Made by a program: the position numbers and the translations under genes. The notes below the pieces were generated by a model. The model ran no database searches, had not been told where the DNA came from, and worked only from the letters and a program-made list of their open reading frames with translations. DNA of 64,000 nt from Arcobacter lacus (GTDB lineage: Bacteria > Campylobacterota > Campylobacteria > Campylobacterales > Arcobacteraceae): the NCBI RefSeq assembly GCF_003063295.1, contig NZ_MUXF01000019.1:305919-369918 (forward strand), in the 5' to 3' direction. Each line of letters starts with the position of its first letter. Positions within the stretch are counted from its first letter, which is position 1. This document shows positions 1-64,000 of this stretch, one piece after another.

Positions 1-27
1 AAAACTAAAATAAGATTCTTTTTCATT

Positions 28-1368
28 TTATTTACCTAAACAAAATTCACCAAACATAACATCTAACATTTCGTCGTTGTCATAAGGTCTTGTGATTGAT
101 GAAATATCTTCTAAGGCTTGTGTTATAAAGTGTGCAAAAAACTCTAATTCACCACTTTTTAGTGGTTCTTTAGCTATATTTATATTATATAAAGTATCTT
201 CAACTGAATTAACTTGTCTTTTTGAAACCAAAGTTATGTCATCACCAAAAGTATTTGAATCTAAAATAGTTTCAACCTCTTTTATAAGTGGATTTATATC
301 TTCTTTTGTTGAAAGTTCTATAAAAGACTCCAGTACATTTTTATCAAATTGATTTTGTAAATCTGACTTATTTAAAACTACTATTACTTTTTTATTTGAA
401 TTTTCTTTTATCAAATCTAATATTTTTTTATCTTCATCATCACAAATTTTACTATTATCAAACAAAGCTATTACGATATCAGCTTCATTTATAGCTTGGA
501 TTGATTTTTCTATTCCAATTTTTTCTATTACATCACTAGCATCTCGAATACCAGCTGTATCAACTATTTTTATAATATGTGTTCCTATACGAACACTCTC
601 TTCAATAGTATCTCTAGTTGTTCCTGCAATATCACTTATAATTGCTCTATCAAAATTTAAAAGTTTATTTAAAAGTGAAGACTTACCAACGTTTGGTTTT
701 CCAATAATTGCGACTTTAAAACCTTCTATCATTCCTTCTCGTCTTCGACTAGCTTCCAAAGTATTTGATAACTTTAAAGTAATTTTTTGTATTTTATTTT
801 CAATTTGCTCATAAATATCAGTTGGCAAATCCTCTTCTGCATAATCAATAGAAACTTCAGTATAAGCTAACATAAAAAGTAAGTCTTCTCTTATTTCATT
901 TACAAAATTTGTTAATTCACCTTTTAATTGCCGTGCTAAAAGTTTTACTGCATCTGCGCTTCTTGCTTCAATAATTTTTGATATAGCTTCTGCTTTTGTT
1001 AAATCTATTTTATTATTAAAAAAAGCTCGTTTTGAAAATTCTCCAGGATTTGCTAATCTTGCACTATATTTTAGAACTTCATCAACTATCATATTTGCAA
1101 TTGCAACTCCACCATGACATTGAAACTCGACTACATCTTCACCTGTAAAAGAAAATGGTGCTTTGAAATATATCACTAAAGCTTCATCAATAATCTCATT
1201 TTTTGAATCATAAATTGTTGATAAAGTTGCAAGTCTTGCTTGGAAGTTATTTTTTTTTGAGATTTTTGTAGCTATTTCAAGAGCTTTTGCTCCTGAAACT
1301 CTAACTATTGAAATTGAGCCAATTCCATTTGCTGTTGCAATAGCAACAATAGTATCATTTTCAAACAA
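28..1368 (-). CDS. mnmE: tRNA modification GTPase MnmE
   Basis: MnmE works with MnmG to place the aminomethyl-type modification on wobble uridine 34 of certain tRNAs. The 446-residue product is of normal length. An N-terminal folate-binding domain is followed by a helical domain with an inserted G domain: P-loop GKPNVGKSS near residues 222-230, DTAGIR (G3), NKSD (G4). The C-terminal FCLGK carries the family's catalytic Cys four residues from the end. It is the last gene of the leftward rpmH-rnpA-yidD-yidC-jag-mnmE cluster and follows jag by 2 bp, so it is probably co-transcribed. Confidence 0.97.
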   Translation of the reverse strand: MFENDTIVAIATANGIGSISIVRVSGAKALEIATKISKKNNFQARLATLSTIYDSKNEIIDEALVIYFKAPFSFTGEDVVEFQCHGGVAIANMIVDEVLKYSARLANPGEFSKRAFFNNKIDLTKAEAISKIIEARSADAVKLLARQLKGELTNFVNEIREDLLFMLAYTEVSIDYAEEDLPTDIYEQIENKIQKITLKLSNTLEASRRREGMIEGFKVAIIGKPNVGKSSLLNKLLNFDRAIISDIAGTTRDTIEESVRIGTHIIKIVDTAGIRDASDVIEKIGIEKSIQAINEADIVIALFDNSKICDDEDKKILDLIKENSNKKVIVVLNKSDLQNQFDKNVLESFIELSTKEDINPLIKEVETILDSNTFGDDITLVSKRQVNSVEDTLYNINIAKEPLKSGELEFFAHFITQALEDISSITRPYDNDEMLDVMFGEFCLGK

Positions 1369-1370
1369 GA

Positions 1371-2246
1371 TTAAATTTCTCTTGCTCTGTACTCATTTAC
1401 AAGTACATATTTTTCACCTCTAATATTTGTTTTTACTGCAACATATTTATCAGGGAATTCATCTCTTAATCTTTTTAAAGCAATATGAACTAAAATTCCA
1501 TCAAGAGGTTTAGTTTTAAAACTTCCTTTTTCTCTTATTTGTTCTATTATTGGCTCTAAATAAGCATGAATTGCTTCTTCTTGATTTTTTAAAAATTCAG
1601 CAACTTCAAGTCTTAACATTAAACCATATTTTTCATTTATCCAGTTAAATAAAATATATGATAATGCTTTATATCTATATCCTTCTTTACCAATTAATAA
1701 AGCTGAATCTTCCCCTAAAAACTCTATATACAAAGTTTCATCATCATAAAAAGAGACATTAACTTGCCCAATTTTATAACAAGTAGATCCAAATAAAAGA
1801 TGTATTCCATCTTTTACTTCATTTAAAATTTCATCTCTTGTTTTTTTAATCACAAGTTTTGAAATTTCCATATTTGAATCTTCTTCATTATAAAAGTTAT
1901 CAAATATTTTTTCTTTTCCTTCTACTTTTGGAACTTTTGATAAATTATCTTTTTTCTCATTTTGTGTTGAACAACTTTTTTCTTCAACTCTAGCTGCATT
2001 TTCAATTCTTTCAGAAAATTCTTCTATTTTAACATCTTTATTTTTATAATTTTTAGACTCTTGAATATCTGATTTAGAACTATTTTTACAATAAGCACAA
2101 ATAATTGCACTCTTTTTTCCAAAACCTAAAAAACCTTTTGTAGGTTGTTGAATAATCTCTATTTCTAATTCAGTAACAGAGCAGCTAAATTCTGCACGTG
2201 CTAGTTCATAAACTTTTTCTAAACTATCTGCTTCAAATTTTTTCAT
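1371..2246 (-). CDS. jag: Jag/KhpB family RNA-binding protein
   Basis: This 291-residue protein has the three-part Jag (KhpB/EloR) layout. An N-terminal Jag_N module contains KGFLGFGKKSA. A charged, low-complexity middle spans roughly residues 60-140. A C-terminal KH domain (LIGKEGYRYKAL) is followed by an R3H-like segment (RLRDEFPDK). The family binds RNA and affects cell-wall growth and division in Gram-positives; its role in Campylobacterota is less defined. It sits 21 bp after yidC and 2 bp before mnmE, the usual position. The ATG is preceded by an AAGGGA ribosome-binding site. Confidence 0.9.
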   Translation of the reverse strand: MKKFEADSLEKVYELARAEFSCSVTELEIEIIQQPTKGFLGFGKKSAIICAYCKNSSKSDIQESKNYKNKDVKIEEFSERIENAARVEEKSCSTQNEKKDNLSKVPKVEGKEKIFDNFYNEEDSNMEISKLVIKKTRDEILNEVKDGIHLLFGSTCYKIGQVNVSFYDDETLYIEFLGEDSALLIGKEGYRYKALSYILFNWINEKYGLMLRLEVAEFLKNQEEAIHAYLEPIIEQIREKGSFKTKPLDGILVHIALKRLRDEFPDKYVAVKTNIRGEKYVLVNEYRAREI

Positions 2247-2267
2247 GAGTTTCCCTTTTTTGTTCCC

Positions 2268-3869
2268 TTACTTATGTTCGGCTCTTTTTCTTTCAAATGT
2301 TTTATTTATAACATATTGTTGCCCTATTGTAAATAAGTTATTTACAAACCAATAAAGTGTTAAACCTGCTGGGAACCATAGGAAGAAGAATGTGAAAATA
2401 ATTGGTAAAAGTTGGAATATTTTCTTTTGTAACTCATCTTGAACTGTTGTTGGTGTAATTTTTTGTTGGATATACATTGTAGCACCCATTAAAATTGGTA
2501 AAACAAAAAATGGATCCATTGCTGCTAAATCATGAATCCAGAAAATCCACTCAGCACCTTTTAACTCAATAGCATTAATTAGAACTCTATATATTGCAAA
2601 GAAAATTGGAATTTGTAAAAGTAATGGTAAACATCCACCCATTGGATTTGCACCATGTTTTTTATAAAGTTCCATCATATGCATAGATTGTTTTTGTTTA
2701 TCATCTTTATATTTTAATTGTATCTCTTTCATTTTTGGAGCTAAATCTTTTAGCTTTTGCATAGATACCATACCTTTATATGATAAAGGATATAAAACAA
2801 GTTTTACTAAAATTGTAAGAGCAACTATTGTCCAACCCCAGTTTCCAATATAACTTTGTAAAAATTGTAAAAGAACAAACATAGGTTTAGCTATAAATGT
2901 AAACCATCCATAATCTATAACATCGATTAGTTCAGGATTTAAGCTTTCTAAAACTCTATGATTTTTTGGTCCAATATATCCTGAAAATGTAGTATTTCCA
3001 GAAGAATGAATAAATGCTTGTGGATTATTAGAATCATCAGGCATTACTGTAACTTGTAATGATTTTTCAAAGTTATAAATAACTGTTGCATAGTATCTAT
3101 CAAAATTAGATATAAATTTTGAACCTACAAAATTTTCATTTTTCTTTGAACCACCATCTTCTATTGTTGTTAAGCTATCATCATTTAATTTAGTAATAAA
3201 TCCATGAACTGCATACATATCTACTAATACATTTGGTCTAAATCCATTTGAAATAAAGAATGCCTTATCATTTGTTGAACTTACAGTTAAGTCATAATGT
3301 CCATCAGGATAAATTGTGAATTTTTTTGTTAGAACTGTATTTGTAAGAGTTTGAGTTAAAACTAACTCTTGTTTTTCTTGCGTTGCATCAATACTTGAAG
3401 AACTTGGAAGCACATTTATTTTAAAAGCTTCTTCATTTACATTAATATCAGCAAATCTTACTTCTAAAGGTTTTAACTGATTTGCTTCAAATAATTTTAT
3501 TTGAGCACCATTTTCATCTTTATATTTCTCTTCTGTTAAAGTTACTTGAGCAACTCTCCCTAAATTATCTATTTCGATAATATTTTTTGCCGTTTTAATA
3601 ACAGAAACGATTTGAGAATTTGATACATTTTTTGAAGATATCGTATCAACATTTGGTGTATTTACAGAATTTTCAGCTACTACTTGAGATGTACTAACTT
3701 CCGGTGCTGAATTTTGTTTTTGCTCTTGTTCAATTTTAGCTTGAGCCATTTTTGCTTCTTGCTGAGGCTTTAAAACTAAAAACTCATAAGCTATAAAAAA
3801 TACAAAAACGACTATTGTCATAATTATCATTCGTTTTTGCATACCATTGTTCTGATTTAAGTTATTCAT
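2268..3869 (-). CDS. yidC: membrane protein insertase YidC
   Basis: YidC inserts and folds inner-membrane proteins, alone or with SecYEG. The 533-residue product has the Gram-negative layout. An N-terminal membrane anchor (IVVFVFFIAYEFLVL) precedes a large periplasmic beta domain (about residues 60-330). The conserved 60KD_IMP domain with several membrane segments follows, including GWTIVALTILVKL, MGGCLPLLLQIPIFFAIYR and LYWFVNNLFTIGQQ. The start overlaps the 3' end of yidD by 8 bp, indicating translational coupling. The gene lies in the rpmH-to-mnmE cluster. Confidence 0.97.
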   Translation of the reverse strand: MNNLNQNNGMQKRMIIMTIVVFVFFIAYEFLVLKPQQEAKMAQAKIEQEQKQNSAPEVSTSQVVAENSVNTPNVDTISSKNVSNSQIVSVIKTAKNIIEIDNLGRVAQVTLTEEKYKDENGAQIKLFEANQLKPLEVRFADINVNEEAFKINVLPSSSSIDATQEKQELVLTQTLTNTVLTKKFTIYPDGHYDLTVSSTNDKAFFISNGFRPNVLVDMYAVHGFITKLNDDSLTTIEDGGSKKNENFVGSKFISNFDRYYATVIYNFEKSLQVTVMPDDSNNPQAFIHSSGNTTFSGYIGPKNHRVLESLNPELIDVIDYGWFTFIAKPMFVLLQFLQSYIGNWGWTIVALTILVKLVLYPLSYKGMVSMQKLKDLAPKMKEIQLKYKDDKQKQSMHMMELYKKHGANPMGGCLPLLLQIPIFFAIYRVLINAIELKGAEWIFWIHDLAAMDPFFVLPILMGATMYIQQKITPTTVQDELQKKIFQLLPIIFTFFFLWFPAGLTLYWFVNNLFTIGQQYVINKTFERKRAEHK

Positions 3870-4194
3870 TATTCTTTTTCCACTCCCGATTTTTTACTAC
3901 TAAATACTTCCCATTTTTTAATGGCACATACCAATATACTATTTTGATTTTATTATAGTTGATATTTTGATTTTTTTTTAATTTGATTATAGGATAATCA
4001 AATCCACCATCAAAAAGTTGATTACACTTTAATATGCGCAATATTGTAAAATAAATCGCCTTAAAAAAAGTATTATTATCTAACTGCCATAATGCATATT
4101 GAGAACAAGTTGGATAATATCTACACGAACCAAAAGATAAAATTGTTAAATATTTTTGATAAAATCTTATTAAATATTTAAAAAGCCACTTCAT
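3862..4194 (-). CDS. yidD: membrane protein insertion efficiency factor YidD
   Basis: A 110-residue YidD-family protein with the signature CRYYPTCSQYA and a later FDGGFDYP. The family is a small, amphipathic, membrane-associated protein that improves YidC-dependent insertion. The C-terminal tail (about residues 75-110) is Lys/Asn-rich and poorly conserved. The ATG overlaps the rnpA stop codon in an ATGA arrangement (4191-4194), and the 3' end overlaps yidC by 8 bp, so translation of rnpA, yidD and yidC looks coupled. Confidence 0.95.
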   Translation of the reverse strand: MKWLFKYLIRFYQKYLTILSFGSCRYYPTCSQYALWQLDNNTFFKAIYFTILRILKCNQLFDGGFDYPIIKLKKNQNINYNKIKIVYWYVPLKNGKYLVVKNREWKKNNE

Positions 4195-4526
4195 TTTAGG
4201 AGTTCTAATCTCTTTAAAGCAAAATCAAAATCTTTTTTTAATTCTAAAAAATTTCTATCATGAATAGCAATTTTTGCGACAAATATATAGTTACCAACTA
4301 CTAGTTGATTTTCATAAGAAGCGAATAAAGCCCTCATTCTTCGTCGGGCTTTATTTCTATTTACTGCATTTCCAACTTTTTTTGAAGTAACAAATGCAGC
4401 TCTAAGTATAGTATTAGAACTAAAAAAAGCGACAAAGCTGGTAGTATGCCAACTTTTGCCGCTTTTATATAGTTTATTAAACTCTTTAGGATTATTTATC
4501 CTATGATCTTTACTTAAACAGCTAAT
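4191..4526 (-). CDS. rnpA: ribonuclease P protein component, apparent ATT start
   Basis: RnpA is the protein subunit of RNase P, which matures tRNA 5' ends. The reading frame contains the family core [19 protein letters not shown] at about residues 50-68 and ends ALKRLELLK before a TGA that overlaps the yidD start. No ATG, GTG or TTG occurs in frame between the upstream TAG and the Met inside the core motif (residue 64). The best start is ATT at 4526-4524, overlapping the last rpmH codons, with AAAGGT 9 nt upstream. That gives 111 residues, normal for the family. The start is inferred; the identity is firm. Confidence 0.88.
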
Positions 4527-4648
4527 CTTTTTCTACCTTTAGCTCTTCTTGCATTAATTACTCTTCTACCATTTTTAGTAGCCATTCTTACTCTGAACCC
4601 GTGAGTTCTTTTTCTAGGAGTATTATGTGGTTGATATGTTCTTTTCAT
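4514..4648 (-). CDS. rpmH: 50S ribosomal protein L34
   Basis: A 44-residue, very basic protein beginning [19 protein letters not shown] and ending GRKRLAV, which is unmistakably L34 of the large ribosomal subunit. It is the first gene of the leftward rpmH-rnpA-yidD-yidC-jag-mnmE cluster. A strong ribosome-binding site (GAGGAAAG) lies 6-8 nt before the ATG. Its 3' end overlaps the proposed start of rnpA by 13 bp. Confidence 0.97.
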
Positions 4649-4685
4649 CTTAGTCTTTCCTCTATATTCACTAAATAAGTTGAGG

Positions 4686-4691
4686 ATTATA
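4686..4691 (-). promoter_or_regulatory. putative -10 box of the rpmH operon promoter
   Basis: Reading leftward, a perfect TATAAT occurs about 38 bp upstream of the rpmH ATG, with no good -35 hexamer at 16-18 bp. A strong -10 box and weak -35 are usual for the main sigma factor of Campylobacterota. This is inferred from sequence only. Confidence 0.45.
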
Positions 4692-4722
4692 TTTAAGATT
4701 TACTTAAAATCTCTTTATATAT

Positions 4723-7302
4723 TTAAGAAATCTTTGTAATTACTTCATCATTTTGAACATCAAACTCTACACTACTTCCTTCACCTATTTTATCTTCTAA
4801 AATTAAATCAGCAAGTTTATCTTCAACTATTTCATAAATAGCTCGTTTTAATGGTCTTGCACCATAAACTGGGTCAAATCCAATTTTTGCAATATACTCT
4901 TTTGCATTTTGTGTTAAAGAAATTTTTATATCTTTTTCTTCTACTTTTTTCTTAATGTTATTAAATAAAATATTTACAATATTTGTAATAGCACTTAAAT
5001 TTAATTGTTCAAAAATAACAATATCATCAAGTCTATTTAAAAATTCAGGTCTAAAATGAGATTTCAACTCATCTAAAACAGCTTTTCGTCTCTCTTCTTT
5101 ATCGCTAATTTCAATTATTCTTGCACTTCCTATATTTGAAGTTAAAATAATAATTGTATTTTTAAAATCAACTGTAACACCTTTATTATCAGTTAATCTT
5201 CCATCATCAAGAACTTGTAAAAGTATATTAAATACATCAGGATGCGCTTTTTCTACCTCATCAAATAAAATTACACTATAAGGTTTTCTTCTTACTGCTT
5301 CAGTTAATTGACCACCTTCTTCATATCCAACATAACCAGGAGCCGCTCCAACAAGTCTAGAAACTGCGTGTTTTTCCATATATTCACTCATATCAAAACG
5401 AATCAATGATTTTGGATCATCAAATAAAAATTTTGCTAAAGTTTTTGCACTCTCTGTTTTTCCAACTCCTGTTGGTCCAAGGAATAAAAAACTTCCTATT
5501 GGTCGAGAAGTTTCACTAAGCCCTGCTTTATTTCTTTTTATTGCTCGACTTATTGCTTTTATAGCTTCATCTTGACCAATAACATCTTGTTTTAAAACCT
5601 CTTCAACTTTTAAAACTTTTTGTTTTTCACTATCCATCATTTTATTAACTGGAATTCCAGTCCATCTTGAAACTATACTTGCTATTGCTTCTTCATCAAC
5701 ACTATTTCTTAAAAGTGTTCCCTCTTTTTGCATTTGCTCCCATTTTTGAGCATTTTCTTTTATTTTTGCTTCAAGTGCAGGGATTTCTCCATACTCTATT
5801 TTTGCAGCTTCTTCAAATTTTGATTCTCGTTTAGCAATATTTGCTTTTGTTTTTAACTCTTCAATTTTTGCTTTTAATTCACTTACTGCATTAAAAGTTT
5901 GTTTTTCATTTTCAAATCTAGCTTCTAAATTTTGTTTCTCTTCATTTTTATTTGCTAACTCTTTTTCTATTTGAATAAGTCTCTCTTCGTTCTTTTTATT
6001 TTTTTCCATTTTAAGAGCTTCTTTTTCAACATTTAAAGTTTGAATCTCTCTTTTTATATGTGATAAAGCTGTTGGTTCACTCTCAATTTGCATTTTAAGT
6101 TCTGCTGCTGCTTCATCTATTAAATCTATTGCTTTGTCAGGTAAAAATCTATCTGTTATATATCTATTTGATAGTTTTGCCGCTGCAACTAATGCACTAT
6201 CATTTATAGTTACATTATGATGTGTTTCAAGTCTCTCTTTTATACCTCTTAAAATTTGTAAAGCTTCATTTACTGTTGGTTCATCAACTTTAACTGGTTG
6301 AAACCTTCTTTGCATCGCTGCATCTTTTTCAAAATATTTTCTATACTCTTTTAAAGTTGTTGCACCAATAGTATGAAGTTCACCACGAGCAAGACTAGGT
6401 TTTAAGATGTTTGCTGCATCCATACTTCCTTCACTTGCACCTGCTCCAATAATTGTATGAATTTCATCAATAAATAAAATTATATTTCCAGCTTTTTTAA
6501 CCTCATCAATAACAGATTTTAGTCTATCTTCAAACTCTCCTCGATATTTTGCACCTGCAATTAAAGCACTCATATCAAGACTTACAACTCTTTTATTTAG
6601 TAAACTTGTTGGAACATCTTTATTTACTATTCTTTGAGCAAGTCCCTCAGCAATTGCAGTTTTTCCAGTTCCTGGTTCTCCTAACAAAATTGGATTATTT
6701 TTTGTTTTTCTTATTAGTATTTGCATCATTCTAGTGATTTGTTCATCTCTTCCAATAACTGGGTCAAGTTCACCATCAATTGCTTTTTTGTTTAAATCTA
6801 TTCCATATTTACTTAAAGCTTCTAAGTTATCATCACCACTATTGCTATCAATAGTTTTTCCAGCACGCATAGCTTCAAGCTCTTTTTTTGCTTCTTTCAA
6901 ATCTATATATTTTCCTAAAACATCTTTTACTGTTTGATTATCAAAGTTTGAAACAAGCCAAGTATCAATGGCTATAAATTTATCTCCATTACTTGTCATT
7001 TGACCTTCTGCTTTTTGTAAGCTTGAAAGTAAATTTCTTGATAATTTTATATTCTCTTTTGTAACACTACTTACACTTGAAAGTTTGCTAGCATTTGATT
7101 TTGCTTCAAGTTCAATTGCTGCTTTATTAACATTCATTTTATTTAATAACTGATTTAATACTGAATTTGTGTTTGTCAATAAAGCCCAAAGAAGATGAAC
7201 AACTTCTACTTCTTGATTTTTATTATGTAAAGCAAGGGCAACACTTGAATCTATTGTCTCTTGCATTTGATTTGTCATTTTCTCAAAAATATTATTACTC
7301 AT
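4723..7302 (-). CDS. clpB: ATP-dependent disaggregase ClpB
   Basis: ClpB is the Hsp100 hexamer that, with DnaK, pulls polypeptides out of aggregates. The 859-residue protein is full length. A Clp N domain (about 1-145) precedes AAA+ module 1 with Walker A GEPGTGKT near residue 204. A coiled-coil middle domain rich in Lys/Glu (about 400-525) marks ClpB rather than ClpA. AAA+ module 2 has Walker A GPTGVGKT near 609, and a C-terminal D2 small domain follows. It stands alone between the rpmH promoter and the divergent rnhB. No HrcA-type CIRCE element was seen upstream. Confidence 0.97.
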
Positions 7303-7420
7303 TTAGCACTCCTTATATTTAACTGCTAAAGAATTATATAACTTTAGTCTTTCTTTGTCAAGTCTTAGTAAAAATATATTTTTTATTATAATACTTTTTA
7401 AAAAATATTTAAAGGCTTTT

Positions 7421-7999
7421 ATGAAAAATTTATGCGGTATTGATGAAGCAGGTCGTGGTCCACTTGCTGGTCCATTAGTTGTTGCTGGAGTTATTCTTTT
7501 AGAAGATATTGTAGGATTGAATGATTCAAAAGTTTTAAGTGAAAAAAAAAGAGAAAAACTATTTGATGAAATAAAAGAAAAATCAAAATACCATATTGTT
7601 TTTAGTGATGCAAAATTAATAGATGAAAAAGGTATAAGTTTTTGTTTAAAAAGCTCTATTTTAGAAATTATAGAAAATTTAAAAGAGTTTTCAAACTCAT
7701 TTTTGATGGATGGAAATACAAATTTTGGAATACAAATTTTACAAAAAGAGATAAAAGCAGATGCAAAATATGCACAAGTTAGTGCTGCTTCAATCTTAGC
7801 AAAAGTTAGCCGAGATAGATTTATGGATGAAATTTCATCACTTTATCCTAAATATGATTTTCACAAACACAAAGGTTATGGAACAAAAGCACATATTGAA
7901 GCTATAAAAGAGTTTGGAAGAAGTGATATTCATAGACACACTTTTAAATTAAAAGCTTTAGGAGAAAATGAAATAGGAGTTCAAAAAAGTCTATTTTAG
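7421..7999 (+). CDS. rnhB: ribonuclease HII
   Basis: RNase HII removes RNA from RNA:DNA hybrids and incises at single ribonucleotides in DNA. The 192-residue product opens MKNLCGIDEAGRGPLAGP, with the Asp-Glu metal-binding pair at residues 8-9. It also has the family motifs NDSKVLSEKKR and SAASILAKVSRDR. The frame is open upstream from a TTG at 7355. The ATG at 7421 is preferred because AAAGG precedes it by 6-8 nt and it fits family length. The 3' end nearly abuts the convergent gene at 8001. Confidence 0.95.
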   Translation: MKNLCGIDEAGRGPLAGPLVVAGVILLEDIVGLNDSKVLSEKKREKLFDEIKEKSKYHIVFSDAKLIDEKGISFCLKSSILEIIENLKEFSNSFLMDGNTNFGIQILQKEIKADAKYAQVSAASILAKVSRDRFMDEISSLYPKYDFHKHKGYGTKAHIEAIKEFGRSDIHRHTFKLKALGENEIGVQKSLF

Positions 8000-8000
8000 A

Positions 8001-8315
8001 CTATTTTGAAACTTCTCCAATATGTTTTTCAACAGATTCTATTTTTGTTTTTAACCTATTTTCATGCCCTATTCTAATATCAAAATTTAGTGTTGCATAA
8101 ACTCTACTACACCCTAATTCTTCTAATCTTGAATAACATTTTTCTACCAAAGCTAAAGCTTCTTTCATAGTAGAAGTTTCAATAATAGTTGCCATTGAAG
8201 TAAGTTGATAATTCATGCCACTATCTTTGATTATTTTTATAACTTCAGAAACTTCTTTACTTTTACTTTCACTTTTATCAGTAGGAAACATTGCCATTTG
8301 AAGTAATACAGACAT
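8001..8315 (-). CDS. MTH1187/YkoF-type thiamine-binding family protein
   Basis: A 104-residue protein matching the MTH1187 (DUF77, YqgV) family: a ferredoxin-like fold starting SVLLQMAMFPTDK, followed by SGMNYQLTSMATIIE and VYATLNFDIRIG. Family members bind thiamine or related small molecules as tetramers; the exact ligand here is unknown. It lies 9 bp downstream of a PPK2 kinase gene on the same strand, so the two are probably co-transcribed. Confidence 0.8.
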   Translation of the reverse strand: MSVLLQMAMFPTDKSESKSKEVSEVIKIIKDSGMNYQLTSMATIIETSTMKEALALVEKCYSRLEELGCSRVYATLNFDIRIGHENRLKTKIESVEKHIGEVSK

Positions 8316-8324
8316 CTAAACTCC

Positions 8325-9218
8325 TTATGATTCACTCTCTTTTCTTTTCATATCCATAATTTCTAACTCTTTTTCAGCAGTAGTAACAATATCTTTATCT
8401 ACACTAAAATCAAGTCTTTCATCTTTACCTTCATAATCAACTGAATTCAAAATAACTTTTATTGAATTTAATCTTGCTAAAAATTTACTATCGCTTCTTA
8501 TAATTATCCAAGGAGATTTTTCTGTATTTGTATATTTTAACATATCATATTTTTTTTGAGTAAATTCATCCCAACGACTTTGCATTTGTAAATCAATTTC
8601 ACTTAGTTTCCATTGTTTTAGGGGATTTTCTTCACGCTCAGCAAATCTTTTTGCTTGTTCATCTTTTGTAACTGATAAATAAATTTTCAAAAAATGTATT
8701 CCATGGTCTATCAAGTCTTCTTCAAATCCAGGAACACTTTTCATAAATACTTCATACTCTTTTTGTGTACAAAATCCAAAAACTGGTTCAACCATTGCAC
8801 GGTTATACCAACTTCTATCAAATATTACTATCTCTCCACCTTTTGGAAATTGTTCAACATATCTTTGATAGTACCATTGAGTTTTTTGAACATCTGATGG
8901 CTTTCCAAGTGCAACCACACGATAATGTTTTTCATTCATATATCTAGTTATTCTTCTTATTGCTCCACCTTTTCCTGAAGCATCTCTTCCTTCCATTAGA
9001 ATAATCATTTTTTCATTCTTTTTTTCAAGATGATTTTGAAGTTTTATCAACTCTACTTGATATGGTCGTAAAACTTCTTCTTGTGTTCTGTATAAAAATT
9101 TTGAATGCAACTCGCTAATAAAACTTCCATTTTCATCTTTTAATTTATCTATAAAATTATCTAAATTCATAGTTGCATTATTTATTCTATCTTTATCATA
9201 ATACTTATCAAATGACAT
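8325..9218 (-). CDS. ppk2: polyphosphate kinase 2 family protein (first of three)
   Basis: PPK2 enzymes transfer phosphate between polyphosphate and nucleotides. The 297-residue protein has the class I core: Walker A GRDASGKGG, the lid motif ITRYMNEKHYRVVALGKP, and Walker B EIVIFDRSWYNRA. The start at 9218 (MSFDKYY) is chosen because AAAAGGGA lies 7-11 nt upstream; an upstream ATG at 9257 lacks one. Two paralogues lie at 48834 and 49971. The direction (nucleotide phosphorylation or polyphosphate synthesis) and the ADP/GDP preference cannot be read from sequence. Confidence 0.92.
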   Translation of the reverse strand: MSFDKYYDKDRINNATMNLDNFIDKLKDENGSFISELHSKFLYRTQEEVLRPYQVELIKLQNHLEKKNEKMIILMEGRDASGKGGAIRRITRYMNEKHYRVVALGKPSDVQKTQWYYQRYVEQFPKGGEIVIFDRSWYNRAMVEPVFGFCTQKEYEVFMKSVPGFEEDLIDHGIHFLKIYLSVTKDEQAKRFAEREENPLKQWKLSEIDLQMQSRWDEFTQKKYDMLKYTNTEKSPWIIIRSDSKFLARLNSIKVILNSVDYEGKDERLDFSVDKDIVTTAEKELEIMDMKRKESES

Positions 9219-9337
9219 CTCGTTCCCTTTTTTTGTTTCTTTTCTTATATTATACATAAGAAGAATTACATTTTAGTTTTAATTGTAATTAAAAAACTTT
9301 TTGATAGTATATATTAAATATATAATAAAGGATTGAA

Positions 9338-9679
9338 ATGCAATTAGAAGTATCTGCTGAAGTTATATTATCACAATTAGGTTATTCACAAAATGAAGCT
9401 TCTTTGAAACAAGCTGAAAAAATGATAGAAGTTACACAAGGTTTTGACAAATTCGCAAAACACATTTTATCTTTAAATGATCATCTTAAAAAAATGAATG
9501 CTTATGTTGCATTGTCAAATACTACAAACTATCTAAAAATAAAATGTGAAGAGAGTGAATCTAAAGAAATTTTAGAAGAATTTCATGACACAGTTTCACA
9601 TTGGGCAAGTAAATATAATGTAAATTTAGAAAAATTGCCTAATAAACCAATTTACTATATTTTAGGAACACAAAACTAA
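9338..9679 (+). CDS. hypothetical protein, 113 aa
   Basis: Not recognised. A soluble, mainly helical 113-residue protein with no signal peptide or membrane segment. It contains one Cys and a central stretch (FAKHILSLNDHLKKMNAYV) that looks amphipathic. The ATG follows AAAGGATTGAA, a good ribosome-binding site. The gene is divergent from the PPK2 gene and its stop overlaps the 3' end of msrA by 4 bp. Codon use matches its neighbours, so it is probably a real chromosomal gene. Confidence 0.7.
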   Translation: MQLEVSAEVILSQLGYSQNEASLKQAEKMIEVTQGFDKFAKHILSLNDHLKKMNAYVALSNTTNYLKIKCEESESKEILEEFHDTVSHWASKYNVNLEKLPNKPIYYILGTQN

Positions 9680-10161
9680 AATATTTTTCTATAACTATGA
9701 CAATAAGGCATCTTTTGATGTCTTTCATAGTAATTTTGATGATACTCTTCTGCTTTATAAAAAATGCCTTTTTCATATAAAGTTGTAGCAACTTTAAAGC
9801 CCTTATTTTCAAGCTCTTTTATCAAATTCTCACTTATAGTTTTTTGTTCAATGTCACTATAAAATATAGCTGATAAATATTGACTTCCTATATCTGGACC
9901 TTGCCCGTTTGTTTGTGTAAAGTCATGTATTTCAAAAAATAGTTTTGCTAATTTTTCAAAACTTACAATTGTCTCATCAAATTCAACTTCAATAGTTTCT
10001 AAATGACCACTAAACCCACTACAAACTATTTCATAAGTTGGATTTTCTATAAATCCACCCATATATCCTGAAATTACACTTTTTACACCAGCTACTTTTT
10101 GAAAATAATACTCTACTCCCCAGAAACAACCAGCTGCGAAATATGCTTTAGAAACCCCCAT
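9676..10161 (-). CDS. msrA: peptide methionine sulfoxide reductase MsrA, element-restored 5' end
   Basis: MsrA reduces methionine-S-sulfoxide in proteins. The 161-residue product has the catalytic GCFWG (Cys12), the family motif GYMGG, and a C-terminal MPYCHSYRKIF with a likely resolving Cys. Codons 1-5 (MGVSK) and the AAAGGA site 8-9 nt upstream come from the integrated element. The native beginning of the gene is left about 9.1 kb away beside msrB (19192-19263). The protein therefore appears complete and functional, but its promoter and ribosome-binding site were replaced by integration. Confidence 0.95.
   Translation of the reverse strand: MGVSKAYFAAGCFWGVEYYFQKVAGVKSVISGYMGGFIENPTYEIVCSGFSGHLETIEVEFDETIVSFEKLAKLFFEIHDFTQTNGQGPDIGSQYLSAIFYSDIEQKTISENLIKELENKGFKVATTLYEKGIFYKAEEYHQNYYERHQKMPYCHSYRKIF
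10115..10149. repeat. left attachment site (attL-like), direct repeat copy 1
   Basis: This 35-bp copy matches 19208-19242 at 33 positions, offset 9093 bp, same orientation. It encodes the YFAAGCFWGV part of MsrA, so integration at this site preserves the reading frame of the downstream portion. The crossover core lies somewhere within the repeat. Confidence 0.8.
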
Positions 10162-10193
10162 AAAATCGTCCTTTACTTACTGTTTTTTCAGAA

Positions 10194-10270
10194 ATAGGTG
10201 TTTACAAAAAGGGCAAAAGTATCCCACTTTTGGGATACTTTTTAACTTTAGTATCCCTTTTTAGTATCCC
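10194..10270. repeat. left-end arm-type repeat cluster (AGTATCCC family)
   Basis: Just inside the left repeat are AGTATCCC at 10218-10225, 10250-10257 and 10263-10270, plus an inverted GGGATACT at 10232-10239. The first copy and the inverted one form a 12-bp hairpin followed by T residues, which might also end transcription. A preceding GGTGTTTACAAA-type segment (10194-10220) recurs in the same orientation at 19144-19171 inside the right end. The pattern resembles arm-type sites for a tyrosine integrase. Confidence 0.6.
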
Positions 10271-10366
10271 AAATTTTTCAATCTTTAGAGCATTTTAGTT
10301 GATTTATTCTTATATATTCATTATTTAAAATTGGATATAGTTTTGAAATTTTAAAGGGGCTATTAT

Positions 10367-10771
10367 TTGGATTTAGAAAAAGAGATTGAAGAGTTAATAA
10401 AAAAATCATTAGAAAACAAACAATTCGTAGATAGTGTTTTTTTTGATTTACCACTAAATACACAAATTGAACTAAAGAAAATTTTATTCAAAAACTTTGA
10501 TGAATACAAATGTGAAATAAATAGCCATGATATAAGGCATACAAATAAAAACCATTCAAAAGATTTAAAATTCATTACAAAAATTCCTGATATAATAGAA
10601 AACTTTTCAGAAATTAAAAAAAGTTTTGTTGAAGATAAAAAAACAAAAAAACCTATTTATGCTATTGAGTTTTATAAAAAATATAACGACAAAACAGTAA
10701 AAGCAGTAAAAATACACTTAAGAAAAGAGAAAATATTAAGATTGAAAACTTTATTTATACCTAAAAAATAG
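10367..10771 (+). CDS. probable PBECR-type (barnase/EndoU/colicin-like) nuclease domain protein
   Basis: A 134-residue protein starting at TTG 10367 after AAAGGGG. Its second half reads as the PBECR pattern known from phage proteins: a His-containing motif (HDIRHTNKNHSKD), then IPDIIENFSEI, then beta-strands (PIYAIEFYKK, AVKIHLRKEK, LKTLF). These families are predicted RNases fused to or carried by phage and mobile-element proteins. It is the first gene inside the left end of the element and is followed by a good terminator (10776-10803). The function is inferred by motif resemblance only; a non-nuclease role is possible. Confidence 0.5.
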   Translation: MDLEKEIEELIKKSLENKQFVDSVFFDLPLNTQIELKKILFKNFDEYKCEINSHDIRHTNKNHSKDLKFITKIPDIIENFSEIKKSFVEDKKTKKPIYAIEFYKKYNDKTVKAVKIHLRKEKILRLKTLFIPKK

Positions 10772-10775
10772 AAAG

Positions 10776-10803
10776 TGAGTAAAAGACCACCTACTTTTAC
10801 TCA
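10776..10803. terminator. hairpin terminator after the PBECR-like gene
   Basis: A perfect 10-bp inverted repeat (TGAGTAAAAG and CTTTTACTCA, arms 10776-10785 and 10794-10803) closes an 8-nt loop five bases after the stop codon. It is followed by AGATTTT. The U-tract is short, so efficiency is uncertain. Confidence 0.6.
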
Positions 10804-10934
10804 AGATTTTACGGTTATTTGCTAAATGCCCAAATGTCCCTTAGCTTAACGTCCAAAACGAAATCCGTTGGCTTTAAATATGTCTTTATGACATCGAGAA
10901 CAATTTTATCAAATTATAATTTATATGTCAATAT

Positions 10935-12074
10935 TTATATATAATTCAAAAAATATTTTTTAGCAGTTCTTCTATCTATATTAGCAACTCTTGAAATTGA
11001 AGCAATATTTACTTTTAGTTTTTGCTCTTGTAGTTGTAAAATAGCATTTATTACTAAAGTTTCTTTTTTTTCTTGTAATTTATAAATATAATCTTGTTTT
11101 GCTTCTAAAAGTTGCTTTTTATTTTTCTCTTTATCTCTAATTTTTAAAGTTCTAGTTGCTGCTTTTTGTTGTCTTTGTTTTGTTTCTTGTAAATATTCAT
11201 CATAGTTTAGGTTTTTCATCTTTTCAAATTCCATAACTCCCTCATTTATAACTTTTATATTTTCATTTTTTATTGTTCCATACAATATTTTTCCACTTTG
11301 CCAATATTTGAAAACGGAGTTTGAAATTTGATTTAATTCTGTATTTCCTAATCCTACACTTTTGGAATTATTTATATTTATTAAAAAATTAAAAATATCA
11401 TCTTTATTTAATACTTTTTTACCTTTAGCATATTTCATGGCATATTTAAAAAGTGTTTTATTTCTTTGTCCTTCTATTAGTTCATTTTCATCAATTTTTA
11501 CTTTTAACTTCAAAGGTGTATTTGTAAATTCAGATTTTGGGATATATTTTTTAAAATCATCTAATTCATAGTTAATTTTTTGCGAAAAATAAAAATTATG
11601 TAAAAGTGGATTTCTCCATACTCCATAAAGCCTATGAGAAGCAATTTCATCACATTTGAGTAATCTAGTTATTGCTACTTTTATATCCATAGCATACTTA
11701 AGGGCTTTTCTTTGGTGTGTAAATATATGATTTTTTAAATGATAAGCAAAATGGAAGCCCTTATTTGTTTCTGTTACAAAAGTAGGTTCTAATCCTATAT
11801 TATCTATTATATACTCTAAAAAATTATATATATTTTTAAAATATTCTAATGCTGTTTTATCTTCATATTTATCTATATCAAATACTAAAAAGCTTATTTG
11901 TTCTTTACTATTAAAATTAATAAACAGATGTTCATTTAATGATTTTATAGTTGGGTATTGATAAATATTTGATAAATGTTTTTCATTACCTGATTTTATT
12001 TTTTTAGGAAGATTTTTTAATAAAAGTTCTTTTAATTGTTCATCTTCATCTTTGTATTTATTAACTATTGTCAT
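10935..12074 (-). CDS. Replicase-family replication initiator/primase
   Basis: A 379-residue protein of the Replicase family (ColE2-like RepA and relatives), which primes replication at plasmid origins. Visible features are LVFDIDKYED near residue 62 (the acidic catalytic region), the motif ETNKGFHFAYHL, a helical stretch with ALKYAMDIKVAITRLL, and HRLYGVWRNPLLHNF. A Lys/Gln-rich coiled coil and a C-terminal HTH-like end (INIAS-type, ISRVANIDRRTAKKYF) follow. The ATG at 12074 has AAGGAG 8 nt upstream; an upstream start at 12101 would be inferior. It implies that the element can replicate when excised. Confidence 0.75.
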   Translation of the reverse strand: MTIVNKYKDEDEQLKELLLKNLPKKIKSGNEKHLSNIYQYPTIKSLNEHLFINFNSKEQISFLVFDIDKYEDKTALEYFKNIYNFLEYIIDNIGLEPTFVTETNKGFHFAYHLKNHIFTHQRKALKYAMDIKVAITRLLKCDEIASHRLYGVWRNPLLHNFYFSQKINYELDDFKKYIPKSEFTNTPLKLKVKIDENELIEGQRNKTLFKYAMKYAKGKKVLNKDDIFNFLININNSKSVGLGNTELNQISNSVFKYWQSGKILYGTIKNENIKVINEGVMEFEKMKNLNYDEYLQETKQRQQKAATRTLKIRDKEKNKKQLLEAKQDYIYKLQEKKETLVINAILQLQEQKLKVNIASISRVANIDRRTAKKYFLNYI

Positions 12075-12823
12075 TTGAGTTACTCCTTTTTTTTGGAGCA
12101 ACCCTCAAAGGATTAGAAGAAAATTTAATTCATATTTTTATTGTTATAAGAGTGATTTTTTATAAAAGTTAGATTTAGTAAAAAAAATGCAAAATTCTTT
12201 AAAAAAAATGTTCATTGTAGATGGTCTTACTGTATTATTTAAAATCAACACCAAGTGAGAAATAAAAGATAAGTGAAGAGAACAATTAATAAGAGAAGAG
12301 AGGAGAGAAAATAAATATATATTTTATATATCAAATACTATAGATAATACTGAATACACTAATAAATAATATTTTGTTCTATACACGATTTAAGCCCGTA
12401 TTTATCGGGCTTTATAAGGGTTTTTATTTGTATGAATGATTAATAACTCTTCTTTTATTTTAATTTTTTGCAATGCAACAGAAGAAATACTTAAATTCTT
12501 TTTTCTATTCATTAATCACTAATCATTAGTTTTTGGCTTTATAAGTTTTAAGTGTGATATATTGTTTTATTACTCAAAACTGAAAATTTTTCAAATGAGC
12601 ATATACTCACTTCATTCCGTTATCCCTCCTTTTTCAAAATTTTAAGTTTTAACCTAAGAAAAAATATATATTTCACACTTAACAAAGCCCGAAAACTAAC
12701 GAAAGTGAAAAATTTTTGAAAGAAAAAAGGATTTAATTTTAATCTTCTTAAAAATTAAAAAAGAAGAGAAAAAACAAACCCTCAAATCTTCAAAAATGAA
12801 AACCAAAATTTAAAGGATACAAA
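12075..12823. other. 749-bp non-coding divergent region, candidate origin/control region
   Basis: No convincing gene is seen between the replicase (leftward) and the J-domain gene (rightward). It holds a purine-rich stretch (about 12255-12310) and a GC-rich hairpin AAGCCCG...CGGGCTT (12392-12412). Short inverted copies of AATGATTA lie near 12435 and 12520. A long-range inverted repeat (arms 12535-12562 and 12664-12689, sharing GGCTTT, TTAAGTGTG and an AT run) encloses about 100 bp. Such structure next to a replicase is what a plasmid origin or copy-control RNA would look like, but no iteron array is evident. Confidence 0.45.
12392..12412. terminator. bidirectional hairpin AAGCCCG/CGGGCTT
   Basis: A 7-bp GC-rich stem with a 7-nt loop, flanked by AAAGC/CTTTATAA. 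It reads as a terminator on either strand. No annotated gene ends immediately beside it, so it may end an unannotated transcript in this region. Confidence 0.5.
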
Positions 12824-13288
12824 ATGATAAGAGAAGAGATTTTAAAAGAGTTCCAAGGTGTAGAGGGTATAAATGAAGCTAAAAAAATATATAAAACTTT
12901 AGCAAAAAAGCTACACCCTGATATTGGGGGAAGTGAAGAAGATTTTAAAATACTAAATGAAATATATAACAATTTAATAGAGCATAAAATATATTTTTCT
13001 AACTCTTCAAAAATTGATATTGAATTAGAAAAAATCATAAGCTTAATTTTACATTTTGAAAATATTACTATTGAGTTGATAGGTTCTTGGATTTGGGTTA
13101 GTGGGGATACGAAAGAGATAAAAGAAAAATTGAAAGAGATAGGTTTTAAATGGGCTTCAAAAAAGAAAATGTGGTATTATGGAGAGATGAAAGCTAAAAA
13201 TCCTAATCCAAAATCTATGGAAGAGATAAAAACAAAATATGGAAGTGAAACTTTAAAAAGTAATGAAAAGAAAAAAATAGCTAGTTAA
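12824..13288 (+). CDS. J-domain protein of the mobile element
   Basis: A 154-residue protein. The N-terminal 60 residues form a J domain with the diagnostic HPD loop (AKKLHPDIGGSEEDFK), which would stimulate a DnaK ATPase. The C-terminal half contains WIWVSGDTKEIKEKLK and FKWASKKKMWYY, a small module seen in proteins of plasmids and phages whose role is not known to me. There are no Gly/Phe-rich or zinc-finger regions, so this is not a general DnaJ. AAAGGATACAAA before the ATG is a good ribosome-binding site. Recruitment of host DnaK to the element's replication complex is a plausible inference. Confidence 0.75.
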   Translation: MIREEILKEFQGVEGINEAKKIYKTLAKKLHPDIGGSEEDFKILNEIYNNLIEHKIYFSNSSKIDIELEKIISLILHFENITIELIGSWIWVSGDTKEIKEKLKEIGFKWASKKKMWYYGEMKAKNPNPKSMEEIKTKYGSETLKSNEKKKIAS

Positions 13289-13300
13289 TTCTAGCTATTT
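13275..13300. terminator. bidirectional terminator between convergent genes
   Basis: A perfect 10-bp inverted repeat (AAATAGCTAG, 6-nt loop, CTAGCTATTT), with A-rich sequence before it and T-rich sequence after it. It overlaps the last codons of the J-domain gene and separates it from the convergent recombinase gene that ends at 13310. Confidence 0.75.
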
Positions 13301-13309
13301 ATAAACTTT

Positions 13310-14173
13310 TTATCTCGTTCTTTTCAAATAGTAATCCGTAATGGCTTCTCGTTTGTGGTTTAACTCTTCACTCACTTTTAATTTTGCTTCTTTTTCGCTT
13401 ATTCCATTTTTTAACATATCTTCAAACTTATCACGAGCCGAAGAAAAACGGAAATCGTGGGAAGATATATCATATTTTTGTAAATCCTTATAATATGTTG
13501 ATTTATCTATTAAATCATAACTATTATTTAAAAGTTTTTGTTCCAGTTCAAAAGATATTTCTTTAGAATTATATTTATGATTTCCTTTACCTATCAAATC
13601 AATAATATATCCATTATCAAGATATTTTAATGGATTTTTTACCAGTTCAAAGGCTTCACTTTGTCTTATACTCAATTCATATTGAGTTTGGGCAATTAAG
13701 CCACTTATATATCTATCCTCATAAAGATTTTTTATTACATTATCTACATTATTTATATATCTATTTTCGATTATAATATCTGCTCCACTTTTTACAATTT
13801 TTACTCTATCATCAAAAAAACTTTTATCTTCCAAATGTAGTGGGATATAAATATTTTGTTGTTCTAAACCTTGAAGCATAGAAGAAAAACCACGAAGATA
13901 ATTTTCTTTGGTTTTGCTAGATAGATTTTTTAATCTTTCATTAAAAAAATTATCAAGATTTTCTTTTGTGAATAGTGTGTTTAATTTGTTATTTAGATTT
14001 TGAGATTTAAAAAAAGATGTTATATTTCTTAGATACATTTCTCTTTTTTCTGCAAGTTTATCACTATGTGTTAGGTTGTCATTTTTTCCAACTCTTCCAA
14101 CTCCAAAACTTTCCAATCTATGAAAAGCATCTTTCATCTGTTTTTCAAAATTTCCACCTTTAAGATTTGCCAT
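13310..14173 (-). CDS. second tyrosine recombinase (plasmid-type)
   Basis: A 287-residue phage-integrase-family protein. The catalytic set is visible: Arg in LSIRQSEAFEL (about residue 170), Lys in GKGNHKYN, HDFR near 239 (His-x-x-Arg), His in LNHKRE, and the Tyr nucleophile in ITDYYL near 281. An N-terminal SAM-like core-binding region precedes it (about 40-130). It is shorter and quite different from the 658-residue integrase at the right end. It may resolve multimers of the replicating form or invert or excise DNA. It follows the 121-aa gene by 11 bp, so the two form an operon. Confidence 0.75.
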   Translation of the reverse strand: MANLKGGNFEKQMKDAFHRLESFGVGRVGKNDNLTHSDKLAEKREMYLRNITSFFKSQNLNNKLNTLFTKENLDNFFNERLKNLSSKTKENYLRGFSSMLQGLEQQNIYIPLHLEDKSFFDDRVKIVKSGADIIIENRYINNVDNVIKNLYEDRYISGLIAQTQYELSIRQSEAFELVKNPLKYLDNGYIIDLIGKGNHKYNSKEISFELEQKLLNNSYDLIDKSTYYKDLQKYDISSHDFRFSSARDKFEDMLKNGISEKEAKLKVSEELNHKREAITDYYLKRTR

Positions 14174-14184
14174 TGCTAAAAAAC

Positions 14185-14550
14185 CTAAAGATTATTTTGT
14201 TTATAAAATTTTTCTATTGTTCCACGGCTTACTTTTGCTCTATGATTTTCATATAAATATTTTTCTATTGATTGGCTACCCATTCCATTTTTTCGTAGTT
14301 CTAAAATAGTATTTGAGTATTTTTTAATATATTGATTTTTTATATTGTCTAAATTAATTAATGATTTATTCTTAGATAGGGTTTCTTTTTGAATTTCTAA
14401 CAATATAAAAAAACCACTCATTATTCTATTTTTTGTAAGTTCTCCACCTTTTAAAAAGTTTATATATCTCTTAGCAAAATTTTCAAAATCATCTGAATTT
14501 TTAAATCCTAATATATTACTGTAGTATTGTTTTTTCTTTTGAGTAAACAT
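14185..14550 (-). CDS. hypothetical HTH-like protein upstream of the recombinase
   Basis: Not assigned to a family. The 121-residue, basic, helical protein ends with a region (LRKNGMGSQSIEKYLYENHR, then AKVSRGTIEKFYKQ) that resembles a resolvase-type helix-turn-helix. The N-terminal half is Lys/Phe/Asn-rich. It is 11 bp upstream of the 287-residue tyrosine recombinase on the same strand. It could be an accessory DNA-binding protein (excisionase-like or replication/mobilisation accessory), but this is inference from position and fold guess only. Confidence 0.6.
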   Translation of the reverse strand: MFTQKKKQYYSNILGFKNSDDFENFAKRYINFLKGGELTKNRIMSGFFILLEIQKETLSKNKSLINLDNIKNQYIKKYSNTILELRKNGMGSQSIEKYLYENHRAKVSRGTIEKFYKQNNL

Positions 14551-15158
14551 ATTTATAACTCCTATATATTTTTATAAAAACTGAACACCTAAAAGATGTT
14601 TAAATATAAGTTTATTTCTTAACTGTGGTTTAGACATGTAATTTATTTAAAGGCAATATTACGAAATGCCAAAAAGCAATAACTTAAGAAGTTAAAAGGC
14701 AAGTAAAAAGTAGAAATAAAAGAAACTCAAATTCAACGGGGCAGTAAGTTTTTGGCTAGTTGTTAAATGTTTGAGTATTTGTCAGATTTTAGGGTATTTT
14801 TATACAAAATATAACAAAAATAGGCATTGCTAAATGCCCATTTTATCGATATATCTTTTCACAATGTGAATTTTCTGTATCGCTTCCTATCTCTGTTTAA
14901 TTTTTTAAACAGAGATAAGGAAGCTCCCACGAGTTGAAAATCAAAAATTAAAAAATATGGTGCCACCCATACTTACTTTTTTTATTGCTTTTAGCTTAAC
15001 AATAAAAAAGTTCTTTTTAATTTTTGATTATATATTTATACATAAATGTATCCTATAAAAATATAATGCCCTTTTTAAGGGCTTATATTGTTATAAGATA
15101 TTTTTTAGTTAAAAGTTGATTGTTTTCAAAAATGCGATGAAGTAGGAATAAAAAAGCT
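14551..15158. other. ~600-bp structured non-coding region in the element
   Basis: No credible gene on either strand. It includes a small palindrome TTCACA-A-TGTGAA near 14858. A hairpin with 19-20 bp arms and one bulged base lies at 14882-14924. A nested pair of inverted repeats follows: outer arms 14939-14954 and 15014-15029, inner arms about 14977-14987 and 15000-15009. A 14-bp segment TTGCTAAATGCCCA near 14827 recurs near 10819 after the PBECR-like gene. These may belong to a single-strand origin, a regulatory RNA or a second replication-control region. Confidence 0.5.
14882..14924. repeat. long hairpin, 19-20 bp arms, TTTT loop
   Basis: Left arm 14882-14900 and right arm 14905-14924 are complementary except for one bulged T. 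The loop is four T. It is too long for an ordinary terminator, has no U-tract and ends no gene. It is flanked by further inverted repeats at 14939-15029. Confidence 0.7.
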
Positions 15159-15191
15159 AATAAGAAGTTCTTTTAAAATGAACTTCTTATT
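15159..15191 (-). terminator. terminator of the lipoprotein operon
   Basis: A perfect 12-bp inverted repeat (AATAAGAAGTTC / GAACTTCTTATT) with a 9-nt loop directly follows the stop codon of the 15192 gene. Read leftward, it is followed by AGCTTTTTT, so it fits an intrinsic terminator for the 16.6-15.2 kb operon. Confidence 0.75.
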
Positions 15192-15413
15192 TTATGAAGT
15201 AAGTATTAAATATGAAATAAGAGCTATTTCATAATTATTTAATCCATTAGAAGGAGTTTCAACTTCTTCTTTATATGAATAAGAATTACTTTTAATAACT
15301 TTATTCTCATATATAGGGAAAACAGTTAAATTTGTATTTTTTAATTTAAGATTCTCATTTTCTAATTTTAGTTTTTCTATTTCTAGTTTTAATAATTCTT
15401 CTTTATTTTCCAT
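15192..15413 (-). CDS. small coiled-coil hypothetical protein, 73 aa
   Basis: Not recognised. Residues 3-30 form a Leu/Lys/Glu/Asn-rich heptad pattern (LKLEIEKLKLENENLKLKN), a probable coiled coil. A Ser/Tyr-rich linker and a short hydrophobic end (YEIALISYLILTS) that could touch a membrane follow. It is the last gene of the element's leftward cargo operon, 17 bp after the lipoprotein gene, and a terminator follows at once. Confidence 0.55.
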   Translation of the reverse strand: MENKEELLKLEIEKLKLENENLKLKNTNLTVFPIYENKVIKSNSYSYKEEVETPSNGLNNYEIALISYLILTS

Positions 15414-15430
15414 TTAAACCCTTTTTAGAA

Positions 15431-16024
15431 TTAATTTTTTATTTCTTGTTTTTCTTCTACTTTTTCATCATTATCGTTTAAAGTAGAAGTTTGGTTTTGA
15501 GTTGTTTCTTTTTCTTCCGAAACGGTAGTTGCTACTTGTTCTGTAGTTCCTAGAATTTCTTGTATAGCTTTTGGGTGGCATTTATCTCTATGAATAGAAT
15601 AGTTTTTTATTCCTTTTTGCCATCTAAAAGGCTTTTCTAAAGTTTCTAATCGTAATTTAAGTATAAATTCATTGTTATAATAAAAGTTATAATCTTCTTC
15701 AGATAGTTTTTTCCCTTCAAATATTTTATCCATTTCTATTCTGTGTAGAGATAACATGCAAGGTTTCATTAATTCTATATATTCTAATTTTTGTTCTTGA
15801 GATAAACTATTATATTGTTCTTTCATATCAGTTTGTTCTAATCCATCAACTGTTACCAACATTACTAATCCACCTATTGCCATACCAATTGGATTTCCAG
15901 ATTGCATTAAATCTGCTCCAAATGACATAGAATTTTCTTGATTTACACCTGTTTCACTTTTTGAAGCACAACCAGAAAAAGCAACTCCTAACATTAATAA
16001 TACTATTAATAATATTTTCTTCAT
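15431..16024 (-). CDS. predicted lipoprotein of the element
   Basis: A 197-residue protein with a clear lipoprotein signal: a Lys start, hydrophobic ILLIVLLMLGVAF and lipobox FSGC with Cys at about residue 19. After a Ser/Asn linker there is a Gly/Met-rich hydrophobic stretch (GNPIGMAIGGLVMLVTVD) that could insert in a membrane. An acidic helical region and a Thr/Glu-rich disordered C-terminus follow. No family recognised. It lies between two other small envelope proteins, suggesting a joint cell-surface role for the element. Confidence 0.7.
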   Translation of the reverse strand: MKKILLIVLLMLGVAFSGCASKSETGVNQENSMSFGADLMQSGNPIGMAIGGLVMLVTVDGLEQTDMKEQYNSLSQEQKLEYIELMKPCMLSLHRIEMDKIFEGKKLSEEDYNFYYNNEFILKLRLETLEKPFRWQKGIKNYSIHRDKCHPKAIQEILGTTEQVATTVSEEKETTQNQTSTLNDNDEKVEEKQEIKN

Positions 16025-16054
16025 TTCTCCCCTTTTTTTAATAAAAGATTTTCA

Positions 16055-16420
16055 TTATCTTATTCTCACATAAAATTCTTCACCATCATCTGATAACGAT
16101 ACATGATAAATAAATGGTATTTCAGGTCCATTAAAATAAATTCTCATTGAAGCTTGACAAGTATAAGCTCCTGTTTCAGAATCTTCATTTATTGTTGTTA
16201 TTGATTCTTTATCTAACTTACCTTTATAGTTATTAAATGCTTTCATAGCTTCATCTACTGATTTTATAGATTCTTTATCAGGTTTACCCAAGAATCTTTT
16301 TTCTAATACATCAATCACTGCTTCATCAGAACATTTAGGAACTGGATTATATGTATATATATAAATTCCAAATACTAAAACAGCTAAAATTGGTAAGCCT
16401 ATTAATAATTTCTTTATCAT
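16055..16420 (-). CDS. small membrane-anchored hypothetical protein, 121 aa
   Basis: Not recognised. An N-terminal hydrophobic segment (LLIGLPILAVLVFGIYIYTY) acts as an uncleaved anchor or signal. It is followed by a small periplasmic domain with two Cys (KCSDEA and YTCQAS), which could form a disulfide. The pattern of a VxxVLEKRFLGK helix then beta-strands ending FYVRIR suggests a compact alpha/beta fold. The gene is 30 bp upstream of the lipoprotein gene and on the same strand, with a GGGGAAAAATG-type ribosome-binding site. Confidence 0.6.
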   Translation of the reverse strand: MIKKLLIGLPILAVLVFGIYIYTYNPVPKCSDEAVIDVLEKRFLGKPDKESIKSVDEAMKAFNNYKGKLDKESITTINEDSETGAYTCQASMRIYFNGPEIPFIYHVSLSDDGEEFYVRIR

Positions 16421-16435
16421 TTTTCCCCTTCTTTA

Positions 16436-16630
16436 TCATATATTTTCAATAAAATTTCTCAAACTTCTCTTTAATTCTGCTTTACTCTGAAAATCCATGT
16501 CTAAGTTTGCTCCACTCATCCAACCATAAAAATCTTCTATTATTTCTGCTAAATATATATGATTATATTCATTAGTAAAAAAACCTCTTTCTGTCAAATA
16601 CTCATTTATAGCTTGTGCTAATTCATCCAT
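16436..16630 (-). CDS. small acidic hypothetical protein, 64 aa
   Basis: Not recognised. A 64-residue helical, acidic protein beginning MDELAQAINEYLTERGFF. The ATG at 16630 is chosen because AAAAGGA lies 5-9 nt upstream; an in-frame TTG at 16648 lacks a site. It is the first gene of the leftward cargo operon and begins only 9 bp from the 49-bp palindrome that separates it from the divergent XRE regulator, so it is probably repressed by that regulator. Confidence 0.6.
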   Translation of the reverse strand: MDELAQAINEYLTERGFFTNEYNHIYLAEIIEDFYGWMSGANLDMDFQSKAELKRSLRNFIENI

Positions 16631-16638
16631 TTTTATCC

Positions 16639-16687
16639 TTTTTATCAATCAGTTATATATGAATTATATATAACTGATTGATAAAAA
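16639..16687. promoter_or_regulatory. 49-bp perfect palindrome, probable operator
   Basis: Two 22-bp arms (16639-16660 and 16666-16687) are exact reverse complements around a 5-bp centre GAATT. The arms contain TTATCAATCAGTTATATAT. It lies between the divergent 64-aa gene and the XRE-family regulator gene, the classic place for an operator bound by a homodimeric regulator. The ribosome-binding site of the leftward gene touches its edge, so an RNA hairpin in the leader is also possible. Confidence 0.7.
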
Positions 16688-16727
16688 CTGCTTAAATAAT
16701 TATTATCTACAATATGGAGTTTTAATT

Positions 16728-16982
16728 ATGAAAAGTATTTTCCCTGATATTGACAAAAGTAAACTAGATGATTTTTATATTAAAATAGGGCAAAATGTAA
16801 AGAAAATTCGAAAAGAAAAAGGCTTGAGCCAATTGGAACTCGCAATTATGATTGGGCAGAAAAGCACTTCTTTTTACTCAAACTGTGAAAATTATAAAAA
16901 CAAAGAGCATTTTAACCTTGAACATTTATTTTTAATTTCTGATGTTTTAGGTGTAGAAATAGAAGAATTTTTTAAAAATTAA
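16728..16982 (+). CDS. XRE-family transcriptional regulator
   Basis: An 84-residue protein with a helix-turn-helix of the lambda Cro/CI (XRE) type: IGQNVKKIRKEKGLSQLELA, then SFYSNCENY. It has a short N-terminal extension and the usual end LEHLFLISDVLGVEIEEFF. It faces the leftward cargo operon across a 49-bp palindrome and probably regulates itself and that operon. No peptidase domain is present, so an SOS-type switch is unlikely. It is the only XRE-type repressor within the element. Confidence 0.85.
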   Translation: MKSIFPDIDKSKLDDFYIKIGQNVKKIRKEKGLSQLELAIMIGQKSTSFYSNCENYKNKEHFNLEHLFLISDVLGVEIEEFFKN

Positions 16983-17067
16983 TATTACTTTATATCTTGA
17001 TAATATAATTCTTCAACTGTAATTTTCCATTGCCTATACTTTATTATATAGACAATGGGTTTTATAT

Positions 17068-19044
17068 TTATATATTAAGTTCTCTCAAAATTTCAAAGTT
17101 ATATTTTATATTCATTCTTTCTTTTAAAATAGCATATCCCTCTTCTATTCCAAAATCTAAGTTTTCAATTAACTCTTTGGCTTTTAGAATTTCAATGGGT
17201 TCTCTGTAATAGTGATGAATAGTTATATCCTTATGTAGGTCTTTGGTTGTATGTCCTATTAACTGTTTTAATTGTAAAAGCTTATTTGTATTATCATTTT
17301 CTCCATTCAAAAATTTACCTACAAAATATGCTCTTAAATCGTGAAATGCTGGGAGTTTATAATCTTCATATATATCAGAATAATTATCTTTTACATATAC
17401 TTTTATCTCTTGATTAAAAGAGAGTGGGAAATCTTTTCTATCTCCATCTTTATTTACTTTTAGGTCAAATACAAAATCTGCTTTATTGTCTATTCTTTCT
17501 TGAATGAAATTTAAAAATCCCAAATCTATCAAAAAATTAGTTATGGGAATGGTTCGGCTTGAGTGTTCATTTTTTAAGCTTTGTTTCTCTTTATCTGTAA
17601 TTCTAAGAGTTAATGAGTGTATAACTTCATCATTTACAATGCTCTTTTTAAAATCTTTAACCCTAATTTGTGCTAGTTCTCCACCTCTAGCACCAGTAAA
17701 AATTGCTAAAATAACACTCCAAAAGATGTGGGGAGAAGCTTTAGTATGTCTTGTGAAATTTCGTTCACATTGTCCTCTATCATTTTCTTCTTTTTTATAT
17801 CTATCTTTTAAAAAGTTATTTAAAATTTGAGATGATAGATATGTTTTTTTATTTTTATCTGTTAAAATTTGGGCTTCTATTGTTAAATCTTTATATTCAA
17901 CATTTAATTTATCCCATAACTCTAAGTTTAATTTTTCATATTTTTCAGGGTCGTAAAGTTTTATATCTTTTAAAAACCTTTTTATTGTTTTTATCTTTCC
18001 TTGTAATCCTGATAAAACTGGTTTTTTGTATTTTTCAACATCATTTTTTGTAAAATTTATAATATATACCATTCCCTTTTCTCGCCAATCTGTTAAATCT
18101 TGATGTTGAACAACTGGAATTTGTGTATATAATCTTTTTAAAGCTTCTATATCTTCTAATCTACAATCCATAATTTTTCTTTTTGGAACTCCAAACTTTT
18201 CATCGCCTAACATCAAAGAGCAAAACTGCTGTAAATCTGTTCTATTTCCACGAATGCTGTTTACTTGTGTTTTTTGATTTTTGTAAGATAAAAATTTTTC
18301 TATTAAAAAATCCCAGTTATCTTCATCATTTTTTGGATATATAATATTTCTAAGTTGTGGATATTGAGTGATAAAATCTTCTATACTTCCAAGATTTGCT
18401 GAACTCTCTTTTTTACCCATTAATTTTTGGTATTTTTTAATATCTGCTCTTATTACTTCTATCTCTTTTTTAACTAAATTTTCGGCAAAAAGAGGCAACA
18501 TATCATCAGTGATTTTTTCGATTTCATCAGGTTTTATAATATCTTGTCTTTTTAAAATATCATTAGCTTTTTTTCTATAAAGCCCTATATTGTCTTTATT
18601 AAAAGCTTCTTCTAATTCTGATAATTCTTTTTTTAAAGCTATTTCAGTATGTCCACCAAACTCAACCCCGAACTCATCATAATGAACCAAAGCTTTATAT
18701 CTTTTATTTTCAATATCTGCTCTACGGCTTCCCATATCCTTGATATAATGGTTATCTTGATTTAAAGCTTCATTTTCATATCTTTGTAATAGACCTATTA
18801 CATACTCATTTAACTCTTTCAAGGTTAAGTTCTCCCTAGATAAAAATAACAGTTCTATCTTATTATCTATATATGATATTATAAAAAATAGTGAACTATT
18901 GAATAGGTGCTTATAATAACCTTTTTTTGATAATAATTTCATAAGTGAAATTCTGAATATTGGAGTTTTTTTATTTAGATTATATGGTATCTTTTTTCTA
19001 AAATACCATATTCCATTTTTTTGAAAGCAAGAGTTAGTTTTCAA
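17068..19044 (-). CDS. large tyrosine integrase of the element
   Basis: A 658-residue phage-integrase-family protein. The N-terminus has the DUF6538-like pattern (GIWYFRKKIPYNLNKK) typical of large integrases of genomic islands. The catalytic domain is at about 440-640: TGARGGELAQIRV (Arg near 451), FHDLRAYF (His-x-x-Arg near 568), LIGHTTKD (His) and HHYYRE (Tyr near 610). The TTG start follows AAGGA by 7 nt. It lies 160 bp from the right attachment repeat with its promoter end facing that site, the usual arrangement. It is inferred to catalyse integration at msrA. Confidence 0.9.
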   Translation of the reverse strand: MKTNSCFQKNGIWYFRKKIPYNLNKKTPIFRISLMKLLSKKGYYKHLFNSSLFFIISYIDNKIELLFLSRENLTLKELNEYVIGLLQRYENEALNQDNHYIKDMGSRRADIENKRYKALVHYDEFGVEFGGHTEIALKKELSELEEAFNKDNIGLYRKKANDILKRQDIIKPDEIEKITDDMLPLFAENLVKKEIEVIRADIKKYQKLMGKKESSANLGSIEDFITQYPQLRNIIYPKNDEDNWDFLIEKFLSYKNQKTQVNSIRGNRTDLQQFCSLMLGDEKFGVPKRKIMDCRLEDIEALKRLYTQIPVVQHQDLTDWREKGMVYIINFTKNDVEKYKKPVLSGLQGKIKTIKRFLKDIKLYDPEKYEKLNLELWDKLNVEYKDLTIEAQILTDKNKKTYLSSQILNNFLKDRYKKEENDRGQCERNFTRHTKASPHIFWSVILAIFTGARGGELAQIRVKDFKKSIVNDEVIHSLTLRITDKEKQSLKNEHSSRTIPITNFLIDLGFLNFIQERIDNKADFVFDLKVNKDGDRKDFPLSFNQEIKVYVKDNYSDIYEDYKLPAFHDLRAYFVGKFLNGENDNTNKLLQLKQLIGHTTKDLHKDITIHHYYREPIEILKAKELIENLDFGIEEGYAILKERMNIKYNFEILRELNI

Positions 19045-19081
19045 TTTTTAATCCTTTTTTTTAATTAAAGATTGAAAAATT

Positions 19082-19171
19082 AGTATCCCCAATTTAAGCC
19101 ATTTTTAAAACAAAGTATCCCTTTTTGGTATCCCAAATCAGAGATGGGTGTTTACAAATATGGCTAAAAGT
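19082..19171. repeat. right-end arm-type repeat cluster (AGTATCCC family)
   Basis: AGTATCCC occurs at 19082-19089 and 19114-19121, and GGTATCCC at 19127-19134, in the same orientation as the left-end set. The GGTGTTTACAAA-containing segment follows at 19144-19171. The block lies between the integrase start and the right attachment repeat, so it may overlap the integrase promoter and allow autoregulation. Confidence 0.6.
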
Positions 19172-19191
19172 TCGATTTTATAGGTTATTTC

Positions 19192-19263
19192 TCATTTTTT
19201 GCTGAACACTCCCCAGAAACACCCAGCTGCAAAATATGCTTTTTTAATATTTTCTAAATTCAA
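19192..19263 (-). pseudogene. msrA: 5' remnant of the original msrA
   Basis: Starting at TTG 19263, three bases after the msrB stop and preceded by AAAGGA, this 23-codon frame encodes an N-terminus ending KKAYFAAGCFWGV. It then diverges into element sequence and stops at TGA. The shared YFAAGCFWGV part matches intact MsrA at 10161. It shows that msrA originally followed msrB in an operon and that the element entered inside the active-site codons. It may still be translated as a short peptide. Confidence 0.85.
19208..19242. repeat. right attachment site (attR-like), direct repeat copy 2
   Basis: The second copy of the 35-bp repeat, with mismatches only opposite 10128-10129 and 10138. The sequence is chromosomal msrA on the msrB side, and element DNA begins leftward of it. 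Confidence 0.8.
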
Positions 19264-19265
19264 TT

Positions 19266-19625
19266 TTATTCCTTTATAAAATTTAAAGATATTGAGTTTA
19301 CACAATGTCTTGTATTTTTTTGTGTAAAACCTTCGCCTTCAAAAACATGTCCCAAATGAGCACCACATTTTGCGCATAAAATCTCTATTCTTCTTCCATC
19401 TTTATCTACAACTTTTTTGATTGCACCTTCTATTTCATCATCAAAACTTGGCCAACCACAACCTGATTTAAATTTATCATCACTTTTGTACAAAGGAGCA
19501 TTACATTTTTTACAAATATAAGTTCCTTTTTCATAAAAATCATTATAAATTCCACTAAAAGGATATTCTGTTCCTTTTTGTTCTATTACATACTTTTCAT
19601 TTTGCGTTAATTCATTGTATTTCAT
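19266..19625 (-). CDS. msrB: peptide methionine-R-sulfoxide reductase MsrB
   Basis: MsrB reduces the R epimer of methionine sulfoxide. The 119-residue protein has two zinc CxxC pairs (CKKC and [12 protein letters not shown]), the motif SGCGWPSF and the catalytic Cys in [11 protein letters not shown]. There is no signal peptide, so it is cytoplasmic. In the ancestor, msrA began three bases after this stop. The integrated element has separated the pair, which are expected to act together on both epimers. Confidence 0.95.
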
Positions 19626-19636
19626 CTAAAATCCTT

Positions 19637-20251
19637 TTATAAAACTTCAAATCTTTCTTCGATAATCACTTTTTTATCATATAAAATTTTACCTACAAAA
19701 ATATCACCTTTTTTAAACTCACCTACTCCTTTTGGAGTTCCACTCATCAAAATATCTCCATCTTCAAAACTCAAAAATGTTTTAGCTTCTTTTATAATTT
19801 CATCTGGTTTATTTATCATCAATGAATAATCACCTTTTTGTTTTAATTCATCATTTATAAAAAGTTCTATTTCAAGTTTCGAAATATCTTGTTTAAACTC
19901 TACAAATTTAGAAAAAACTGCTGAATTATTAAAAGCTTTTGCTCTTTCCCAAGGAAGACCTTTTTCTTTTAGTTTACTTTGAATTTCTCTTAAAGTTAAA
20001 TCAAGACCAAAACCAACTGCAACTATTTTATCTTCTTTGATTAAAAAAGAAATTTCAGCTTCATAATGGCAAGAAGTTTGATTTTGAGGGAAAATTAGTT
20101 TTTGTGAAATTGCTGAATTTGGTTTTATAAAAAAAACCATATTTTCTGGTATTTCATTGTTTAATTCTTTTATATGATCAACATAGTTTCGTCCAATACA
20201 TACAACTTTTGATGGTATCATCTCTTTATCATTTAGTAATATTTTATTCAT
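19637..20251 (-). CDS. fumarylacetoacetate hydrolase family protein
   Basis: A 204-residue FAH-fold enzyme of the YcgM/FAHD1 type. It has the start signature KVVCIGRNYVDHIKEL, the metal-binding acidic residues in CHYEAEISFLI (Glu-x-Glu) and a further Asp around AVGFGLDLT, and the end motif DGDILMSGTPKGVGEFKKGD. Family members are oxaloacetate decarboxylases/tautomerases or acylpyruvate hydrolases; the substrate here cannot be read. It lies 11 bp upstream of msrB on the same strand, so probably the same operon. Confidence 0.85.
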   Translation of the reverse strand: MNKILLNDKEMIPSKVVCIGRNYVDHIKELNNEIPENMVFFIKPNSAISQKLIFPQNQTSCHYEAEISFLIKEDKIVAVGFGLDLTLREIQSKLKEKGLPWERAKAFNNSAVFSKFVEFKQDISKLEIELFINDELKQKGDYSLMINKPDEIIKEAKTFLSFEDGDILMSGTPKGVGEFKKGDIFVGKILYDKKVIIEERFEVL

Positions 20252-20313
20252 TTTATACTCTCTTGAAATTTTTATTATATAATCTTAAAAAATTATAACC
20301 AAAGGCTTTTTAA

Positions 20314-20655
20314 ATGAAAGAAAATCTACTTATAGTTTGGACAAATGGAGATAAAGAAGTTGCAAATAAATTTCCACTTTTATATGGAAGTGTAATTTTA
20401 GAAAGAGAGTATTGGAAAACAGCACATTTGATGCTTTGGGGACCATCTATAAAGCTTGTAAAAAAAAGTAAAAAAGTAAGAAAACAACTAAAAAAAATAC
20501 AAGAAACGGGTGTTAAAATGAGTGCTTGTGTAGTTTGTGTAGAAGATTATGAAGCGACTTCAACTTTAAAAAAATTAAATATCGAAATCACTCACACAGG
20601 AGAGTTTTTAACAAAAGCTTTAAAAGATGAAAGTTTTGCAGTATTAACGATTTAA
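20314..20655 (+). CDS. DsrE/DsrF-like family protein
   Basis: A 113-residue protein with a DsrE-type alpha/beta fold: LLIVWTNGDKEVANKF, LMLWGPSIKLVKK, and VKMSACVVCVEDYEAT with two Cys spaced Cys-x2-Cys. In DsrE-family sulfur carriers the Cys in this region carries sulfane sulfur; here the function is unknown. It is a single gene divergent from the FAH gene, with AAAGG before the ATG. Its stop overlaps the end of the convergent AraC regulator gene by 4 bp. Confidence 0.7.
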   Translation: MKENLLIVWTNGDKEVANKFPLLYGSVILEREYWKTAHLMLWGPSIKLVKKSKKVRKQLKKIQETGVKMSACVVCVEDYEATSTLKKLNIEITHTGEFLTKALKDESFAVLTI

Positions 20656-21710
20656 TACTTTTCGAAATTTTTTGTATTAGTTTTACTATTTTTTTCTTTC
20701 CATTTTGTAGGAGTTATTCCATACCATTTTTTAAATGCTCTATAAAATGTACTTAAATCAAAGTATCCCATATTTAAAGATATTGTTTCTATATCAATAT
20801 CTTTAGATAAGTAGTAAATTGCTAACTTTTTTCTAACCTCTAATAAGATTTCTGAAAATGTAGTATTTTCTTCTTTTAATCTTTTTTGCAATACTCTTGA
20901 ACTCAAACCAATTTTATAAGAGATGCTTTCTAAAGAAATATCTAATTGGTTTGTTGATACTAAAATTTGTTTATAAACTCTTTCTTTGATTCCATTTTCA
21001 CTTAATTTTATGTTTAAAATATTTTGTGCTTCTTTTTCAAATATTTTAAATAGATATTCATTAGAAAGAGTTGTTTCTGTATTTATAATACTTTTACTAA
21101 AATAAATTGAATTTTCATTTTGTGCAAAATATGATTTTATTCCTAATATTTTATTGTTTTCTAATGGTAATAAAGGAGTTTTTTCAATAAAGTTCATTTG
21201 TTTTGGTTTTATATTTTTTGAAATAATTTGACTTATCAAATGTATTATATTGAACAAATGTAATATAACTAGGTAATTATCTAAATCTATCAAAATTCCA
21301 TTTTCATCATAAAAATGCAAAACAATTTTATAACCTTCATCATCACTAGTAAAAATCAATTTCATTTTTTCCCCAATTAAAGGATAAAATTTGCAAAAAT
21401 TATCTAATGATTCATAAACAGTTTTTGAATGAATCATCAAATAACCTAATATTCCTAAACTATTTGGGGTAATACATTTTGATAAGTTATACAAAATATC
21501 ATAATTTTTTTCTTCATTCATTACTTTTAATAAAGGCTCTTTTAAAAATGACATTCCCACTGTAAAATTTTCTTGTGCAATATTTTTTGGTGTAATATTT
21601 TTTTCTTTTAAAAATTGTTGAGTATTAAACTTTGATTGTTTTTCCAAAAAACCTAAAATCATTAATGCAGATTTTATCGGTAATTGTGCTTCATTTTTTA
21701 TTGTATTCAT
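20652..21710 (-). CDS. AraC-family transcriptional regulator
   Basis: A 352-residue regulator of the OruR/ArgR-like branch. An N-terminal Arabinose_bd-type ligand domain (about 20-210, with TPNSLGILGYLMIHSKTV) is followed by a C-terminal HTH_18 pair (ESISYKIGLSSRVLQKRLKE and ISLNMGYFDLSTFYRAFKKW, then GITPTKWKE). It is divergent from two small membrane-protein genes starting 85 bp away, which are its likely targets. The inducer is unknown. Confidence 0.9.
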   Translation of the reverse strand: MNTIKNEAQLPIKSALMILGFLEKQSKFNTQQFLKEKNITPKNIAQENFTVGMSFLKEPLLKVMNEEKNYDILYNLSKCITPNSLGILGYLMIHSKTVYESLDNFCKFYPLIGEKMKLIFTSDDEGYKIVLHFYDENGILIDLDNYLVILHLFNIIHLISQIISKNIKPKQMNFIEKTPLLPLENNKILGIKSYFAQNENSIYFSKSIINTETTLSNEYLFKIFEKEAQNILNIKLSENGIKERVYKQILVSTNQLDISLESISYKIGLSSRVLQKRLKEENTTFSEILLEVRKKLAIYYLSKDIDIETISLNMGYFDLSTFYRAFKKWYGITPTKWKEKNSKTNTKNFEKY

Positions 21711-21794
21711 AAATTGTTACTCTTTATTCGTAATATACCATAATTGATTTTTTTTCTTATAGTACCATTTTCAAAATTTATTTAAAGGAATCTA

Positions 21795-22214
21795 ATGGCT
21801 TACTATAATTTTTTTGTAGCTTTTCATCTCATTTCATTAATAGTATGGATTACATCAACCGTTTACATTTTTCGATTAATATTATTGCAAATAGATAAAA
21901 AAAATGAGTTTTTATTAAAAGAAGGTTTTATGATATATAATCAAATATCATCTTTTTCTTTTTTATTTACAATTTGCTTTGGTTTAATCCTAATCTTTTT
22001 AAACAAATCAATTTTAGAAACAGGTATTTGGATATATATAAAATTCTTTTTAGTATCTATAATCATATTGATTCATCATTTAAGTAAAATTTATTTAAAT
22101 AAAATTGATAAAAATATATTTACAAAAGATAAAAAGTATATAAAATATATGAGTTTTTTTCCATTAATTTTAATGTCATTAATCATTTTATTAACAATAA
22201 CAAAACCTTTTTAG
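21795..22214 (+). CDS. four-helix membrane protein, HemJ/CopD-like
   Basis: A 139-residue protein with four predicted membrane helices. The first carries FHLISLIVWITSTVYIFRL, resembling the start of HemJ/CopD-like proteins with a conserved His and Arg. A later helix has IHHLSKIY, with paired His that could bind haem. HemJ is a protoporphyrinogen oxidase, but length and sequence support only a superfamily-level call. AAAGGAATCTA precedes the ATG. It is likely co-transcribed with the DUF3817-like gene 8 bp downstream and controlled by the divergent AraC protein. Confidence 0.5.
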   Translation: MAYYNFFVAFHLISLIVWITSTVYIFRLILLQIDKKNEFLLKEGFMIYNQISSFSFLFTICFGLILIFLNKSILETGIWIYIKFFLVSIIILIHHLSKIYLNKIDKNIFTKDKKYIKYMSFFPLILMSLIILLTITKPF

Positions 22215-22222
22215 GAGAGATA

Positions 22223-22531
22223 ATGAAAACGAGTTATCAATTCTATTTATTTAGAATAATTTCATACATAGAAGGATTATCATATTTATTTTTAGTATTT
22301 TTGGCAATGCCATTAAAGTATTTAGAAAATAATATATTTTTAATGAAAATTCTTGGAATGGGGCATGGAATCTTATTTATATTATTTTGTTTCTCAATAT
22401 TTTTATTTAAGAAAAAATATGAAATTAGTAAAGAAGTTTTTAAAGACTACTTTATCTATTCATTAAGTCCATTTGGTTATTTGTTAATAGAAAATAATAT
22501 AAAAGAAAAATTTAATTTAAATTTATTATGA
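22223..22531 (+). CDS. DUF3817 family membrane protein
   Basis: A 102-residue membrane protein with the DUF3817 (YdzA) pattern: FRIISYIEGLSYLFLVFLAM, a central LGMGHGILFILFCF and a C-terminal YSLSPFGYLLIE. Three membrane helices are expected. Function unknown. It follows the four-helix membrane gene with an AGGAGA site and forms a two-gene unit divergent from the AraC regulator. Confidence 0.75.
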   Translation: MKTSYQFYLFRIISYIEGLSYLFLVFLAMPLKYLENNIFLMKILGMGHGILFILFCFSIFLFKKKYEISKEVFKDYFIYSLSPFGYLLIENNIKEKFNLNLL

Positions 22532-22553
22532 TATTAAAATATAAATATTTTAT

Positions 22554-23210
22554 CTAATACTTTTCTATAAACTCTTTTATTAAAACAGAAGTAATTCCCC
22601 AAATTACTTCACCCTCATATTCATAAACCCAGATTTTATGTTTTTTATTTCCCCAAGGTTCTTTATATGCTTCTGGTATTCCTAACTCTTCAACAGGGAA
22701 AAGAACTTCTTTATTTCCATATTCATCTATTTCATAAGGTAAAATTTTATTTGATAAAGTGTACTCTTTTGGTTCATTTTTCTTAAAAAAAGAGATTGGA
22801 ATAACTATTGTTTTTTCAACTTCATTATAGTCAACTTTCATATTTTTATAAGCTTTTTTCTTAACTTTTGCAACAAAAGATTCAATTACTGCACCAATTG
22901 GAGTAACATAAGTATCAAGTTGCCCTAAAATTTTTATATCTTTTTTTACAATTCCCAACTCTTCAAAAGTCTCTCTTAATGCTGTATCTTGAAAGTTTTT
23001 ATCAAATTTTGACTCAAAGCCACCACCAGGAAAACATATATCTCCACCTTGTCTTATATGAGCTGCCCTTTTTTGAAAAAGTAAATGATAAACACCATCT
23101 ATTTTTATAATTGGAATCAAAACTGCACTATTAAAAAATCTATTTCTTCCTAAAACATTTGGATATTTTGGTAAATTTGAAATCAGTTTTTTTAAATTAC
23201 TTTTTTTCAT
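22554..23210 (-). CDS. NUDIX hydrolase, probable CoA pyrophosphatase
   Basis: A 218-residue NUDIX protein. The Nudix box reads from GGGFESKFD through ALRETFEELGIV, containing the metal-binding RExxEE arrangement. The upstream segment LLFQKRAAHIRQGGDICFPG matches the CoA-binding motif of the NudL/YeaB-type coenzyme A diphosphatases. The last third (about 130-218) is longer than in small Nudix enzymes. It directly follows bioA with no gap, so the two are transcribed together. Confidence 0.85.
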   Translation of the reverse strand: MKKSNLKKLISNLPKYPNVLGRNRFFNSAVLIPIIKIDGVYHLLFQKRAAHIRQGGDICFPGGGFESKFDKNFQDTALRETFEELGIVKKDIKILGQLDTYVTPIGAVIESFVAKVKKKAYKNMKVDYNEVEKTIVIPISFFKKNEPKEYTLSNKILPYEIDEYGNKEVLFPVEELGIPEAYKEPWGNKKHKIWVYEYEGEVIWGITSVLIKEFIEKY

Positions 23211-24479
23211 CTATTTTTTCTTTATAGAGTTTATAGCTTCAACCATTGTTTTAGCTATTTTTATTAAATCTTTTTCTTCTATTATATAAGCAACTATCGA
23301 ATATACAAGTTTTCCAAAAGGTCTAATCCATACTCCATTTTCTACACAATAATCTTGTATTTGCTGAGAATAACCCTCTTCTTTTAATTCAATTACTCCA
23401 ATTGCACCAATATTTCTTACATCTTTTACTAAAGAGTGATTTTTCAATTGTTCTAACTCTTTAGAAAAAATCTCTTCAATCTTTTTAACTCTTTCATTCC
23501 AAGGAGAACTCAAAAGCAAATCGATACTTGCATTTGCAACACTACATGCCAAAGGATTTGCCATAAATGTCGGACCATGCATTAAAACACCAATTTCACT
23601 GCTTGAGATAACATCACTAATATCTTTTGAAGTAATCATTGCTGCCATGGTCATATAACCACCTGTTAAACCTTTTCCAAGAGTTATAATATCAGGTTTT
23701 ATATTTGTCCATTCGTATGCAAACATACGTCCAGTATGACCAAATCCTGTAGCAATTTCATCAAAAATAAATAAAATATCATATTTTTCACAAAGTTTTT
23801 TTGCAATTTCAAGATATTTTGGATTATATATTCTCATTCCGCCAGCACCTTGAACAAGAGGTTCAAGAATAAAAGCAGCAATTTCATTATGATATTTTTC
23901 TAAAGTTTTTTCTAAATCTTCAATTGCTAAAGAAAAATCACTATCAAAGCCTAAAGCTGGTGCTTTTACAAAAATATTTTGACTTAAATATGAACCATAA
24001 ATAGAATGCATTGAATTTTGTGGATCACAAACACTCATAGCTCCTAAAGTATCACCATGATAAGAGTGTTCTAAAGCTAAAATTTTATATTTATTTAAAC
24101 CTTTTGCTTTTTGATATAAAATTGCTGTTTTAAGGGCAACTTCAACTGATACAGAACCACTATCGCACAAAAAAACAGAATTTAAACCAGTTAATTCAAC
24201 CAATTTTTTAGTTAAAATAGCAGCTTGTTCATGAGCTAATCCACCAAACATGATATGAGGCATAATATCAACTTGTTTTTTTAATGCTTCATTTAAAATG
24301 GGATTATTATATCCATGAATTGCACTCCACCAAGAACTCATTCCATCAATTAATTGTGTACCATCTTCCAAAAAAATAGAAGTTTTATTTGTACTTTTAA
24401 CTGGAAGAATTTTTGTTTTAGATGGAAGTGAATTATAAGGATGCCAAGTATGATTTTTATCTATATCTAACCAGTTCAA
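23211..24479 (-). CDS. bioA: adenosylmethionine-8-amino-7-oxononanoate aminotransferase
   Basis: BioA makes 7,8-diaminopelargonate for biotin synthesis from KAPA, using S-adenosylmethionine as amino donor and PLP as cofactor. The 422-residue protein shows the substrate motif MSSWWSAIHGYNNP, PLP-contact EHSYHGDT, FDEIATGFGHTG, and the Schiff-base Lys in ITLGKGLTGGYM. No other biotin gene is adjacent. The NUDIX gene follows immediately, and the sensor kinase gene ends 44 bp upstream. Confidence 0.95.
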   Translation of the reverse strand: MNWLDIDKNHTWHPYNSLPSKTKILPVKSTNKTSIFLEDGTQLIDGMSSWWSAIHGYNNPILNEALKKQVDIMPHIMFGGLAHEQAAILTKKLVELTGLNSVFLCDSGSVSVEVALKTAILYQKAKGLNKYKILALEHSYHGDTLGAMSVCDPQNSMHSIYGSYLSQNIFVKAPALGFDSDFSLAIEDLEKTLEKYHNEIAAFILEPLVQGAGGMRIYNPKYLEIAKKLCEKYDILFIFDEIATGFGHTGRMFAYEWTNIKPDIITLGKGLTGGYMTMAAMITSKDISDVISSSEIGVLMHGPTFMANPLACSVANASIDLLLSSPWNERVKKIEEIFSKELEQLKNHSLVKDVRNIGAIGVIELKEEGYSQQIQDYCVENGVWIRPFGKLVYSIVAYIIEEKDLIKIAKTMVEAINSIKKK

Positions 24480-24523
24480 AAAAATTCCTAATATTCTTTA
24501 AAATAATTTGGATTATATCAAAA

Positions 24524-27121
24524 TCACTCTTCAATATCTAAAATAATTTGAACTAAAGTTCCATTGTATTCTTTATCTTTATATTCAAATTTTATATTTG
24601 TAATATCAATCTCACCATTCATGTGTTTACTCACAATTTCTTGGCACATGTAAAGACCTATTCCAGTTCCAAAATGTTTATGTTTAGTTGTAAAATATGG
24701 TTCAAATACTTTTGCAATAATATTTGCATCTATTCCACCTGCATTGTCTTTTATATTTATAACTGCTTTTTTATTCTCTTTTATAACATCAATAAAAATA
24801 AATTTTTCATTTTTTGTTGATAAAAGAGCATCTTTTGCATTATTTAAAATATTTATTAGAACTTGAATTAACTCTGATTCATAACCATTTATTTTTAAAT
24901 CTTCTATATTTTCTATAATAGTTATATTATTTTCTATAAAATTAGGTTTTATCAAATCAATTGTTCTTTTACAACAATTTTTTAAATAAAAAATTTCTTT
25001 ATCTTTTTGTGGTTTAAAAAAGTATCTAAAATCATCTATCGTATCTGATAAATACGCAGATGTATTTAATATAAAATCTAAAGTTTCAAATAAATATTTA
25101 TCATCTAAAACATCTAACTCTTTTTTTATTTTTATTCCACTTGCACTTGTTGTAATCAAAGATAAAGGTTGCCTCCATTGATGGGCAATATTTTCTATCA
25201 TTTGTCCCATAGAAACCATCTTTTGTTGTTGAGAAAGAAGTCTATCTTTTTTTAAATTTTCTTCTATCTCTTTTTTTATTCTATCTTCCAATTCATTGTT
25301 TATATCTTTTAACTCTTTTGTTTTTTCATCAACAAGATTTTTCAAAGAAGTATTAATTTTTTTTAATAATCTTTGTCTATATAAAATAGCAATAAATACT
25401 AATAAAATACCAACAAATATTTGAACAAAAACATAATAATTAAAACTTTTTTCATATTCTGTAAATATCCATTTATTGAGTATTTCATTTTTTACAATAT
25501 CATCCATAGTTACAACAGCTTTTTGAAATATTTCATACAAAATTTCATCTTCATTATTTACAGCTATACAAAAATCCATATTCAAATCTAATTTTGTATT
25601 TATTGAAATTTTTTCTAAATACTCTGTTTGAATTTTGTACCAATTTGTAGATAAAGAATCTATAAAGCCAAAGATTTCGCCACTTAAAACTTTTTTTATA
25701 CCATCATCAGAATCTTTTACAGTTACAAAATCTATATTTTTATATTTCTTTTTTAACTCTTCATATATTTCATAATTTTCAACAACTGCAATTTTTTTCT
25801 TACCAACTAAATTTAAGTTATTTATGAGAGGGACATTATTTTTTGTTAAAAGAACAACTGGAACATTTAAAAAAGATTTTGTAAATTTAAAATATTTTTC
25901 TCTCTCTTTTGACCAAGATGCTCCAGTTAAAATATCACATTTTTTATTTATTGCTAGATCTAAAGATTGAGTCCAAGTTGAAGCAGGAACAAGGGTAATT
26001 GGTTTTTTTATTCTATTTTCTATTATAGCCATATAATCAGCAATAAAACCAATATATTTATCACCTTTTATATCACTATATGGCATATAATTAGGAATAA
26101 CACACATTTTAATAGAATCTTTATTTTGCAAGTACTCTTGCTCTTCTTGAGTTAGAGTTAAGCTTTTTATGTAATTTAAATTAAAAATAAACTTTTTTAA
26201 ATCAACAGGTGCTTTTAATAAACCCATTAAATTGTAAATATCACTTATTCTTTGAAGTTTATCTTCTTTTATTTCACCTAAATTTACAGTATTAAAATAA
26301 GATAATTTTCTTAACTCTTTTCCTTCAAAAATAAGTTCGCTTTTTGATAAATTTTGAGAATTATATTTTTTATGTATTAATTCTGCACTCTCTTCAATAT
26401 TTGAATAAGCATATTCCCAACCTTTTAAAGAAGCTGCTTTAAACAATAATACTGTATCTAAATCATTATTTATTAAATTTTCATTTGTATATAAAAAGTC
26501 ACTATACATATCAAAACCATAATCTTTTGGAGCAAAGACATTATACTCTATGCCTTTTTTTTCTAGTATATAGGGTGATTTTGATGTATAGGCAGAAATA
26601 ATATCTGTTTTTTTATCTATTAAATCATCAATATTATGAGTATGTTCAAGAAAAGTTAAAGAATTAAGTTCTACATTATTAGAAATCATCATAGCTCTTA
26701 AAGAAACTTCACTTGAATCATCTAATGTTGTCATAACTCTTTTATTTTCAAAATCTTTTATTGAATTTATTTTAGAATCTTTTGTTGTAAGTAAAATAAG
26801 TGGTGTAGCTTGAAAAAGTGCATATAAAGCAACAATATTTCTGCCTCTTGCTTTTTCTAAAATTAAAGTTTCTCTTCCTATAGCAAAATCAATTTTGCCA
26901 TCACTTACTTCTTTAGGAATATCCGTATCGAAATTAAAAGGAACTATCTCGACATCAAGTCCCACTTCTTTATAAAAACCTTTTTCTTTTGCCATATAAT
27001 AACCAGCAAACTGAAATTGATCAAACCAAGATAATTGTAATTTAACTTTTTTTAAATCTTTTGCATAAGAAAATGAATTAACAAAAATGAATAGAATAAT
27101 AAATAACTTTAATTTTTTCAT
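24524..27121 (-). CDS. sensor histidine kinase with NMT1/THI5-like and SBP_bac_3 domains
   Basis: An 865-residue membrane kinase. In order: a signal peptide (1-20), an NMT1/THI5-like periplasmic binding domain (about 25-235, LQLSWFDQFQFAGYYMAKEK), an SBP_bac_3-type binding domain (about 335-560), one membrane helix (VFVQIFVGILLVFIAILY), a coiled coil, a HisKA box with phospho-acceptor His near 648 (IENIAHQWRQPLS), and HATPase motifs LINILNNAKDAL, DNAGGI and GTGIGLYM. NMT1-like domains bind thiamine-pyrimidine or similar small ligands; the true ligands are unknown. No response regulator lies next to it, so it is an orphan. Confidence 0.9.
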   Translation of the reverse strand: MKKLKLFIILFIFVNSFSYAKDLKKVKLQLSWFDQFQFAGYYMAKEKGFYKEVGLDVEIVPFNFDTDIPKEVSDGKIDFAIGRETLILEKARGRNIVALYALFQATPLILLTTKDSKINSIKDFENKRVMTTLDDSSEVSLRAMMISNNVELNSLTFLEHTHNIDDLIDKKTDIISAYTSKSPYILEKKGIEYNVFAPKDYGFDMYSDFLYTNENLINNDLDTVLLFKAASLKGWEYAYSNIEESAELIHKKYNSQNLSKSELIFEGKELRKLSYFNTVNLGEIKEDKLQRISDIYNLMGLLKAPVDLKKFIFNLNYIKSLTLTQEEQEYLQNKDSIKMCVIPNYMPYSDIKGDKYIGFIADYMAIIENRIKKPITLVPASTWTQSLDLAINKKCDILTGASWSKEREKYFKFTKSFLNVPVVLLTKNNVPLINNLNLVGKKKIAVVENYEIYEELKKKYKNIDFVTVKDSDDGIKKVLSGEIFGFIDSLSTNWYKIQTEYLEKISINTKLDLNMDFCIAVNNEDEILYEIFQKAVVTMDDIVKNEILNKWIFTEYEKSFNYYVFVQIFVGILLVFIAILYRQRLLKKINTSLKNLVDEKTKELKDINNELEDRIKKEIEENLKKDRLLSQQQKMVSMGQMIENIAHQWRQPLSLITTSASGIKIKKELDVLDDKYLFETLDFILNTSAYLSDTIDDFRYFFKPQKDKEIFYLKNCCKRTIDLIKPNFIENNITIIENIEDLKINGYESELIQVLINILNNAKDALLSTKNEKFIFIDVIKENKKAVINIKDNAGGIDANIIAKVFEPYFTTKHKHFGTGIGLYMCQEIVSKHMNGEIDITNIKFEYKDKEYNGTLVQIILDIEE

Positions 27122-27236
27122 AAATTATCTTTTAGATTAAAATAATAATCAAATAGTTTATCAAAAAAATAGTAAAAATACTAAAAGAAATTGTAGATTT
27201 ATAGCAAAAATTAAAAAATTTTTGCTATAAAGAATA

Positions 27237-28769
27237 TTAATGTAAGAAGTGTCTAATTCCAGAGAAATATAAAGCCATACCATATTCATCAGCTGCTTCA
27301 ATAATTTCATCATCTCTGATACTTCCACCTGGTTCAATTACACATTTAACACCAGCTTCTGCAGCTGCATCAATACTATCTCTAAATGGGAAAAATGCTT
27401 CAGATGCTAAAACTGCACCAGTTACATCAAGTCCCATATCACTAGCTTTTCTTAAAGCTGCTTTAGAAGCATCAACTCTTGAAGTCATACCCATACCAAC
27501 AGCAATCATTGCAGAATTTTTAACATAAACAACACAATTTGATTTTGTTAAAGAAGCAATTTTATAAGCAATTTCCATATCTTTTACTTCTTGTTCTGTT
27601 GCAACTCTTTTTGATTTTAATTCACTATTTCTAACTTCATCTTCTTGCACTTTATCAGCATCTTGGAATACAAATCCACCATCAACTCTTTTAAAATCAA
27701 TTTTATCATTTGCAAGTTCTAAAAACTCAGTTCCTTGTTCAAATAATTTGATTCTTTTTTTAGCTTCAAATACGGCAACTGCTTCAGGAGTAAAACTTGC
27801 AGCAAAAATTACTTCTAAGAAGATTTCATTCATTTTTTCTGCTAATTTTTTATCCACACAACCATTTACAGCAACAACTCCACCAAAAGCTGAAACTGGA
27901 TCACATTTTAAAGCTTCAACATAAGATTCTAAAAGTGTATCTTTTATTGCAAATCCACAAGGATTTCCATGTTTTACAATACAAATAGCTTTATCTTTTC
28001 CAAAAGCTGATGCAATTCTAGCAGCTCCAGAAATATCACCCATATTATTGAAACTTGCTTCACCTTTTATTGTTTTAAATTTATTTGTAAATTGTGCATC
28101 AAATTCGTATAAAGCACCTTTTTGATGAGGATTTTCACCATATCTTGTATCAAAAACTTTAGATCCAACGATAAATTGTTTATCTCCAAATCCACCATTA
28201 AATCTTTTGTTCATATAATTTGCAATCATCGAATCATAAGCTGCTGTGTGCTCATATGCTTTTATCATTAAATCTCTTCTAAACTCAACTGTATTTGTAT
28301 TGTTTTTTAGATTATTTAACACTAAATCATAATCAGTAACATCTGTAACAATAATAACTGAATCGAAGTTTTTAGCTGCACTTCTTACCATTGCTGGTCC
28401 ACCGATATCAATGTTTTCAATAATTTCTTCAAAATCATCAGTTTTTTCAATTGTTGCTTTAAATGGATATAAATTTACACATACTAAATCTATACCTTCA
28501 ACTCCAAGCTCTTTGGCTTGGTCCAAATGTGATTGTTTATCACGTCTATGTAAAATTCCACCATGAATATATGGATTTAAAGTCTTTACTCTTCCTTCAA
28601 AACATTCTGGAAATTTTGTAACTTCATTTGCTTCAATTACAGCTATTCCTTCATCTTTTAAAGTTTTATAAGTCCCACCTGTTGAAATAATTTCATAACC
28701 TAATTTTACAAGTTCTTTTGCAAAATTTACAACACCGCTTTTATCACTTACACTAATTAATGCTCTCAA
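27237..28769 (-). CDS. purH: bifunctional AICAR transformylase/IMP cyclohydrolase PurH
   Basis: PurH does the last two steps of IMP synthesis. The 510-residue protein has an N-terminal MGS-like cyclohydrolase domain ([42 protein letters not shown]-like CVNLYPF) and a C-terminal transformylase domain ([17 protein letters not shown]-like [12 protein letters not shown]). The frame is open further upstream, but the TTG at 28769 is preferred. It gives the usual N-terminus and length and has GGGG 8 nt upstream. Confidence 0.95.
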
Positions 28770-28916
28770 AATTTTTCCCCAAATTTTATAAATTTTTATT
28801 ATTATACAAAAAAAGCATTTATGTATTGCTTCATTAAAAACTGTATATTTTTTCTTCATTTAATAATAATTTTCTATGTTACAATTTAGCTTATAATCTT
28901 ATAAAAGGAGCTTGAA

Positions 28917-30734
28917 TTGGAAAATTTTGGAGATATAAACCTTTTATGGATATTAGTCAGTGCATTTTTAGTTTATATGATGCAATTAGGTTTTTCTTTA
29001 GTTGAAACTGGTGTTGTTAGAAGTAAAAACACCATAAATGTAGCAATGAAAAATTTAATTGATACTGTTTTTGGAATCATCTTTTTTTGGATTTTTGGTT
29101 TTGGAATAATGTTTGGAGTAGATAAATTTGGATTATTTGGAACAACAAATTTTCTAATTGATGGAAAAGATTTAAATTTAAATGGATTTTTCTTTTTTCA
29201 AGCAATGTTTGCTGCAACTGCAATTACAATAGTTTCAGGAGCTGTTGCTGAAAGAATAAAATTTAATGGCTATATAATTGTATCTATCATTGTAAGTTCA
29301 TTAGTCTATCCAATTTTTGGACATTGGGCTTGGAATGAAGAAGGTTGGTTGAATAATTTAGGATTTGTTGATTTTGCAGGTTCAACTGTTGTTCACTCTA
29401 TTGGTGCTTGGGTTGGACTGGCAGGAACTATAGTTTTAGGTCCAAGACTTGGTAAATTTAAGAAAGGAAAAATTACATATTTTTCTCCAAGCAATCATAA
29501 CTTTATAGTATTTGGTGTATTTGTACTTTTTTTTGCATGGTTTGGATTTAATGCCGGAAGTTTATTATCTTTTAAAGCAGAAGTCACTTCTATATTATTA
29601 AATACTTTATTAGCTGGAGCTTTTGGAGGATTAAGTGCTGGATTAATAACTTTATTTAACAAAGAAAAAGTTGGCGTTGAAATAGTTAGCTTTGGAGTAA
29701 TAGCTGGACTTGTAGGAATTACAGCTGGTTGTTTTGAATTTAATGCCATACAGTCAGCTTTTGTCGGTTTTATATCTTCCTTTATAATGTATTATTCAGA
29801 TATTCTTTTAACAAAAAAATTAAAAATAGATGATCCTGTTAGTGCAGTGAGTATTCATGGATTTGTTGGAGTTTGGGGAACAATTGCTGTTGGAATATTT
29901 GCAAATTTGCCTGAAAACTTTACAAGATTATATTTTATATATATTCAAACTTTAGGAACAGTTGTAGCTTTTATTTTTGCATTTACTTTAGGAATATTGA
30001 TATTTTTATTTTTAAAAAAAATAAATCTTTTAAGAGTGAGAAAAAAACATGAGATTTTAGGATTAAATAGAAGTGAACATAATGCAAAACTTCCTTGGGT
30101 TGATACAATACAAAGTATTACACATATAATGAAAACAGGAAATATTGAAAAAAAGATATATGAAGAAAGAGATACAGAAATAGGAATAGTTTCGAGATTT
30201 TTCAACTATTTGTTAAGCATTCTAAGAGAAAAAAATGCAGAACTTAAAAAATCAAATACAAATTTAAGTGTAAAAGCATATCATGATAATTTAACAAAAA
30301 TATTAAATAGAAATGGCTTATTAAAAAGATTGTCCGAACGAAATAATAAATATATTTTAGTAATTATGGATATAGATAAATTTAAAATAATAAATGATAC
30401 GTATGGTCATGATATAGGAGATATTGTTTTAAAAGATTTATCAACATTTATATCAAGTAATATCAGATCCACTGACATAATTGCAAGATGGGGAGGAGAA
30501 GAATTTATTTTAATTTTAGATACAACAGATTTATATCAAGCACAAAATATCTCTGATAAATTAAGAATAGGAATAGAAAATTTTAAATTTCAAATTGTTG
30601 GAAAGGTTACTATTTCTATGGGAATAAGTGAGTTTAAAAACGAAGTTGAAACTTTTAATGAAGTATTTAAAAGAGCAGATAAAGCATTATACCAAGCAAA
30701 AGAAACTGGAAGGAATAAAGTTTATGTATATTAA
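28917..30734 (+). CDS. ammonium transporter (Amt) fused to a GGDEF diguanylate cyclase
   Basis: A 605-residue fusion starting at TTG 28917 after AAAGGAG. Residues 1 to about 375 are a full Amt/Mep channel with both pore histidines in context: DFAGSTVVHSIGAW (about His159) and DPVSAVSIHGFVGVWG (about His312). A helical linker (about 380-450, HAMP/coiled-coil-like) leads to a GGDEF domain (about 450-605) with active-site RWGGEEF near 524 and an upstream RSTD at the right distance for a c-di-GMP inhibitory I-site. It is predicted to couple ammonium passage or binding to c-di-GMP synthesis at the inner membrane. No glnK/amtB partner is adjacent. Confidence 0.92.
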   Translation: MENFGDINLLWILVSAFLVYMMQLGFSLVETGVVRSKNTINVAMKNLIDTVFGIIFFWIFGFGIMFGVDKFGLFGTTNFLIDGKDLNLNGFFFFQAMFAATAITIVSGAVAERIKFNGYIIVSIIVSSLVYPIFGHWAWNEEGWLNNLGFVDFAGSTVVHSIGAWVGLAGTIVLGPRLGKFKKGKITYFSPSNHNFIVFGVFVLFFAWFGFNAGSLLSFKAEVTSILLNTLLAGAFGGLSAGLITLFNKEKVGVEIVSFGVIAGLVGITAGCFEFNAIQSAFVGFISSFIMYYSDILLTKKLKIDDPVSAVSIHGFVGVWGTIAVGIFANLPENFTRLYFIYIQTLGTVVAFIFAFTLGILIFLFLKKINLLRVRKKHEILGLNRSEHNAKLPWVDTIQSITHIMKTGNIEKKIYEERDTEIGIVSRFFNYLLSILREKNAELKKSNTNLSVKAYHDNLTKILNRNGLLKRLSERNNKYILVIMDIDKFKIINDTYGHDIGDIVLKDLSTFISSNIRSTDIIARWGGEEFILILDTTDLYQAQNISDKLRIGIENFKFQIVGKVTISMGISEFKNEVETFNEVFKRADKALYQAKETGRNKVYVY

Positions 30735-30753
30735 GGAAAATTTCCTTAATATA
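30727..30753. terminator. bidirectional terminator between the Amt-GGDEF gene and purL
   Basis: A perfect 13-bp inverted repeat with a one-base centre (TATATTAAGGAAA / TTTCCTTAATATA) covers the end of the Amt-GGDEF gene and the space before the convergent purL stop, followed by TTTTTAT. The hairpin loop is formally very tight, so two or three inner pairs would open. Confidence 0.65.
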
Positions 30754-30756
30754 TTT

Positions 30757-32970
30757 TTATAAATCTTGTTCTATTACTTGTCTAAATTTATTAAAATAGA
30801 TATAGCTAGCTTTATCAAGATCTTTTTCTATATCATTGATTGAGATTTTATCTCCACCAGTTTGACCTATTTTGCTACACTCAATATTAAATGATTTTGC
30901 AATTTTTTCAAATGCTTCACAATTTGAAGGAACTACTTCAACGATAGCTCTACTTAAAGATTCAGCAAAAATATCTTTTGAATCATTTAAAGAGATATTT
31001 ACTTCTATACCTTTGTTTCCAACAACTGCCATTTTTGCTGAACTAATTGCAATACCACCAACGTTTACATCTTTTGCAGATTTTAATAAACCTTGTTTAT
31101 TTGCTTCAATTACAGTATTCCATAGAGCTAACTCTTTTTCAAAATTTACTTCAGGGTGAATTCCAGCAACTTTTCCATACATTTTTTTCATATATAAAGA
31201 TGCACCAAATTCACCTTTTGTTTCACCTAAAATGTATAAAATATTTCCATTTTCTTGTACACTTGATGGTAATACTTTATTTGCATCTTCATTTACTCCA
31301 ACCATTGCAATTGAAGGTGTTGGGAAAACTCCTACTCCATTTGTTTCATTATATAAAGATACATTTCCACCAATAACAGGAGTATTTAACTCTTTACAAG
31401 CTTTTTTAATACCTTCACAAGAAGCAGCAAACTGCCACATAACTTCTGGATTTGTAGGATTACCAAAATTTAAACAATCTGTAATTGCTTTTGGAACTGC
31501 CCCTGTCATTGCTACATTTCTTCCAGATTCCATAACAGCTGCTGCTGCTCCTAACTCTGGGTTAATATAACAAAGTCTAGTGTTACAATCAGCACTCATA
31601 GCTAATGCTTTTCCAGTCTCTTTAATTCTAATACTAGAACCATCTAAACTTCCTGGTCCTTTGATTGTATTTGTTTGAACTTTTGAATCATATTGATCAT
31701 AAACCCAAGATTTATCAACAACTTCCATATCTGAAAACAGTTCATCAAAAGCTACTTGATTTGAAATCTTTTTATCTAAAGAAATATTCTCAATTCCATC
31801 TAAATAAACTGGTTTTTTAACCGGTCTATCTAAAATAGGAGCTTGTTCTGAAACTGGTTGAACAGGAACTTCTGCACATTTTTCACCATGCCAGAATAAT
31901 TCCATATTTCCAGTTGCAGTTACTTCACCAATAACAGCAACATCTAATTCCCATTTTTGGAAAATATCAATAATTGCTTGTTCACAACCTTTTTTTGCAC
32001 AAATTAGCATTCTTTCTTGAGATTCACTTAACATAAAGTCATAAGGTGTCATTCCTTCTTCTCTTGCAGGAACTTTATCTAAATGCATAATCATTCCAGA
32101 ACCACTTCGTCCAGCCATTTCAAATGAAGATGAAGTAAGACCAGCTGCTCCCATATCTTGAATACCAACAATTAAATCTGCTTTAAATAGTTCTAAACAA
32201 GCTTCAAGTAATAGCTTTTCAGTAAATGGATCTCCAACTTGAACTGTTGGTCTTTTTGATTCAGAATCTTCATCAAATGCAGCACTTGACATTACTGCAC
32301 CTCCTAGACCATCTCGCCCTGTTTTAGAACCAACATACATTACTGGATTTCCAATACCTTCAGCTTTTCCATAAAAAATTTCATCAGCTTTTGCTAACCC
32401 TAAAGTAAATGCATTTACAAGATTATTTCCAGCATAACACTCTTCAAAAGTAGTTTCTCCACCAATTGTTGGAACTCCCATACAGTTACCATATCCACCA
32501 ATACCTGCAACTACACCTCTTAAAAGAAATCTATGTTTTTGAGCAGTAGCACTATCTCCTTCTATTGAAGCAAATCTAATTGAATTCATATTTGCAATAG
32601 GTCTTGCTCCCATTGTAAATACATCTCTTAAAATTCCCCCAACTCCAGTTGCAGCGCCTTGATACGGTTCAATAAAACTTGGATGATTGTGTGATTCCAT
32701 CTTAAATACAGCAGCATATCCATCGCCAATATCAATAACACCAGCATTTTCACCTGGACCTTGAATAACCCAAGGAGCTTTTGTTGGAAATCCACTTAAA
32801 TATTTTTTACTTGATTTATATGAGCAATGCTCAGACCACATAGCAGAGAAGATACCAATTTCTACGTAATTTGGCTCTCTTCCTAAAATCTCTTTTATAT
32901 TTTCAAATTCTTCAAGAGTTAATGAGTGTGCAAGTGCTATCTCTTGAATATTCATCTCTTTTTTTTGCAT
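30757..32970 (-). CDS. purL: phosphoribosylformylglycinamidine synthase subunit PurL
   Basis: PurL makes FGAM from FGAR with ammonia from PurQ. At 737 residues it is the small-type subunit used with separate PurS and PurQ. Motifs seen: [12 protein letters not shown] (active-site His), [39 protein letters not shown]-like [10 protein letters not shown], and [16 protein letters not shown]. It stands alone, with purH encoded nearby beyond the Amt-GGDEF gene. The Amt-GGDEF gene converges on it. Confidence 0.96.
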
Positions 32971-33034
32971 TTTTCGCCTTAAAATATCTTGTATAAATTA
33001 AGGCGATTGTATCTAAAAAGTATTAAATTTTTTG

Positions 33035-34006
33035 TTAATCTTCTGATAGAATTTTTAATTTGTTATTATCTATTTCAAAATATAACTCTTTTTTTCCAAC
33101 AAATTTTACGCTAGGACTTACATATTCTTCATCCATTACAGCTTTATATATTTTTTTCTTTGATGAATTTGGATAAGGAGAAATATCCATATTAAATAAA
33201 TTTATAGTTTTATTTTCATTTTTTGCAAAAACTTGTCTTTTTTGTGTTTCAAATTTTTTAAAGTCAGATTGATCAGCTCTTTTAAAATCTTTTGAATAAA
33301 AAGATAAATATTCTTCTATATTTGAATATTTCCAAGCATCTTTCCATTTATAAATAGAACTTAAAATTAAAGCAATATCATTTTTACTTGCTTTTTTAAA
33401 TTCGTCTCCAGTTGTTAATAGAATTGTTTTTTTATAATCAATATTTTTAGCTAAAGCTTCTAACTTTTCATTATCTAAAGCTAAACAACCTTGAGTATAT
33501 TTTTCTCTATCTCCGCTAAAAGGCATCCCATGTATCCAAATACCATGTCCTTTTTTATCTAAACTTTTATCATAAGTATTAGGATACTCTGTAACTAAAG
33601 CAAATGGTCCATAAAATTGGTCTAATCCTGTTCTTTTTTGAACTAATTCATAAGCACCTTCTGGAGTTTTTTTATCACCTTCTAAAAATTTGTCTCCTGC
33701 TTTTTCTCCAACAATCATACTTTCTTTTGAGATTTGTTTATAATCATCACCATTTTTAGCAAATAGAGTCATTTTTTTATTCTCTTTTTCTGCAACAATT
33801 ACATATTCTTTAGTTTCATAAAAACCATAATCTGTATTCTTATTTTCAAGATATTTTTTCCAAAAGTCAACATCTCTTAAGCCTTTTTCTAGCTCTTTTT
33901 CTACTGCAATGATTCCATCTTTTCTATATACATCTACTAAATCTTTAGCAAAAAGATTTAAAGATAGAAAAACTAAGACTACAAGTTTAACCAATTTATG
34001 CTCCAT
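33035..34006 (-). CDS. L,D-transpeptidase-fold peptidoglycan carboxypeptidase, Csd6/Pgp2-like
   Basis: A 323-residue periplasmic protein with signal peptide (LVKLVVLVFLSLNLFA), a YkuD domain with the catalytic motif HGIWIHGMPFSG...YTQGCLAL (His and Cys), and a C-terminal NTF2-like domain. This architecture is that of Helicobacter Csd6 and Campylobacter Pgp2, which trim tetrapeptides to tripeptides and set helical cell shape. An in-frame TTG at 33994 has GGAG 6 nt upstream and may be the true start; the ATG at 34006 has none. It is divergent from an M23 endopeptidase gene of the same pathway. Confidence 0.88.
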   Translation of the reverse strand: MEHKLVKLVVLVFLSLNLFAKDLVDVYRKDGIIAVEKELEKGLRDVDFWKKYLENKNTDYGFYETKEYVIVAEKENKKMTLFAKNGDDYKQISKESMIVGEKAGDKFLEGDKKTPEGAYELVQKRTGLDQFYGPFALVTEYPNTYDKSLDKKGHGIWIHGMPFSGDREKYTQGCLALDNEKLEALAKNIDYKKTILLTTGDEFKKASKNDIALILSSIYKWKDAWKYSNIEEYLSFYSKDFKRADQSDFKKFETQKRQVFAKNENKTINLFNMDISPYPNSSKKKIYKAVMDEEYVSPSVKFVGKKELYFEIDNNKLKILSED

Positions 34007-34076
34007 TTCAATTTTTTAAGTTAAATCATTGTACAATATTATCCCTAAATTATTCGATTAAAAAAGTGACAAAAAT

Positions 34077-35267
34077 ATGAAAAAAATCATCTTAGCTACA
34101 ATATTATTTTTTAATTTTTTATATTCAGCACAAGTTGAAGAACTTTTATGGCCAAAAGGAGAAAGTTTTCTAACCTTTTTAGAAAAACATTCTGTACCAT
34201 TAAAATTATATTATGACTTGGATGGAGAAGATCAAGAGTTGTGCTCCGAAATTCAAACCAATAATAGGTTTTATTTATATACCGATGACAATGGCGCCTT
34301 AAATCAAGTTTTAATACCAATCTCAGAAGATATTCAAATCCACATCTACAAAGATCACAACAACGTATATAAATTTCAAACCCTTCCTATAAACTACAAT
34401 GAATATTCAGAAACAATAGCTATACAAATAAATGAATCAGTATCTCAAGATATTTTAAATGCAACTGGAGATGTAACACTCGCTGCAATTCTAAATTCAT
34501 TATTTAATAGTAAAGATGTTGATTTTAGAAAGATGAAAAAAGGCGATTTTATTGCTTTACAATATACTCAAAGATCATATTTAGGAAAACAACTTGGTAT
34601 GCCAAATATAAAAGCAGCAATGGTTCAAATAAATGGAAAATCTTTTTATAGATTTAAAAATGAAAAAGATGACAAATATTATGATGAAAATGGTGTTGGT
34701 TTTACTCAAACTTTTTTATTCCAAATTCCTCTAACTTTTACAAGAATTTCTAGTCCTTTTACAAATAAACGTTGGCATCCAGTTTTAAATAGGTATAGAG
34801 CACATTTAGGAACTGATTTTGCAGCACCTACAGGAAGAAATATATATGCATCTTCTGATGGAAGAGTTGAATTTGTAGGAGTAAAAACTGGTTATGGAAA
34901 AACTGTTATTATAAATCATGGAAATGGTTATAAAACTCTTTATGCACATCAAAGTAGCTTTGCAAGAGGTTTAAAACAAGGAATGAGTATAAAAAAAGGT
35001 GAACATATTGGATATGTTGGTTCAACAGGACTTAGTTCTGGTCCTCATTTGCATTTTGGTATGTATAAAAATGGAACTGCTATTGATCCTATGACTGTAC
35101 TTAAAAAGCCAAAAATTGAAGGCTTAGAAGGAAAAGATAAAGTTACATTTATAGCAAATTCAAAAAATATTATAAATATATTCGATAAAGAAATGAGTAG
35201 TGAAAATAGAACTATTCCAACTAGGCTAGATAGATTAACAGATAGAAGTGATGTAAATATATTCTAG
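34077..35267 (+). CDS. M23 family metallopeptidase, Csd3/Pgp3-like
   Basis: A 396-residue secreted peptidase with signal peptide (IILATILFFNFLYSA). An N-terminal inhibitory/OapA-like region (about 20-210) precedes an LytM domain with zinc ligands in YRAHLGTDFAAPTGRN (His, Asp) and SGPHLHFGMY (His). Csd3/HdpA (Pgp3) acts as D,D-endopeptidase and D,D-carboxypeptidase on peptidoglycan. It is divergent from the Csd6-like gene; together they point to control of curved or helical cell shape. Confidence 0.88.
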   Translation: MKKIILATILFFNFLYSAQVEELLWPKGESFLTFLEKHSVPLKLYYDLDGEDQELCSEIQTNNRFYLYTDDNGALNQVLIPISEDIQIHIYKDHNNVYKFQTLPINYNEYSETIAIQINESVSQDILNATGDVTLAAILNSLFNSKDVDFRKMKKGDFIALQYTQRSYLGKQLGMPNIKAAMVQINGKSFYRFKNEKDDKYYDENGVGFTQTFLFQIPLTFTRISSPFTNKRWHPVLNRYRAHLGTDFAAPTGRNIYASSDGRVEFVGVKTGYGKTVIINHGNGYKTLYAHQSSFARGLKQGMSIKKGEHIGYVGSTGLSSGPHLHFGMYKNGTAIDPMTVLKKPKIEGLEGKDKVTFIANSKNIINIFDKEMSSENRTIPTRLDRLTDRSDVNIF

Positions 35268-35277
35268 AAAATAAACT

Positions 35278-35303
35278 AATAGAAGAAGTATTTATCTTCT
35301 ATT
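35278..35303. terminator. hairpin between the M23 peptidase gene and folE
   Basis: AATAGAAGA (35278-35286) and TCTTCTATT (35295-35303) form a 9-bp stem with an 8-nt loop just after the peptidase stop. It lies between two convergent genes and could serve both. Confidence 0.6.
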
Positions 35304-35307
35304 TAGT

Positions 35308-35880
35308 CTATTTATGAAAAGATGAAGCTACAATTGATAAAAACTCATCTTTCGTTTTTTTATCAGATTTGAAAAGCCCTCTTAAAGATGAAGTAACTGT
35401 AGTTGAGCAGATTTTTTCAACTCCTCTCATTTCCATACACATGTGTCTTGCATCTATCATAACAGCAACACCTTTTGGTTTTAAATGCTCATTTAAAGCT
35501 TCACAAATTTGTTCTGTCATTTGTTCTTGTATTTGAAGTCTTCTTGCAAAAACATCAACAACTCTTGGAATTTTAGAAAGTCCAACAACTTTTCCATTTG
35601 GAATATAAGCAACATGAGCTTTTCCAATAATAGGTAACATATGATGTTCACAAAAAGAGTAAAACTCTATATCTTTTACAACAACCATTTCATCATTTGT
35701 TGATGTAAATAGTGCTTTTTGAATAATCTCTTTTGGATCTTGTTTGTAACCACTACACATAAATTCGAAAGCTTTTCTAACTCTTTTTGGAGTATCAAGT
35801 AAACCTTCTCTATTTATATCTTCTCCTATATAAGTTAAAATATTTTTTATTGCATTTTCAAAATCTATTTCTTTATTCAT
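35308..35880 (-). CDS. folE: GTP cyclohydrolase I
   Basis: FolE converts GTP to dihydroneopterin triphosphate at the start of folate synthesis. The 190-residue protein has the zinc site in [33 protein letters not shown] and [12 protein letters not shown] (second Cys). It is the last gene of a leftward series after corA, with a 24-bp gap. Confidence 0.96.
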
Positions 35881-35904
35881 TAAAATTCTTTCCTTTCAAA
35901 ATAA

Positions 35905-36858
35905 TCATATCCACCCTTTTTTCTTAAATATAATAAGTGGAGTAACTGCTGCTAAAATCATAAATGCTATTGAATATAGATATCCATATTCAAAGTGAAG
36001 TTCTGGCATAAAATCAAAATTCATACCATAAATACTTGCTATTAATGTTGGTGGTAAAAAAATAACATTTACAATTGTAAAAATTTTTATAACTTTATTT
36101 TGTTCAATACTCAATAATCCTATAAAAATATTTTGTAAATAATCTAATCTTTCAAAGTTAAAATTCGTATGATCAATCAAAGACCTAATATCTTTTAACA
36201 TAATTGGTAATTCATTCTTATCATCCACAAATTTTTGAGACTTTAATAGAGAATTTAGAATTCTTTGTTTATCTGTTAAGTTTTCTCTAATTTTCATATT
36301 TAAATCTTCAAAAATAGAAATTTTTTCTAAGATATCTTCATCATCATTTGAATAATCTGTAAAAACATGTTTTCTAATTTTTGTAATCTCTTTACTTAAA
36401 TTCTCAATAATATCTGCATCTGCATCAATTCTAATATCTATAATTTGACAAAAGATTGAGTAACCATTTTTAAACTCTCTTGGACTTGTCAATAATTTTT
36501 TTGTAAAAGTATTAAAACTTTGTAATTTTTTATATCTAACAGAGATTAATAATTCACCTTGTAAAATAAAAGATACTGTTTCATTGAATGCTTCTTTTGT
36601 TTCGTTTATTAAGAAATAACTGTTTATTTCTATTCTATTATCTTCTTCCCAATATCGAGAACTCAGCTCAATTTCTTCACTCTCTTGTTTTGTTGGAAAT
36701 TTCATATCAAATAGATTTTCAACAGCTCGTATTTCATCTATTGTAGGAAGAAGCATATCAATCCAAATAACACTATTTTTATCTTCGCCATTATCAATAA
36801 ATTCTACACCTTCAACAACAGTTAATCTATTTCCTTTTTTTACATAACAATTAATCAA
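35905..36858 (-). CDS. corA: CorA-type magnesium/divalent cation transporter
   Basis: A 317-residue CorA protein. A large cytoplasmic domain (about 1-255) with long helices precedes two C-terminal membrane helices. The signature YGMNFDFMPEL at the end of helix 1 contains the invariant Gly-Met-Asn. The short cytosolic end FKKKGWI is also typical. It lies 15 bp after the GspF-like gene on the same strand. Transport of Mg2+ is the usual role; Co2+/Ni2+ is possible. Confidence 0.95.
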   Translation of the reverse strand: MINCYVKKGNRLTVVEGVEFIDNGEDKNSVIWIDMLLPTIDEIRAVENLFDMKFPTKQESEEIELSSRYWEEDNRIEINSYFLINETKEAFNETVSFILQGELLISVRYKKLQSFNTFTKKLLTSPREFKNGYSIFCQIIDIRIDADADIIENLSKEITKIRKHVFTDYSNDDEDILEKISIFEDLNMKIRENLTDKQRILNSLLKSQKFVDDKNELPIMLKDIRSLIDHTNFNFERLDYLQNIFIGLLSIEQNKVIKIFTIVNVIFLPPTLIASIYGMNFDFMPELHFEYGYLYSIAFMILAAVTPLIIFKKKGWI

Positions 36859-36873
36859 AGTTGCTCCTTTTTA

Positions 36874-38061
36874 TTAAATGTTTATCATATTTCCCATATT
36901 CCAAATTGGCATAAATATTGCTAACACTATCCATAAAATCAATCCCATAATAGTAACTAAAAAAATTGGTTGTATCAGCGATATTAAAAAACTCATTTTG
37001 TCATCAAATCTATTTTTATAAATCTTTTTTATTTCATCTACTGTAATAACTAAAGAGTTTGAAATCTCCCCAGTATTTATCAGATTTAAAACAATATCAT
37101 CAAAAAGTTTCGTTTTTGAAAAAGAGTTATTAATACTTTTTCCATTTTGTAATAAATTGTCAATAGTGTATATTTTATCCAATAGGTATTTATTTTTTAA
37201 TAAAAGTTTAGAAGAAATAAAAGCTTTATGAAATTCATAGTTTGATTTTAGCATTATTCCAATCAATAAAAAAAGTCTATAAAGTTGCATATTTAAATAA
37301 ATATCTTTAATTAAAATAATCTTTCTAACCATAAATTTATCAATAAAATATTCAAATTTAGGGTTTTGTTTATAAAAATGAATTATGAAAATTAAAATAA
37401 AACTAAAAAAACAAAAGAAATAAAAAGAGTAATTTACAAAAAAATTTTCAAATACTAATAAAACTTTTGTGGCAAGTGGTAACTCATCTTTTACTTGAAA
37501 AAATATAGTTTTAAATTTCGGAATAACAAAAGTAAATATTGTAATAATTGAGAAAAAAAATGTAATAAATAGAAAAATTGGATAAGAAATAGCTTTATAA
37601 AAATTCTTTTCCAGTTCAGAATTTTCTATTAGAAGTCTACTTAAAGCATTTATATTTAAAACTATATTTCCACTATCTTGAGAATTTTTTAGAAAACTTA
37701 TCACTAAATGGTTTATATTAAACTCTTTTAAATTTTCATCGATTGCTTTTCCACTTGAAAATGAATCTTTTATTATTTGTAATAGTTTTACTATACTTTT
37801 ATCATTTTTATTTTTTATCAAAATATCAAGAGCATCAGAAAAGTTTATATTTGCCTGAAGCATTAAATTTAATTCATAAAAAAGCAAATTTATTTTTTTA
37901 TTATCAATTTTGATTTTTCTTTTAAAATTTATCTTCAAACTTTCTTGTTCTTTTATCTCTAAAATATTTTGAGGCAAATTCTCATTTGTCAAATCTGAAG
38001 TTTTTAAAATCATCTCTTCTACTTTTTCATCTTTTTGATATTTTATTTTGTATTTTTTCAT
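36874..38061 (-). CDS. GspF/PilC-type inner-membrane protein
   Basis: A 395-residue protein with two T2SSF domains, each with a helical cytoplasmic part followed by membrane segments: AISYPIFLFITFFFSIITIF near 160, SFYFFCFFSFILIFIIHFY near 215 and IFLVTIMGLILWIVLAIFMP near the end. Such platform proteins work with a GspE/PilB ATPase to build pseudopili. It is 1 bp downstream of the ATPase gene. No pilin, prepilin peptidase or secretin is in this window. Confidence 0.88.
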   Translation of the reverse strand: MKKYKIKYQKDEKVEEMILKTSDLTNENLPQNILEIKEQESLKINFKRKIKIDNKKINLLFYELNLMLQANINFSDALDILIKNKNDKSIVKLLQIIKDSFSSGKAIDENLKEFNINHLVISFLKNSQDSGNIVLNINALSRLLIENSELEKNFYKAISYPIFLFITFFFSIITIFTFVIPKFKTIFFQVKDELPLATKVLLVFENFFVNYSFYFFCFFSFILIFIIHFYKQNPKFEYFIDKFMVRKIILIKDIYLNMQLYRLFLLIGIMLKSNYEFHKAFISSKLLLKNKYLLDKIYTIDNLLQNGKSINNSFSKTKLFDDIVLNLINTGEISNSLVITVDEIKKIYKNRFDDKMSFLISLIQPIFLVTIMGLILWIVLAIFMPIWNMGNMINI

Positions 38062-38062
38062 T

Positions 38063-39424
38063 TTAGTAAGTAACCACTTTATAAATTTCTTCGATTGAAG
38101 TTAAATTTTTATTTACTTTTAATTTTCCATCATCCAATAAAGTTTGATAATTTATACTTTTTAAATACTCTTTAAATTCATTTATATCAGCTTTTTTGAA
38201 TATTAAAGATGAAATCTTCTCATCAACTTTTAAAATCTCTGCAATACTTGACCTATCATAATATTTTGTATAATTACATTTTTCACAACCATTTGCACTA
38301 CAAAATTTACAATAATTTAAAACTAATCTTTGAGCCATTATAAGTTTTAAAGTAGTTGAAATCAAAAATGGATCTGCTTGTAAATCAATAAGTCTAGTTA
38401 TAGTTTCAACTGCACTATTACTGTGAATACTTGCTAATACTAAATGTCCAGTTAATGAAGCTTGTAAAGCAATATCAAGCGAAAATCTATCTCTTATTTC
38501 TCCAATAAATATTATATCTGGGTCTTGTCTTAATATATTTTTTAAAACAACTTCAAAACTAAGCCCAATTTTTGGATTGATTGGAACTTGATTTATACTT
38601 TCTATTTTATATTCAACTGGGTCTTCAACAGTAATTATCTTCTTATCTTCACAATTTAACTCTTTTAAAATTGAATATAAAGTTGTAGTTTTTCCACTTC
38701 CTGTTGGACCACTTATTAAAATCAAACCTTGAGTTAATTTTAAGCTTTCTTTTAATTTATGTAATAAACTTTGAGTTAAACCTAAAGTTAAAAGATTTTT
38801 ATCTATATTTTTATTATCTAAAATTCGTAAAACTATTGATTCAGCTTCAAGTGTTGGCATCGTTGAAACTCTAAAATCATACTTTTTATCTTCTATATTT
38901 AAAGAATAACGTCCATCTTGTGGAAGCCTTATTTGTGTCATATCTAAATTTGAAATTAATTTAATATATGAAGAGATAGATTTAAAAAACTCTTTTTCAA
39001 AAGTAAAAAATATCTTTAATCGACCATCAACTCTAAATTTAAATAAAACTAAGTTTTTATACATTTCAATATGAATATCACTCGTTCTTAAATATATTGA
39101 AAATAAAGTTAATTCATTTAAAAACTCTTCAATATATTTTTCATCAGTTTTTTGGAAAATGGATTTTGAAGCTATTTTATAAAGATATATTTTTTTATCT
39201 AAATTACTTAATAAAAATAAAATATCAAGTTCATCAGCTTCAACAAAACTGATAAGTTTTGAAAACTTTTCTTTTATATTAGATAAATCTGAATTTTTAC
39301 AAACAGCCACTTTTAAAGAGATACTATCTTCACAAATAGGCACGATTTTGTTATTGATAAAATACTCTTTGTCATACTTTTCAAATAAAGAAAAATCAAT
39401 TAAAATTTTTAAAATATTCTCCAT
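38063..39424 (-). CDS. GspE/PilB-type secretion ATPase
   Basis: A 453-residue type II secretion/type IV pilus extension ATPase. Motifs: Walker A ILISGPTGSGKTTTLYS, Asp box EDPVEYKIESINQV, Walker B-like ILRQDPDIIFIGEIRDR, His box GHLVLASIHSNSA, and a C-terminal zinc module (CKFCSANGCEKC). The N-terminal N1 domain is shortened relative to PilB. The ATG follows GGAAG by 6 nt and overlaps the upstream bitopic gene by 29 bp. It is probably translationally coupled. Confidence 0.9.
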   Translation of the reverse strand: MENILKILIDFSLFEKYDKEYFINNKIVPICEDSISLKVAVCKNSDLSNIKEKFSKLISFVEADELDILFLLSNLDKKIYLYKIASKSIFQKTDEKYIEEFLNELTLFSIYLRTSDIHIEMYKNLVLFKFRVDGRLKIFFTFEKEFFKSISSYIKLISNLDMTQIRLPQDGRYSLNIEDKKYDFRVSTMPTLEAESIVLRILDNKNIDKNLLTLGLTQSLLHKLKESLKLTQGLILISGPTGSGKTTTLYSILKELNCEDKKIITVEDPVEYKIESINQVPINPKIGLSFEVVLKNILRQDPDIIFIGEIRDRFSLDIALQASLTGHLVLASIHSNSAVETITRLIDLQADPFLISTTLKLIMAQRLVLNYCKFCSANGCEKCNYTKYYDRSSIAEILKVDEKISSLIFKKADINEFKEYLKSINYQTLLDDGKLKVNKNLTSIEEIYKVVTY

Positions 39425-40106
39425 GATCTACTTCCAATTTTATTTTTTCAGTTTCGCTTTCTAAAATTACAAAATACATTTCTAATTCGACCAGTTTATA
39501 ACCATCTATCTCTTCATTTTGTTCAATCCAATTTCCATTTATTAAAGCATATTTATCAATAATTGCATTTATTTCAAACTTTTTATTTTCTATTATTTCT
39601 TTTTCTTTAGAAATTTTGTTTAGAGCATCATCTTCAACTTTTAACTCCAGTTCATTTTCATTTTTTAATTGCTTGAAATAGAACTTCTCAAAACTAATTT
39701 TTAAATCAAAGAAATAGTAACCATTTTCATCTTTTTTATATAAAAGCAGACTTTGCACTTTAGAAAAATTATTTAAATTTTCTATTTGTTTTAAATAGTT
39801 TTCTAAAACAATTATTTTTGATTTTCCTTTTAAAAGAATCGATTCTTTATCTTTTTCATTTGTTAAAATAGTTATTTGATTTTTATTTGCTAAATTCTCT
39901 AAAGAACTTAAAACTTCAAGATATGAACCTTCAAATTTTTTATTTGAAATTTCATAAAAACTATTTTTTGTAGAAATCATCTCTTCTTGTTTCTCTTCAA
40001 AAGTATAAAAAGAAATAAGCAATAATAGTAATAAAGGAAGTAAATAAAGCTCGATTTTTGTTTTTGTTTGGCTATTTATAAATTTATCATTCAAAAATTT
40101 TAGCAT
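39396..40106 (-). CDS. bitopic protein of the GspE/F operon, PilO/GspM-like by position
   Basis: Family not recognised with certainty. The 236-residue protein has a short cytoplasmic N-terminus, one membrane helix (IELYLLPLLLLLLISFY), then a periplasmic domain rich in Glu/Lys/Asn with beta strands (YYFFDLKISFEKFYF). This is the topology of PilO or GspM. The ATG at 40106 has GAGG 9 nt upstream; an earlier ATG at 40121 is possible. It overlaps both neighbouring genes, so the four genes 40965-36874 act as one unit. Confidence 0.65.
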   Translation of the reverse strand: MLKFLNDKFINSQTKTKIELYLLPLLLLLLISFYTFEEKQEEMISTKNSFYEISNKKFEGSYLEVLSSLENLANKNQITILTNEKDKESILLKGKSKIIVLENYLKQIENLNNFSKVQSLLLYKKDENGYYFFDLKISFEKFYFKQLKNENELELKVEDDALNKISKEKEIIENKKFEINAIIDKYALINGNWIEQNEEIDGYKLVELEMYFVILESETEKIKLEVDHGEYFKNFN

Positions 40107-40965
40107 CAATAACAGCCTCATAAAGATTTGAATTTTCCAAAAGATTTATAGATGAAAAAGTTATATTTTTATTGTTTTTTTCTAAAAATTGATATAAATC
40201 CTCTTTTTTGCTTGAAGTTAAAATAAGCTTCAATCTATTTTGTTTAAACTCTAAAGATTGTAAATCTAAACTATTTGTATTTATATCTTGAATAATCAAA
40301 TCAAGTTTTTCTTGAAAACTTTGAAATTTATATTTATGTTTTAAAATATCAATATTTATCTCTTCTTTGTTTTCTATTTGTTCAATCTTTTCTTCATTTG
40401 AAAAGATAAAAAATGAAAAAATCAATATGATAAATAGATAAAAAACAAAAAAGACAAAACCATAATCTTGATTCAAATTTAGAAAAGATAAATTTTGTTT
40501 TATATTTTTTTCTAAATAACTATTTTTTAGTTTTTCAATTTCATTTTTATCAATTTGTTTAAAATTATCTATATTTATTTGAAATTTTTTATTTAAAAAC
40601 TCGATGAGTTCATCTTTTTGTATAATTTGGTTTAGCTTTTGATAATAGTAGATTTTAGAATTTTTATATAAACAAAAAAAATCTTCACTCAAGTATAAAT
40701 CGACTTTTCCAAACTCTTCTTTATTTTCATAAAATTGTTCAAAAACTTGAAATTCAAAAAAATCATACTTTTCATTTAAGATAAAGATTTGGTATTTTTT
40801 TAGTTCTTTTATATAAATTAGAAAAATTTTATCATTTTTATTTGTAGTTATATTTTTTAGTTTAAAGTTAGTATAAATAAAGTTTTTTAGGTTTTTGTTA
40901 TCAATTTTCTCAGAGACTTCAATCTCAAGTAAAGTTAATTTTTCTTGTAGGAGAATATTCTTCAT
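40087..40965 (-). CDS. bitopic protein of the GspE/F operon, PilN/GspL-like by position
   Basis: Family not recognised with certainty. A 292-residue protein: about 170 cytoplasmic residues with very high Lys/Phe/Tyr/Asn content, one membrane helix (FVFFVFYLFIILIFSFFIF near 165-185), then a periplasmic coiled coil and small alpha/beta domain (RLKLILTSSKKEDLYQFLEK). The layout resembles fused PilM-PilN or GspL. It is the first gene of the reduced secretion/pilus operon and overlaps the next gene by 20-35 bp. Confidence 0.6.
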   Translation of the reverse strand: MKNILLQEKLTLLEIEVSEKIDNKNLKNFIYTNFKLKNITTNKNDKIFLIYIKELKKYQIFILNEKYDFFEFQVFEQFYENKEEFGKVDLYLSEDFFCLYKNSKIYYYQKLNQIIQKDELIEFLNKKFQINIDNFKQIDKNEIEKLKNSYLEKNIKQNLSFLNLNQDYGFVFFVFYLFIILIFSFFIFSNEEKIEQIENKEEINIDILKHKYKFQSFQEKLDLIIQDINTNSLDLQSLEFKQNRLKLILTSSKKEDLYQFLEKNNKNITFSSINLLENSNLYEAVIDAKIFE

Positions 40966-41037
40966 TTAAAGCCTCATTTTTAACTTTAATAATTATTATC
41001 AAAGTATATAAAAATGTGGCTTAATTTTGAAATTTTA

Positions 41038-41922
41038 TTATAAGTTTACGTCATATCCTAGAGCTTTTAAGCCCTCTTTGTCTTTTGTCCAGCCTTTTTT
41101 GATTGAAACAAAAAGTTCTAAAAAGCATTTTTTACCAGTAAGCTTTTCTATTTTCATTCTGGCATCTCTTCCAATTCTCTTAATTGCAGTTGCACCTTTC
41201 CCTATAATCATACCTTTTTGAGTATCTTTTTGTACAATTATCGTAGCTTTTATCACATCTACATTTGGTTTTTCTTCAACTTTATTTACTATAACATCTG
41301 CTTCATAAGGAATTTCATCACTAATATTTTCAAAAATTGATTCTCGTATAAACTCTTTGAAAATATCTCTTAAATGTTCAGTTGTCATAATCTCTGGGTC
41401 ATATAAATATGGATGTTCTGGTAAGTATTTTACAACTTCACCTAAAATATCAGCTTTTTTTGTAGCTTTTTTAATAGATACAGGAATAATAGCCTCATAT
41501 TTATCATTATATTTTTCATACTCTTTTAACTTTTCCATAAGTTCATTATTATTTATAAAGTCTATTTTTGTAAGAAGTAAGATATGTTTTACATTTTTTT
41601 TGTTTTTTTCTAAAAAGTCTTCATAATAACTTATTTTATCAGTAACTGGTGCAAGATATAAAATCAAATCACAATCACCCATAGCTTTTAATGCTTCATC
41701 TAACATAAACTGATTTAAAAGTTTTTCTGTTTCATGAATTCCTGGTGTGTCTATAAAGATAACTTGGTCATCTTCATGCATAACTATTATGTTTGATCTT
41801 TTTCTTGTAGCATTTGCCTTGTGTGAAACCATTGCTATTTTTTCACCAACAAGCCAATTTAGAAGAGAACTTTTACCTGCATTTGGTCGTCCTACAACTG
41901 AAACATATCCGCATTTTGTCAT
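41038..41922 (-). CDS. era: GTPase Era
   Basis: Era binds 16S rRNA and helps assemble the 30S subunit. The 294-residue protein has the G domain (G1 GRPNAGKSSL, G3 DTPGIHETE, G4 LTKIDF) and a C-terminal KH domain with the Era motif VQKDTQKGMIIGKGATAIKR. Normal length. The ATG lies 55 bp downstream of comM on the same strand with AAAAGG upstream. Confidence 0.97.
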   Translation of the reverse strand: MTKCGYVSVVGRPNAGKSSLLNWLVGEKIAMVSHKANATRKRSNIIVMHEDDQVIFIDTPGIHETEKLLNQFMLDEALKAMGDCDLILYLAPVTDKISYYEDFLEKNKKNVKHILLLTKIDFINNNELMEKLKEYEKYNDKYEAIIPVSIKKATKKADILGEVVKYLPEHPYLYDPEIMTTEHLRDIFKEFIRESIFENISDEIPYEADVIVNKVEEKPNVDVIKATIIVQKDTQKGMIIGKGATAIKRIGRDARMKIEKLTGKKCFLELFVSIKKGWTKDKEGLKALGYDVNL

Positions 41923-41977
41923 TATTTGCCTTTTATATAATAAATGACCGTAATAGTAACATAATTTTTATAAGGCT

Positions 41978-43483
41978 TTATCTTCTTCTAAAATTCAAAC
42001 TCTTTAATAAATCACTTTTAGTGATAATATCATTATCATTTAAATCAGCAATAGTTCGTGCTACTTTTAAAACTTTATTTATACTTCTAAATGACAAACT
42101 ATAATTTAGCCTTGCTTTTTCTAAAATTTCACTACTTTCATTATCTAAAAGACAATATTTTTTTATATCCTCATCACTTAGTTTTCCATTTAACTCTTTT
42201 TGTCCCCTACTTTTTTGTTTGATAAAAGCTTTTATTACATTTTGATGAAGTTCAGTCGAACTTACGATATTTTTATTATCATTAAAACTATCGTTCATCA
42301 CTAAATACAAGTCGATTCTATCTAAAAATGGTTCACTAAGACGATTTTTATATCTTTGTATTTCTACTTCACTACATCTACACTCTTTTACACTTGAAAG
42401 AAGATTACCGCAAGGACAAGGATTTAAAGCTGCAACAAAAATAAATTTTGTTTCATAAAGCACTTTACTATTTACTCTTGAGATTAATATTTTATTATCT
42501 TCAAGAGGTTCTCTAAGTGCTTCTAAAATATTATTTGGAAAATGTGGCAACTCATCGAAAAATAAAACGCCATTGTTACTAAGTGCAACTTCGCCCATTT
42601 TTGAGTTTGTTCCACCCAATATTGATGATTTTGTTGCTGTATGATGAGGATTTCTAAAAGCTCTTATTGGTGAAAAATCTATATCTTTAAAATCAAGTGC
42701 TTGAAGCTTTGCTTTTTCTAAGATTTCTTCAAGACTCATAGGAGATAAAATATATTGTAATCTTTTTGATATCATAGACTTCCCACAACCAGGGCTTCCT
42801 TCCATAATAAAATTATGGTTTCCAGCTGCACAAATCATAGCTGCATATTTAGCCATATCTTGTCCTAAAACATCACTAAAATCTTCTACATACTTTGTGT
42901 CATAAAAGTACTTTTCACCATTTATTTCTAAAGTTTTATATAAAGAAAACTCTTTTTTATATAAATATTCATCTTTTAAATTTGATTTTAGAAATTCTAT
43001 TGCATTATTCAAATCTTTCACTACATATATATCTATATTTGGAATATTGGCAAGTTTTTTTGCACTATTTTCACAAACTACAACTTTATTAATTAGTTTT
43101 TGTTTTGCTAAAGATAGTACCATTGGAAAAATAAGATTTGTATCTTTTATCTTTCCATCAAGAGATAACTCTCCAAAAAAATAAAAATCATCAAAGTTTA
43201 CTTTTTTGTCATCATAAAAAGCTATTTGCAAAGCAATAGCTAAATCAAAATGTGAACCTTTTTTATTTAACTCAGTTGGTGATAAATTTATAGTAATTTT
43301 CATAGGTGGAAATTTAAAATCATTTACCAATAAAGCTGATTTAACTCTATCTCTTGATTCGCTAATACTTGTACTTATCATGCCTACAATTGTAAAGCTT
43401 GGAAGTCCTCTTGTAAAAGTTGATTCAACATCAATGCTAATAGCATCAATTGTATCCATGGAAGCAGATTTTATAATCTTCAT
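41978..43483 (-). CDS. comM: YifB/ComM-type Mg chelatase-like AAA+ protein
   Basis: A 501-residue member of the ComM family. An N-terminal LonC-like domain (IDVESTFTRGLPSFTIVG, NLSPTELNKKGSHFDLAIAL) precedes an AAA+ domain with Walker A EGSPGCGKSM and FRNPHHTATKSSILGG, and a C-terminal Mg_chelatase_C domain (SFRSINKVLKVARTIADL). In Vibrio, ComM is a helicase that promotes branch migration in natural transformation. It precedes era on the same strand. Confidence 0.92.
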   Translation of the reverse strand: MKIIKSASMDTIDAISIDVESTFTRGLPSFTIVGMISTSISESRDRVKSALLVNDFKFPPMKITINLSPTELNKKGSHFDLAIALQIAFYDDKKVNFDDFYFFGELSLDGKIKDTNLIFPMVLSLAKQKLINKVVVCENSAKKLANIPNIDIYVVKDLNNAIEFLKSNLKDEYLYKKEFSLYKTLEINGEKYFYDTKYVEDFSDVLGQDMAKYAAMICAAGNHNFIMEGSPGCGKSMISKRLQYILSPMSLEEILEKAKLQALDFKDIDFSPIRAFRNPHHTATKSSILGGTNSKMGEVALSNNGVLFFDELPHFPNNILEALREPLEDNKILISRVNSKVLYETKFIFVAALNPCPCGNLLSSVKECRCSEVEIQRYKNRLSEPFLDRIDLYLVMNDSFNDNKNIVSSTELHQNVIKAFIKQKSRGQKELNGKLSDEDIKKYCLLDNESSEILEKARLNYSLSFRSINKVLKVARTIADLNDNDIITKSDLLKSLNFRRR

Positions 43484-43600
43484 TTTGTTCCTCTTTCATA
43501 AATAATATTATAAAGTTTTTATTTTGGGCAAATAATTTAAAAATTTATGATATAATTTATTTGCTTTGCAAACTCATTTTTTATACATAAGGAAATAAAT

Positions 43601-45388
43601 ATGTCAACAAGTAAAAAATTACTCATAAATCTATTTTTTAATGTAATAAGTTTGATTCTTATTATATTTATTTCTTTTTATATTGCAAATAAAAATATAA
43701 ATCTTTTGATAAAAAAAGATTTAGAAAATGTTGCATTATCAATAGATAGTCTAATCTCCATTTTTGCAGAAAATGATTCAAAAGGTTGGCAAGATAATAA
43801 GTTTAAAGAAGCAATTAAAAAAATAAAAATTGGAAAAAGTGGATATATATACTTTGTTGATGACAAAGGAACTCTAACAATTCATCCAACAGTTGAAGGC
43901 AAAAATCTAGGAAATGAAGATTTTATACAAAAAATTGTTTCAGACAAATCTAGTGGAATAATCGAATATTATACAGATGTTACAAAACAGGATAAAATAA
44001 TTTTTTATAAGTATATTCCAAAATGGAATATGTGGTTAGTTCCTGGAATAAATAAAGCTGACTATTTAGAAAGTATATATTCTGAATTTTTTTATAATAT
44101 TGTTCTTTTGGGAGTTTTATTAGTATTTATACAAATTATTCTTTACTTTATTATTGCAAGAGGAATAACAAAAAATATAGATAAATTTATCACTTATTTT
44201 AAAGAATTTTTAGACTTTATAACATACAAGCAAAATCAAATAGAAAAAGTCGAAACTAATGGAAATAATGAGTTCTCTCAAATGACTCATCAAATAAACT
44301 TAGTTATTGATAAATTTGATGGTAGATTCAAAGATGATATGAAAGTTATTGGAGAAAGTGTTTTAATATTTGATAAATTAAAAAAAGGTATTTATAATTG
44401 TAGAATAAGATCAAATACAACAAATCCAATGATAAATACTTTAAAAGTTACTATAAATGAAACTATTGATTACTTAGAAACATATATGAGAGAAATAGAA
44501 AAAGTATTAGTTTCATACACAAGTAATGATTATAAAAATAGAATAAATATCTCAAAAGAGATAGCAAATCCATCAAGATTATTAAAAGTTATGGAAAGTG
44601 TAAATACTTTAGGTGAAGCTTTAGGTAATGCGGCTAAACAAAATTTATCAAATGGTGAACAACTAGAAAACAATTCAACTATTATGAAATCTTCTATGCA
44701 AAAACTTGCACAAAAAGCAAATGAACAATCTACTAGCTTAGAGCAAACAGCAACTGCTGTAGAACAGATATCATCTATTACAAGAAATAATACTCAAAAT
44801 GCTCAAAAAATGTCATCTTTAGGTGAAACTGTAAAATCGGCTGCTCAAACTGGTTATGGTTTGGCTGATAAAACTACTTTATCAATGGACGAAATAAATC
44901 AAAAAGTATCAGCCATAAATGAAGCTATAAGTATAATTGACCAAATAGCATTTCAAACAAATATTCTTTCACTTAATGCTGCTGTTGAAGCAGCAACAGC
45001 AGGAGAAGCTGGAAAAGGATTTGCAGTTGTTGCACAAGAGGTAAGAAATCTTGCAAATAAAAGTTCTGAAGCAGCAAATGAAATTAAAGTATTGGTTGAA
45101 TCTGCAACTTTAAAAGCAAATGAAGGGAAAGATATAGCACAAGAAATGCAAAATGGATATAAAAGTCTTCATACTCATATTACTGAAACATTAACTATTA
45201 TCGAAGATGTAAGCATTGCAGCAAAAGAACAAATGAGAGGAATAGAACAAGTTAGTGACATAATTGTAACTTTAAATAAAATAACTAAAGAAAATGAAAA
45301 TGAAACTATTCAAGTTACCTCTATCGCAACCGAAGTTTCAGCAATGGCTTATGAAGTTGTAGAAGATGCAAAAAATAAACAATTTTGA
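43601..45388 (+). CDS. methyl-accepting chemotaxis protein with periplasmic Cache domain
   Basis: A 595-residue chemoreceptor. First membrane helix at about 8-28 ([19 protein letters not shown]), then a periplasmic Cache-type domain ([28 protein letters not shown]), a second helix near 165-185, a HAMP-like region and a cytoplasmic signalling domain. The hairpin tip reads [20 protein letters not shown], then [17 protein letters not shown]. Ligand unknown; Cache domains of this kind often bind small carboxylates. A small PAS protein gene follows 16 bp downstream and was probably selected together with it. Confidence 0.93.
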
Positions 45389-45404
45389 TAAAAGGATTCA
45401 AATA

Positions 45405-45806
45405 ATGAGTGAAAAAGAGATAGTATTAGACGATTATGCATTTTTAGTTAGCGAAACTGATGAAAAAGGTAATATAGTTTTTGCTAATAGCCATTTTTGC
45501 AAAATGTGTGAATACTCTTTAGATGAAATGATTGGAAAACCTCATAATATAATAAGACATCCTGATATGCCTAAAACTGCATTTAAATCATTATGGGATA
45601 CTATAAAAAAAGGTAATATTTGGACGGGATATGTAAAAAATGCTACAAAAACAGGTGGATACTATTGGGTATTTGCTACTGTTTATCCTTTTGCTTCTTG
45701 TGACGGTTCAAATAGTTATTTATCTTGTAGAAGAAAAGCTTCAATTGAAGAAATTGAAAAAGCTGAAAAATTATACAAAACATGGAAAGAAGAAGAAAAG
45801 CAATAA
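45405..45806 (+). CDS. single-domain PAS protein, Aer-like
   Basis: A 133-residue cytoplasmic PAS protein of the Aer type (NIVFANSHFCKMCEYSLDEM, GKPHNIIRHPDMPKTAFKSL, WDTIKKGNIWTGYVKNATK). In the Campylobacter CetA/CetB energy-taxis pair, a separate PAS protein signals to a chemoreceptor. This gene, 16 bp after a chemoreceptor gene, may work similarly, although the partner here has its own Cache domain. FAD binding is typical of Aer-like PAS domains but not proven. The ATG at 45405 has AAAGGA upstream. Confidence 0.85.
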   Translation: MSEKEIVLDDYAFLVSETDEKGNIVFANSHFCKMCEYSLDEMIGKPHNIIRHPDMPKTAFKSLWDTIKKGNIWTGYVKNATKTGGYYWVFATVYPFASCDGSNSYLSCRRKASIEEIEKAEKLYKTWKEEEKQ

Positions 45807-45877
45807 AACTTTTATTTCCTCTACTTCTTTTTTAAACTTTAAAAGCTATAATACTCAAAAATTTTAGGAACTATTTT

Positions 45878-46252
45878 ATGTCATCACTTATGAATTGCCC
45901 AGAATGTAATCATAAAATTTTATCAAGATTAGGAACAATTTGTCCAAATTGTGGTTACACTGTTGGTTATTTTAATGGAACTCCAAAAAGAAAAAAGTAT
46001 GGTAAATTTTTTGCTTTAACTGTTTTTTCTCCATTTATATCTTTTGTAACAATACTATTTACTCAAATAAACAAATACAGTATGATAGTAGGAATTGCGG
46101 TCTTTTTTTATTTAGCAATAAAATCTTGTCCAATTTTATTTAAAGATATTTTTTTAACAAAATTTGAAAAAATATTTTTTTGGTTTGTTTGGATTTTAGT
46201 AAATAGTTTAATATTTACTCTTATTTTTAATATTTTAAGAAAAGGGTTTTAA
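45878..46252 (+). CDS. zinc-ribbon membrane protein, hypothetical
   Basis: A 124-residue protein. It starts with a zinc ribbon (MNCPECNHKIL, then GTICPNCGYTVG: two CxxC pairs) followed by three predicted membrane helices (LTVFSPFISFVTILF, MIVGIAVFFYLAI, FFWFVWILVNSLIFTLIF). Function unknown. It is a single gene ending 4 bp before the convergent def stop. Confidence 0.7.
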   Translation: MSSLMNCPECNHKILSRLGTICPNCGYTVGYFNGTPKRKKYGKFFALTVFSPFISFVTILFTQINKYSMIVGIAVFFYLAIKSCPILFKDIFLTKFEKIFFWFVWILVNSLIFTLIFNILRKGF

Positions 46253-46256
46253 GAGA

Positions 46257-46772
46257 TTATTTTTTATCTTTTAATCTCTTTTTCCACTCTTTTTCAAATT
46301 TTTTTCTTTTTATAATAGATAGATTTTCAATAAACAAATGTCCAGATAAGTGTTCCATTTCATGTTGCCAAGCAACAGCTAAAAAACCTTCACTTTCCAT
46401 AGTTTGTTTTTCACCAAATCTATTAAAATATTCAACTATAATATGTTCTGCTCTTGTAACATCTTCACTAAATCCTGGTACACTCAAACAACCTTCTGTA
46501 AATACTTGAGTTCCATCTTTATGTGTAATAACTGGATTTATGGCTTCTATTAAATCATTTTTATCTTGTATATCTTCTTCATTTGGAAGATTTATTACTA
46601 AAACATTTAAAGGAATTGCTACTTGAATAGCTGCTAAACCAACTCCATTTTGAGCTATCATAGTTTCATACATATCATCTAAAAGAGTGTGAAGTTCACT
46701 ATCGAACTTTTCCACATCTTTTGATTTTAATCGAAGTAATTTATTTGGATAAGTTATAACTTCTCTAACCAT
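46257..46772 (-). CDS. def: peptide deformylase
   Basis: Def removes the formyl group from nascent N-formyl-methionine. The 171-residue protein has the three family motifs: GVGLAAIQV, EGCLSVPG (metal Cys) and WQHEMEHLSGHLF (HExxH). It follows clpP by 8 bp, and tig-clpP-def form a leftward operon dealing with nascent chains and protein quality. Confidence 0.97.
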   Translation of the reverse strand: MVREVITYPNKLLRLKSKDVEKFDSELHTLLDDMYETMIAQNGVGLAAIQVAIPLNVLVINLPNEEDIQDKNDLIEAINPVITHKDGTQVFTEGCLSVPGFSEDVTRAEHIIVEYFNRFGEKQTMESEGFLAVAWQHEMEHLSGHLFIENLSIIKRKKFEKEWKKRLKDKK

Positions 46773-46780
46773 AATATTTC

Positions 46781-47365
46781 TTATTTGTGTTTTGTTATAA
46801 CTTCATCAATTAACCCATAAGTGCAAGCTTCTTCTGCACTCATAAAGTTATCTCTATCTGTATCTTTTTCAATTGTTGCAAAATCTTGACCAGTTTGTGA
46901 AGCTAAAATACCATTTAATGTATCTTTTAATCTTTGAATCTCTTTTGCTTGAATTTGAATATCAGTAGCTTGTCCTCTAGCCCCACCTAATGGTTGGTGA
47001 ATCATAATTCTAGAATTTGGTAAAGAGTATCTTTTACCTTTTGCTCCACTACTTAATAAAAATGCTCCCATAGATGCAGCTTGTCCAATACAAATAGTAC
47101 AAACATCTGGTTTTATATAATTCATAGTATCAAATATAGACATACCACTAGTAACCACACCACCTGGAGAGTTGATATATAAATAGATATCTTTATCTGG
47201 ATCTTCAGCTTCAAGGAAAAGTAACTGAGCTACAACTGTTGAAGCAACAGCATCATTTATCTCTCCACTTAACATAATAATTCTATCTTTAAGAAGTCTT
47301 GAATAAATATCATAACTTCTTTCACCTCGACCCGTTTTTTCAACTACATATGGTATATAACTCAT
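46781..47365 (-). CDS. clpP: ATP-dependent Clp protease proteolytic subunit ClpP
   Basis: A 194-residue serine peptidase that forms the 14-mer core of ClpXP/ClpAP. The catalytic Ser lies in [13 protein letters not shown], His in [17 protein letters not shown] and Asp in [15 protein letters not shown]-terminal axial-loop residues ([13 protein letters not shown]) are present. It lies 14 bp after tig. No clpX is in the window. Confidence 0.97.
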
Positions 47366-47379
47366 AAAAAATCCTATAA

Positions 47380-48681
47380 TTATTTTCCTAATTTTTCATC
47401 TAATAATTTAGAGATAACTTTCTCTTCAATCATAGACATTTTAATTGCAGGTAAATATCCAGCTTGTTGATATTGTTTTATAACATCTTGTGGATTTTGT
47501 CCCATTTGCATTGCTTCAAAATATAATACTTGAGTAACTTCTTGATCTGTTACTTGTACATTTTCAGCTTTAGCTAAAGCATCAATAATAAATGTAGCTT
47601 TTACAGAATTTACAGCATCATCTTTTAACTCATTTCTAATTTCTTCTACTTTTGAAGCATTCTCTTTTAATTCGTTAATTTCTTCTTCAGTCATTACTCT
47701 AATTTTATTATTTAAAGCATAATTGATTTCTTGTTCAACTACTGAAGTTGGTAATGCAAAGTTGATTTTTTCAACTAATGCTTCTAAAAGAACTGGTTTT
47801 AATTCATCTCTATAATATTTAGCTTTATCTTCAGCCACCATTTGTTCTTTTAATCTATCTCTTAAAGTATCAATTGTTACATCTTTTTGACCTGGTAACA
47901 TTTTTTGAGCAAATTCATCATTTAACTCAGGTTTTGCTCTCTCTTGAATTTCATGTAAAGTTACTTTAAATACTGCTTCTTTTCCAGCTAAATCTTTTGC
48001 TTGATAACTTTCTGGGAATTGAACTGTAATATCTTTTTGCTCTTCATATTTCATTCCAATAACTTGTTCTTCAAATCCTGGGATGAATGAACCTGAACCA
48101 ATTTGTAATGGATATTTTTCAGCTTTTCCACCATCAAATGCAATACCGTCAACAAAACCTTCAAAATCAATTACAGCAAAATCACCATCTTTTACAGCTC
48201 TTTTTCTAGCAATTTTTTCTAATGGTGCAGATGATTGAGCAATTTCAGTTAATCTTTCATCAATTTTTTTAAGATCAATTTCAATAGCTTTAACTGCAGG
48301 AACTAATGATTTATAATCTCCTAAATCAATATTTGGTTTGCAAGCAACTGATAATTCAACTTCGATATCTCCGTTGTCTTTTTTATCAAATTTTGTAACA
48401 CTTGGTTCACCAATTAAATCTGAATTTTTAATATCTAATAGTTTTAAACCATCAGCTAAAACTTTTCTAATTCCATCAGCTTCAGCATCTTCTCTTAATT
48501 TATCAGCATATCTTTGTTTAACAACTGCAACAGGAACTTTACCTTTTCTAAATCCTTGAACATTCATAGTTTTAGCAGCTTGTTTTGCTACTTTTTCTAA
48601 ATTATTTTCAATACTTTCTTTTGTAAGCGTAGCTGTTATAACTGCATTTGCTTCATCAACTCTGTTTGCGTTAAATTCCAT
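47380..48681 (-). CDS. tig: trigger factor
   Basis: Trigger factor is the ribosome-bound chaperone. The 433-residue protein has the N-terminal ribosome-binding domain with signature [11 protein letters not shown], an FKBP-type peptidyl-prolyl isomerase domain (about 150-240, [14 protein letters not shown]) and the helical C-terminal domain. The ATG at 48681 ([10 protein letters not shown]) is selected because CGGAG lies 7 nt upstream; the frame is open further but without a good site. It is the first gene of the tig-clpP-def operon. Confidence 0.96.
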
Positions 48682-48777
48682 TAAATTTACTCCGATTTTA
48701 ATAATTTTAGACAATATAATATCTAAAATTTGCTAAGGCTTAACTAAAAGCTAAATTAAGGAATTTTTTAGCAAAAA

Positions 48778-48807
48778 AAAATGGAACTTAAAATAAAGTT
48801 CCATTTT
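48778..48807 (-). terminator. terminator after the PPK2 operon
   Basis: A perfect 12-bp inverted repeat (AAAATGGAACTT / AAGTTCCATTTT) with a 6-nt loop. Read leftward it is followed by a run of T, so it fits an intrinsic terminator for the gene ending at 48834. Confidence 0.75.
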
Positions 48808-48833
48808 AAAATTTTAATAAAAAACTATAAAAA

Positions 48834-49970
48834 TTAGTAATCTTTAGTTTTTCTCATTTGTAAAAGTTCTCTTTGTACAGAAATATTTATATCTTCATTT
48901 GCTTCAAAATTCAAAGAATAGTTTCTTCCATCATAATCAACAGAATTTAAAATAATTTTCATAGCTTCAAGCCTTGCTAAATGTTTATCATCGCTTCTTA
49001 CAATATGCCAAGGTGCACTTCTTGAAGTAGTTCTTCTAAGCATTTCATATTTTTTTTCAGAAAATTCATCCCATAAATCTTGAGCTTGCATATCAACTTC
49101 TGAAAATTTCCAATGTCTTAATGGATCATGAATTCTTCTATCAAATCTTCTTTTTTGTTCTTCTTTTGAAACTGAAAAATAAAGTTTAATTAAAATCATT
49201 CCTTGTCTTACTAAATCTTGTTCAAAATTTACAATATCTTCCATAAAAATTTCATGTTCTTCAGGAGTACAAAATCCGAAAATTGGTTCAACCATAGCAC
49301 GGTTATACCAGCTTCTATCAAATAAAACTATTTCTCCACCTGTTGGAAAATGAGTAATGTATCTTTGTAAGAACCATTGATTTTTTTGAGTTTCCGTTGG
49401 TTTACCAAGAGCAACAACTCTATAGTGTTTATTATTCATATATCTTGTTATTCTTCTTATTGCTCCACCTTTTCCAGAAGCATCTCTTCCTTCAAAGATA
49501 ATAATCATTCTTTTATTCACTTTTTCGAGCCAATCTTGAAGTTTGATTAATTCAATTTGATATGGTTTCAAAGATTGCAAATCATAAATTTTTTGAATAC
49601 CTTCACCTAAAGTATGTGAGTCTAAGCTTTTATAATCACCTAAAATTGATTTTAAATATCTATTTTCTTCTTGTAACTTTTTGATAATATCATTATCTTT
49701 AGTATCTTTTTTAGGGATAACTTTTTCATCTTTTATTTTTACAACTGATTTTTCTTGAACATTTTTCATAACTGAATTTTTAAAATCTTCAAGTAAAGAA
49801 GAAGCTATTTTTAAAGTTAATTTATCTTTTTTTGTAAATCCTAAAACTTTTACATATCTTTTTTTATCATATTGAAATCGAGCAATATATTTTTTACCAA
49901 AGTCTGGATGTTCTTCCTTTGAAACATACAAACCACTATGATTTGTTCTTTCAAATTCATTTAAGTTCAT
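48834..49970 (-). CDS. ppk2: PPK2 kinase with an N-terminal integrase-arm-like domain
   Basis: A 378-residue protein. Residues about 140-378 are a PPK2 kinase: Walker A GRDASGKGG, RITRYMNNKHYRVVALGKP, Walker B EIVLFDRSWYNRAM. Residues about 1-65 (NHSGLYVSKE, GKKYIARFQYDKKRYVKVLG, FTKKDKLTLKIAS) look like the small beta-sheet arm-binding domain of tyrosine integrases, followed by a charged linker. No recombinase catalytic domain is present. It directly follows another PPK2 gene (stop and start adjacent at 49970/49971), so the pair is co-transcribed. Confidence 0.88.
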   Translation of the reverse strand: MNLNEFERTNHSGLYVSKEEHPDFGKKYIARFQYDKKRYVKVLGFTKKDKLTLKIASSLLEDFKNSVMKNVQEKSVVKIKDEKVIPKKDTKDNDIIKKLQEENRYLKSILGDYKSLDSHTLGEGIQKIYDLQSLKPYQIELIKLQDWLEKVNKRMIIIFEGRDASGKGGAIRRITRYMNNKHYRVVALGKPTETQKNQWFLQRYITHFPTGGEIVLFDRSWYNRAMVEPIFGFCTPEEHEIFMEDIVNFEQDLVRQGMILIKLYFSVSKEEQKRRFDRRIHDPLRHWKFSEVDMQAQDLWDEFSEKKYEMLRRTTSRSAPWHIVRSDDKHLARLEAMKIILNSVDYDGRNYSLNFEANEDINISVQRELLQMRKTKDY

Positions 49971-50921
49971 CTAATTACCCTCTTTTCTTTTTGAAAATTT
50001 ATTATCTTGTTCCATATTTGCAATCTCTTCTTTTCCATTAATCAAAATATTTGTATCTATTTTAAAAATATCTTTATCTTTTGATTTATTTGTATAAGTA
50101 AGATTTGAAAGAATATGTCTGATACAGTTTAATCTAGCTTTTTTCTTATTATCACTTCTAATTACTATCCATGGGGCAATTTCAGTATTTGAAGCCATAA
50201 GCATAGAGAATTTTGCAATTGTATATTTTTCCCATAAATTTTGTGATTCTTTATCCACAGGAGAAAGTTTATACTGTTTTAATGGATCAATTTCTCTTTT
50301 TTTGAATCTTTTTAATTGCTCTTTTTTTGAAACAGAAAAATAAAACTTGAATAAAATTATTCCAGATTTTACAAGCATTTGCTCAAATTCTGGAACTTCT
50401 CTTAAAAATTCATGATGTTCTTCGTGAGTACAAAATCCCATAACAGGTTCAACACCTGCTCTGTTATACCAGCTTCTATCGAAAAGTACAATTTCTCCTG
50501 CACTTGGTAAATGTTTTGTATATCTTTGAAAATACCATTGAGTTCTTTCTTGTTCAGTTGGTTTTTCCAAAGCAACTATTCTTGCACCTCTTGGATTTAA
50601 ATGTTCAGTGATTCTTTTTATAGTTCCACCTTTTCCAGCAGCATCTCTTCCTTCAAAAATCATCAAAATTTTTAAGCCCTTTGTTTTTACATAATTTTGA
50701 AGTTTTAATAATTCTATTTGAAGTTTTGTTAACTGCTTTTCGTATTCTAAAGTATCCTTTTTAACCCAAATCTGAACTTTTTTTATACCTTCTTCTTCTT
50801 TTTCTTTTAATTCTTTTCTTATTCGTGTTCTATCTTTATAGTCATGTTTTACTGCTTCTTCTGTGTCAATTACATCCATATCTGAAAATTCATTTTTTAT
50901 AATACTTCTATCTTGCCCCAT
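49971..50921 (-). CDS. ppk2: polyphosphate kinase 2 family protein (third PPK2)
   Basis: A 316-residue PPK2: Walker A GRDAAGKGGTIKRITEHLNP, Walker B EIVLFDRSWYNRAGVEPV. The different lid (HLNPRGARIVALEKP) sets it apart from the other two and matches the class I subgroup that includes ADP-phosphorylating enzymes; the preference is not proven. The N-terminal 60 residues are charged and helical. GGAG precedes the ATG. It lies 30 bp after nspC and directly before another PPK2 gene. Confidence 0.9.
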   Translation of the reverse strand: MGQDRSIIKNEFSDMDVIDTEEAVKHDYKDRTRIRKELKEKEEEGIKKVQIWVKKDTLEYEKQLTKLQIELLKLQNYVKTKGLKILMIFEGRDAAGKGGTIKRITEHLNPRGARIVALEKPTEQERTQWYFQRYTKHLPSAGEIVLFDRSWYNRAGVEPVMGFCTHEEHHEFLREVPEFEQMLVKSGIILFKFYFSVSKKEQLKRFKKREIDPLKQYKLSPVDKESQNLWEKYTIAKFSMLMASNTEIAPWIVIRSDNKKKARLNCIRHILSNLTYTNKSKDKDIFKIDTNILINGKEEIANMEQDNKFSKRKEGN

Positions 50922-50951
50922 TATGCAAATCTCCTATATCACAAATTTATT

Positions 50952-52100
50952 CTAAGAAAGTCTCATCTTGTAATCATTATATCCAAAGTTTTTTATAATT
51001 TTATAAGAACCTTCTTTATTTTTTATAACTATTGATGGTAGTTTTATACCATTAAATGTTGTTGTTTTTACCATTGTATAGTGAATCATATCTTCTAAAA
51101 TGATTTTATCTCCTACTTCTAATGGCTTATCAAAAGAGTAATCACCAATAATATCACCAGACAAACAAGTATTTCCACCAAGTCTATATGTATAAGCTTT
51201 TTCTCCAGCATTTCCACTATTTCTAATCATAGCTCTATATGGCATTGCTAAAGTATCAGGCATGTGAGCCTCTGCACTTGTATCTAAAATCGCCAAATCC
51301 ATACCATTGCGAATTACATCTAAAACAGTTGCAACTAAATATCCAGTTTGCCAACCAACAGCTTCACCTGGCTCCATATAAACTTTTAGATGTGGATATC
51401 TTGATTTAAAATCTTTTAAAAGTTTGATTAGACCTTCTACATCATAATCAGCTCTTGTTATGTGATGTCCACCACCAAAATTTACCCATTTTAATCTATC
51501 AAAATATTGACTAAAGTTTTTTTCAAAAGCTTTTAACGCACCTTCAAGAGCATCAACATTTTGTTCACAAAGTGCATGAAAATGAAAACCATCTAAAAAT
51601 TCAAGCAAAGATTCATCAAAATTTGCTTTTGTAGTTCCCATTCTTGAATATGGTGCACAAGGATTATATAAATCAACTTCAACTGATGAGTATTCAGGAT
51701 TTAATCTAATACCTAAAGAAACTTTTCCATAAGCTTTATCTTTAAATCTTTTTAATTGACTAAAAGAGTTAAAAACAAGATGATTTGAAATGGCAACTAT
51801 TTCGTCTATTTCTTCATCTTTAAAAGCTGGACTATAAGTGTGAACTTCTTTACCAAACTCCTCTTTTGCTAAAATAGCTTCATGAAGTCCAGATGCACAA
51901 CAACCTTTAAGATATTTTTTACATAAATCAAAAGTTGAATGCATAGCAAAACCTTTTAAAGCTAAAAGAATGCTAATATCAGCTTCATCTTGAACTCTTT
52001 TTAAAAGTTTTAAATTCTTTTCAAGTAACTCTTCTTCGCATACATATGCTGGACTTGGAAGTTTTTCAAAACTATCAACTACTTCATAATTTTTATTCAT
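50952..52100 (-). CDS. nspC: carboxynorspermidine/carboxyspermidine decarboxylase
   Basis: A 382-residue PLP enzyme of the alanine-racemase fold: PLP-Lys in LLALKGFAMHS, VNFGGGHHITR, YMEPGEAVGW and the active-site Cys in NTCLSGDIIGDYSF. In Campylobacter the orthologue decarboxylates carboxyspermidine to spermidine. Together with the dehydrogenase gene 3 bp upstream it forms the alternative spermidine pathway, replacing SpeD/SpeE. Confidence 0.93.
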   Translation of the reverse strand: MNKNYEVVDSFEKLPSPAYVCEEELLEKNLKLLKRVQDEADISILLALKGFAMHSTFDLCKKYLKGCCASGLHEAILAKEEFGKEVHTYSPAFKDEEIDEIVAISNHLVFNSFSQLKRFKDKAYGKVSLGIRLNPEYSSVEVDLYNPCAPYSRMGTTKANFDESLLEFLDGFHFHALCEQNVDALEGALKAFEKNFSQYFDRLKWVNFGGGHHITRADYDVEGLIKLLKDFKSRYPHLKVYMEPGEAVGWQTGYLVATVLDVIRNGMDLAILDTSAEAHMPDTLAMPYRAMIRNSGNAGEKAYTYRLGGNTCLSGDIIGDYSFDKPLEVGDKIILEDMIHYTMVKTTTFNGIKLPSIVIKNKEGSYKIIKNFGYNDYKMRLS

Positions 52101-52103
52101 AAT

Positions 52104-53306
52104 TTATTTCGCATCTAACTCTAAAATTTTCCAAGGTAAGCCTTGTGTCATTAACTCATCCATAAATGGTTTTGCATCAAATTCTTCTATATTAAATACT
52201 CCAGTATTTTTCCAAATACCTTTGTAAAGTAATTTAGAACCAATCATTGCTGGAACTCCAGTTGTATAACTAACAGCCTGTGCTCCAGTTTCTTTATAAC
52301 ACTCTTGGTGGTCACAAACATTATAAATATAAACTTTTCTTGGTTTTCCATCTTTAATACCTTCAATGATACAACCAATATTTGTTTTACCAACTGTTCT
52401 TGGTCCCAAGCTTGCAGGATCAGGCAATAATGTAGTCAAAAATTCAATAGGAGTAATCATCATACCTTTGTGTTCAACTGGTTCAATACCTAACATTCCC
52501 ACATTTTGTAAACAATTCATGTGTTGAATATAACTATCTCCAAAAGTCATAAAAAATCTAATTCTTTTTAAACCTTTAATATTTTTTGATAAAGATTCTA
52601 ACTCTTCATGATATAGTAAATAAGATGGTTTTACACCAACTTCTGGATAATCATGGTCAACTCTAATTTCTAAAGGAGTTGTTTCAATCCATTGACCATT
52701 TTCCCAATATCTACCATTTGCAGATACTTCTCTTAAGTTGATTTCTGGGTTAAAGTTTGTTGCAAATTTATAACCATGGTCACCTGCATTACAATCCATA
52801 ATATCTATATAATGAATCTCATCAAATAAATTTTGTTGAGCATATGCACAAAATACTCCTGTAACACCTGGGTCAAAACCAGAACCTAAAAGTCCCATGA
52901 TTCCAGCTTCTTTAAATTGATTATCTCTTGCCCATTGAAGTTTATATTCAAATTTTGCTTCATCTGGATGTTCATAATTTGCAGTATCTACATAATCAAC
53001 TTTACATTTCGTACAAGCATCCATAATTGTTAAATCTTGATAAGGTAATGCTACGTTTAATACTAATTTTGGATTTACTTTTTCAATTAATTTTACTAAT
53101 TCATCAACACTATCGGCATTAACGCTAGCTACATCAATTTGTACACCTTGATTTTTTAAAATATCAGCGGCAATTGCTTCACATTTTGAAACTGTTCTAG
53201 AAGCTAATGTTATTTTTTCAAAAGTGTCAATATTCATTGCACATTTAACAGTGGCTACTCTACTAACACCGCCTGCACCGATAATTAAAATACCTTTTTT
53301 ACTCAT
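52104..53306 (-). CDS. carboxyspermidine dehydrogenase (saccharopine dehydrogenase family)
   Basis: A 400-residue NAD(P)-dependent enzyme with an N-terminal Rossmann motif (GILIIGAGGVSRVATVKCA) and saccharopine-dehydrogenase-type C-terminal domain. It condenses aspartate semialdehyde with putrescine (or diaminopropane) and reduces the imine, the step before NspC. The ATG at 53306 is preferred over a GTG nine bases earlier because TTGGAG lies 8 nt upstream of the ATG. It is the first gene of a leftward CASDH-nspC-ppk2-ppk2 unit. Confidence 0.9.
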   Translation of the reverse strand: MSKKGILIIGAGGVSRVATVKCAMNIDTFEKITLASRTVSKCEAIAADILKNQGVQIDVASVNADSVDELVKLIEKVNPKLVLNVALPYQDLTIMDACTKCKVDYVDTANYEHPDEAKFEYKLQWARDNQFKEAGIMGLLGSGFDPGVTGVFCAYAQQNLFDEIHYIDIMDCNAGDHGYKFATNFNPEINLREVSANGRYWENGQWIETTPLEIRVDHDYPEVGVKPSYLLYHEELESLSKNIKGLKRIRFFMTFGDSYIQHMNCLQNVGMLGIEPVEHKGMMITPIEFLTTLLPDPASLGPRTVGKTNIGCIIEGIKDGKPRKVYIYNVCDHQECYKETGAQAVSYTTGVPAMIGSKLLYKGIWKNTGVFNIEEFDAKPFMDELMTQGLPWKILELDAK

Positions 53307-53458
53307 TTTATTCACTCCAAATTGTTTTTATAGTAAAGATTATACTATGTTTATATTAAAAGAATCGATGAATACGAGAGCAATTTATTGTTTGATAACC
53401 ATTTGATTACAAGATTAACATAGTTTTAATATTATTTATGTAAAATTCGATTTTAATT

Positions 53459-53856
53459 GGGGATGACTTGGTATCGATTAGAGCAGTGAGTATTAGTTGC
53501 ATGTCGGCCTGAACATGCCGTTACGCGGTTCATTTTTTTTAGACGCAAACAATACAAATTACGCTCCAGCTTACGCAAAAGCTGCGTAAGTTTAACAACT
53601 TACTGACTCGCCTAACGGCTTGAGTCTTCGGAGGCTGGCACTACAGATTCTATCTATGTAGATAATTGCTGGTTCACCCTAGATAGATTATTTTTGAGGG
53701 ATTGATTGAACTTCAAAAAGAAATTCTAAATCTTAGCTTTATGATTGCTTTTGGAAGTTGAGCTGTCATGAAGTGAAATTTTTCAACTTTGCTAAGCATG
53801 TAGACGCTTTTATGAGCTGTTTTAAGACTGCGGTTCGATCCCGCACATCTCCACCA
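53459..53856 (+). ncRNA. ssrA: transfer-messenger RNA (tmRNA)
   Basis: The 5' GGGGATG pairs with 3' CATCTCC before ACCA, forming the tRNA-like acceptor stem. The T-arm GGTTCGATCCC is visible near 53832. The tag frame is at 53545-53589, reading ANNTNYAPAYAKAA then TAA, very close to the Campylobacter tag. A possible -10 box TAAAAT is at 53441-53446. tmRNA rescues stalled ribosomes with SmpB and marks proteins for degradation. The encoded CCA is genomic. End positions are accurate to about two bases. Confidence 0.96.
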
Positions 53857-53930
53857 AAAATTATAAGTAATACTTATATATTAAATTTTATACTTTAATC
53901 TAGAAAAAATTTTTTATAAATTTATCCGAT

Positions 53931-54944
53931 TCATTTTCCCAAAGTTTTACTAAAACTCAATCTTTTCACTCTATCTTTATAAGATGATCTATAAAACTCT
54001 TTTGCACTTTCACTTAAAAATGATTTATCAATCAACTCTTGAACTTTAGGATAACTTTCTTCTATAAACTTCATAATTTTATTGAATCTAACTTCTTTTA
54101 AATCAATGTAGTTAGCAAATATTTTAAAATCGTCATAAGTATAATATCCGTATTTTCGATAAGTAGGAGTATATTCATCTAACAGTTCTAATGCCATATC
54201 TCCATATTTTTCATTTATATGAAACCTGGTATTTAATAAATCATAATTTGGTGTTAAAAAATATTCACTAGAATCAGATTTACTATACAAGGAAAAGTTT
54301 TTTAAATGAGCATCACCATTACATATTAAATAGTTTAAAATAACTCTTTTAAAAAAATCTTCTATTGAAACTATGCTTGAAGCTACATATTTTTTTATCA
54401 TTCTTGCACAATCAAGATAACTACAAGCATCATATTTATAGTTTTCTCCATGAGAAGATGGTGTTATCCCCATAATTCCAGCAAAATCTTCTTGATCGTA
54501 TTTTAATCCTGAAATATCATCATAATCAAATCTTTTAGTAATATATGCAAGTTCTTTATCACTAAGCTGTATTAATCCACAATTTGCTGTTGGAATATTA
54601 AAAATATTTTTTGATATCAACATTGATAAATGTTCATTTGCAACAACATCTTTTTCATTTTGAATATGTCCATCACCACTAGAAATTGGTTTTAGGATAT
54701 ATTTCCCATTAATTGCAGTTGGAACTAAATCTTTTTTTTCAAAAGTCAAAGAGATTTTATCTTGAACTCCAGAGATTGACATTCTAGAAGATAATTCAGC
54801 TCTTTTTTTAGTAAATTCAACTCTATCAAAATTTAAAGGATTTGGCACTATCCCATTAAAAAGTTCTTTTATACATTTTGAACAATAATTATTTTTAAGT
54901 GTTTTATTTGTCGCTAAACAACCTAAACAAGTATTATTTTCCAT
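53931..54944 (-). CDS. hipT: HipT-type serine/threonine kinase toxin
   Basis: A 337-residue HipA-C kinase lacking the HipA N-terminal subdomain. The Gly-rich loop carries the SIS motif at residues 56-58 (RMSISGVQDK), matching the autophosphorylated serines of E. coli HipT. The catalytic loop is NGDAHLKNFSLY near 208, and the metal-binding Asp is in TPNYDLL. HipT phosphorylates tryptophanyl-tRNA synthetase in E. coli; the target here is unknown. The N-terminus has four Cys (6, 9, 21, 24) in two CxxC pairs, a probable zinc ribbon not found in E. coli HipT. Last gene of a hipB-hipS-hipT operon. Confidence 0.85.
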   Translation of the reverse strand: MENNTCLGCLATNKTLKNNYCSKCIKELFNGIVPNPLNFDRVEFTKKRAELSSRMSISGVQDKISLTFEKKDLVPTAINGKYILKPISSGDGHIQNEKDVVANEHLSMLISKNIFNIPTANCGLIQLSDKELAYITKRFDYDDISGLKYDQEDFAGIMGITPSSHGENYKYDACSYLDCARMIKKYVASSIVSIEDFFKRVILNYLICNGDAHLKNFSLYSKSDSSEYFLTPNYDLLNTRFHINEKYGDMALELLDEYTPTYRKYGYYTYDDFKIFANYIDLKEVRFNKIMKFIEESYPKVQELIDKSFLSESAKEFYRSSYKDRVKRLSFSKTLGK

Positions 54945-54946
54945 AT

Positions 54947-55273
54947 TTATATCTCATCTTTTTCTATAGTTATAGAGCCTATTGTATTCTCTTTTGTTGT
55001 TAGTATAAGTCTTGAAAAATCATCATCTTTATCTATTCTTAACTTTTTGCATTGTATATCTTTTAGTTTTCCTTCTGCTAGTAAGTTATAAAAAAAAGGA
55101 AATAAATAAGATGATTTAAACTCTTCTTCTTGTAATGGTAAAGTTAAACTAATAGGTTTTTTATTTGGTAGTTTCAAATACTCTTTATCATAAACAAAAA
55201 CGTACTCTTTTTCATTTAGTTTTGTAAGTAATCCTGCAAATATATTGTTTCTAAAAACTTTTGCTCTTTGCAT
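54947..55273 (-). CDS. hipS: HipS-type antitoxin (HipA N-terminal subdomain-like)
   Basis: A 108-residue protein equivalent to the N-terminal subdomain 1 of HipA: FRNNIFAGLLTKLNEKEYVF, PISLTLPLQEEEF, LFPFFYNLLAEGKLK and ENTIGSITI. In the HipBST system this separate small protein is the antitoxin that neutralises HipT. The ATG overlaps the hipB stop (TAATG), and hipT begins 2 bp after the stop, so the three genes are coupled. Confidence 0.83.
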   Translation of the reverse strand: MQRAKVFRNNIFAGLLTKLNEKEYVFVYDKEYLKLPNKKPISLTLPLQEEEFKSSYLFPFFYNLLAEGKLKDIQCKKLRIDKDDDFSRLILTTKENTIGSITIEKDEI

Positions 55274-55485
55274 TATTTAGTTACCACTTCAATATTTATT
55301 TGCATACCCAAAGCATCTAAAAGCTTCTCGAGTGTTTTTATAGTTGGATTTGCTTTTCCATTTTCAATATCTGAAATAGAAACATAACTTATACCTGAAT
55401 AATCTTGTAAATCTTTTAATTCCAACTTTAATTCTCGTCTTCTTTTTTTGATAATTTTTCCTATTTTAATATTAGTTAGTTCCAT
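55273..55485 (-). CDS. hipB: HipB-type XRE DNA-binding protein
   Basis: A 70-residue XRE-family protein (GKIIKKRRRELKLELKDLQ, YSGISYVSISDIENGKANP, LEKLLDALGMQINIEV), the DNA-binding member of the hip operon. The ATG at 55485 is chosen because AAGG lies 6-9 nt upstream; an upstream in-frame start at 55509 would overlap the proposed operator. It presumably represses its own promoter, where three copies of TATTTAGTATAT occur. Confidence 0.85.
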   Translation of the reverse strand: MELTNIKIGKIIKKRRRELKLELKDLQDYSGISYVSISDIENGKANPTIKTLEKLLDALGMQINIEVVTK

Positions 55486-56139
55486 TTTATACCTTAAATA
55501 AATACTCATATTTAGTATATAAGTTAAATACAGCTAATTATATATGTTTATAATTAAATATATCTTAATATTTAAAATATATACTAAATACTATATAGGA
55601 AATAGAGAATAAATAAATAAATACTTATTATTTAGTATATGACTTAAATACATACTAATGTATAATTTATTAATAATATAATTGCTTTAATAAATAATGG
55701 ATAGGTTTTTACGATATGCATTTTAAGACTGCAAATTGAAGTCCTATTTTATAGCTATCCAAGCTGTTTAAAACTAAAAAACTTACTTTTAAAAGTTTGA
55801 AATGCTGAATTTTAAATTAACTATTATTCATTCTTAAAACTATTTTTTTAATTAAATCTTTTAAATTCCTAAGTATATTTTAGAGTTGATAAATCAATTA
55901 CATAAGAAAAACCTCTTTGATATAATTTTCGTATAAAATCACAATCCGATAGTATTTATCGTATATCCTTTTTATGGTTTTTATGCCTTTTTTGTACTTT
56001 TTTTGATTTAATGCTAGGGTGTCAGAAAACAGAAGTTAAAAATAATTTTTCTAAGTATTTAAATTCAACAAATAATGTTTTTATAAAACTTATTTACAAA
56101 TATTTCAATGATTCTCTATACATTCTTATATATTCATCA
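55486..56139. promoter_or_regulatory. hipBST control region and AT-rich non-coding stretch
   Basis: Three copies of TATTTAGTATAT lie upstream of hipB: direct at 55509-55520 and 55629-55640 (exactly 120 bp apart, each continued by a TTAAATAC) and inverted at 55579-55590. They are good candidates for HipB operators and could support looping. The rest of the stretch (about 55660-56139) is AT-rich. I see no convincing gene or structured RNA in it. Confidence 0.55.
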
Positions 56140-56664
56140 TCACCTATTTTTTCCACCATAATTAAAAAGTTGTATCCCTGTAACTTTTATACTTGAAATT
56201 AAATCTTTTTCAATTTTTTCCAAAAACTTTTTTGTTGATTCTAATTTTTTTACAAAGTTATTTACTCTTGGATGAAGAAATTCATCATTTACATTTTTTG
56301 TATCACGGATTAATTCACCAAAATTTTCATTTGAAGACAGAGCTGAGCAATCACTACTAATATAAAATTCATCAAAGTATGGTGAAATTGGATACATTTT
56401 ACAAGCTGGTGGTCTTTCATCATATATTATACATTTTTTATTTTCATAATAGATACAGCTTCCTTTTCCTCTATTTATAACCATTAATACTTTTAATTCA
56501 TCATTTATAAAAGCAAATTGAATAAGAAATCTTTTATATACATATTCAAAATCATCAATAACCAAAGGTGCTAAAGTAACCATTGGTGCACTACAACAAT
56601 CTTTAATACAATTATCACACGAACTAAAGTAGGTTTTTCCTACTTCTTTTATATTTACAAACAT
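56140..56664 (-). CDS. YkgJ-family cysteine-cluster protein
   Basis: A 174-residue protein with the zinc/iron-chelating Cys pattern of the YkgJ/CxxCxxCC family: CDNCIKDCC near the N-terminus, then CIYYENKKCIIYDERPPACK. Such proteins bind Zn2+ or an iron-sulfur cluster; function mostly unknown. No signal peptide. It follows the MBL-fold gene by 42 bp on the same strand and may be in its transcript. Confidence 0.8.
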   Translation of the reverse strand: MFVNIKEVGKTYFSSCDNCIKDCCSAPMVTLAPLVIDDFEYVYKRFLIQFAFINDELKVLMVINRGKGSCIYYENKKCIIYDERPPACKMYPISPYFDEFYISSDCSALSSNENFGELIRDTKNVNDEFLHPRVNNFVKKLESTKKFLEKIEKDLISSIKVTGIQLFNYGGKNR

Positions 56665-56706
56665 TATTTAAACTATTTTCCTTAAAAATTTTATTATTTA
56701 ATTTAA

Positions 56707-57708
56707 TTACCACCATTTTGACATTTGTTTAAATTCCAAAATTGGTATTATTTCTCCCATTTTGGGATGAGTTATTTGAACTTCTTTTTTCTTAGCTTCA
56801 TCAACTACTTTATTTAATGGTTCATTCCATGAGTGAAGTGAAAGTTTGAAACTACTATTATGAATGGGAAAAAGTATTTTCCCTTTTAAATCCAAATGAG
56901 CTTGAACTGTTTCATCTGGCATCATATGAATTTCTTTCCATCTTTTGTTATAAGCTCCTGCTTCTAAAAATGTCATAGCAAAAGGTCCATATTTTTCACC
57001 AATTTTTTTAAAGGTATTAAAATATCCACTATCTCCACTAAAAAAAATATTTATTGTTGATGAAGTTATTACCCAAGAAGCCCATAAAGTTTTGTTTCTA
57101 TCAAATAGACTTCTTCCTGAAAAATGTTGAGCTGGAGTTGCTGAAATTTTTATAGAGTTTATTGTACATGATTGCCACCAATCAAGTTCACAAACTTTAA
57201 ATGTATCTAAACCTAAATCAAGAAGTTTTCGTTTTACTCCAATTGTTGTAAAAAAATGTCCAACTTTATCTTTTAATTTAATTATACTTGGTTCATCCAA
57301 ATGGTCATAGTGATTATGAGAAATAATTACTAAATCAATAAATGGCAAATCTTCAATTTCTATTGGTAATTCATGAAATCTTTTTGGTGCAACAAAAGGA
57401 AATGGAGTAATTTTTTGTGAAAAAACTGGATCAGTTAATATTAATTGATTATCTAATTTAAATAATAGTGTTGAATGAACTAACCTAACAACTGAATTGT
57501 TAGGCATATCTAAAATATCTTCTTTAGTTAATTTTATAATAGGAATAGTATCTTTAGAAGGTACTTTATTTTCAGTTTTATCTGAAAATAATGCCCAAAC
57601 ATTTGAAACAAAATCTGAAAAATTTGATTTATATTCAAGTTCTGAATTTCTAAATTTCCCATTTTTATAATGTTCTAATTTTATATCATTTTTTTTACAT
57701 TCATTCAT
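56707..57708 (-). CDS. metallo-beta-lactamase-fold hydrolase, NAPE-PLD/RomA-like
   Basis: A 333-residue cytoplasmic MBL-fold enzyme. Metal-binding motif SHNHYDHLD, further His in TPAQHFSGRS, Asp in FFSGDSGYF and His in FPIHNSSFKL. The segments LLTDPVFSQKITPFPF and ASWVITSS resemble the NAPE-PLD/RomA branch (YfhI/UlaG-like hydrolases). The substrate is unknown. It has its own upstream element (57759-57787) shared with two neighbouring transcription units, hinting at the same control as the dehydrogenase/efflux genes. Confidence 0.82.
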   Translation of the reverse strand: MNECKKNDIKLEHYKNGKFRNSELEYKSNFSDFVSNVWALFSDKTENKVPSKDTIPIIKLTKEDILDMPNNSVVRLVHSTLLFKLDNQLILTDPVFSQKITPFPFVAPKRFHELPIEIEDLPFIDLVIISHNHYDHLDEPSIIKLKDKVGHFFTTIGVKRKLLDLGLDTFKVCELDWWQSCTINSIKISATPAQHFSGRSLFDRNKTLWASWVITSSTINIFFSGDSGYFNTFKKIGEKYGPFAMTFLEAGAYNKRWKEIHMMPDETVQAHLDLKGKILFPIHNSSFKLSLHSWNEPLNKVVDEAKKKEVQITHPKMGEIIPILEFKQMSKWW

Positions 57709-57758
57709 TAAATTACCTATTATTTTTATTTATTATAAAATATTTTTTTGTTTCATTG

Positions 57759-57787
57759 ATAGAATAATTATCTAAAATGATTGCCTA
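57759..57787 (-). promoter_or_regulatory. shared 29-bp element, copy A
   Basis: Read on the plus strand as ATAGAA-N19-CCTA, 51 bp upstream of the MBL gene start. Identical ends and spacing occur at 61387-61415 and 62675-62703. Read leftward it is TAGG-N19-TTCTAT, so the ends are 17 bp apart if taken as a TAGGnn -35 and TTCTAT -10. It could be a promoter core or a regulator site. Confidence 0.55.
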
Positions 57788-57803
57788 TTTATATAAATAA
57801 AAT

Positions 57804-58994
57804 TTATTTTTTCAATGTATAAAATGCTGTAATAGTTGACATCATAGCAGCAATTGCTAATATAATTGCACTAAATACAAATGTAATTTCATATCCATAT
57901 GAATCAAATAATAATCCACCTAATGCAGCACCTAATGTTATAGCTAATTGAACTACTGCAACCATTAAACCTCCACCAGCTTCAGCATCATTTGGTAATG
58001 TTTTACTAAGCCAAGTCCACCATGCAACAGGAGCTGAAGTTGCTAGTAATCCCCATAATCCCATAAGAATAAATACAAAAACTATATTATGTCCAAATAC
58101 TATAAATCCTATTGCTAAAAACATCATTAAAAAAGGTATTACAATAAGTAAACTATATAATTTTGTTTTTAACAAGTGTCCAATAATAAATGTACCAATC
58201 AAACCTGTAACTCCAAGTGTTAATAATGCTAATGATAACATCTCAACATCTAAACCTGTCTCTCTTTCTAAAAATGGTCTTAGATAAGTAAAAAGTGAAA
58301 ACACACCCATAAAAAATAGCATAGTTGACACCATACCTAAAGTTACTTTCCAATTTTTAAAAAGATTAAATACACTACTAAGTTTTGGTCTATGACCATA
58401 TGTATGTCTTGATGGAAGTTCAGGTAATGTTTTATATTGCCAAAGAAATGCAACTATTGCAATTGGTACAATACAAAAAAATGCTCCTCTCCATCCAATA
58501 ATTCCACCTAAAAAACTTCCAAGAGGAGCTGCAACTGTTGTTGCTAAGGCATTTCCACCATTTATAATAGCAAGTGCTTTTGGAACAGAGTTTTTAGGCA
58601 CAAGTCTCATAGCAGTTGCTGCTGACATTCCCCAAAATCCACCAATACAAATACCTAAAAGAACACGCCCTAACATAAATATTGTAGTATTAGGAGCAAA
58701 TGCAACCATTAATCCTGATACACCCATAAAAAATGTGAAAAATAACATCACTTTTTTTCTATCAGTTTTTCCAATTATTGTAGTTAAAAATAGACTTGTT
58801 AAAAGTCCAAATAAACCTGACGCTGTTATTGATTGTCCTGCTTGCCCCTCTGTGATATTTAAATCACTTGCAATTGGAGTTAATAAACTAACTGGCATAA
58901 ATTCTGATGCAACTAATACAAAAGCACAAAGTGCCATTGCCCATATAGAACTCCATGAAGAAGTACTTAATTCATTATTATCGTTATTTTTCAT
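57804..58994 (-). CDS. MFS exporter, NepI-like
   Basis: A 396-residue major-facilitator protein with 12 helices. It begins SSIWAMALCAFVLVASEFMP and continues SLLTPIASDLNITEGQAGQS, GRVLLGICIGGFWGMSAATA and MRLVPKNSVPKALAI, closely resembling E. coli NepI, a purine ribonucleoside exporter of the DHA1 family. Substrate here is unproven; the setting with aldehyde/alcohol enzymes favours a toxic small molecule. It is the last gene of the leftward unit 61335-57804. Confidence 0.85.
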   Translation of the reverse strand: MKNNDNNELSTSSWSSIWAMALCAFVLVASEFMPVSLLTPIASDLNITEGQAGQSITASGLFGLLTSLFLTTIIGKTDRKKVMLFFTFFMGVSGLMVAFAPNTTIFMLGRVLLGICIGGFWGMSAATAMRLVPKNSVPKALAIINGGNALATTVAAPLGSFLGGIIGWRGAFFCIVPIAIVAFLWQYKTLPELPSRHTYGHRPKLSSVFNLFKNWKVTLGMVSTMLFFMGVFSLFTYLRPFLERETGLDVEMLSLALLTLGVTGLIGTFIIGHLLKTKLYSLLIVIPFLMMFLAIGFIVFGHNIVFVFILMGLWGLLATSAPVAWWTWLSKTLPNDAEAGGGLMVAVVQLAITLGAALGGLLFDSYGYEITFVFSAIILAIAAMMSTITAFYTLKK

Positions 58995-59029
58995 TTAAAG
59001 TTTTATTCCTTTTTTTAATTATCTATTTT

Positions 59030-59743
59030 TTAGATATGTATAGTTGTGATATTTTTATAAATATTTAATAATTTTTCTTGAAGTTCTTTATCTAAAGCTT
59101 TTGTAGAACAATCTATCTCTTTTAGATGGTGAAAATATTTTCCTGTAACTTTTAGGTTTTCATCACTTGTTAGCCAAAGTTGTGTACTAATTCTCTCTTC
59201 TAAACTATCAGGTGCATTATAATTTGCCATTTTAGTTTTCACCCAACCCGGATCTACTGTATTAACATACACATCACTCCAAAGTTTTGAGATACTAAAA
59301 CTTAACATTAAAATTAAAAGCTTTGAAGTTGAATAATCCACACCTAAATGTAATTTTTCCAAATCAATTTTTCCTTGTGGATGCATATTAGAACCAATGT
59401 ATATTAATTTTTTTGGTTTATTAATTAATGCTGTTAAAATATATGGTGCTAAAACATTAACTTTTAATATCTCTTCATTTGAAGCATCATATATCCCTGC
59501 ATTATGAATTATTACATCAAATCTACCTAAATCATTTACTTCATGTGCTAATTGTTTTAGCTCTTCAAATTTTGATAAATCTGCAACTAATATTTTTGTT
59601 TTCTTAGGAATTTTTGAGCTTAGTTCTTCTGCTCTTTTAAAAGTTTTGGCATGAAGAGTAACTTCATGCCCTAGGTTTATTAACTTTTGTGCTGTAAATA
59701 ATCCTAATCCATCACTAGAACCAGTTATAAACACTTTTAACAT
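59030..59743 (-). CDS. short-chain dehydrogenase/reductase
   Basis: A 237-residue SDR with cofactor motif VFITGSSDGLGLFTAQKL (TGxxxGLG), NNAG-equivalent VIIHNAGIYD, and active-site Tyr and Lys in VDYSTSKLLILML (Tyr-x3-Lys). The substrate Ser is in IYIGSNMHP. Basic residues after strand 2 (HAKTFKRAEEL) suggest NADPH. It starts 2 bp after the zinc alcohol dehydrogenase gene and before the NepI-like exporter, so all are one transcript. Confidence 0.9.
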   Translation of the reverse strand: MLKVFITGSSDGLGLFTAQKLINLGHEVTLHAKTFKRAEELSSKIPKKTKILVADLSKFEELKQLAHEVNDLGRFDVIIHNAGIYDASNEEILKVNVLAPYILTALINKPKKLIYIGSNMHPQGKIDLEKLHLGVDYSTSKLLILMLSFSISKLWSDVYVNTVDPGWVKTKMANYNAPDSLEERISTQLWLTSDENLKVTGKYFHHLKEIDCSTKALDKELQEKLLNIYKNITTIHI

Positions 59744-59745
59744 AA

Positions 59746-60906
59746 TTATATTGTTGCTGTATCAATAACATATCTATATCTAGCTTTTTTATCTACAACT
59801 TTTTTCCAAGCTTCAGTAATTTCACTAGCTTTGATTATTTCAATTTCAGGTAATACATTGTTAGCTACACAATAATCAACCATCTCTTGTGTCTCTTTCA
59901 TTCCACCAATTAAAGATGCATTGAAATTTACTCTGCTTGAAGCTAATCCAATATTACTTAATGTGATTTGAAAATCTACAGGCATACCAACCATAGTAAA
60001 AAATCCATAAGGTTTTACAACACTTGCATATGCTGCAACATCAAATTGGTATGGAATTGTACAAATCATATAATCTAATTGACCAGCATATGCGTAAAGA
60101 GCTTTTAACTCATCATCAACTACAATTACTTCTTTTACACCAAACCCTTTAATATCTTCTACTTTATCGGCACTTGTTGTAAATGCATAAACTTCAGCAC
60201 CTTTTGAAACTGCAATTTTAACAGCCATATGCCCTAATCCACCAATTCCAGCAACTCCAACTTTATCACCTTTTTTAATTTTAGCTTTCATTAATGGAGA
60301 ATAAGTTGTAATTCCTGCACATAATAATGGTGCAGCTTTTTCAAAACTTACATTTTCAGGAATATGCACAGCAAAATGGTCTCTTACAACTAAATGTGTT
60401 GAATAACCACCTTGAGTAATTCCTGTTGGTTCTTTACTTTCTGGATAACCATATGTGAATTTTGTTTCTGGATGATATTGTTCCTCTTCACAAGTTGTAC
60501 AACCATTTACCATACAACCAACTCCTGCTCTATCACCAACTTTAAATTTAGTTACATTTTTACCTACTTGTGTTACGATTCCAGCTATCTCATGACCTGG
60601 AACTTGTGGATATTGTTGTTTACCCCAATGACCTTTTTCTTGATGAATATCTGAGTGACAAATACTCGCTGCTTTAATCTCAATTAAAATATCATCATCA
60701 CCAACTGCTCTTCTTTCAAAAGTCCAAGGTTTTAACACTCCTGATTCATCAAATGCTGCATAACCTTTTGTTAAAACTGTTTTATTCATAATATATCCTT
60801 TATTTTCATTTGCTAAAATATCTGTAGGTTTAAAAAAGACTAAACCTGCACCAACGATTGCTGTATTTTTGATAAACTCTCTTCTTGTTAAATCTTGTTC
60901 ATTCAT
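59746..60906 (-). CDS. zinc alcohol dehydrogenase (YahK/CAD-like) with Tat-like leader
   Basis: A 386-residue MDR-family reductase. Catalytic zinc ligands are in ASICHSDIHQEKGHW and VPGHEIAG; the NADP-binding motif is VGVAGIGGLGHMAVKIA. The N-terminal 39 residues contain a twin-arginine motif (LTRREFIKN) and hydrophobic segment TAIVGAGLVFF, a Tat signal. An internal ATG at 60789 has AAAGGA upstream and would give the usual 347-residue cytoplasmic enzyme; the upstream ATG has GGAG. Two products are possible. The structural zinc lobe (GCMVNGCTTCEEEQYHPE) lacks the third and fourth family Cys. Second gene of the 61335-57804 unit. Confidence 0.9.
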   Translation of the reverse strand: MNEQDLTRREFIKNTAIVGAGLVFFKPTDILANENKGYIMNKTVLTKGYAAFDESGVLKPWTFERRAVGDDDILIEIKAASICHSDIHQEKGHWGKQQYPQVPGHEIAGIVTQVGKNVTKFKVGDRAGVGCMVNGCTTCEEEQYHPETKFTYGYPESKEPTGITQGGYSTHLVVRDHFAVHIPENVSFEKAAPLLCAGITTYSPLMKAKIKKGDKVGVAGIGGLGHMAVKIAVSKGAEVYAFTTSADKVEDIKGFGVKEVIVVDDELKALYAYAGQLDYMICTIPYQFDVAAYASVVKPYGFFTMVGMPVDFQITLSNIGLASSRVNFNASLIGGMKETQEMVDYCVANNVLPEIEIIKASEITEAWKKVVDKKARYRYVIDTATI

Positions 60907-60909
60907 AAT

Positions 60910-61335
60910 CTACTCCATTTTATCAATAGTAATTGTCCCTGACATATCTTCAATATATTCAGCACCCCATAAAACTTTCCCTAATTCATATAATCCACTA
61001 GCACTTCCAAAATCTTTGTAAAACATTACTACATCTCCCCAAGGTGCATAGTAAGCCAAAGTTCCAGCTTTAGCATTTTTTGCTAAAGAAGTATTACTTG
61101 TTGTCAATTTATTTGGTGGATAAAATATCTTTTCATCATTACTATAATTTTCAACTTTAATACTAAGAGGTAATTGAGCATATAACTCTTGTGATGCAGA
61201 TGAATTATTTAATTCATAAACAGTTGTATTACCATTAGAATTAACACTAATTTTCATTGTTTCTCCTTCTTTTGCATAAACTGATGTAATAAAAACAAAT
61301 AAAATAGAAATTAAAATATTTAATTTTTGTTTCAT
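60910..61335 (-). CDS. secreted cyclophilin-like fold protein
   Basis: A 141-residue protein with a signal peptide (LNILISILFVFITSVYA) and a beta-rich domain of the cyclophilin-like (DUF3830/Cyclophil_like2) kind: MKISVNSNGNTTVYEL, GTLAYYAPWGDVVMFYKDF and LYELGKVLWGAEYI. Bacterial members of this family lack shown isomerase activity and often neighbour oxidoreductases. It is the first gene of the leftward unit that continues with the zinc dehydrogenase, SDR and exporter, and it lies 52 bp from shared element B. Confidence 0.8.
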   Translation of the reverse strand: MKQKLNILISILFVFITSVYAKEGETMKISVNSNGNTTVYELNNSSASQELYAQLPLSIKVENYSNDEKIFYPPNKLTTSNTSLAKNAKAGTLAYYAPWGDVVMFYKDFGSASGLYELGKVLWGAEYIEDMSGTITIDKME

Positions 61336-61386
61336 AACATTCTCCTTTATATATGATTTTATTATAGATTATTTTCTAATTTACGA

Positions 61387-61415
61387 ATAGAAAAATACTC
61401 TAATTAAATTGCCTA
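61387..61415 (-). promoter_or_regulatory. shared 29-bp element, copy B
   Basis: ATAGAA-N19-CCTA (plus-strand reading), 52 bp upstream of the cyclophilin-like gene. It shares TTGCCTA and following AATTCT/ATAAATAA with copies A and C in part. See copy A for the promoter reading. Confidence 0.55.
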
Positions 61416-61428
61416 ATTCTATAAATAA

Positions 61429-62619
61429 CTAAATTTCTACTTTTAAATGTTTTGAATTTCGTGCAAATAAAAGTGTAAAAAAACATGCTAATAAAGCTAA
61501 AAAACCATAAAACAAAGATACATGATATAAATCCATATAATGAGAGAGTTGACCAGCTATAAAACTAGGAATTGCAGCTCCTGTATAAGATACTGCATAT
61601 ATCAAAGATAACACTCCTGCTCTTTCTTTCAATTTTATATCTGCAAGTAGTGAACGAATACTTCCCGTTAAAACTGCTCCTTGAGATGCCCCTGCAATTA
61701 CACTACAAATAATAAAAATTGTAATATTTGAAAATTTCAAAGAAGAGATAATTCCAAATACAGCTAAAGTAAATACAATCATTCCTAATCGTTGAATATT
61801 AGCTGGAGTAAATTTTGCAGTTAATGGACCTCCAATTGCACTTGGCAATAAATATGATGAAAATAAAATTCCTATCATCAAGGTACTATGTGTTCCTAAT
61901 TTATCAACTGCAATTGAAGGACCAAAAGCTTGATAAAATGCTCCCATTGCCCAAGTTGAAACAAATGTAATTGCAGCAATTGGAAATAATCTTTTATCTA
62001 CATGGGGTAAAGAAAATTTAGGTTTAAAAGAAGCAATTACACCTGAACTTTTTTCAACAGTTTCTTTACTTAATATTATTAATAAAGTACAAACACATAA
62101 AATAATAAGAATTACAACATAGCACAATACTCTAGGATATGGAGCAAATTCAACTAAAGAACCTGAAACAATTGCACCAATAGTAAGTCCAACCATTGGA
62201 GAATTACTTATAACAGCTGAGGGAACCCAATGGGCTAAACTTGCTCCACTATCAGCAATATATGATGTAAGGGCACTTGAAGCCAATCCACAAGCAAATC
62301 CTAAAATCAATCGTCCAATGATTAAAGGTGTTGCACTATTTACATCTAACAAAATTACAGTTGCAATAAAAGTAAGTAAAAATATTAATAAAGCAACAGG
62401 TTTTCGTCCCAAATGATTTGAAATTCGCCCAAACATTAAAAGAGCTGTAATTGCTCCAACAAAATAAACAACAGCAGTAAGTGCCAAATCATAATATGTT
62501 AAACCATCAGATTGCCTATAAATATCATATAAAGGTATTGGAGTAGCAGAAGCTGCAAAAACCATCAAAAATGAAAATGTTGATGCAAAAAAAACTAGCA
62601 TCGTATTATCTTTTTTCAA
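61429..62619 (-). CDS. MFS transporter
   Basis: A 396-residue major-facilitator protein with 12 predicted helices (LVFFASTFSFLMVFAASATP, GRISNHLGRKPVALLIF, IIGRLILGFACGLASSALT). The loop 2-3 motif GRISNHLGRKP is typical of DHA1 drug/metabolite exporters. The start is taken as TTG 62619 because AAGGA lies 6-10 nt upstream; an earlier TTG at 62637 has none. Substrate unknown. Probably co-regulated with the dehydrogenase unit through element C 56 bp upstream. Confidence 0.85.
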   Translation of the reverse strand: MKKDNTMLVFFASTFSFLMVFAASATPIPLYDIYRQSDGLTYYDLALTAVVYFVGAITALLMFGRISNHLGRKPVALLIFLLTFIATVILLDVNSATPLIIGRLILGFACGLASSALTSYIADSGASLAHWVPSAVISNSPMVGLTIGAIVSGSLVEFAPYPRVLCYVVILIILCVCTLLIILSKETVEKSSGVIASFKPKFSLPHVDKRLFPIAAITFVSTWAMGAFYQAFGPSIAVDKLGTHSTLMIGILFSSYLLPSAIGGPLTAKFTPANIQRLGMIVFTLAVFGIISSLKFSNITIFIICSVIAGASQGAVLTGSIRSLLADIKLKERAGVLSLIYAVSYTGAAIPSFIAGQLSHYMDLYHVSLFYGFLALLACFFTLLFARNSKHLKVEI

Positions 62620-62674
62620 TTTCTTTTCCTTATTCAAATATATTTACTATTATAAATTAGTTTAAAATATTAGA

Positions 62675-62703
62675 ATAGAAAGATAGTCCAGATGAATAAC
62701 CTA
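62675..62703 (-). promoter_or_regulatory. shared 29-bp element, copy C
   Basis: ATAGAA-N19-CCTA (plus-strand reading), 56 bp upstream of the MFS start. It lies in the 206-bp divergent region that also serves the YqhD-like gene, so one regulator might act on both. Confidence 0.55.
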
Positions 62704-62726
62704 ATTCTCTAAATTCATAATTTTTC

Positions 62727-62763
62727 ATTTGTAGAATTTGGTATGTGATTTGTAGAATTTGGT
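62727..62763. repeat. two direct repeats ATTTGTAGAATTTGGT, 21-bp period
   Basis: Identical 16-bp copies at 62727-62742 and 62748-62763 are spaced by two helical turns, 63 bp upstream of the YqhD-like start. The arrangement fits tandem binding of an AraC- or LysR-type activator at the rightward promoter. Confidence 0.6.
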
Positions 62764-62825
62764 CTTTAAATCTTTTAGTATAACTTTTATAATTCCCTTA
62801 CAAAATTATTTGAAGGATTTAAAAT

Positions 62826-63965
62826 ATGGAATTTTCTTATCATAACCCAACGGGAATAGAATTTGGAAAAGGAAAAATTAAAGAAATAGCTAATCTTATT
62901 CCAAAAGATAAAAAAGTATTAGTAGTTTATGGTGGTGGTTCAATTAAGAAAAATGGTGCATATGAGCAAGTTGTAAAAGCTTTAGAAAATCACAAATGGG
63001 TAGAATTTGGTGGAGTTGAAGTAAATCCAACAGTAGAAACTATGAACAAAGCTGTTGAACTTGTAAAAGCTGAAGGTGTAGAATTTATTTTAGCTGTTGG
63101 TGGTGGTTCTGTTATTGATGGTTCAAAATATCTTGCTGCTGCATCATTATATGATGGTGATGGATGGGATTTCTTAGATGGAACTGCAATAGTTGAAAAA
63201 GCTCTTCCAATTGGAGTTATATTAACTTTAGCTGCAACGGGTTCAGAATCAAACAATTTAACTGTTGTTTCAAGAAAAACTACAGATGAAAAAAGAATGT
63301 ATTTTTCAGATCATTCATACCCAAGATTTGCAGTACTTGATCCATCATTTATGGGAACATTAAGTGATAGACAACTTGGAAATGGTTTAGTTGATGCTTT
63401 TGTTCATATTTCTGAGCAATATTTAACTAAAACAAATGATTTATTAGTAAATGATGGTTATGCAGAAACTTTATATAAAGGTTTAGTAACTCTTGCAGAT
63501 AAATGGGAAGAGAGAAGATCATTATGGTGGCAAGAAAATTTAATGCACATTTGTAATCAAGCACTTAACTTCCAACTTGCAAATGGTGTTTGCCAAGATT
63601 GGTCAACACACATTATTGGACACGAATTAACAGCATTCTATGGACTTGATCATGCTAGATCATTAGCAGTTGTTCTTCCACATTTATTAAGAGAAATGAT
63701 AGATGAAAAACAAGAAAAACTAGCACAATTTGGTAAAAATGTATTCGGAATCGAAAATGATAACGAAGCAGTAATTCAAAAAATGGAAAATATATTTGAA
63801 AGTGTTGGTTTACCAACAAAATTAACTGAATATGAAATTGACAATAAAGTTATTGAAAATGTTCATAATGCATTTAAATCTCATGGTTATTTAGAAATTG
63901 GTGAAAATGGAACAGTTACTTTAGATAAAGTAGCTAACATTTTAAATAGATCAATGGTAGCTTAA
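62826..63965 (+). CDS. yqhD: YqhD-type iron-containing alcohol dehydrogenase
   Basis: A 379-residue group III dehydrogenase close to E. coli YqhD, an NADPH-dependent aldehyde reductase that removes short toxic aldehydes. It opens FSYHNPTGIEFGKGKI, has the nucleotide site VVYGGGSIKKNGAYEQV and AVGGGSVIDGSKYLA, and metal ligands in GLVDAFVHISEQY (Asp, His), IGHELTAFYGLDHARS (two His). In E. coli, yqhD is activated by an AraC protein next to it; none is visible here, although the window ends 35 bp after the gene. Confidence 0.92.
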   Translation: MEFSYHNPTGIEFGKGKIKEIANLIPKDKKVLVVYGGGSIKKNGAYEQVVKALENHKWVEFGGVEVNPTVETMNKAVELVKAEGVEFILAVGGGSVIDGSKYLAAASLYDGDGWDFLDGTAIVEKALPIGVILTLAATGSESNNLTVVSRKTTDEKRMYFSDHSYPRFAVLDPSFMGTLSDRQLGNGLVDAFVHISEQYLTKTNDLLVNDGYAETLYKGLVTLADKWEERRSLWWQENLMHICNQALNFQLANGVCQDWSTHIIGHELTAFYGLDHARSLAVVLPHLLREMIDEKQEKLAQFGKNVFGIENDNEAVIQKMENIFESVGLPTKLTEYEIDNKVIENVHNAFKSHGYLEIGENGTVTLDKVANILNRSMVA

Positions 63966-64000
63966 TAGTATTTGTTCTCCTGAATACTTATAAAGAGGCT

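Follow-up and report, generated by a model that had tools for sequence, protein, structure and literature searches.

The window, the whole 64-kb stretch of DNA that was analysed (GC content of 26%; the genes on it point to Arcobacteraceae as the likely source), carries an integrative element in which the gene of an XRE-type regulator faces four cargo genes across a long inverted repeat. The arrangement is best interpreted, with a probability of about 60%, as an envelope cargo switched by a repressor: the XRE protein would bind the repeat and repress both the cargo and itself, and the cargo would likely serve to exclude phages or DNA. The position of the operator, its covariation with the recognition helix, the cassette behaviour of the regulator, the element with its att sites, and the envelope signals were established by computation.

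The inverted repeat (16639..16687) consists of two arms of 22 nt each (16639–16660 and 16666–16687), which are 100% complementary and separated by 5 nt. The original prediction of a 49-bp perfect palindrome applies to the arms, which are indeed exact inverse copies located between the XRE gene and the four-gene cargo, and does not extend to the center, where GAATT is non-palindromic. The length of the repeat is far above chance. When loops of up to 12 nt are allowed, the arm pair is the longest in the window, with a runner-up of 15 nt, and the longest arm reaches 15 nt in ten first-order Markov sequences as long as the window. As RNA, the palindrome folds with approximately −24 kcal/mol on both strands; a function as a bidirectional terminator was rejected because no T run follows the stem and the repeat is at the position of an operator. 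The exact operator core is absent from the genome contigs searched. Three viral contigs containing a 19-mer of the left arm were set aside as unrelated, since none of the 13 element and flanking proteins tried is present in them.

The regulator (16728..16982, plus strand) is an 84-residue protein with an HTH_3 domain (PF01381, 36.2 bits against a cut-off of 23, E = 6.4e-9), which identifies it as a member of the XRE/Cro-CI type. Its relatives are common, with matches in 77 of the 104 genomes of the bacterial family. The regions upstream of 112 related XRE genes were compared (30 best family hits, 60 from other listed matches, 17 order-level hits, and five loci from elements or the same genome); duplicates, short regions, and regions containing N were removed, and the set is a subset of all matches of the family search. 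The next longest perfect arms in this set measure 16, 14, and 10 nt, in agreement with the claim that the repeat is longer than usual XRE operators.

There is good evidence, of three kinds, that the repeat region is the candidate binding site of the XRE protein: its position, the covariation of recognition helices with operators, and the clade in which the longest arms occur. Among 111 related XREs, the identity of the recognition helix correlates with the similarity of the operator (r = 0.43, permutation p = 0.001), also when the rest of the protein is taken into account (partial r = 0.29). Pairs with helix identity of at least 0.8 have operators with 16.2 matches out of 18, compared to about 13.9. 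The best match to the operator of the window among the 110 others belongs to the sister XRE at locus L139 (17/18). Because helix identity predicts operator similarity and the closest operator is that of a sister, the repeat is considered the site of this XRE, and the proposal of a dedicated regulator with its operator in the spacer is strengthened by the conservation of the right arm in the sister locus. The XRE of the window belongs to a supported clade of four rows (100/97; L036, L139, L140, and L141). The two longest perfect arms among the 112 regions, those of the window (22) and of L140 (16), which comes from another family of the order, are both in this clade. Since L139 and L141 are without long perfect arms, arm length is not a fixed trait of the clade.

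The regulator shares features with the controller (C) proteins of restriction-modification systems, which are also small single-domain XRE proteins with a palindromic site near their own promoter. The closest solved structures include C.BclI (E = 0.0028), the best PADLOC match is Control_protein (1.6e-7), and close relatives of the XRE head dptFG restriction operons. In contrast to the C proteins, no restriction gene is present here, the cargo is divergent and of envelope type, and a single long repeat takes the place of two C-boxes. A C-box-like pair of operators in the window scores 19.0, below the 99th percentile of shuffles of 24. Two palindromes are found upstream of many other XREs, where 42 of the 112 regions score above the 99th shuffle percentile and about one would be expected. 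The modal spacing of these pairs in other XRE clades is 53–57 nt. Examples are TTTATCCTATAGGATAAA, which occurs twice with helices like IGIKSIAFYSNCEN, and CTTGTTATAACAAG, which occurs with the helix GHKSVSIISNAE.

A related element, L014 in genome G014, encodes an XRE protein identical in sequence to that of the window, together with a 95% identical copy of the first cargo protein, ac64. Of the repeat, L014 retains only a core with 9-bp arms, GTTATATATGAATTATATATAAC, which corresponds to 16652..16674 in the window. Over 600 bp (16441–17040), the two sequences differ in five scattered single substitutions and one cluster in the left arm, CAATCA (16646..16651) in the window and TTAT in L014; four end-gap columns of the alignment were left out of this count. 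The CAATCA change by itself makes the left arm fully complementary to the right arm. The right arm (16666..16687) is conserved in L014 (22/22) and in L139 (19/22), the XRE of which is 64% identical, and none of 2000 random sequences matches L139 as well. The left arm reaches 13/22 in L139, with the match located elsewhere, and the left side of L139 aligns poorly. Template switching is described in the cited excerpts as a known process that homogenises the arms of inverted repeats (PMC8604942, PMC7202029). The perfect outer arms are probably the result of such a switch during replication, in which the conserved right arm was copied onto a quasi-palindromic left arm, and CAATCA is its likely product. 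This is the simplest history suggested by the comparison; its direction, judged with L139 as the one outgroup, is likely and not proven.

Because the sister element L014 encodes the identical XRE and has just the core with 9-bp arms, perfection over all 22 bp is dispensable, and the functional significance initially attached to the 49-bp perfection is not supported. The palindrome length might even be mainly a mutational relic, with the 23-bp core alone used by the XRE and the outer arms functionless, an explanation that falls slightly short of even odds. It accounts for the identical XRE beside the 9-bp arms in L014 and for the changed segment being the complement of the right arm, which the excerpts describe as the hallmark of template switching at quasi-palindromes (PMC8604942, PMC7202029). 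However, the right outer arm is kept in L139, and L140 carries an independent 32-bp perfect palindrome; therefore, one or both outer halves may matter.

The four cargo genes lie on the minus strand, separated by 15, 30, and 17 nt, and diverge from the plus-strand XRE gene as originally described. The first, ac64 (16436..16630, minus strand), encodes an acidic protein of 64 residues (12 D/E versus 5 K/R by direct count), which moves with the XRE as a cassette and was found in two of the 104 family genomes. The mem121 gene (16055..16420, minus strand) was detected in one of the 104 genomes, its own, and encodes a membrane-anchored protein with a single N-terminal hydrophobic segment and two cysteines, Cys30 and Cys88. 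A 112-residue lipoprotein beside another XRE (L055) is its distant relative (E = 4.5e-5 in a small set of ORFs) and has both cysteines in common. The lipoprotein lipo197 (15431..16024, minus strand) has the lipobox LMLGVAFSGC, and the lipobox cysteine and two further cysteines (Cys19, Cys89, and Cys149) are invariant across four elements. It occurs in four of the 31 genomes of the genus, including its own, always in elements of the same type; the loss of reading frames in homologous elements was checked, and the frames are intact in the other three, with 195–200 residues. The last gene, cc73 (15192..15413, minus strand), encodes a small protein with a charged, coiled-coil-like N-terminus, and has an 83% identical relative in L015. 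The predicted terminator closes the cargo operon with a hairpin (15159..15191, minus strand; −12.8 kcal/mol, z = −5.3), downstream of which the minus strand has a T run. The description of the cargo as envelope proteins stands for at least two of the four, mem121 and lipo197, which are clear cases.

Searches of the cargo proteins against Pfam, PHROGs, NCBIfam, and PADLOC returned only weak matches at the level of signal peptides or of chance. Lipo197 is absent from plasmid and phage records, mem121 is absent from plasmid records, and neither lipo197 nor the XRE has a relative in viral contigs. The predicted structure of lipo197 has a pLDDT of 58.8, is helical at residues 64–160, and does not match a fold in the PDB at E ≤ 0.001; that of mem121 has a pLDDT of 54.4.

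From this arrangement we infer repression, autoregulation, timing, and the exclusion function. Bound to the inverted repeat that separates the divergently transcribed cargo and XRE genes, the XRE protein would occlude both the promoter of the cargo and its own, as the position of the repeat suggests. A promoter-like TTGATA-17-TATTAT of the XRE gene (16678..16706, plus strand) has its −35-like hexamer inside the right arm; it is a consensus match only, and such hexamer matches are no commoner than in shuffles. The bound XRE would hold down the expression of the four cargo genes and set the level of its own. In cells with little or no XRE, for example when the element has just entered a new cell or repression has been lost, the cargo operon would be expressed, and its proteins would change the envelope, most likely excluding phages or competing DNA.

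The XRE and ac64 genes are approximately 99% identical between two elements, whereas their integrase genes are 94.9% identical (1876/1977) and the next cargo genes differ. It is conceivable, though rather unlikely, that the two form a self-contained control pair of a repressor and an acidic antirepressor, that is, a bistable switch with a pluggable envelope cargo. The near-identity of the pair beside differing cargo, the restriction of ac64 to those two elements among the 104 genomes, and its net acidic character would fit such a pair, but ac64 lacks homology to any antirepressor, and there are only two instances.

The sisters of the regulator place the repressor-switched cargo in the context of defence. 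The XRE genes of L140 and L141 are directly followed by dptF and then dptG of phosphorothioate-dependent restriction (DptF E = 1.7e-119 and 1.1e-123, PADLOC DndF E down to 6e-152; DptG E = 2.6e-71 and 6e-70), and the XRE of L139 (region L157) adjoins an mntA-hepT pair, so that restriction or toxin-antitoxin genes are neighbours of the XRE in all three sisters. In L158:5996-9148 and L159:6049-9200, the XRE, dptF, and dptG genes are co-directional, with an extended palindrome upstream of the XRE, perfect in L158 and shorter in L159; regulation of dptFG restriction by these XREs is possible. Because two sisters head dptFG operons and the third adjoins mntA-hepT, the XRE switch looks defence-derived, which makes a defence-type role of the cargo more plausible, and no more. 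Defence is not the general job of the XRE family, since only one of 86 divergent neighbours in the wider set has a strong PADLOC match (DrmC, 1e-16; the others are near 1e-4). One of the 86 is an HSDR_N protein. Outside the clade, the XRE of L042 has a similar helix and faces a 350-residue protein that reaches only 0.0014 with a PADLOC IIG restriction model and by eye resembles the N-terminus of a restriction enzyme. A toxin-antitoxin addiction cassette, with the XRE as the antitoxin and one of the cargo proteins as the toxin, is quite improbable. Weak matches of the XRE to HipB/Y4mF-like antitoxin models (2.1e-6, below the cut-off) and the mntA-hepT pair beside L139 point towards it, but the cargo has no match to a toxin family in Pfam, NCBIfam, or PADLOC, and the divergent layout, the four genes, and the envelope location argue against it.

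Envelope proteins are enriched beside the XRE family when scored by a home-made signal-peptide rule: lipoproteins account for 12 of 83 divergent neighbours compared to 18 of 493 background ORFs (p = 3.6e-4), and envelope signals for 46 of 83 compared to 200 of 493 (p = 0.016). The divergent neighbours include outer-membrane beta-barrels (6/86) and also signalling proteins (PAS, MCP, and GGDEF). TraT and Eex are surface and entry exclusion lipoproteins of mobile elements. The cargo is similar to such systems in combining an element-borne lipoprotein with a membrane protein, but differs from them in that no sequence match to these families was found in the scanned libraries and no conjugation machinery was recognised on the element. 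Exclusion is the preferred function of the cargo, at roughly one in three, and a cargo that benefits the host through stress resistance, adhesion, or nutrient use, without a role in exclusion, is about as likely. The beta-barrels and PAS/MCP proteins among the neighbours of the family are consistent with a host benefit; nothing specific speaks against it, apart from the restriction or toxin-antitoxin genes beside the sister XREs.

The element is located between what are presumably msrA and msrB. Direct repeats of 35 bp, identical at 33 positions, mark its ends (10115..10149, inside codons 5–16 of msrA, and 19208..19242, at the integrase end), from which it follows that the element is about 9.1 kb long and supplies the start of msrA. 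The element end at 10115–10161 restores the start of msrA with its first codons, and the displaced 5′ end of msrA is found at 19208–19242. The backbone is formed by the tyrosine integrase int658 (658 residues; 17068..19044, minus strand), beside one element end, the small HTH-like protein p121b (14185..14550, minus strand), the second tyrosine-recombinase-like protein rec287 (13310..14173, minus strand), a J-domain-like protein (phrog_15863; 12824..13288, plus strand), and a primase/replicase-type Rep (PF03090, weak PriCT_1; 10935..12101, minus strand). Related elements occupy the same msrA site in G012, G014, and G093 (L067), and the cargo beside the integrase varies between them. Neither a recognised conjugation gene nor a canonical relaxase was seen on the element, and scans of its ten proteins found no restriction or modification genes (PADLOC) and no capsid or packaging genes of phage satellites (PHROG). 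A 134-residue ORF (10367–10771, plus strand) lies between the att end and rep. A second copy of the J-domain-like protein, 82% identical, is present elsewhere in the same genome (L016:1757-2209, minus strand), among neighbours that by eye have the look of a defence island. The gap in the backbone holds small gene pairs in L013:5963-6680 and L066:8000-8537; the L066 pair matches RelB and ParE, and that of L013 is without a Pfam match. Limited queries of the open-licence literature returned no relevant report, by title or abstract, of such Arcobacter elements or of the RNA described below.

The residues R170, K196, H239, R242, H273, and Y281/Y282 of rec287, which are taken to be the R, K, HxxR, H, and Y catalytic residues of tyrosine recombinases, are invariant in 11 of 11 sequences. 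Approximately 145 residues precede the catalytic region, no Pfam or PDB match to a recombinase was found, and rec287 is absent from plasmid and phage records. It is conserved whichever integrase the element has. The non-coding region upstream of p121b-rec287 is common to nine elements and contains a candidate conserved structured RNA (14810..15032, minus strand) with a GTGGCA-loop hairpin, a long hairpin, and a terminator-like hairpin at its end. RNAalifold predicts 38 pairs, of which 11 are changed on both sides, a count equalled by one of 500 shuffles. The covariation score is 0.317 compared to 0.186 in shuffles (0/500), and slid partners reach at most 0.113. Two features favour RNA over single-stranded DNA: the terminal hairpin contains wobble pairs, and a terminator is predicted on the same strand. 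The covariance model detects the RNA in nine of 104 family genomes, precisely the nine with a rec287 of at least 70% identity, and in six of 398 genomes of the order, all already known. No Rfam family reaches its threshold in the region; matches at 14882–14924 (MIR5743) and 14806–14891 (L20 leader) were rejected as far below the gathering score. Upstream of rec287 relatives with 42% identity, the corresponding place in L070 and L071 is taken by another long hairpin, CCCGGTCTCTATG...CATAGAGACCGGG, adjoining a xis-like gene and another integrase.

In the cited excerpts on SGI1, the tyrosine-recombinase-like MpsA clusters with MpsB, the inverted repeats of oriT, and a required small RNA (PMC9299015, PMC6414798). 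The module of the window resembles this mobilization module (mpsAB, oriT, and sgm-sRNA) in layout and kind. As in the SGI1 family portrayed there, an integrase, a replication gene, and a tyrosine-recombinase-like protein with a small partner are present, with inverted repeats and a conserved RNA upstream of the recombinase-like gene (PMC9299015, PMC6414798). Unlike SGI1 in those excerpts, the gene order is reversed in that the small gene precedes the recombinase-like gene, the N-terminal region of rec287 is long, and the RNA is known by covariation only.

The eye-catching perfect palindrome thus appears to combine a real operator core with a probable homogenisation by template switching, which calls for caution in the reading of long perfect operators. 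A regulator subclade known beside dptFG restriction is now linked to an envelope cargo on a mobile island. A broader picture, in which a family of small Arcobacteraceae elements would unite SGI1-like mobility (a tyrosine-recombinase relaxase, a small partner, a structured RNA, and a hairpin transfer origin) with exchangeable exclusion cassettes, their envelope proteins switched by a defence-derived XRE with an extended operator and an acidic antirepressor, is conceivable but unlikely. If the RNA and the recombinase constitute a transfer module, SGI1-type mobilization would extend to Campylobacterota, and the element offers a place where switched envelope exclusion could be tested.

Follow-up and report, generated by a model that had tools for sequence, protein, structure and literature searches.

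A predicted 21-bp direct-repeat operator of YqhC-like AraC_N regulators before detoxification and export genes in an Arcobacter genome

Three transcription units of this locus, encoding an MBL-fold hydrolase, a cyclophilin-like/Zn-ADH/SDR/MFS set and a second MFS transporter, are preceded by the same spaced string, ATAGAA-N19-CCTA, and the question that arises is whether this string is a promoter or the binding site of a regulator and, in the latter case, which protein would read it and in front of how many genes. The window analysed here is the whole stretch of 64,000 nucleotides (C19:305919-369918) of a 2.2-Mb genome. In the collections used, the closest relatives of the source genome are Campylobacterota of the Arcobacter/Aliarcobacter type.

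The repeated string and its promoter setting

Exact copies of ATAGAA-N19-CCTA are found at 57759-57787, 61387-61415 and 62675-62703, all on one strand (TAGGCAATCATTTTAGATAATTATTCTAT, TAGGCAATTTAATTAGAGTATTTTTCTAT and TAGGTTATTCATCTGGACTATCTTTCTAT when read on the coding strand), and the threefold repetition reported by the first-pass annotation is well beyond chance, as dinucleotide shuffles yield 0.14 copies on average, a maximum of two, and three or more in none of 100. A search of the whole genome added a single exact copy, at C4:80282, which lacks the remaining motif and looks like a chance occurrence. Once a single mismatch is tolerated, the bare pattern is no commoner than chance predicts (6 observed versus 6.8 expected), and the signal must therefore reside in a fuller motif; with three mismatches it is noise (40 matches versus 35 for a reversed control), which is why a 44-nt sequence-only model of the element, R1, was used instead and run on 41 genomes. 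Features of the window and its right flank are as follows.

56707-57708, minus strand: MBL-fold hydrolase (Lactamase_B_2), 333 aa, target unit 1
57732-57737, minus strand: -10 hexamer TATAAT, 21 nt past operator 1
57759-57797, minus strand: predicted operator 1, two half-sites 21 bp apart, before the MBL-fold hydrolase gene; R1 36.8 bits
57804-61335, minus strand: target operon 2 (Cyclophil_like2, Zn-ADH, SDR, MFS exporter)
57804-58994, minus strand: MFS exporter of operon 2
59030-59743, minus strand: SDR of operon 2
59746-60906, minus strand: twin-arginine-like Zn-ADH of operon 2, close to aldehyde reductase Ahr
60910-61335, minus strand: Cyclophil_like2 of operon 2
61361-61366, minus strand: -10 hexamer TATAAT, 20 nt past operator 2
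61387-61425, minus strand: predicted operator 2, before the cyclophilin-like/Zn-ADH/SDR/MFS operon; R1 39.2 bits
61429-62637, minus strand: MFS transporter, 402 aa, target unit 3
62649-62654, minus strand: -10 hexamer TATAAT, 20 nt past operator 3
62675-62713, minus strand: predicted operator 3, before the second MFS gene; R1 31.5 bits
62728-62763, plus strand: candidate divergent operator 9, two TTTGTAGAATTTGGT copies with an offset of exactly 21 bp, before the Fe-ADH gene; R1 19.3 bits (E 0.003)
62788-62793, plus strand: -10 hexamer TATAAT of the Fe-ADH promoter, with the repeat-to-hexamer spacing of the other operators
62826-63965, plus strand: Fe-containing alcohol dehydrogenase (Fe-ADH), 46.5% identical to E. 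coli YqhD
63988-64000, minus strand: 3' end of araC1 (AraC_N + HTH_18, 288 aa; complete gene C19:369906-370772, crossing the window edge)
about 66047-66075 (extended window coordinates, beyond the right edge): predicted operator of the Gfo/Idh gene
about 70237-71154 (extended window coordinates): araC2, with its predicted operator at about 71214-71242

The DUF3737 and cupin operators also lie to the right of the window edge.

The original description of a 29-bp element turned out to be incomplete, as conservation extends about 10 bp further upstream, and the string is the visible portion of an operator of about 38 bp with two half-sites, TTTgTAGAATTAGGCA and TTTtRGAGAATTnTTCTA, spaced by exactly 21 bp. 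In a logo built from 33 sites (those of this genome and of eleven Campylobacterota loci), conservation spans about -9 to +29 relative to TAGG, and the half-sites read TTT(G/A)(T/G)AGAATTAGGCA and TTTT(A/G)GAGAATTnTTCTA. When the half-sites were compared with themselves, identity was 0.55 at offset 21 versus 0.19-0.36 at the remaining offsets from 10 to 33; the operator is hence a direct repeat of two half-sites of about 16 bp, placed two helical turns (21 bp) apart, and a near-perfect repeat, TTTGCAGAATTAGGCAAGAAATTTGCAGAATCGTTCTAT, is present in the relative G033. Half-sites two helical turns apart are also seen in AraC-type tandem sites, and two direct half-sites about 21 bp apart are what is expected of a class II site of the AraC family.

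The same holds for the position of the element, which is where a class II site should be, at or overlapping the -35 region with a -10 box at fixed spacing: in all eight strong sites of this genome, and also in relatives, the distance from TTCTAT to TATAAT or TATACT is 20-21 nt. The -35 hexamers of these promoters are poor, and the operator stands in for the -35 box. Scanned with a generic sigma-70 pattern, the region yielded no more matches than shuffled sequence did (31 versus 32.5). Based on sequence and geometry, the element fits a class II AraC-type activator site. Its distance from the start codon had been put at 51-56 bp, and we measured 50 nt for the MBL unit (ATG 57708), 51 nt for the cyclophilin-like operon (ATG 61335) and, for the MFS gene, either 37 nt to TTG 62637 or about 55 nt to TTG 62619, so that the claimed range stands if the latter codon is used. 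TTG 62619, downstream of AAGGAAAAG, is the better placed of the two starts. Over the eight units the distance is 37-61 nt, with the exception of DUF3737, at 105 nt.

Candidate regulators and the genes they would control

Since AraC-type activators bind at precisely such a promoter position, we searched the genome for AraC_N genes (PF06719, the YqhC-type sensor domain) and found three, at C19:370254, C19:376524 and C8:41383. Two of them, araC1 and araC2, are located within 8 kb of the window end and inside the cluster of sites, while araC3 resides on another contig, where its own site precedes the next gene. All three proteins combine the PF06719 sensor domain with HTH_18, well above the Pfam cut-offs for both; they are 29-57% identical to one another (AraC2 and AraC3, 57%), and AraC1 is the closest to E. 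coli YqhC (33%, versus 28% for AraC2 and AraC3). As in a YqhC-type regulon, the araC1 gene adjoins a gene for a YqhD-like Fe-ADH, a protein whose best match is NCBIfam PRK15138 (388.7 bits versus a cut-off of 645). A MarR-family gene is also found in this cluster, at C19:373514-373957.

In the source genome, R1 finds exactly eight sites at or above 27.9 bits, followed by the Fe-ADH repeat at 19.3 and then by a match at 18.2. Seven of the eight are grouped in one 14-kb cluster and the eighth is beside the third AraC_N gene, on C8. A consensus of only the three original copies, searched genome-wide, had its five best matches (0-1 mismatch) all inside C19:363677-377160, two weaker ones between and beside them, and one on contig C8. 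Beyond the window, sites precede the Gfo/Idh gene followed by araC1, araC2 itself, a DUF3737-aminotransferase unit, a unit of two cupins and a carboxymuconolactone decarboxylase (CMD) and, on C8, Zn-ADH/Fe-ADH genes adjoining araC3. The proposal of one regulon is thus supported, but not its confinement to three units, as there are eight and perhaps nine. Very probably, the shared sites are bound by the AraC_N proteins, which would switch on these at least eight detoxification and export gene groups together. Among the products of these groups, the Zn-ADH of operon 2 has the NADPH-dependent aldehyde reductase Ahr as its nearest match, below that model's cut-off.

The possible ninth member is the Fe-ADH gene, whose promoter carries the repeat TTTGTAGAATTTGGT-N6-TTTGTAGAATTTGGT, the best R1 match after the eight strong sites. 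In G013, the closest relative, the AraC1/Fe-ADH pair occurs alone (the proteins are 95% and 94% identical) and the Fe-ADH promoter is otherwise similar, but only one TTTGTAGAATTTGGT copy is present, and for this reason the Fe-ADH site is regarded as a candidate rather than an established member of the regulon. When loci of AraC1 orthologues were checked for a separate AraC1 operator, G013 had this one TTTGTAGAATTTGGT and G009 had TTTGTAGAAATTGACA-like repeats.

That the AraC_N proteins are the cognate regulators is best supported by co-occurrence. AraC_N genes are present in 11 of the 41 genomes, and R1 sites of at least 24 bits were found in 10 of these 11 and in none of the 30 genomes devoid of AraC_N (Fisher p 1e-8), many of which do carry other AraC-family genes. 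The eleventh, G006, has a best R1 match of 21.3 bits, and one of the AraC_N-less genomes reaches 21.7. The highest-scoring R1 sites in the entire genomes of Campylobacter showae and Malaciobacter halophilus are located at their AraC_N genes. Part of the R1 training set consisted of loci found through AraC2 homologues, which introduces some circularity for the araC-adjacent sites in those loci, but not for the control genomes that lack AraC_N or for the remote sites of G033.

These data make us confident that the element is an activator site for AraC-family regulators with an AraC_N domain, of the YqhC kind. Such a protein would sense an aldehyde or another reactive electrophile, by extension from YqhC (PMC5297802, PMC6115493), occupy both half-sites and touch RNA polymerase at the weak -35 region, which would amount to class II activation. 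Reductases, hydrolases, cupins and exporters would then be turned on together, and the regulator genes araC1 (along with Gfo) and araC2 would be subject to positive feedback. The three paralogues may all act on the same sites or may split them among themselves.

Weighing other readings of the element

The first-pass annotation had also suggested that the element, with its ends TAGGnn and TTCTAT about 17 bp apart, might be the promoter core itself. The ends would then be the -35 and -10 boxes for an alternative or housekeeping sigma factor, and the fixed distance to the start codon would agree with this. We rejected this reading, which is barely conceivable given that a separate TATAAT or TATACT follows every copy 20-21 nt downstream, that strong sites number just eight in the genome and none in the 30 AraC_N-less relatives, and that a 21-bp direct repeat is foreign to promoters. 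The other option that had been offered, a regulator site overlapping the promoter, is supported by the location of the element at the expected -35 position. That same overlap could also be taken as the mark of a repressor site, from which an AraC_N protein would block RNA polymerase until released by the inducer; this is very unlikely, however, as the -35 hexamers are poor, the position is the known activating one for AraC-type class II proteins, and YqhC is an activator (PMC5297802).

It is very unlikely that the sites belong to some other protein, such as the MarR encoded in the same cluster or another AraC-family member, and merely travel along with AraC_N genes. Such clusters are probably gained and lost en bloc, which would produce this kind of association, but MarR sites are usually palindromes rather than direct repeats, the sites adjoin AraC_N genes in several other groups, and the E. 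coli promoter that carries a site has YqhC as its known regulator. A more serious contender, possible even if short of probable, is that there is not one regulon, and that the look-alike sites fall into subsets, one for each of AraC1, AraC2 and AraC3, which would respond to different compounds. The divergence of the three paralogues would agree with such a division, and so would differences among the sites: TNGGANTATCTTTCTAT is common to the MFS and Gfo sites, the Fe-ADH repeat has TTTGGT where others have TAGGCA, and the C8 site starts with TTTAGCAC, as does that of an araC3-like locus in G015. Against it, the single model R1 fits all eight sites well, and relatives with only one AraC_N gene have this consensus, too, upstream of comparable genes.

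Relation to E. coli YqhC and to other phyla

YqhC binds the yqhD promoter region and activates yqhD under glyoxal or furfural (PMC5297802, PMC8249747). In the E. coli yqhC-yqhD gap, which was outside the training set, TCTGGAGAAATAGGCAAGACATTGGCAGAAATGAGCATT is found at the corresponding place with an R1 score of 17.4, while a further 100 kb of E. coli DNA contained no position scoring 0 or more. The repeat there is TCTGGAGAAATAGGCA-N5-TTGGCAGAAATGAGCA, with the spacing of the Arcobacter operators, and the operator is in this sense common to the E. coli yqhD promoter; going by how PMC6115493 describes this promoter, it would span about -68 to -30 of the yqhD start. The likeness to the YqhC/yqhD-dkgA system extends to the AraC_N + HTH_18 regulator adjoining a YqhD-type Fe-ADH and to the 21-bp direct repeat with TAGGCA at an equal place before the -10 box. 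Differences exist as well, as gSELEX assigns just one target to YqhC (PMC8249747) while the genome studied here has three AraC_N paralogues and at least eight target units, with exporters, cupins, an MBL hydrolase and Zn-ADHs among the products, and the best TAGGCA sites go with AraC2/AraC3-type neighbours rather than with the YqhC-like AraC1.

Comparable stress-type enzymes and transporters make up the electrophile and hypochlorite regulons of RclR and NemR. RclR, however, matches only weakly here, through the common HTH, NemR is of the TetR family, and members of neither family adjoin these sites. The arrangement is also that of AraC at araI1-araI2, where two direct half-sites 21 bp apart take the place of the -35 region in class II activation; sequence, sensor domain and targets are different and unrelated to arabinose. 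The direct repeats araI1 and araI2 are described in PMC7499043.

Beyond Campylobacterota, 15 AraC_N loci from Bacilli, Cyanobacteria and other Proteobacteria were inspected, and in 10 the top R1 site is within 250 bp of the araC gene, on the strand pointing away from it and, in most cases, with a -10-like hexamer at equal offset (binomial p about 1e-13, for loci that are partly dependent). On nine whole non-Campylobacterota genomes, R1 was much weaker and its genome-wide rank poor, so that the cross-phylum claim rests on position. The sole match in a Leptolyngbya genome and the top match in a Rhizobiales genome adjoin AraC_N genes absent from training; in the remaining seven genomes, the top match is not beside an AraC_N gene. 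An operator spanning phyla is likely, though not settled. We lean, with some reservation, towards a single operator layout for the AraC_N family in Campylobacterota, Bacilli, Cyanobacteria and Alpha-, Beta- and Gammaproteobacteria, consisting of an TGSAGRAWTAGGCAAG-type half-site and, 21 bp further along, a degenerate copy of it, with the -10 box 20-21 nt downstream.

The predicted regulon is new, its kind is known (a textbook bacterial switch), and what may be novel is the operator shared across phyla. Literature searches on TAGGCA/TAGGCAAG with AraC gave no operator description among the matches listed, the one lead being a primer, and the open literature consulted places YqhC binding at the yqhD promoter with no two-half-site operator; an earlier description of the half-sites may exist. 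What began as a pattern spotted by eye now has a named regulator family, a model of the operator and a list of eight to nine target units. By association, the cyclophilin-like protein, the MBL hydrolase, DUF3737, the cupins and CMD would gain a function in the response to aldehydes or electrophiles, and a half-site architecture can be proposed for the E. coli yqhD promoter. If the single layout is true, the targets of many uncharacterised AraC_N regulators would be predictable from DNA alone.

The operator in relatives and a candidate copy at the Fe-ADH promoter

The same operator precedes a C8-type Fe-ADH (61-69% identical) in several relatives (loci L033/L137 in genome G003, L140 in G013, and L030-L032), which suggests that araC plus Fe-ADH was a minimal ancestral unit. 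In the promoter of the window Fe-ADH (62726-62763) the half-site is duplicated exactly, with 21-bp spacing, whereas the corresponding region of G013, elsewhere 91.6% identical to that of A. lacus, holds only one copy; the second, putative AraC half-site is possibly a recent gain.

Other genes in and beside the window

53931-55509 (-): three adjoining genes, encoding
a small helix-turn-helix protein of 78 aa, HipB-like on visual inspection;
the HipA N-terminal domain (Couple_hipA) as a protein of its own, 108 aa long;
a kinase-like HipA_C protein of 337 aa.
C19:372817-373272 (L025:11318-11773), right of the window: 151-aa protein, start MAELHNVAGIKEGTKGSELL.

Together the three resemble a toxin-antitoxin module of the tripartite HipBST type. 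The 151-aa protein had no Pfam match and by eye resembles part of a thioredoxin-reductase-like flavoprotein; its gene is possibly a remnant.

Dispersed sites in G033

In the related genome G033, five operator sites (L127-L131) are dispersed over three contigs, TTTGCAGAAT repeats near-perfectly at several of them, and a single AraC_N gene is present. This predicted, dispersed regulon would be a good test case.
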